DNA of 16,322 nucleotides, taken from the NCBI GenBank assembly GCA_946612185.1, contig CAMOEP010000015.1, forward strand, positions 1 to 16,322, given 5' to 3'. Numbering within the stretch: the first letter of the stretch is position 1; the number at the start of each line of letters is the position of its first letter. Of this stretch, positions 1 through 16,322 are shown in pieces. The stretch comes from an uncultured Ruminococcus sp. GTDB lineage: Bacteria > Bacillota > Clostridia > Oscillospirales > Ruminococcaceae. Under the pieces are notes generated by a model. That model did no database searches. It saw nothing but the letters and a program-made list of their open reading frames with translations, and had not been told where the DNA came from. A program made the translations under genes and the position numbers.

Positions 1-411
1 ATCACAGAGGGACAGATAATACTCTCCCGTGAGCTTTACAGAAAGGGCATAAATCCACCTGTTGACGTACTTCCCTCCCTTTCACGACTGAAAGACAAGG
101 GTATCGGCAAGGGCAAGACCAGAGCTGACCACTCAGACACCATGAACCAGCTTTTCTCCGCCTACGCAAGAGGCAAGGACGCAAAGGAACTTATGGTAGT
201 ACTTGGCGAGGCAGCACTTACACCTACTGACCTTCTGTATGCGAAATTTGCGGACGAATTCGAGAAGCGTTATGTATCCCAGGGATTTGATAATAACCGC
301 AGTATCGAGGAAACACTCTCTATCGGCTGGGAACTTCTGAGAATGCTTCCCAGAAGTGAGCTGAGAAGAATAAGAGAGGAGTACCTTGACCTGTACTACG
401 ACAAGAAGTGA
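1..411 (+). CDS. atpB: V-type ATP synthase subunit B, C-terminal part
   Basis: This is the last 136 residues of the non-catalytic nucleotide-binding subunit B of an A/V-type ATP synthase, which alternates with subunit A in the peripheral cytoplasmic head. The reading frame is open from base 1, so the gene begins outside the window; the Met at 142 is internal. Recognisable family blocks are [15 protein letters not shown] near the window start (the conserved 'P-P-x-D-x-L-P-S-L-S-R-L' region), the segment around [14 protein letters not shown], and the C-terminal 'FxxxYxxQG' block ([18 protein letters not shown]). The stop TGA at 409-411 overlaps the ribosome binding site of the subunit D gene, 11 bases downstream, so the two are cotranscribed. 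Subunit identity is secure from known family sequence; the direction of the enzyme (ATP synthesis or Na+/H+ pumping) cannot be read here. Confidence 0.95.
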
Positions 412-422
412 GGTGAAACGCT

Positions 423-1073
423 TTGGCAAGACTGAACGTGAACCCCACAAGAATGGAGCTTAGCAAGCTGAAAAAGAAGCTTGCATCAGCAAGACGTGGA
501 CACAAACTCCTGAAGGATAAGCGTGACGAACTTATGCGGCAGTTCATGATAATGATAAAGGAGAACCGCCAGCTAAGGAGCGAGGTGGAAGCGGCAATTG
601 CGGAAGCTGACAAGCATATGGCAGTAGCAGGCTGTGTGATGCAGAGGGCAGTCATCGACACCGCCCTTATGATACCCCGGCAGGAGGTTGAACTGGCAGT
701 AGGGGAGAAGAACGTGATGAGCGTTAATATCCCGGTATTTGACCCGAAGTACCGTACCGACGACACCAGCGACATATATTCCTACGGAACAGCCTTTACG
801 TCCTGCGACTTAGACGGTGCAGTAAGCGCACTGAGCGAAGTATTCCCGAAGATGATAAGGCTTGCGGAGGTAGAAAAAGCCTGTCAGCTTATGGCGGACG
901 AGATAGAAAAGACCCGGCGGCGAGTAAATGCGCTGGAGCATATCATGATACCGGACTACGAGGAGACTATCAAGTTCATTACCATGAAGCTGGCAGAAAA
1001 CGAGCGAAGCACCACAACTTCACTTATGAAGGTAAAGGACATGGTGCTGAAACAGAATCACAATTATCACTAA
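423..1073 (+). CDS. atpD: V-type ATP synthase subunit D
   Basis: Complete 216-residue central-stalk subunit D, which links rotation of the membrane ring to the A3B3 head. The N-terminus MARLNVNPTRMELSKLKKKL and the following run of charged helix (residues 1-75) are typical of the family, as is the C-terminal helix rich in RRRVNALEHIMIP and I/L heptads (about 130-205). Together they form the long antiparallel coiled coil of the rotor; the middle part (80-125) is the globular tip. Length matches the family norm of about 200-215. The start is TTG at 423, chosen because the MARLNVNPTR start is conserved and AGGTGA lies at 411-416, six bases upstream. It sits directly after subunit B and is followed by a hairpin, so it appears to be the last gene of the ATPase operon. 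Confidence 0.95.
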   Translation: MARLNVNPTRMELSKLKKKLASARRGHKLLKDKRDELMRQFMIMIKENRQLRSEVEAAIAEADKHMAVAGCVMQRAVIDTALMIPRQEVELAVGEKNVMSVNIPVFDPKYRTDDTSDIYSYGTAFTSCDLDGAVSALSEVFPKMIRLAEVEKACQLMADEIEKTRRRVNALEHIMIPDYEETIKFITMKLAENERSTTTSLMKVKDMVLKQNHNYH

Positions 1074-1112
1074 GAACCTGTCCACATAGGTTGAATGTAC
1101 GGATAAAAAAGT

Positions 1113-1148
1113 CCCCCTGGTATGCGTTTGGAGTCGCATATCAGGGGG
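1113..1148. terminator. Terminator hairpin between convergent units
   Basis: A 14-bp stem (1113-1126 with 1135-1148, one G-T pair) encloses an 8-base loop. It is flanked on the left by GATAAAAAAG, which is a T-run for leftward transcription, so it looks like a good intrinsic terminator for the leftward gene ending at 1190. Rightward it is followed only by TATTATAA, a weaker tail, but it is the only candidate end for the ATP synthase operon. Probably bidirectional. Confidence 0.8.
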
Positions 1149-1189
1149 TATTATAATAAGGAGAGAAAACTTGTTAAATGGCGTTATAC

Positions 1190-2053
1190 TCACTCAGCTT
1201 CTCTGATAGTCAATGCCGTATCATCGCCGCATTGAACAGTATAAACGTGAATTTCTCCGGTGGTTTCGTCATTAAGACGCAGGATAGTGTTGCCCTTTTT
1301 GAGTATCCTTGTGTGGATCTGGACATATTGACCGTTGTTGAGTACTTCAACATCAGCGATAGACGGGTCGTCGGCAGTTATTGAGTAGCTGTGTGACGGG
1401 TCGTGGTCGTATGTACTTGTGGATTCCATGTAGCACATATCTTTCATTGTGATGAAGAAGAATACTGCCAGGATAGCCACATTCGCAATGCAGCCGGCGA
1501 TGCGTATCCAGGTTTTGTCGAATATGAAAAGCACCAGCACGAACATCTGCACGATGCAGAAGATAACTGTCAGCAGGTGGTGGGGCATATCGTAGTAAAC
1601 GTCGTGGAAATAGCTTGAACCAGTTGAACCCAGTATCAGCAGCATAGGCGAAAGTATCAGCAGGCTGTACCACTTCCTCTTTGTCACAAACCAGCCCACG
1701 AACGCCATGGGAATGGTAAGAAGTGTCCACATAAACCAAGAGGGATAGTATCTGAATATTCCCCAGCCCAGCCAACTGAACGGCACTTGTACAAGGTACA
1801 CGATAGGCTGACTGATAAGGAAGAATACGAATGTTTTGCAGGTGGCTTCAAAGGGCTTTTTGCAGTTGGTAATAATTATTATTGCGAAAAGAATCCACCA
1901 TTCAAATGATGCGGCAATGTCTCTGAAAGAGGTATTCTCTGTAAATGGCAGCATTGCCATGATTCCGGTATAAACGCCGCTGACAACGGCGAAGATGATG
2001 ACTTTCAGCCAGGTCATTTCAAGCCCGCCGAAAAGTTTCCTGATATGTTTCAT
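1190..2053 (-). CDS. Polytopic membrane protein with C-terminal Ig-like domain
   Basis: Not a family I can name. The 287-residue product has about seven hydrophobic segments (roughly residues 14-36, 46-63, 72-90, 105-122, 128-144, 158-178, 183-202) followed by a soluble tail of about 80 residues. The tail (about 222-275) has the rhythm of a bacterial Ig-like (BIG2-type) domain: YSITADDPSIADVEVLNNG, then GNTILRLNDETTGEIHVYTV. With an even split of helices the tail's side of the membrane is uncertain, but an Ig-like fold suggests the outside. The start is ATG at 2053 with AAAGGGTGA just upstream. I see no consensus promoter in the 66 bases between it and the ABC permease gene, so it is probably the fourth gene of the GntR/ABC unit, perhaps with a role linked to that transporter. 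It ends before the hairpin at 1113-1148. Confidence 0.75.
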   Translation of the reverse strand: MKHIRKLFGGLEMTWLKVIIFAVVSGVYTGIMAMLPFTENTSFRDIAASFEWWILFAIIIITNCKKPFEATCKTFVFFLISQPIVYLVQVPFSWLGWGIFRYYPSWFMWTLLTIPMAFVGWFVTKRKWYSLLILSPMLLILGSTGSSYFHDVYYDMPHHLLTVIFCIVQMFVLVLFIFDKTWIRIAGCIANVAILAVFFFITMKDMCYMESTSTYDHDPSHSYSITADDPSIADVEVLNNGQYVQIHTRILKKGNTILRLNDETTGEIHVYTVQCGDDTALTIREAE

Positions 2054-2081
2054 ATAAATTCACCCTTTAATTAATTCGCAG

Positions 2082-2107
2082 AACCTGCCCCCTAATCGGG
2101 ACAGGTT
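2082..2107. other. Hairpin in the gap between permease and membrane protein genes
   Basis: AACCTG at 2082-2087 pairs with CAGGTT at 2102-2107, extended by CCC/GGG after one mismatch, with a short AT-rich loop. For the leftward transcript no T-run follows, so it is not a standard intrinsic terminator. It may reduce read-through from the ABC genes into the downstream membrane protein gene or stabilise the 3' end of the upstream message. Confidence 0.4.
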
Positions 2108-2119
2108 ATTTGTATTTTA

Positions 2120-4363
2120 TCAGTACATCTGTCCTGTTATATTATCAAGAAGCTGTTTGTTATTGCCCTCGTCCATGATGAAAAATCTTTGTCCGTCGAT
2201 ATAGATGACCGCCAGAGGCATATCATCGAATACCATAGTTCTGCTGTTTTTGAGGAGTTCACAGAAAGCAGGATCAGAAGTATAAGCATTCATATTTATG
2301 GAATTGTTTGGAGTGGAGTAGTAGTCATTGCCAATAAAAGTAATAGTCTCAGACTTGGACATACGCTTTGTGTGATCTTCATAGTTTTCAGCATCGGTGA
2401 ATTGATGATGTTCATAATAATTCTCATCAACGAAGCAGTAGTTTAAGTCAGTCATGTAGTTTACGGGGTAGTAATATCCGAATGTGCGGTTGTAGTTGCG
2501 GTTAGCGGAATAATCCTGGATATACTCGTCAGTGATTTCAGGGATAGTGATACCGGCGTTTTCCAGAGCATTGATAGTGTTTGTGAAGCTGTCGAGAACG
2601 AATGACTCAAAGATGAAGCAAGCAGTATCGCTGTTTTCCAGAGACTCTACGGTCATATTGGAAAGATCCTGATAGTAAGCATCAGAAATAGCCTTGATAG
2701 CCTCCTGGGATACCTTTATAGTTTCGACGTTTATACCGCACTTATCGCTGATAGCGACTGTAGCGTGGTCGAAATGCTTTTTCAGGTAATCTAATTCACT
2801 CTCACCAAGCAGCCATGTTGTATTGTAAGATGAGTCATCATTGCTGTAGTAAGCTGTAGTCTCCATTTGCCTGCTCTTGATCTGTGCGTACTCGTCGGAC
2901 AGGAGAACAGCCTCTACCAGGTCAGTAGACATAGCGGAGTTCATATTGTATGATCTCTCAACAGTTGAGCCGGAAAGGAGGTGGTAAATAACAGTGACAG
3001 TTACCTCATCGTTTAAGGAATTCGGGTCAGTAGCGGGTATCTGTTTGATAGTATCGGGGTTTTCGTGTAAGCTGATAACTTCCTTTTGCAGAGCAGTAAT
3101 GCTTTCGATAACTTCCTTGCTCTTAAAAGCGCAGTCATATGATGAAACAGAAGACATACCGCCTATATAAAGCTCAGCCATTTCCACATTTCCTGCTGAG
3201 GGAACATACTTGTAAGCGCCGAATCCCTTAGAAGCCTTGCAAAGGAAGCAGATGCCGAATGCTACAGCTAAAGAAGCTGCAAAGCTTATGCCGGCAGTCC
3301 AGAACTTTTTGAATCCTCTGCGTCTGATGACTTCCATAATGAACCAGCCAATAGCGCAGATGAGTATTGCACCGGCAATGCTTTCTTCAAACATGAAGAA
3401 CAGTGAGATAACGCATAAAACAGCGCTGAACATGAAAACGTAGTAGAACCAGGGGTAAACGTAGGGCTTGGAAACGTCCTCAGCCTTTCTGAATTTGTAG
3501 AGGAAGAAAGCAGCAGCCAGGTAAAGTCCGATAACGATAAAGGTAATTACCATCCACTTGATGTACATAGCGGAAATGTACTGGCTTTCGCTGCCGATAT
3601 TACTGAAATAGCCGCCGTCAAAGTAAGTGCCGGCAAATACCGCAGCACCGATAGGGCTTGTGCAGAGGAAGAAGTTTTTACTGAGGATAGCGTCCTCGCT
3701 CATGCCGAAGGGTTCAGCCAGGCTTACTGCGATGCCCAGGCAGGCGATAACGCCGGGGATAATAGCGTTTAATGTAAATACGCTGAATACGGCTTCAAAT
3801 AAGCTTCCGCAGAATGTAACAGCCATAACGCTGAGGGTGTACAGAAGGATCATACCTACCAGAACGATGCAGCCTGCCTTTATTGCTGCGGGAACAAAAT
3901 CGAAGATATTGGTTTCATCTGTGCCGATGACCATATATCCGATACCCACGATAATAAGTCCAAGGACTACTGAGCAGAGCATAGGTATCATGTATACGCT
4001 CAGACCGGAAAGGTAGTCAGCGAAGAAACGCTGCTGAGTGGTAAGAGGGAGAGAGTGGTTCATATCCACAAGGCTCTTATTGTAAAGATAGCGGAAAGTG
4101 GACAGGGCGATAATAATGCCCATTAATACGCTGATAACGATAGCGCATACAGATATTACTGCAAATAATGCAAGGGTATTGTCCTCATACTTTATCTTGT
4201 TAACGTCCATGTATGTGATTATCATTGCGATAGCACAAAGCAGGGGCAGACCTAAAATGCACAGAACACTGTGAGTTATAGTAAGTTTAGAGTTATCGGC
4301 TACTTTTGACTTGAAACGTCTGCCGAAAAAACTATCAATCGTTGTTGATGTCGCTGCTGTCAT
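2120..4363 (-). CDS. ABC-2 type transporter permease with large extracytoplasmic domain
   Basis: Membrane subunit (747 residues) of an ABC transporter encoded with its ATPase and a GntR regulator. The start is ATG at 4363, residue 91 of the longest open frame: GGAGGT lies seven bases upstream, and the part before it reads as out-of-frame ATPase sequence. The N-terminal half carries about nine hydrophobic segments (near residues 30-51, 63-92, 120-145, 163-190, 196-215, 268-290, 303-325, 328-345, 355-376). The motif MNHSLPLTTQQRFFADYLSG (101-120) is the cytoplasmic 'LPLT' signature common in ABC-2 permeases. From about 378 to the end, some 370 residues are hydrophilic and Tyr/Asn/Ser-rich, with no further clear helix; they should lie outside. 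The gene overlaps the ATPase gene by 29 bases, so translation is probably coupled. The substrate is unknown; YtrA-linked exporters of this layout often respond to cell-envelope stress or peptide antibiotics. Confidence 0.85.
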   Translation of the reverse strand: MTAATSTTIDSFFGRRFKSKVADNSKLTITHSVLCILGLPLLCAIAMIITYMDVNKIKYEDNTLALFAVISVCAIVISVLMGIIIALSTFRYLYNKSLVDMNHSLPLTTQQRFFADYLSGLSVYMIPMLCSVVLGLIIVGIGYMVIGTDETNIFDFVPAAIKAGCIVLVGMILLYTLSVMAVTFCGSLFEAVFSVFTLNAIIPGVIACLGIAVSLAEPFGMSEDAILSKNFFLCTSPIGAAVFAGTYFDGGYFSNIGSESQYISAMYIKWMVITFIVIGLYLAAAFFLYKFRKAEDVSKPYVYPWFYYVFMFSAVLCVISLFFMFEESIAGAILICAIGWFIMEVIRRRGFKKFWTAGISFAASLAVAFGICFLCKASKGFGAYKYVPSAGNVEMAELYIGGMSSVSSYDCAFKSKEVIESITALQKEVISLHENPDTIKQIPATDPNSLNDEVTVTVIYHLLSGSTVERSYNMNSAMSTDLVEAVLLSDEYAQIKSRQMETTAYYSNDDSSYNTTWLLGESELDYLKKHFDHATVAISDKCGINVETIKVSQEAIKAISDAYYQDLSNMTVESLENSDTACFIFESFVLDSFTNTINALENAGITIPEITDEYIQDYSANRNYNRTFGYYYPVNYMTDLNYCFVDENYYEHHQFTDAENYEDHTKRMSKSETITFIGNDYYSTPNNSINMNAYTSDPAFCELLKNSRTMVFDDMPLAVIYIDGQRFFIMDEGNNKQLLDNITGQMY

Positions 4364-5258
4364 AGCCAAGCACCTCCAGTTCGTAGATAAATATTTCTTC
4401 AAGAGTAAGCGGGATAACTTCCAGGAGCATCGGGCGTTTCGGAGCGAAAACAGCCTTGATAACGTCCTCATCACCCTTAGCGATGATGTAGTAGATACTC
4501 TGATTGCGCTCGAAGTGGAGAACTTCAAGGTCAGGGAAGTCAGCCTGTGTATATTCGGGAGTATTGCCGCTGTCGTCCTTGGGGAATACGACCTGTATCT
4601 TGTGGATACTGCCCTTAACGCTGTCGATATCACGGGCGAAGATCACCTTGCCGTCGTGGATAAGTGCGGCGGTGTCGCAGACCTCGTTTATCTCCTTTAA
4701 GTTATGGGAGGAGATGATAGTGGTCATCTGTCTGTCGATCATAGCGTCAACCAGCATTTTCTTGACGATGATGCGCATAGTTGGGTCAAGACCGTCGAAA
4801 GCCTCGTCCAGGAGCAGGTAATCCGGCTGGCAGGCAAGACCGATAATAACGATAGCCTGACGCTTCATGCCCTTTGAGAAGGTGGAGAGCTTCTTATCAA
4901 GTGGCAGCTTCACCTTGCTGCGGAGGTTCTCGAATACCTCCTCGGAGAAGTTGGGGTAGAAAAGCTTGTAGTAGTCCTTGAGTTTTTTGAGGGTATATCC
5001 GGTAAACTGGATAGTCTCATCGTTGATGAAGAAAACCCTCTGCTTGATGCTTACATCGTCGTAGGCTTCCTTACCGTCGATAAGCACCTGACCGCCGTCA
5101 GCACGGTAGATACCTGAAAGCAGGCGGAGTATAGTAGATTTACCAGCGCCGTTAGAACCGAGAAGTCCGAACGAAGCGCCTTTTTCGATAGTAAGGTCGA
5201 TACCGTCCAGGGCGGTATAATCATCGAATTTCTTGACAGTATTTTTTAATTCGATCAT
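4335..5258 (-). CDS. ABC transporter ATP-binding protein (YtrB-like)
   Basis: Cytoplasmic ATPase (307 residues) that powers the adjacent permease. All nucleotide-binding motifs are present: Walker A GSNGAGKS (34-41), the signature region LSTFSKGMKRQ (124-134, a variant of LSGGQ with SKGM typical of YtrB-like and BcrA-like exporters), Walker B YLLLDEAFDGLDP (147-159), and the H-loop His185 in IISSH. The last 90 residues (about 215-307) form an accessory domain as seen in exporter ATPases of this group. The ATG at 5258 overlaps the TGA of the GntR gene (ATGA, 4 bases), which indicates coupling, and the 3' end overlaps the permease start. One ATPase with one large permease suggests that either the permease dimerises or a partner lies elsewhere. 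Confidence 0.93.
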   Translation of the reverse strand: MIELKNTVKKFDDYTALDGIDLTIEKGASFGLLGSNGAGKSTILRLLSGIYRADGGQVLIDGKEAYDDVSIKQRVFFINDETIQFTGYTLKKLKDYYKLFYPNFSEEVFENLRSKVKLPLDKKLSTFSKGMKRQAIVIIGLACQPDYLLLDEAFDGLDPTMRIIVKKMLVDAMIDRQMTTIISSHNLKEINEVCDTAALIHDGKVIFARDIDSVKGSIHKIQVVFPKDDSGNTPEYTQADFPDLEVLHFERNQSIYYIIAKGDEDVIKAVFAPKRPMLLEVIPLTLEEIFIYELEVLGYDSSDINND

Positions 5259-5623
5259 TTTCCATTCTCCTTTCCATGAAGTGTGTCAATACGATTTTTC
5301 ATATCGTCGGGACTGATGCCACGCTTGAAGCCGTCACAAACGGCGTTATCAAAGTCAGCCCAGGCAGCGCTTACGAAAGCGGCGTTATCGGTTTTAGCAA
5401 TGAAACTGCCTCTGCCGGGCACGGAGTAGATTATACCATTCCGTTCAAGTTCCTGGTAAGCTTTTGCGACGGTGTTCGGGTTAACGCCGGCATCTTTGGC
5501 GAAACTGCGCACGCTTGGAAGCTGGTCGTTCTCATTCAGCGTACCGCTTATTACCATGTCAACTATGGAACTATATATCTGCTCATAAATGGGAATTCTG
5601 CTTGTAAGGTCGATAGAAAACAT
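5255..5623 (-). CDS. GntR family transcriptional regulator, YtrA subfamily
   Basis: Small one-domain GntR repressor of 122 residues. The winged helix-turn-helix spans about residues 10-77: IPIYEQIYSSIVDMVISGTL, then LPSVRSFAKDAGVNPNTVAKAY (recognition helix) and the wing NGIIYSVPGRGSFIA. A short helical tail follows, and the large effector domain of FadR/HutC types is absent; this length and layout define the YtrA group, which controls adjacent ABC exporter genes. The start is ATG at 5623, preceded by AAAGGAG at five-base spacing; a longer open frame reaches 5731 but would begin upstream of the promoter. It is the first gene of its operon. The dyad just downstream of its promoter suggests autorepression, with release under envelope or drug stress as in known family members. 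Confidence 0.92.
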   Translation of the reverse strand: MFSIDLTSRIPIYEQIYSSIVDMVISGTLNENDQLPSVRSFAKDAGVNPNTVAKAYQELERNGIIYSVPGRGSFIAKTDNAAFVSAAWADFDNAVCDGFKRGISPDDMKNRIDTLHGKENGK

Positions 5624-5646
5624 AGGCACTCCTTTCTGTAGTAGGT

Positions 5647-5665
5647 GTACTATATCGTGTAGTAC
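5647..5665 (-). promoter_or_regulatory. Dyad operator, probable binding site of the GntR regulator
   Basis: Perfect dyad GTACTA-N7-TAGTAC, located about 9 to 27 bases downstream of the expected transcription start and 24 bases before the GntR start codon. GntR proteins bind such short dyads, and YtrA-type regulators usually repress their own operon, so this is the likely autoregulatory site. The protein-site link is inferred from position and symmetry. Confidence 0.7.
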
Positions 5666-5680
5666 GGTTATTACAGTTAT

Positions 5681-5709
5681 ATAATACCACACATTTTCAG
5701 GTTTGTCAA
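5681..5709 (-). promoter_or_regulatory. Sigma70-type promoter of the GntR/ABC operon
   Basis: Leftward -35 TTGACA (5709-5704) and -10 TATTAT (5686-5681), separated by exactly 17 bases. Expected start near 5674. The dyad end of repeat copy A lies about 20 bases upstream of the -35 box, across an AT-rich tract. Confidence 0.85.
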
Positions 5710-5728
5710 TAGTTTTTTTGAAATTTTT

Positions 5729-5851
5729 CAAGCTGCGTCAGCTTGACCAAGCTGAGCCAGCTTGACCGCTCCCACGTTGTCGCTTGCTTACGCTCGCTTA
5801 CTTCGTTAGAAACGGTGCTTTTTACGTCGCTCAACCATATTTTGCTTGGTA
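5729..5851 (-). repeat. Intergenic repeat family, copy A (leftward)
   Basis: Read leftward, this copy starts at TACCA (5851) and runs through the core GGTTGAGCGAC (5836-5826), CCGTTTCTA, AGTAAGCGAG and CAACGTGGGAGCGG to the dyad CAAGCTG-GCT-CAGCTTG (5764-5748). Unlike the other copies it has a second dyad, CAAGCTG-ACG-CAGCTTG (5745-5729), two bases further on. It points toward the promoter of the GntR/ABC operon. It forms a long imperfect inverted repeat with copy B, heads facing, across a spacer of about 61 bases. Confidence 0.9.
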
Positions 5852-5912
5852 CAGAGTTCTCCGGTAGAACAAAAAAAGCGGCAGTTTACAGAAATACTTG
5901 AATAGGACTTAG
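5852..5912. other. Spacer between inverted repeat copies A and B
   Basis: This is the centre of the 461-base gap between the GntR gene and the cation transporter gene. It holds a short hairpin (GTTCT-CCGGT-AGAAC) followed by a run of seven A. I see no open frame with a ribosome binding site and no RNA gene here; the rest of the gap is repeats and promoters. Confidence 0.6.
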
Positions 5913-6015
5913 TACCATTGAAAACACGGTTGAGCGACGGCAAAAGTACCGTTTCTAAAAAAGTAAGCGAGTTAACGAGCGTCAACGTGATATGTGGTCA
6001 AGCTGACGCAGCTTG
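5913..6015 (+). repeat. Intergenic repeat family, copy B (rightward)
   Basis: A 103-base unit from TACCATTG through GGTTGAGCGAC (5928-5938), CAAAAGTACCGTTTCTA, AGTAAGCGAG and GAGCGTCAACGTG to the dyad CAAGCTG-ACG-CAGCTTG (5999-6015). It is followed by GCTTGGCTTGAAA, in which TTGAAA serves as the -35 box of the cation transporter gene. With copy C it also shares upstream bases (GAATAG...TAGTACCATTG), so similarity may start near 5900. Confidence 0.92.
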
Positions 6016-6022
6016 GCTTGGC

Positions 6023-6051
6023 TTGAAATTTTAATAGGTATGTGGTATAAT
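6023..6051 (+). promoter_or_regulatory. Sigma70-type promoter of the cation transporter pair
   Basis: -35 TTGAAA (6023-6028) and -10 TATAAT (6046-6051) with a 17-base spacer. The -35 begins seven bases after the dyad of repeat copy B. The leader to the ATG at 6085 is about 27 bases, too short for a metal riboswitch. Confidence 0.85.
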
Positions 6052-6084
6052 AGTAGTGAAATATATTACCGAGGGGAGCATTTT

Positions 6085-7227
6085 ATGGAAAATACTATTG
6101 ACACTAAAAAAGAAATCAGCCGTGATAAGGTCATAGTCCGGACAAGTATCATCGGAATCGGCGCAAATATCCTCCTCGCCGGATTCAAGGCGATCGTGGG
6201 TGTACTGTCACATTCTATCGCTATCGTCCTGGACGCTGTAAACAACCTCAGCGATGCCGGTTCGTCACTTATAACCATTATCGGCACTAAACTTGCCTCC
6301 AAACAGCCTGACAAAAAACACCCCTGGGGTCACGGGCGTATCGAGTACCTCAGCGCTATCCTGATCTCATTGATCGTGCTTTACGCTGGTTTTACCTCGC
6401 TGACTAAGTCCGTCCATAAGATTATCGTCCCTGAAACTCCCGACTACTCAGCCGCAACACTGATAATCGTTTCCGCAGCGGTAGTAGTTAAAATATTCCT
6501 TGGATCTTTTGTCAAGCGCACCGGCGAAAAGGTGAACTCCGATTCCCTTGTAAATTCCGGCAAGGACGCTCTCATGGACTCGCTCATCTCCGCCTCGACC
6601 CTTGCGGCAGCGATAATATTTCTCATCACCGGCAAAAGCCTTGAAGCATGGCTCGGTGCGATAATCTCGGTTATCATCATAAAGTCCGGAATAGATATGC
6701 TGAAAGATTCCATATCACACCTGCTTGGCGAGAGGGTAAGCTTCGAGACAGCACAGTCCGTACAGAAGTGCATCATGAGTTTCCCGGAAGTTATGGGCGT
6801 TTACGACCTTATTTTCCACGACTACGGCCCGGACAGACTTAACTGCTCCGTCCATGTCGAGATACCCGACACCATGACCGCCGTCCAGATAGACGAACTT
6901 GGCAGGGCAGTTACCACAAAGCTTTACAATGAACTTGGGGTAATTATGACCGCCATGAGCGTCTACTCAATGAACACCAGCGACACAAAAGCAACTGCGA
7001 TCCGTGAGGACATAAGCCAGATGCTACTGTCACAGGAGTATATCATACAGCTTCACGGCTTTTACCTGAATGATACAGAGAAGCTGATACAGTTTGATAT
7101 GATCGTAAGCTTTGACGCACCTGACCGCCTTGAAGTATACAATAAAGCAGTGAAAATGGTCGAGGAGAAGTACCCGGAATACCGCATAGTATGTGTACTT
7201 GACAGCGACTTCTGCGTAAGCGAATAG
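6085..7227 (+). CDS. Cation diffusion facilitator family metal transporter
   Basis: Inner-membrane divalent metal efflux protein of 380 residues, driving export by exchange with protons. The start is ATG at 6085 with GAGGGGAG upstream; an earlier in-frame TTG at 6013 lies in the repeat and before the promoter. About six helices occupy residues 18-208. TM2 carries LDAVNNLSD (49-57; Asn53-x3-Asp57), the loop has the family block KQPDKKHPWGHGRIEYLSA (73-91), and TM5 carries Asp161-x3-Asp165. The Zn-type His of TM5 is absent, so Mn or Fe is more likely than Zn; this is inference from motif types. Residues about 212-297 are the cytoplasmic metallochaperone-like domain; a further 80 residues (to DSDFCVSE) form an extension seen in clostridial members. 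The next gene starts 10 bases after its stop. Confidence 0.92.
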   Translation: MENTIDTKKEISRDKVIVRTSIIGIGANILLAGFKAIVGVLSHSIAIVLDAVNNLSDAGSSLITIIGTKLASKQPDKKHPWGHGRIEYLSAILISLIVLYAGFTSLTKSVHKIIVPETPDYSAATLIIVSAAVVVKIFLGSFVKRTGEKVNSDSLVNSGKDALMDSLISASTLAAAIIFLITGKSLEAWLGAIISVIIIKSGIDMLKDSISHLLGERVSFETAQSVQKCIMSFPEVMGVYDLIFHDYGPDRLNCSVHVEIPDTMTAVQIDELGRAVTTKLYNELGVIMTAMSVYSMNTSDTKATAIREDISQMLLSQEYIIQLHGFYLNDTEKLIQFDMIVSFDAPDRLEVYNKAVKMVEEKYPEYRIVCVLDSDFCVSE

Positions 7228-7237
7228 GAGTGCAGCT

Positions 7238-7516
7238 ATGGTATTGATAGTGATATTCCTTGTAATTGTCTGTATCATGAGCCTGACGGCGTTTATACTT
7301 TACGGTATGGACAAGAAGAAGGCGAAGAACAAGAAGTGGCGTATCCGTGAATCCGTCCTGCTTTGGGTGGGATTCCTGGGCGGAGCGATAGGAGCGCTGT
7401 CCGGTATGCACGCATTCCGCCACAAGACGAAGCACTGGTATTTCTGGGCGGTGAATATACTTGGCTTGCTATGGCAGGTGGGGATATTGTTCCTGCTTTT
7501 CTGGAAAATGAAATAA
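7238..7516 (+). CDS. DUF1294 family small membrane protein
   Basis: 92 residues matching the DUF1294 pattern: an N-terminal helix (2-24), then YGMDKKKAKNKKWRIRESVLL with the conserved D-K-x-x-A and W-R-I-x-E, then GGAIGALSGMHAFRHKTKHWYF with the conserved F-R-H-K-T, and a last helix (72-90). The biochemical role of the family is unknown to me. The start ATG at 7238 has AGGAG at 7226-7230 that overlaps the stop of the transporter gene, so both are translated from one message. A terminator follows at 7538. Confidence 0.92.
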   Translation: MVLIVIFLVIVCIMSLTAFILYGMDKKKAKNKKWRIRESVLLWVGFLGGAIGALSGMHAFRHKTKHWYFWAVNILGLLWQVGILFLLFWKMK

Positions 7517-7537
7517 CAATTGTTTGGAGAACAGATA

Positions 7538-7579
7538 TGCCCCTGAACGTATTTTGAGCGTCCGGGGGCATTGATTTTT
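7538..7579 (+). terminator. Intrinsic terminator of the cation transporter operon
   Basis: A 12-bp stem with one mismatch and one wobble (7538-7549 with 7559-7570), GC-rich at its base (TGCCCC/GGGGCA), loop of nine bases, followed by TTGATTTTT. It lies 22 bases after the DUF1294 stop and directly abuts the end of the opposing small gene. Confidence 0.85.
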
Positions 7580-7859
7580 ATGTTAAATCGGAGGTAATGG
7601 TAACAGAATACTGCATTTGTGACTGACTTGAAATATATGACTTTAATACATAATTTATCTTATCAACGCATTGCACCTCATTTTCCGCAGAAAACCAAAA
7701 AATCTCATTATCATATAAATCGTACAGGCTGTCGGTAGCTTCTAACTGAAGTTCGGGAATTTTATTAATCAAAAAGTTGTCCACATCTTCTGTTATTCCA
7801 AGTTCCTTCTCAATATGCAAAACGCCACAACCATAATTATAAAAATGCACCTTTATCAT
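7578..7859 (-). CDS. Hypothetical 93-residue protein
   Basis: I do not recognise this protein. It is acidic, has no signal peptide or membrane helix, and has mixed helix/strand character, with aromatic-rich stretches (LYDLYDNEIFWFSAENEV near residues 45-62). It is judged real because ATG at 7859 is preceded by AGGGAGAT at good spacing and by a textbook leftward promoter at 7889-7917. It uses AT-rich codons (many AAT, ATT, TTA, TAT) unlike its GC-richer neighbours, which hints at separate acquisition. It stands alone between a terminator and the repeat cluster. Small immunity-like or stress proteins can look like this, but nothing in the sequence proves either. Confidence 0.7.
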   Translation of the reverse strand: MIKVHFYNYGCGVLHIEKELGITEDVDNFLINKIPELQLEATDSLYDLYDNEIFWFSAENEVQCVDKINYVLKSYISSQSQMQYSVTITSDLT

Positions 7860-7888
7860 TTTTTATCTCCCTGATTAATATTATTAAT

Positions 7889-7917
7889 ATTATAGCATTG
7901 TACTTCGGTAATGTCAA
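7889..7917 (-). promoter_or_regulatory. Sigma70-type promoter of the small hypothetical gene
   Basis: Leftward -35 TTGACA (7917-7912), a 17-base spacer, and -10 TATAAT (7894-7889) preceded by TGC, which makes an extended -10. Both hexamers match the consensus exactly. The leader to the ATG at 7859 is about 22-24 bases and contains an AT-rich palindromic tract (AATATTAATAATATTAAT). Confidence 0.88.
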
Positions 7918-7963
7918 CATAATGCGCATAATTAGTGAATTGTGAAAAGTGAATAGAACATAG

Positions 7964-8066
7964 TACCATTGCAAAGCTGGTTGAGCGACTGCAAAAGTAC
8001 CGTTTCTAAAAGAGTAAGCGAGAGAAGCGAGCGTCAACGTGGGAGCGCTCAAGCTGGCTCAGCTTG
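7964..8066 (+). repeat. Intergenic repeat family, copy C (rightward)
   Basis: A 103-base unit: TACCATTGCAAA, core GGTTGAGCGAC (7979-7989), CAAAAGTACCGTTTCTA, AGTAAGCGAG, GAGCGTCAACGTGGGAGCG, ending in dyad CAAGCTG-GCT-CAGCTTG (8050-8066). It is nearly identical to copy B across the core. The last G is also the first base of copy D, so C and D form a head-to-tail tandem. Similarity with copy B starts a little earlier (GAATAG at 7951). Confidence 0.92.
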
Positions 8067-8152
8067 GTTGAGCGACTGCAAAAGTACTGTTTCTACATTG
8101 TGAGCGAGTTTACGAGCGTCAACGTGAGAAGCGGTCAAGCTGGCTCAGCTTG
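8066..8152 (+). repeat. Intergenic repeat family, copy D (rightward, lacks head)
   Basis: An 87-base unit that lacks the TACCATTG head: GGTTGAGCGAC (8066-8076), CAAAAGTACTGTTTCTA, GAGCGAG, GAGCGTCAACGTG, ending in dyad CAAGCTG-GCT-CAGCTTG (8136-8152). The bases after it, CAGCTTGGCTTGACC, repeat part of the dyad and supply the -35 box for the exonuclease gene. Together with copy C it fills most of the 350-base gap between 7859 and 8210; beyond the two promoters I see nothing else in that gap. Confidence 0.9.
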
Positions 8153-8161
8153 CAGCTTGGC

Positions 8162-8190
8162 TTGACCGCAGGGAGAATATGGTGTATAAT
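8162..8190 (+). promoter_or_regulatory. Sigma70-type promoter of the exonuclease gene
   Basis: -35 TTGACC (8162-8167) and -10 TATAAT (8185-8190), 17-base spacer. The -35 starts nine bases past the dyad of repeat copy D. The bases TATAATAGTA are shared with the promoter behind copy B. Confidence 0.85.
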
Positions 8191-8209
8191 AGTAAGCGGA
8201 GGTGCTGCT

Positions 8210-8791
8210 ATGCTTAAAGACGAACGCAGCTTTGCTGTTATTGATACCGAAACTAATTGGGACGACCAGATAATGTCCATCGGCGTGACTATTTCCGGTC
8301 ACGACTTTCAGCCGGTCGAGTCCAGGTACTATATAGTTACTCCGGAATGTCTGCGTCCGGGAATGTACTCATCTGTACTCAGAAAAAAAGACGTTGCCGT
8401 ACACATGGAGGACGAGCGAACCAAGATTCTGGAAGATATCCGCAAGCTTATGAAAAAACACGGTTCATGTGCTATTTTCGCCTATAACGCACGGTTCGAT
8501 ATGAACCACCTGCCGGAACTGTCTGCTTACCGCTGGTACGATATTATCCGCATTGCCGCTTACAGGCAGTATAACAAAACTATCCCGGAAAATGCTGATT
8601 GCTGCGCAACTGGCAGACTAAAGCGCAATTACGGCGTTGAACCCATTATGCAGGGGCTTTCCGGCAAGCAAACTTACCGTGAAGTTCACAACGCTATGTG
8701 CGATGCGGCAGATGAACTTCTTGTCATGAAGTACTTAGGTCACAGCATTGAAACCTATGAGTGCGCACTGATAAATGGTAAAGTTAAATGA
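8210..8791 (+). CDS. DEDDh-type 3'-5' exonuclease domain protein
   Basis: Single-domain nuclease of 193 residues from the DnaQ-like/RNase T superfamily, which removes nucleotides from 3' ends of DNA or RNA with two metal ions. Exo I: FAVIDTETNW (Asp12, Glu14). Exo II: IFAYNARFDMNHL (Asn93, Asp97). Exo III: REVHNAMCDAADE (His160, Asp165, H-x4-D), which makes it the DEDDh class. All catalytic residues are present. The start is ATG at 8210, with GGAGGT seven bases upstream; an earlier TTG at 8150 lies inside the repeat and before the promoter. It appears monocistronic, since the next gene has its own promoter. Whether it acts on DNA, RNA or a small nucleotide cannot be told from sequence. Confidence 0.88.
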   Translation: MLKDERSFAVIDTETNWDDQIMSIGVTISGHDFQPVESRYYIVTPECLRPGMYSSVLRKKDVAVHMEDERTKILEDIRKLMKKHGSCAIFAYNARFDMNHLPELSAYRWYDIIRIAAYRQYNKTIPENADCCATGRLKRNYGVEPIMQGLSGKQTYREVHNAMCDAADELLVMKYLGHSIETYECALINGKVK

Positions 8792-8827
8792 ATTTACTAA
8801 AATTACCAAATCGTAAACGAAACAACC

Positions 8828-8856
8828 TTGAATTTTAAGTATTATTATGATATAAT
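8828..8856 (+). promoter_or_regulatory. Extended -10 promoter of the lipoprotein operon
   Basis: -35 TTGAAT (8828-8833), 17-base spacer, -10 TATAAT (8851-8856) preceded by TGA, so TGN-TATAAT. It explains why the longest open frame, which would begin at 8828, cannot be the true start. No repeat unit lies in front of this promoter. Confidence 0.85.
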
Positions 8857-8878
8857 CAGGATAATAAGGGGTGATGCA

Positions 8879-10510
8879 ATGAAAAAGCTCCTATTGCTGG
8901 CGGCTATGACGGCTTTGCTGACTGGTTGTTCCGCCGGCAGCAGCGAGAATGTTCTCAAGTCGTGGCTGAACAGCGAAAGTGAACTCAGCGATGATGCGGA
9001 TTATTCTGAGTATAAGCAGCTTGAGGAGGACAGCCTCCTTGACGAGAACGGACAGTACATTTCCGAAGATATTGACGAAGATGCGTCGCTTCCGCCGATT
9101 CACGCAACCTTTGCTTCAAATTCGCTTGTTGGTATAAGTTACTATACCGACCCGGCGCTGACTGTTCCGGTGGAGTTGCCCTGCCGTGTCTCTCCTGGGG
9201 ACACTATCTACGCCAGCAAGCCGGTACTTTCAAGCGACTGCGACCCACTGTACAGGTTTGAGGGATTTGTAGTTATAGACCACAGCCGGAAAACTCCCAC
9301 GGAGCTATTTACCGTAAGCGGTCTGGAAATACACATCCCTGAGGACTTCACCGGCAGCGAGATATCCGTCGAACCCCGTGGCGGCTACGGTCAGCGACAT
9401 CTGCACTTCTCAGGTCATCTGACCGGCGGAAAAAAGGACAATTCCCTGGGAGTATGGTACGCCGGCGAGGAACTGATAAGCGGCGACACGGCTGAAATAA
9501 ACGGCTCTGACAGCGTGAGAGTGCGGTTTTCCTATGACCCGGAGAAGTTCTATATCGTTGGCATCACGCCACAGCCTGAGATAGGTTCAGACGAGAGCGG
9601 AATGGTGGTATACAGCGTAACACCGGGTTCTCCGGCGGAGATAGCATTTGACGTGGAACTTCACTGCTACATAAGTGCCCACATTCAGGACTCCGACGGG
9701 CGAATGGCGGTAAAGCTGAATGACGTGAAGCAGAATTTCTCCGACGGCAGCAATACCATGACCGGGCTGCGGGTGGGCGATGTGATAACTATTGACGTTG
9801 CCGAGGACTATGCCGTTGACTCCACACAGCTTATGGTGGGTGAACCTCAGCAGATAAGCGGCGGCTGGAGATACAATATCAAGGTAGGCGAAAATGCCGG
9901 TGATTCGGTGAATATCAGCGTTTTCAAGGCTGACGGCGACCAGATGGCGGTCTACAAAGCACCAAGCGTCATGAACTGTACTGCTTCACTGACTTTTGCC
10001 GAGGGCGGATATCCAGTCCAGCCTGGTGACAGAGTTGACAAGAGCCAGAAGGTCACTTTGACACTTACTCCGGACGCAGGTTACTATTTCAAGTCCCAAA
10101 AAACCGGCGAGCCATACGTTCAGACTATGGATTTTGCCGGATATATCCGCAATATTGACAGCATCCTTCTGGAAAATCCGGCAAAGAAGCTGATAACCGT
10201 GAACCTTGATGATGCGCCTGATAATCATGGTGACGCTACCTTCAGGCTCGACGGAAACGTTGTCAGCGGCGAGACTATCCTCCGGGAGGATCAGAAACTT
10301 ACGATACGCTACGACCTTTACGATGAAGAATATGAAATTGCAAGAAATACAGATAGTATATTAGGCAAGGTCTACAATTTCTTCGATTCCCACTTTGACA
10401 GCTTCGGGCATATGGACAACGTTGAAGTCGATATCCCGATCACACCCGACCTGGACGGAAGGACTATTACCCGTCAGGACTACATTGGACTGAATATCAA
10501 AGGAGATTAG
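8879..10510 (+). CDS. Modular cell-surface lipoprotein of unknown function
   Basis: 543 residues, no family that I recognise. The start is ATG at 8879 (AAGGGGTGAT upstream), which gives a clean lipoprotein signal MKKLLLLAAMTALLTGC with lipobox LLTGC and Cys17 as the lipid anchor. An acidic Ser/Glu/Asp-rich linker (about 20-70) follows. The remainder seems to be about five beta-rich modules (roughly 73-168, 172-262, 263-351, 365-445, 451-543). Each has a 'GD-x-V/I-x-V/I' strand followed by a Tyr-containing strand, for example RVGDVITIDVAEDYAV and VTLTLTPDAGYYF, as in Big-type or InlB-repeat-like folds. No catalytic motif is evident. It is the first gene of a three-gene operon; AGGAG inside its last codons serves the next gene. 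A binding or adhesion role on the cell surface is plausible but unproven. Confidence 0.8.
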   Translation: MKKLLLLAAMTALLTGCSAGSSENVLKSWLNSESELSDDADYSEYKQLEEDSLLDENGQYISEDIDEDASLPPIHATFASNSLVGISYYTDPALTVPVELPCRVSPGDTIYASKPVLSSDCDPLYRFEGFVVIDHSRKTPTELFTVSGLEIHIPEDFTGSEISVEPRGGYGQRHLHFSGHLTGGKKDNSLGVWYAGEELISGDTAEINGSDSVRVRFSYDPEKFYIVGITPQPEIGSDESGMVVYSVTPGSPAEIAFDVELHCYISAHIQDSDGRMAVKLNDVKQNFSDGSNTMTGLRVGDVITIDVAEDYAVDSTQLMVGEPQQISGGWRYNIKVGENAGDSVNISVFKADGDQMAVYKAPSVMNCTASLTFAEGGYPVQPGDRVDKSQKVTLTLTPDAGYYFKSQKTGEPYVQTMDFAGYIRNIDSILLENPAKKLITVNLDDAPDNHGDATFRLDGNVVSGETILREDQKLTIRYDLYDEEYEIARNTDSILGKVYNFFDSHFDSFGHMDNVEVDIPITPDLDGRTITRQDYIGLNIKGD

Positions 10511-10511
10511 T

Positions 10512-11237
10512 ATGGGATTTTTTCAGAATAAACTGAACAGCATATTCCTGGGCGCAGCGGTGGTATGTGCGGCAGCTATGTTTGTACTGTACCCTATGCA
10601 GGAGAATGCTGACACTATCGGCGCTCAGATCGGTCATGCAAAAGGCGAAGCAGTCGGACTGGCGGTCGGTTCATACAAGGGCGTGACTGAGGGCATCGCC
10701 GCCGGAAATGCTGCCGGAACTGAGCAGGGACTTTCTGCCGAGGATACAGCGGCAGTTGTGGGGAATACCCTTGCGGAAACTGCCAAGCTGGAAGTACTTG
10801 TAGCTGGCGTAAAACTGACGAATATGCACTCTCTCGGCAAGGATTACCAGGCGCTTTATGTGGTCAAGGGAGATGCAGTTTTCAGTGTTGACCTTACGAA
10901 AGCAAAGGTGTCACAGTCCGCTGACGGTACGCTGAATGTGCTTATCCCTGAGCCGGAAGTGGAACTTTTCGTGGACGAGGAGGGGACTGAAAAACTGGCG
11001 GAGTACCAGAAGTACCCGTTCTCAGGCGATGCAGAATCCGGCTACACAGCCTACCTGAATACCATGAAAAATACAGCCGGTGAGGTCAGGGATTCCCTTG
11101 AAAACTACGACGTGCTGATGAAGGAAGCAAAGGATTCCGCAATCGACCAGATCACCTACATTACTGAATGTGCCTGCGGAAAAGGCAGGTCGGTTCACGT
11201 TGAATTCCTGGACGGAGGTGAGGAAGATGCCGAATAA
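10512..11237 (+). CDS. Membrane-anchored DUF4230-like protein with deca-GX3 repeat
   Basis: 241 residues. One N-terminal helix (about 11-29) acts as an uncleaved anchor; Lys7 before it suggests N-in, C-out. Right after it, residues 37-73 contain ten glycines spaced exactly four apart (G37, 41, 45 ... 73), a long GxxxG helix. The C-terminal part (about 88-235) resembles DUF4230: TAKLEVLVAGVKLTN, a 'VVKGDAVFSVDLTKAKV' strand pair, then VLIPEPEVELFVD, followed by a helical stretch and a last strand RSVHVEFL. The same domain order recurs in the next gene, so the two are paralogues. The start ATG at 10512 lies one base after the lipoprotein stop, with AGGAG at 10501-10505. The function of DUF4230 proteins is not known to me. 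Confidence 0.8.
   Translation: MGFFQNKLNSIFLGAAVVCAAAMFVLYPMQENADTIGAQIGHAKGEAVGLAVGSYKGVTEGIAAGNAAGTEQGLSAEDTAAVVGNTLAETAKLEVLVAGVKLTNMHSLGKDYQALYVVKGDAVFSVDLTKAKVSQSADGTLNVLIPEPEVELFVDEEGTEKLAEYQKYPFSGDAESGYTAYLNTMKNTAGEVRDSLENYDVLMKEAKDSAIDQITYITECACGKGRSVHVEFLDGGEEDAE
10620..10730 (+). other. Segment encoding a perfect ten-fold Gly-X3 repeat
   Basis: Codons 37-73 of the middle operon gene place glycine at every fourth residue ten times with no exception. The three residues between are Ala-rich with some charged ones (AQI, HAK, EAV, LAV, SYK, VTE, IAA, NAA, TEQ). Such a helix has a continuous glycine face that can pack closely against another helix, as known for FliH GxxxG repeats and the deca-GX3 motif of Yae1. 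The DNA itself is not a simple tandem repeat, so selection acts on the protein. Confidence 0.9.
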
Positions 11238-12306
11238 TTTCGATCCCATTGACGCTGTTTCCGCTGACGGAGAATACACTGCGTATATTTATGAGTCCAA
11301 GCAGATAATTGCAGTTTTCGTAAACGACGAGCGCCACGACCACTTCCGCTGTCCGGAGATAAGGGACATGAAGAAGGGCGACCGGCTTGTTATCGAGGTC
11401 GAGCCGGGGTTCGAGGTTCGCAGCAACGGTAAACTTGTCACCGGCAAGCGCCTGAACGACCGGGTCAGCTTCACTATAATCATAACCGCTAAAACTCCTG
11501 AAAATCAGGAGATACGGGTCTGTCGTGACTCCGGGGAGATGCAGGAGGCCGATCACGCTGAGCCGGCGAAAGAGCCTGCGCCTGCACCTGCCGCTATTCC
11601 TCAGAAGCGTCAGTTTAAGTTCACCACCACAGCCGTTCTGGGACTTATTGCCGCCGCACTTGCCGCAGCGGATATCTCCCTTTACGCCATGACCATGAAC
11701 GCCGGAAAAAAGGCTATGAACAGCGCTTATCAGGCAGCTAAGCTGTCCGCCTCCGACACGGTTTACAGCGACTTCTACGACAGCAGCTTTCAGCGTGCAG
11801 AGGAAAAGCACCACGTCAGCAATGAGGTGGTCATAAGCGTGGAAAACATCAGCGACACTGCTGAACTACAGGTACTTGAAGTGTCAGATGTGCAGTACAT
11901 AATCCATGACCGGGGCGACAATAAGGAGAACATCACCTCCTGGCTGGAAGTTCCCGGAAAGGGCGTGTTTACCGTTGACCTGACCAGTGCGGAGTTCACG
12001 GTGGATACTGAGCGGAAGTTCGTGAGGGTGAGAGTGCCTGAGCCGGTCATGACCTGCTCCGTGGACTATTCTGGTTTAAGGCTGCTGAATTTCAAGAACG
12101 ACATCTTCAATGACAGCACCAGCATTGGCGAGGACAAAGCCCGTGACGACATCAAACAGGGGCTTGCCCTCATAACCCAGAACCTTACCAGCAATACCCA
12201 GTTCACCGGAACTGCCGAAAAATCAGCAAAAAGCATAATCACCAGTCTTGTGAAGAACTCCAACCCTGATATTACCGACATTGAGGTAATGGTGGAGTTT
12301 TACTGA
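11227..12306 (+). CDS. Membrane protein with N-terminal beta module and DUF4230-like C-terminus
   Basis: 359 residues, start ATG at 11227 with GGAGGTGAG upstream; it overlaps the previous gene by 11 bases. An in-frame ATG at 11170 lacks a site. Residues about 8-100 form a beta-rich module (MKKGDRLVIEVEPGFEV, VSFTIIITAK) like those in the lipoprotein; no signal precedes it. An Ala/Pro linker (113-125) leads to KRQFK and one helix (about 134-155), so the positive-inside rule puts the module in the cytoplasm and the rest outside. The outer part (about 198-359) parallels the upstream paralogue: TAELQVLEVSDVQY, GKGVFTVDLTSAEF, VRVRVPEPVMTC, a helical stretch, and a final strand IEVMVEFY. A single-helix link from an inner module to an outer one could pass a signal; this is speculation. 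A strong terminator follows. Confidence 0.8.
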   Translation: MPNNFDPIDAVSADGEYTAYIYESKQIIAVFVNDERHDHFRCPEIRDMKKGDRLVIEVEPGFEVRSNGKLVTGKRLNDRVSFTIIITAKTPENQEIRVCRDSGEMQEADHAEPAKEPAPAPAAIPQKRQFKFTTTAVLGLIAAALAAADISLYAMTMNAGKKAMNSAYQAAKLSASDTVYSDFYDSSFQRAEEKHHVSNEVVISVENISDTAELQVLEVSDVQYIIHDRGDNKENITSWLEVPGKGVFTVDLTSAEFTVDTERKFVRVRVPEPVMTCSVDYSGLRLLNFKNDIFNDSTSIGEDKARDDIKQGLALITQNLTSNTQFTGTAEKSAKSIITSLVKNSNPDITDIEVMVEFY

Positions 12307-12314
12307 TAAAAAAT

Positions 12315-12356
12315 GACCCCCGAAAGTCCGAAAACTTTTGGGGGTCGATTTGTTTT
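12315..12356. terminator. Bidirectional terminator between lipoprotein operon and dockerin gene
   Basis: A 13-bp stem (12315-12327 with 12334-12346, one G-T pair, GACCCCC/GGGGGTC at the base) with a six-base loop. It is followed rightward by GATTTGTTTT and preceded by TAAAAAATG, which is a T-run for leftward transcripts. A second imperfect stem (12373-12382 with 12396-12405) lies right behind the stop of the leftward dockerin gene. Confidence 0.88.
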
Positions 12357-12405
12357 AAACCAGTTACACTTTAGGCAACACCACAATCTCTGTTCGGTTT
12401 TGCCT

Positions 12406-14871
12406 TTACTTCTCCGGCAGCATATCCTTCATAGCGCACAGGTCGAAAGCGTTGAGAACGTTGTCATTGCAAAGGTCAGCGTATTCCCAGTTAATAAGTG
12501 CAGTACCGTCACCGAGCAGCCATTTCTGGAGAGTTACCACATCGGCAATGTTGAACTTGCCGTCGTAGTTGATATCACCGGCAACACCCTTAGCACTTTT
12601 AGCAATAGCAGTTTCAAATGAGCCGTTGTTATCAGCATCAACGGAAACGCCGATAGTGTACTTATCTATCTGGTAGAGTTTAGCCTTATTGTACTTGGTA
12701 GAAAAGCTTACATTAGCGGCATAATGCCTGTTATTAGCCTCTACCTTAACGTTCTGGAGGTTATCAGCTTCGATGATAAATCCGTCGTCGGTCATTTCCA
12801 TTGACACAATGTCAGCATTTTCACCGTTAACGTCGAATGCGAACCAGTCGGTTGCATGATCGCCGTCGAAAATCATGGAGATATTGTAGTCAGCGGATTC
12901 ACCGTCAACCTGAACGAATCCGTTCTGGTCGAAAATGACCTGAGTTCCGGCGGCAGAACCGGCACGGAGGAGGCAGTTTTCGTAATCCATACTCAGTTGA
13001 AGTTCAGTAGGTTCATTCTGAACGACCATGTAAGCCGAATCGGGGTCATACAGGTTATAGCCGGAAGTACCGGAGGAAGAACCGCCGGCGATGTAGGACA
13101 TATCAGCGATGATATCACCGGCAGCAGACGACAGTGATGTATAATTGCCATTGGAATTCTTCACCTTAGCGACAGAGTGGTTTTCCGAGATAGCAGCAGC
13201 GTCTATTCTGGCAACATAGTTTGAAGTATCGGCGTTTTTAGTGCCATTCAGGAAACCGCCATTATTGATAGCATTTACATCAGCGCCGATATAGTTTATT
13301 ACAGCGCCGCTTGCGGACGTGATACCGGTGTAAGCGGGAATCTCCCAGTTATACGTCTTTGAATTGAAGTAGATATTGAACCAGGGGTCGTATTCTGTTG
13401 AGTTATTGGGGTCAACGATATAGATACAGCCGTCATAGGTCTTACCGCTCCAAGTCCAGCTTCCGAAGGAATAGTCGTAAGCGAGTATTGCGTGACCGCC
13501 CCAGTACGGTTTTTTGAATCCTACGAGAACCACATCATTTTTATCGAGCTGGGACATAAGTTCGGTAATGTTTTCCTTGTGTGAGCGTTTCGGAACACTT
13601 CTGTACTGCTGCTGGATAACGCTCTTGACCTGGAGAAGCTGGTAATAGTTCACAAGTGAGCTTACATCTAAGTCGTCAATAGGCGCAGGGAGGTCATGAG
13701 GACAGGCTGCGCCTGCTTTATAATTTGAGCATGGCACAAGACCGTTTTTGTTAAGGAGCAGCAGGGAGGACATACCGTAGCAAGAGCCGTCCCAATCCTC
13801 ATCTATCCAGGGAGTGTGCCATTTGCCTAATGAATCATAGTATCCCTGAAAAACGGTTTCATATTCGCTGTTAGTAAGGTTATCAGCGAGGACTTTTTTG
13901 TAGTAGCTGTTGATTTTCGGGGACATCGGCCCAGCGCCGAAATAGTCGTCCCAGTTATTGAAGTTCCAGTTATCCGTATCCCAACGGAAAGAGGAAACAG
14001 TTTCCGGCTCGGTGGTAGTGGTGACGGTGGTCGTGGTGGTAACGGTGGTGGAAGTTGTGGTAGCTGTAGTTGTAGTTACCTGACCGCCCTCGATAGCGAT
14101 ATATCCGTCGTACTCGCCCTTTATGTCAGCCAGAGCAGGAGTTCTGAGGATATCGTCATTATCAGCCTTGAAATTATTGTTATACTCAGGGTTATAAATG
14201 CCCTGAGTGAAGGTATACGCTTGCAGCAGTCTTCTATCCTCGATGCTCTTGGTTAATGAAAAGAAAGTGTCGTCAGCATAATAATTACCATTTCTTACAG
14301 AAACAAACTTTATATCAATAGGGTAAACGTCGCCAGCTTTAGCGTCATCAGGGATTCTGACCTTGAATGAATACATCAGACCGTCGGTGCATACATCATC
14401 GCCTGAGGCAGATAAAACCATAATACCTTTTTGCATATTCTCATTATCAGGGTTAGTTGATTCGGGAATGAGGTTATTATCATAGGTCACATTAGCGGCT
14501 TCTTCGAGAGAATCGCCAATGGTAACATCTGGTTTTCCGGTTTTTCTCTGAATGATATCGAGCCTTGAGTCAACAAAGTAGTGGAAACCGGTAGCGGCGA
14601 AATAACCGCCTTCCTGACCGGAAGAAATGTATATATCAATAGTTCTTACAGGGTCATTTTTTGCCTCATCAAGGGTGATGACCTCCTTTGTAGCGGTTAT
14701 CACAGGCTTTATTTTGGAACTGAGTATGGTATCCATATCCAGAATTTCGTAACCAGCACCGCCGCAAGCTGGGTCATGACCTTCATCATACGCATTGACT
14801 GACAAAGGTGATAATGACATAGCGGCAATAGTCAGCGACGAGACAAATCTTTTAATCAAACTTTTTTTCAT
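12406..14871 (-). CDS. Secreted dockerin protein with papain-like protease domain and cohesin-like N-terminus
   Basis: 821 residues, exported and likely part of a cellulosome-type complex. Signal peptide 1-27 (cut after SVNA). Residues about 55-262 look cohesin-like: beta strands such as VRTIDIYISSGQEGGYFAATGF, then DGLMYSFKVRIPDDAKAGDVYPI, ending GEYDGYIAIEGG. A Thr linker (266-287) follows. Residues about 295-530 resemble papain-like peptidases: Cys364 in WDGSCYGMSS, His460 in WGGHAILAYDY, and Asp487/Asn489 in IVDPNNS, in the order C-H-N/D. A beta-rich region (530-760) precedes a C-terminal dockerin (765-819). Its first Ca2+ loop is DINYDGKFNIAD; the second is DLCNDNVLNAFD with Cys at position 3. 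The start ATG at 14871 has AGAGGAG eight bases upstream. The dockerin and signal peptide are certain; the peptidase call is good, the cohesin call tentative. Secreted proteases with dockerins are known in Ruminococcus flavefaciens. Confidence 0.88.
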   Translation of the reverse strand: MKKSLIKRFVSSLTIAAMSLSPLSVNAYDEGHDPACGGAGYEILDMDTILSSKIKPVITATKEVITLDEAKNDPVRTIDIYISSGQEGGYFAATGFHYFVDSRLDIIQRKTGKPDVTIGDSLEEAANVTYDNNLIPESTNPDNENMQKGIMVLSASGDDVCTDGLMYSFKVRIPDDAKAGDVYPIDIKFVSVRNGNYYADDTFFSLTKSIEDRRLLQAYTFTQGIYNPEYNNNFKADNDDILRTPALADIKGEYDGYIAIEGGQVTTTTATTTSTTVTTTTTVTTTTEPETVSSFRWDTDNWNFNNWDDYFGAGPMSPKINSYYKKVLADNLTNSEYETVFQGYYDSLGKWHTPWIDEDWDGSCYGMSSLLLLNKNGLVPCSNYKAGAACPHDLPAPIDDLDVSSLVNYYQLLQVKSVIQQQYRSVPKRSHKENITELMSQLDKNDVVLVGFKKPYWGGHAILAYDYSFGSWTWSGKTYDGCIYIVDPNNSTEYDPWFNIYFNSKTYNWEIPAYTGITSASGAVINYIGADVNAINNGGFLNGTKNADTSNYVARIDAAAISENHSVAKVKNSNGNYTSLSSAAGDIIADMSYIAGGSSSGTSGYNLYDPDSAYMVVQNEPTELQLSMDYENCLLRAGSAAGTQVIFDQNGFVQVDGESADYNISMIFDGDHATDWFAFDVNGENADIVSMEMTDDGFIIEADNLQNVKVEANNRHYAANVSFSTKYNKAKLYQIDKYTIGVSVDADNNGSFETAIAKSAKGVAGDINYDGKFNIADVVTLQKWLLGDGTALINWEYADLCNDNVLNAFDLCAMKDMLPEK
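14007..14075 (-). repeat. Low-complexity tract encoding the Thr-rich linker
   Basis: A run of ACC/ACA/ACT Thr codons in the leftward gene, seen on this strand as GGTGGT/GTAGTTG triplets. It encodes the flexible linker between the cohesin-like and peptidase domains. Thr-rich linkers are common in secreted Ruminococcus enzymes and are often glycosylated; the tract may vary in length between strains. Confidence 0.8.
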
Positions 14872-14926
14872 CCTTTATACTCCTCTCGGTAGATTCAGAG
14901 TGCGGCAGATTGCGCTCTATGGGTAA

Positions 14927-14955
14927 ATTATACATTATTTCGCCATAAATTGCAA
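14927..14955 (-). promoter_or_regulatory. Promoter of the dockerin protein gene
   Basis: Leftward -35 TTGCAA (14955-14950), 17-base spacer, -10 TATAAT (14932-14927). The leader to the ATG at 14871 is about 50 bases. A further TTGACG lies upstream (leftward, 14977-14972) but has no good -10 partner. Confidence 0.7.
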
Positions 14956-15062
14956 GCATCTTGATTTATTTCGTCAATTTGCATAAAGTACACTGAATGT
15001 GCGGTATATGAAGATGTGATGCTTGACAGAATGTGAAGGGGATATTGCAGTTTTATGCAAAA

Positions 15063-15093
15063 AAGGCTGCGCAATGGTGTTTTGCACAGCCTT
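15063..15093 (-). terminator. Intrinsic terminator of the PF06182 permease operon
   Basis: A 12-bp stem with one mismatch (AAGGCTGCGCAA, 15063-15074, with 15082-15093) and a seven-base loop. In the leftward direction it is followed by TTTTTTGCAT, and it lies 11 bases past the stop at 15105. Confidence 0.85.
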
Positions 15094-15104
15094 AATTGTA
15101 TATA

Positions 15105-15908
15105 TCACGACCCCGTGCCGCTATACCGGGTAGCGCCGAACATCCAGAGTTTGTAGCTTGCGATGAAGAATACGATACCGATAACTGGCGAAATATAGCT
15201 AAGTATCGGTACTTCGTCCGGGCGCAGTATCACAAGGCTTGGGTAGTAGGCGATGAAAGCGATAGGCATTACGAAGGTGAACAAAAACCGGAAAACCGGG
15301 CTGAAAATGGTGATCGGGTAGCGGGCGTAGTCCTTGAAGCGGAACACCAGATCCATGACGTAGAAGGAGTTCTGTATCCAGAAGCAGGTAGCGGCGGACG
15401 CATTTTGCAGGGCGATCATAACAAGGGAAGCGGTAAGTAAAAATATTACCATTTTGATGAGCGCCAGGGGAGTTACAGCAAGTCCAAGCTTACCCCAGGA
15501 GTAGACCAGTGTACCGATTCCGAACGCAAGCTGACCCAGCCCCTTAATGTCGAAAACCTCCGACTGATAGTAGAAGAAAAGGTTGATAGGGCGGAAGCAG
15601 TACTTGATGAAATCGCCCGAATAGACGTACATTCGCAGACTCCAGTTGTTGTCGAAAAGGCACTGTACTGGAGTCAGCGATACAAGTGAAAAGCCGTAAA
15701 GGAACAGCATTTCATAGTAGCTCCAGCCGTTTATTGAGGGAAAGTTCCTGAAAAGTATCCAGAAGCTAACAAATCCCGAAATATTGGTAAAAATCATACC
15801 GATAAGGGATATGATGAAGTCTGAGCGGTAACTCATTTTGCTTTTAAGGTCTTGTATTAGTATTTTACCATAAATGCGCAGGTAAAACCCAAGAGTTCTC
15901 TTTTTCAT
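15105..15908 (-). CDS. ABC-2 family transporter permease (PF06182 type)
   Basis: Membrane subunit of 267 residues with about six hydrophobic segments (near 30-55, 65-80, 120-140, 145-170, 205-225, 235-258). The pattern WSYYEMLFLYGFSLVSL near residues 62-78 and the following SGDFIKYCFRPINLFF (97-112) are characteristic of the ABC2_membrane_6 (PF06182) family, whose members occur as two adjacent permeases behind one ATPase. Length matches the family norm of about 260. The start ATG at 15908 has GGAGG overlapping the end of the upstream permease gene, three bases away, so the two are coupled. The substrate is unknown. The gene is the last of its operon, closed by the hairpin at 15063-15093. Confidence 0.88.
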   Translation of the reverse strand: MKKRTLGFYLRIYGKILIQDLKSKMSYRSDFIISLIGMIFTNISGFVSFWILFRNFPSINGWSYYEMLFLYGFSLVSLTPVQCLFDNNWSLRMYVYSGDFIKYCFRPINLFFYYQSEVFDIKGLGQLAFGIGTLVYSWGKLGLAVTPLALIKMVIFLLTASLVMIALQNASAATCFWIQNSFYVMDLVFRFKDYARYPITIFSPVFRFLFTFVMPIAFIAYYPSLVILRPDEVPILSYISPVIGIVFFIASYKLWMFGATRYSGTGS

Positions 15909-15911
15909 AAA

Positions 15912-16322
15912 TCAGCCTCCGTTCACAGTGATCTGTCTGAGAGAAGTTTTCCAGAACAGCTTGCTGAGGACTGTCATCACTACGCACCAGCAGAGCTGAG
16001 TACCCAGGGTGACGATTACTTTCTCAAAGGCAGGGGAGGGGTCGAGGAGCAGGGTGAGGGGAGCGTCGTAAATGGATTTGAAGGGCAGCCAGTTTATGAT
16101 ATTCCGCAGAGTATCAGGGAAAAACGCCAGCGGTATAGTAGCGCCGGAGAGGAGCAGGACTATGACCTGCTTCATGATATTGATGCCCCAGATGGACTCA
16201 GTAAACAGGCAGACCGTACCAACCATGAAGTCGATATTGTAGTTGACGATAACGCCGAGGATTACGGAAATGACGAAATACAGCAGATTTATGCCCATTG
16301 GTATCGCTCCGTGGGTGACTAT
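15912..16322 (-). CDS. ABC-2 family transporter permease (PF06182 type), C-terminal part
   Basis: The frame is open to the right window edge (136 residues visible, beginning IVTHGAIPMGINLLYF), so the Met at 16298 is internal and about half of the protein is missing. Visible are three or four hydrophobic segments and the family-like stretch GAIPMGINLLYF followed by a Trp/Ile-rich helix (SIWGINIMKQVIVLLLSGATIPLAFFP). The block NIINWLPFKSIYDAPLTLLL ('LPF..I...P') is common near the end of PF06182 proteins. It is the partner of the next permease; a leftward ATPase gene is expected upstream, beyond the window. Confidence 0.85.
   Translation of the reverse strand: MVTHGAIPMGINLLYFVISVILGVIVNYNIDFMVGTVCLFTESIWGINIMKQVIVLLLSGATIPLAFFPDTLRNIINWLPFKSIYDAPLTLLLDPSPAFEKVIVTLGTQLCWCVVMTVLSKLFWKTSLRQITVNGG

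Follow-up and report, generated by a model that had tools for sequence, protein, structure and literature searches.

The symmetric dyads upstream of three promoter-like sites in the window, i.e., the whole analyzed stretch of 16,322 nucleotides from an uncultured Ruminococcus sp., are probably no shared activator site but the hairpins that terminate a genus-wide, high-copy intergenic repeat of the BIME/REPIN kind. In the genome to which the window belongs (G000), the dyad pattern matched 181 times in forward and 178 times in reverse orientation, compared with 3 and 4 matches of the reversed control pattern. The repeat unit measures approximately 115 nt and consists of a tail, a middle part, a head (GTAAGCGAG..GAGCGTCAACGTG) and the dyad, with the motif CGTC (CGAC in many copies) located 14 nt before the dyad. 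Paired units form inverted-repeat elements of approximately 264 bp with the dyads pointing outward. G000 is a fragmented metagenome assembly of 73.7% completeness, and 67 repeat-bearing stretches and 14 repeat-free contigs, of 433 contigs, were analyzed. The repeat-bearing stretches contain 219 units in 90 clusters, and of 129 pairs of adjacent units, 75 have the '-+' arrangement. Since 51 of the 55 multi-unit clusters located off contig ends terminate in outward dyads on both sides, any adjoining gene is pointed at by a dyad. The dyad hairpin is conserved: among 196 dyads, 43 compensatory double changes were counted, compared with a mean of 7.8 and a maximum of 14 after shuffling. Most of the changes are at a single pair (G-C for A-T at pair 2 in 38 dyads), so that they may go back to few events.

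Table 1. Dyads, composite element and promoter-like sites in the window.
Feature	Position	Strand	Description
Copy A terminal dyads, two in tandem	5728-5746 + 5748-5765 (span 5728..5767)	-	outward, leftward
Copy B terminal dyad	5998-6015	+	rightward
Unit C (tail, middle, head, dyad 8049-8066)	7950..8066	+	dyad aimed into unit D
Unit D with terminal dyad 8135-8152	8065..8152	+	rightward
Composite inverted-repeat element, arms formed by copies A and B	5729..6015	.	outward dyads at both ends, cluster type '-+'
Promoter-like site before GntR/ABC genes	5709 to 5681	-	TTGACA-17-TATTAT, 19 nt beyond dyad A
Dyad-end scraps GCTTGGC leading into cation transporter -35 (6023-6028) and -10 (6046-6051)	6016..6051	+	TTGAAA-17-TATAAT (6023-6051)
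Dyad-end scraps CAGCTTGGC leading into -35 (8162-8167) and -10 (8185-8190) of 193-aa ORF	8153..8190	+	TTGACC-17-TATAAT (8162-8190)

The preliminary description had treated copies A and B as separate sites, but they form the arms of a single inverted repeat of 287 bp, which is predicted to fold as one hairpin (DNA fold, -88 kcal/mol, z -13.4). The distances between dyad and -35 box stated in that description (about 20, 7 and 9 nt) agree with the measured values of 19 nt for A, 7 nt for B and 9 nt for D, and TATAATAGTA is indeed common to the B and D promoters. Of 39 start-facing promoters whose -10 box is an exact TATAAT, 4 have AGTA directly after it, so that two promoters besides B and D also carry it. 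That all dyads point at promoters is wrong already within the window, where the dyad of unit C is aimed into the following repeat unit. The top promoter match in the scanned region 5200-8400 (12/12) lies on the minus strand at 7917 to 7889, ahead of a 93-aa ORF; the part of the repeat that faces it is the tail and not a dyad. Support for the label 'exonuclease', originally given to the 193-aa ORF, stayed below threshold. Orthologues of this ORF were found in 8 of 125 genomes including its own, the other seven at 52-57% identity, and in G119 the orthologue is preceded by TAGACA-17-TATAAT while the repeat is absent.

The gene sides faced by the clusters do not single out promoters genome-wide. 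After exclusion of 34 of 180 cluster ends (less than 60 nt to the stretch end, or neighbour gene absent), 146 usable ends remained, 91 facing gene starts and 55 facing stops, as assigned with a home-made, unbenchmarked gene caller that missed the 93-aa ORF of the window, so that the C/D cluster was counted as facing a stop, 438 nt away, at its left end. Start-facing ends were in excess (91/146 versus 133/276 control sides, p 0.006; 64/112, p 0.12, where both sides are known), and divergent gaps accounted for 17/56 of the repeat-bearing versus 21/138 of the control gaps (p 0.027). This mild enrichment of starts and divergent gaps is not predicted by plain filler. Of 27 repeat hits in the genus outside this species, 22 face stops; these hits contain repeated sites (L137/L176, L135/L175 and the orthologues L136-L138), their genes were called by open-frame length, and the 'start' at L136, which is a stop in L137, is probably a gene end.

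These counts bear on the earlier suggestion that the dyads are common sites for an activator or other regulator at about -45 to -60, by which the three units would constitute one regulon. A symmetric dyad does lie just upstream of the -35 box in the window's three promoters, but dyads face starts and stops alike, and each terminates a 115-nt repeat of which the genome has hundreds of copies. Moreover, the gaps between dyad and -35 box range from -3 to 186 nt, and no helical phasing of this spacing was detected (Rayleigh p about 0.14). With 55/146 ends facing stops and neither fixed spacing nor helical phase, the activator regulon was rejected, and a regulatory site of this type is very improbable. 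A switch common to the three genes is less likely than repetitive filler DNA whose letters occasionally enter a promoter.

Where elements face gene starts, their edges crowd the -35 boxes. Promoter-like sites, defined here as consensus matches with a score of at least 9, were found at 65 of 91 start-facing ends (base-shuffle mean 11.4) and at 7 of 55 stop-facing ends (3.4). In 30 of the 65 the -35 box begins -3 to +9 nt from the element edge, compared with a null mean of 10.0 and a maximum of 20 in 5000 draws from a simple uniform model. The distance between dyad and promoter is thus nonrandom wherever a promoter is faced, as had been anticipated, albeit with no helical phase. Judged by exact TATAAT alone, 18 of 48 sites lie 20-32 nt out and 2 lie closer, so that the excess seen with the -10 box only is moderate (null mean 8.6, maximum 21). 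The letters GC, which match the dyad's GCTTG signature, precede the -35 box in 15 of 34 promoters within 12 nt of the edge, in 1 of 31 farther ones and in 11 of 103 controls, and in five promoters the dyad's own TTG is used as the start of the -35 box (distance -3).

Such letter sharing, together with the mild enrichment of starts and divergent gaps, speaks for a promoter-carrying, MITE-like mobile repeat that inserts with an outward partial -35 box and is retained where a hybrid promoter is made or improved. Insertion-sequence ends can form hybrid promoters via outward -35 letters, and the repeat ends resemble them in this respect; unlike them, they donate only TTG, and no insertion sequence or transposase was seen. 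The many stop-facing ends, both in G000 and in the other species, argue against a mobile promoter. No target-site duplication was found in 71 clusters, the longest shared flank letters being as in shuffled pairings, and insertion with target duplication was rejected on these grounds. Furthermore, TTGAAA-17-TATAAT precedes the transporter orthologue in two relatives that lack the repeat; here 16 of 30 orthologue loci were scanned, of which four scored at least 9 (the own locus, L234, L237 and L244), and most of the other scanned upstream regions were coding-like sequence. A promoter is likewise present in the close relative G077 at both start-facing sites that lack an element and whose alignment reaches the junction (of the other element-free start-facing ends, five stop aligning before it and two reach the stretch end). 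Given these repeat-free promoters, it is doubtful that the dyad flank creates the -35 box, as the preliminary description had stated, although its letters often form part of it as a general tendency, and we regard a mobile promoter repeat as unlikely.

On the opposite gene side, the edges crowd the stop codons. The predicted stop codon lies within the element at 19 of 55 stop-facing ends (four of these genes extend 34-151 nt into it), and the edge lies 0-5 nt past the stop codon at a further 11, so that the gene ends at or in the element at 30/55. A run of five T occurs no more than 22 nt from the edge at 11 of the remaining 25 ends.

The repeat was matched in 56 of 125 genomes of the genus. 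In G009 the dyad pattern, with one mismatch allowed, matched just once in forward and three times in reverse orientation, which is attributable to variant dyads in other species. In G077, 13 mapped ends had a known gene side and an element, i.e., a unit within 450 nt, and at nine of these the edge, judged by eye in the alignments, matched that of G000 within a few nucleotides. The exceptions were 10_R, 11_L, 21_R and 51_R; at 11_L, the element of G077 is preceded by a complete terminator, of which G000 retains only the start. The interiors at four sites shared with G077 align at 83-87% identity and with 39-214 gap columns, the figure for cluster 21 being affected by the uncertain 21_R edge, whereas the flanks are 89.5-96.8% identical.

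The flush edges on both sides, their persistence at shared sites while interiors change, the long hairpin, the compensatory stem changes and the frequency of gene ends at or in the element would also fit a selected boundary or insulator, in which hairpins are retained since they block read-through or shield transcript ends. Against this, no canonical intrinsic terminator was found within 5200-8400, a T-run stands just before the element in 11 of the 25 cases in which the stop-facing end lies farther from the stop codon, and the presence of elements differs between the close relatives G000 and G077. We therefore consider a boundary function quite unlikely.

No Y1 transposase (Y1_Tnp, the only family sought) was found in G000, in G077 (53% complete) or in G107 (90%), and a RAYT link was rejected on this basis; by hand count, 22 of the 56 genomes of the genus with the repeat have a Y1 transposase, as do 19 of the 69 remaining ones. 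Nor did an empty site emerge that was clean and had its two flanks; like the lack of target-site duplications and of a Y1 transposase in G000, this counts against a spread of the elements. No known RNA family was matched at gathering scores. In the open-licence library searched, no description of a Ruminococcus repeat of this kind was found, and 'Ruminococcus', 'Clostridi' and 'Firmicutes' do not appear in the main text of PMC3733652.

The repeat resembles REP/BIME sequences of the GTAG and CGTC families, as described in PMC3733652, in consisting of many intergenic stem-loops, in its inverted pairs that may co-fold, in its location at gene 3' ends and in its termini that furnish stop codons; the CGTC families likewise have no dedicated transposase. 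REP/BIME units are given there as 20-40 nt long, in contrast to approximately 115 nt here, and the CGTC/CGAC motif of the Ruminococcus repeat lies 14 nt from the stem, not directly beside it. REPs in that account occur mainly near gene 3' ends, with few in divergent gaps and at varying distance to downstream genes, whereas the present repeat often occupies divergent gaps and lies near -35 boxes. REPINs (PMC3116915) likewise comprise an inverted palindrome pair as the element, clusters and singlets, but have shorter arms than here, and differ in that the three genomes searched here yielded no Y1 transposase. The features typical of REP/BIME/REPIN that were observed are thus a high-copy intergenic palindrome and inverted pairs able to fold together, while a GTAG/CGTC tag beside the stem, a RAYT (Y1) of the GTAG kind and a mainly 3'-end location were not. 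Correia elements and other MITEs (PMC10969869) are also intergenic inverted repeats and can influence adjacent genes via sigma-70-like promoters. The Ruminococcus element shares their terminal inverted repeats but has no target-site duplication, and provides only the first letters of the -35 box, with the -10 box located outside.

Taking the dyads as ends of a BIME/REPIN-like repeat, we infer that the elements may spread, grow or be exchanged through non-functional intergenic DNA by unit duplication, recombination between copies or slippage of the GGCTT end. Selection would halt them at the first functional base: at a gene end this would be a stop codon or a terminator, and before a gene start the -35 box. 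Since the dyad ends in GCTTG, it could overlap a -35 box starting with TTG and donate its first letters, and read inward it offers TGA and could furnish a stop codon. Because the ends can supply both, we put forward, as a tentative and rather uncertain idea, that they are letter-compatible with both gene boundaries, so that the whole spacer from stop to promoter could be taken over with neither broken. All over the genome, hybrid promoters and gene ends would thereby come to include the repeat permanently; its edges would tend to persist, and copies would exchange their interiors.

A repeat can therefore mimic a regulon when nearly all of its clusters end in outward dyads. The two close Ruminococcus relatives, with their shared edges and differing interiors, provide a measurable system in which to ask by what route bacterial intergenic repeats spread when no transposase is evident, and how frequently promoters and gene ends come to incorporate them.

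The dyads and promoter-like sites of the window stand where the preliminary description had placed them, with gaps between dyad and -35 box of 19, 7 and 9 nt for copies A, B and D, respectively. From its tail (TGAATAGAACATAGTACCATTG...), each unit runs through a middle part (GGTTGAGCGACTGCAAAAGTACCGTTTCTA) and a head (GTAAGCGAG...GAGCGTCAACGTG) to a terminal dyad (TCAAGCTGNNNCAGCTTG). Copies A and B together make up a single inverted repeat, each forming one arm, for which a single-stranded DNA fold of -88 kcal/mol was calculated, compared with a mean of -37.9 kcal/mol for shuffled sequences (z = -13.4). Units C and D lie in tandem, the dyad of C being directed into D, and the claim that all dyads point at promoters thus fails within the window.

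Coordinates of features in the window and in other stretches of the same genome
Feature	Stretch	Position	Strand	Remark
Inverted repeat	window	5729-6015		arms are copies A and B
Perfect TTGACA-17-TATAAT and 93-aa ORF	window	7578-7917	minus	site reads left to the ORF, repeat tail faces site; no family match above cut-off for the ORF
821-aa protein	window	12406-14871	minus	C-terminal dockerin domain, as found in cellulosome parts
Element start	L070	6981		repeat supplies last residues and stop codon of predicted protein
Element start	L071	5089		as for L070
Element start	L079	4192		as for L070
Element start	L130	1505		as for L070
Left end of cluster 11 (11_L)	L074	9062		compared with L091 of G077

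With up to two mismatches, the dyad pattern matched the genome 181 times in forward and 178 times in reverse orientation (3 and 4 times for the reversed control); owing to the symmetry of the dyad, many sites match on either strand. A unit profile search in 67 repeat-bearing stretches of this fragmented assembly (433 contigs, 73.7% complete) yielded 219 units, forming 90 clusters. Multi-unit clusters make up 55 of the 63 that are separated from the stretch ends by 60 nt or more. In 51 of the 55 the first unit is minus and the last is plus, so that both sides present outward dyads; the minus-plus pair has a median span of 264 bp. By this architecture alone, the neighbours of such clusters are therefore "pointed at". 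As 27 of the 180 cluster ends lie less than 60 nt from a stretch end, in several cases a true contig end, the repeat is probably a cause of breaks in the assembly, and its copy number is probably an under-count.

Watson-Crick pairs occupy 1327 of the 1372 cells of the stems in 196 dyads, whose loops measure 3 nt in 151, 4 nt in 43 and 5 nt in 2. Compensatory double changes, mostly at one pair, number 43 against 7.8 in shuffles (maximum 14). Judged from these pairing data, the hairpin seems to matter.

An orientation exclusively towards promoters was not observed: 91 of the 146 usable cluster ends face a gene start and 55 a stop, and 22 of 27 dyad hits in other species of the genus, some representing the same site, are stop-facing, so that facing a promoter is not a conserved property. 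Compared with control gaps of at least 100 nt (starts on 133 of 276 sides), the full set of ends shows a significant excess of starts (p = 0.006), which loses significance when only clusters with two known sides are counted (64 of 112; p = 0.12). The proportion of divergent gaps is 17 of 56 for clusters and 21 of 138 for controls (p = 0.027). At stop-facing ends, the predicted stop codon lies within the element in 19 of 55 cases and 0 to 5 nt before the edge in a further 11, while 11 of the remaining 25 have a terminator-like run of five T within 22 nt of the edge.

Promoter-like sites scoring at least 9 were detected at 65 of the 91 start-facing ends (11.4 after base shuffling) and at 7 of the 55 stop-facing ends (3.4). 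The -35 box begins -3 to +9 nt from the edge in 30 of the 65, where edges spread evenly from the upstream gene to the -35 box would give 10.0 (maximum 20 in 5000 draws). Exact TATAAT, a match to which dyad letters cannot contribute, occurs at 48 of 84 ends, lying 20-32 nt out in 18 (8.6 expected, maximum 21) and closer in 2. The spacing is therefore non-random, with edges crowding against the -35 box and seldom passing beyond it, but no helical phasing between the two was found.

The proposal that the repeat flank makes the -35 box in B and D could be sustained in part. Among promoters no more than 12 nt from an edge, 15 of 34 carry, just before the -35 box, the GC that marks the dyad end GCTTG, compared with 1 of 31 farther promoters and 11 of 103 controls (Fisher p = 6e-5 and 1e-4). 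The 16 nt just beyond the edge contain GCTTG or GCTCG scraps at 22 of the 91 ends that face a start and at 10 of the 55 that face a stop; no such scrap occurs in any of 146 windows 50-66 nt out. However, TTGAAA-17-TATAAT is present upstream of the transporter orthologue in two relatives (L234 of G012, L237 of G018), the repeat being absent from the stretch shown, so that the -35 box at B probably predates the repeat. The several-fold repetition of GGCTT at the right edge of cluster 11 in the related genome G077 suggests that the CTTGGCTTGA of the preliminary description arose through slippage of the dyad end.

Repeat matches were found in 56 of 125 genomes of the genus (up to six candidates scored per genome), including G077 (Ruminococcus sp. 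RGIG9177; L092 is identical to L170 across 8000 bases). Thirty of 152 cluster flanks map to the G077 stretches examined. At 13 of the mapped ends the gene side faced is known and G077 has a unit no more than 450 nt away; edges judged by eye agree to within a few nucleotides in 9 of them (both ends of clusters 42, 45 and 46, 21 left, 11 right and 75 right), or in 12 under a looser test; 10_R, 11_L, 21_R and 51_R do not match. At 11_L the terminator is whole in G077 and only its first letters remain before the element here, as though cut back by the latter. Four sites have the element and both flanks in both genomes, the right edge of cluster 21 being uncertain; identity between the genomes is 83-87% in the interiors, where the alignments contain 39-214 gap columns, and 89.5-96.8% in the flanks. 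At element-free G077 sites, two start-facing ends (51_L and 20_R) align to the junction, both with the promoter kept, while in five others the alignment stops before it. For two stop-facing ends the alignment also reaches the junction. The G077 gene at 65_L stops at a TAA of its own, the gene here within the element; at 66_R the element directly adjoins a terminator. Another short repeat, AAAAAGTAAATGCTGTTGCCCTG with its variants, directly abuts many dyads outside the element edges (L070, L082, L084, L101, L114, L116, L122, L126 and L132), and in G077 (L171, L201) also occurs without the dyad element.

Target duplications were looked for at 71 clusters of this genome and not found. Y1_Tnp was not detected in this genome (74% complete), G077 (53%) or G107 (90%), nor, over the genus as a whole, was its presence linked to that of the repeat (22 of 56 repeat-positive and 19 of 69 other genomes, counted by hand). 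No published description of this repeat was found in the open-licence literature searched. REPs are described as having inverted pairs, edges at gene ends and repeat-supplied stop codons (PMC3733652), all shared by the Ruminococcus repeat. Of the features that define REP/BIME/REPIN, the tag beside the stem, a RAYT and rarity in divergent gaps were not found for this repeat, which also differs in standing near -35 boxes. Promoters are carried by MITEs of the Correia type, among others (PMC10969869), whereas all that the Ruminococcus repeat lends is the opening letters of a -35 box.

The proximity of dyads to promoters is thus real and extends in part beyond the window, but the suggestion that they join three units as shared regulatory sites is not borne out genome-wide. 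With fair confidence, we regard the element as BIME-like intergenic repeat DNA extending up to functional boundaries and, in some cases, incorporated into promoters.
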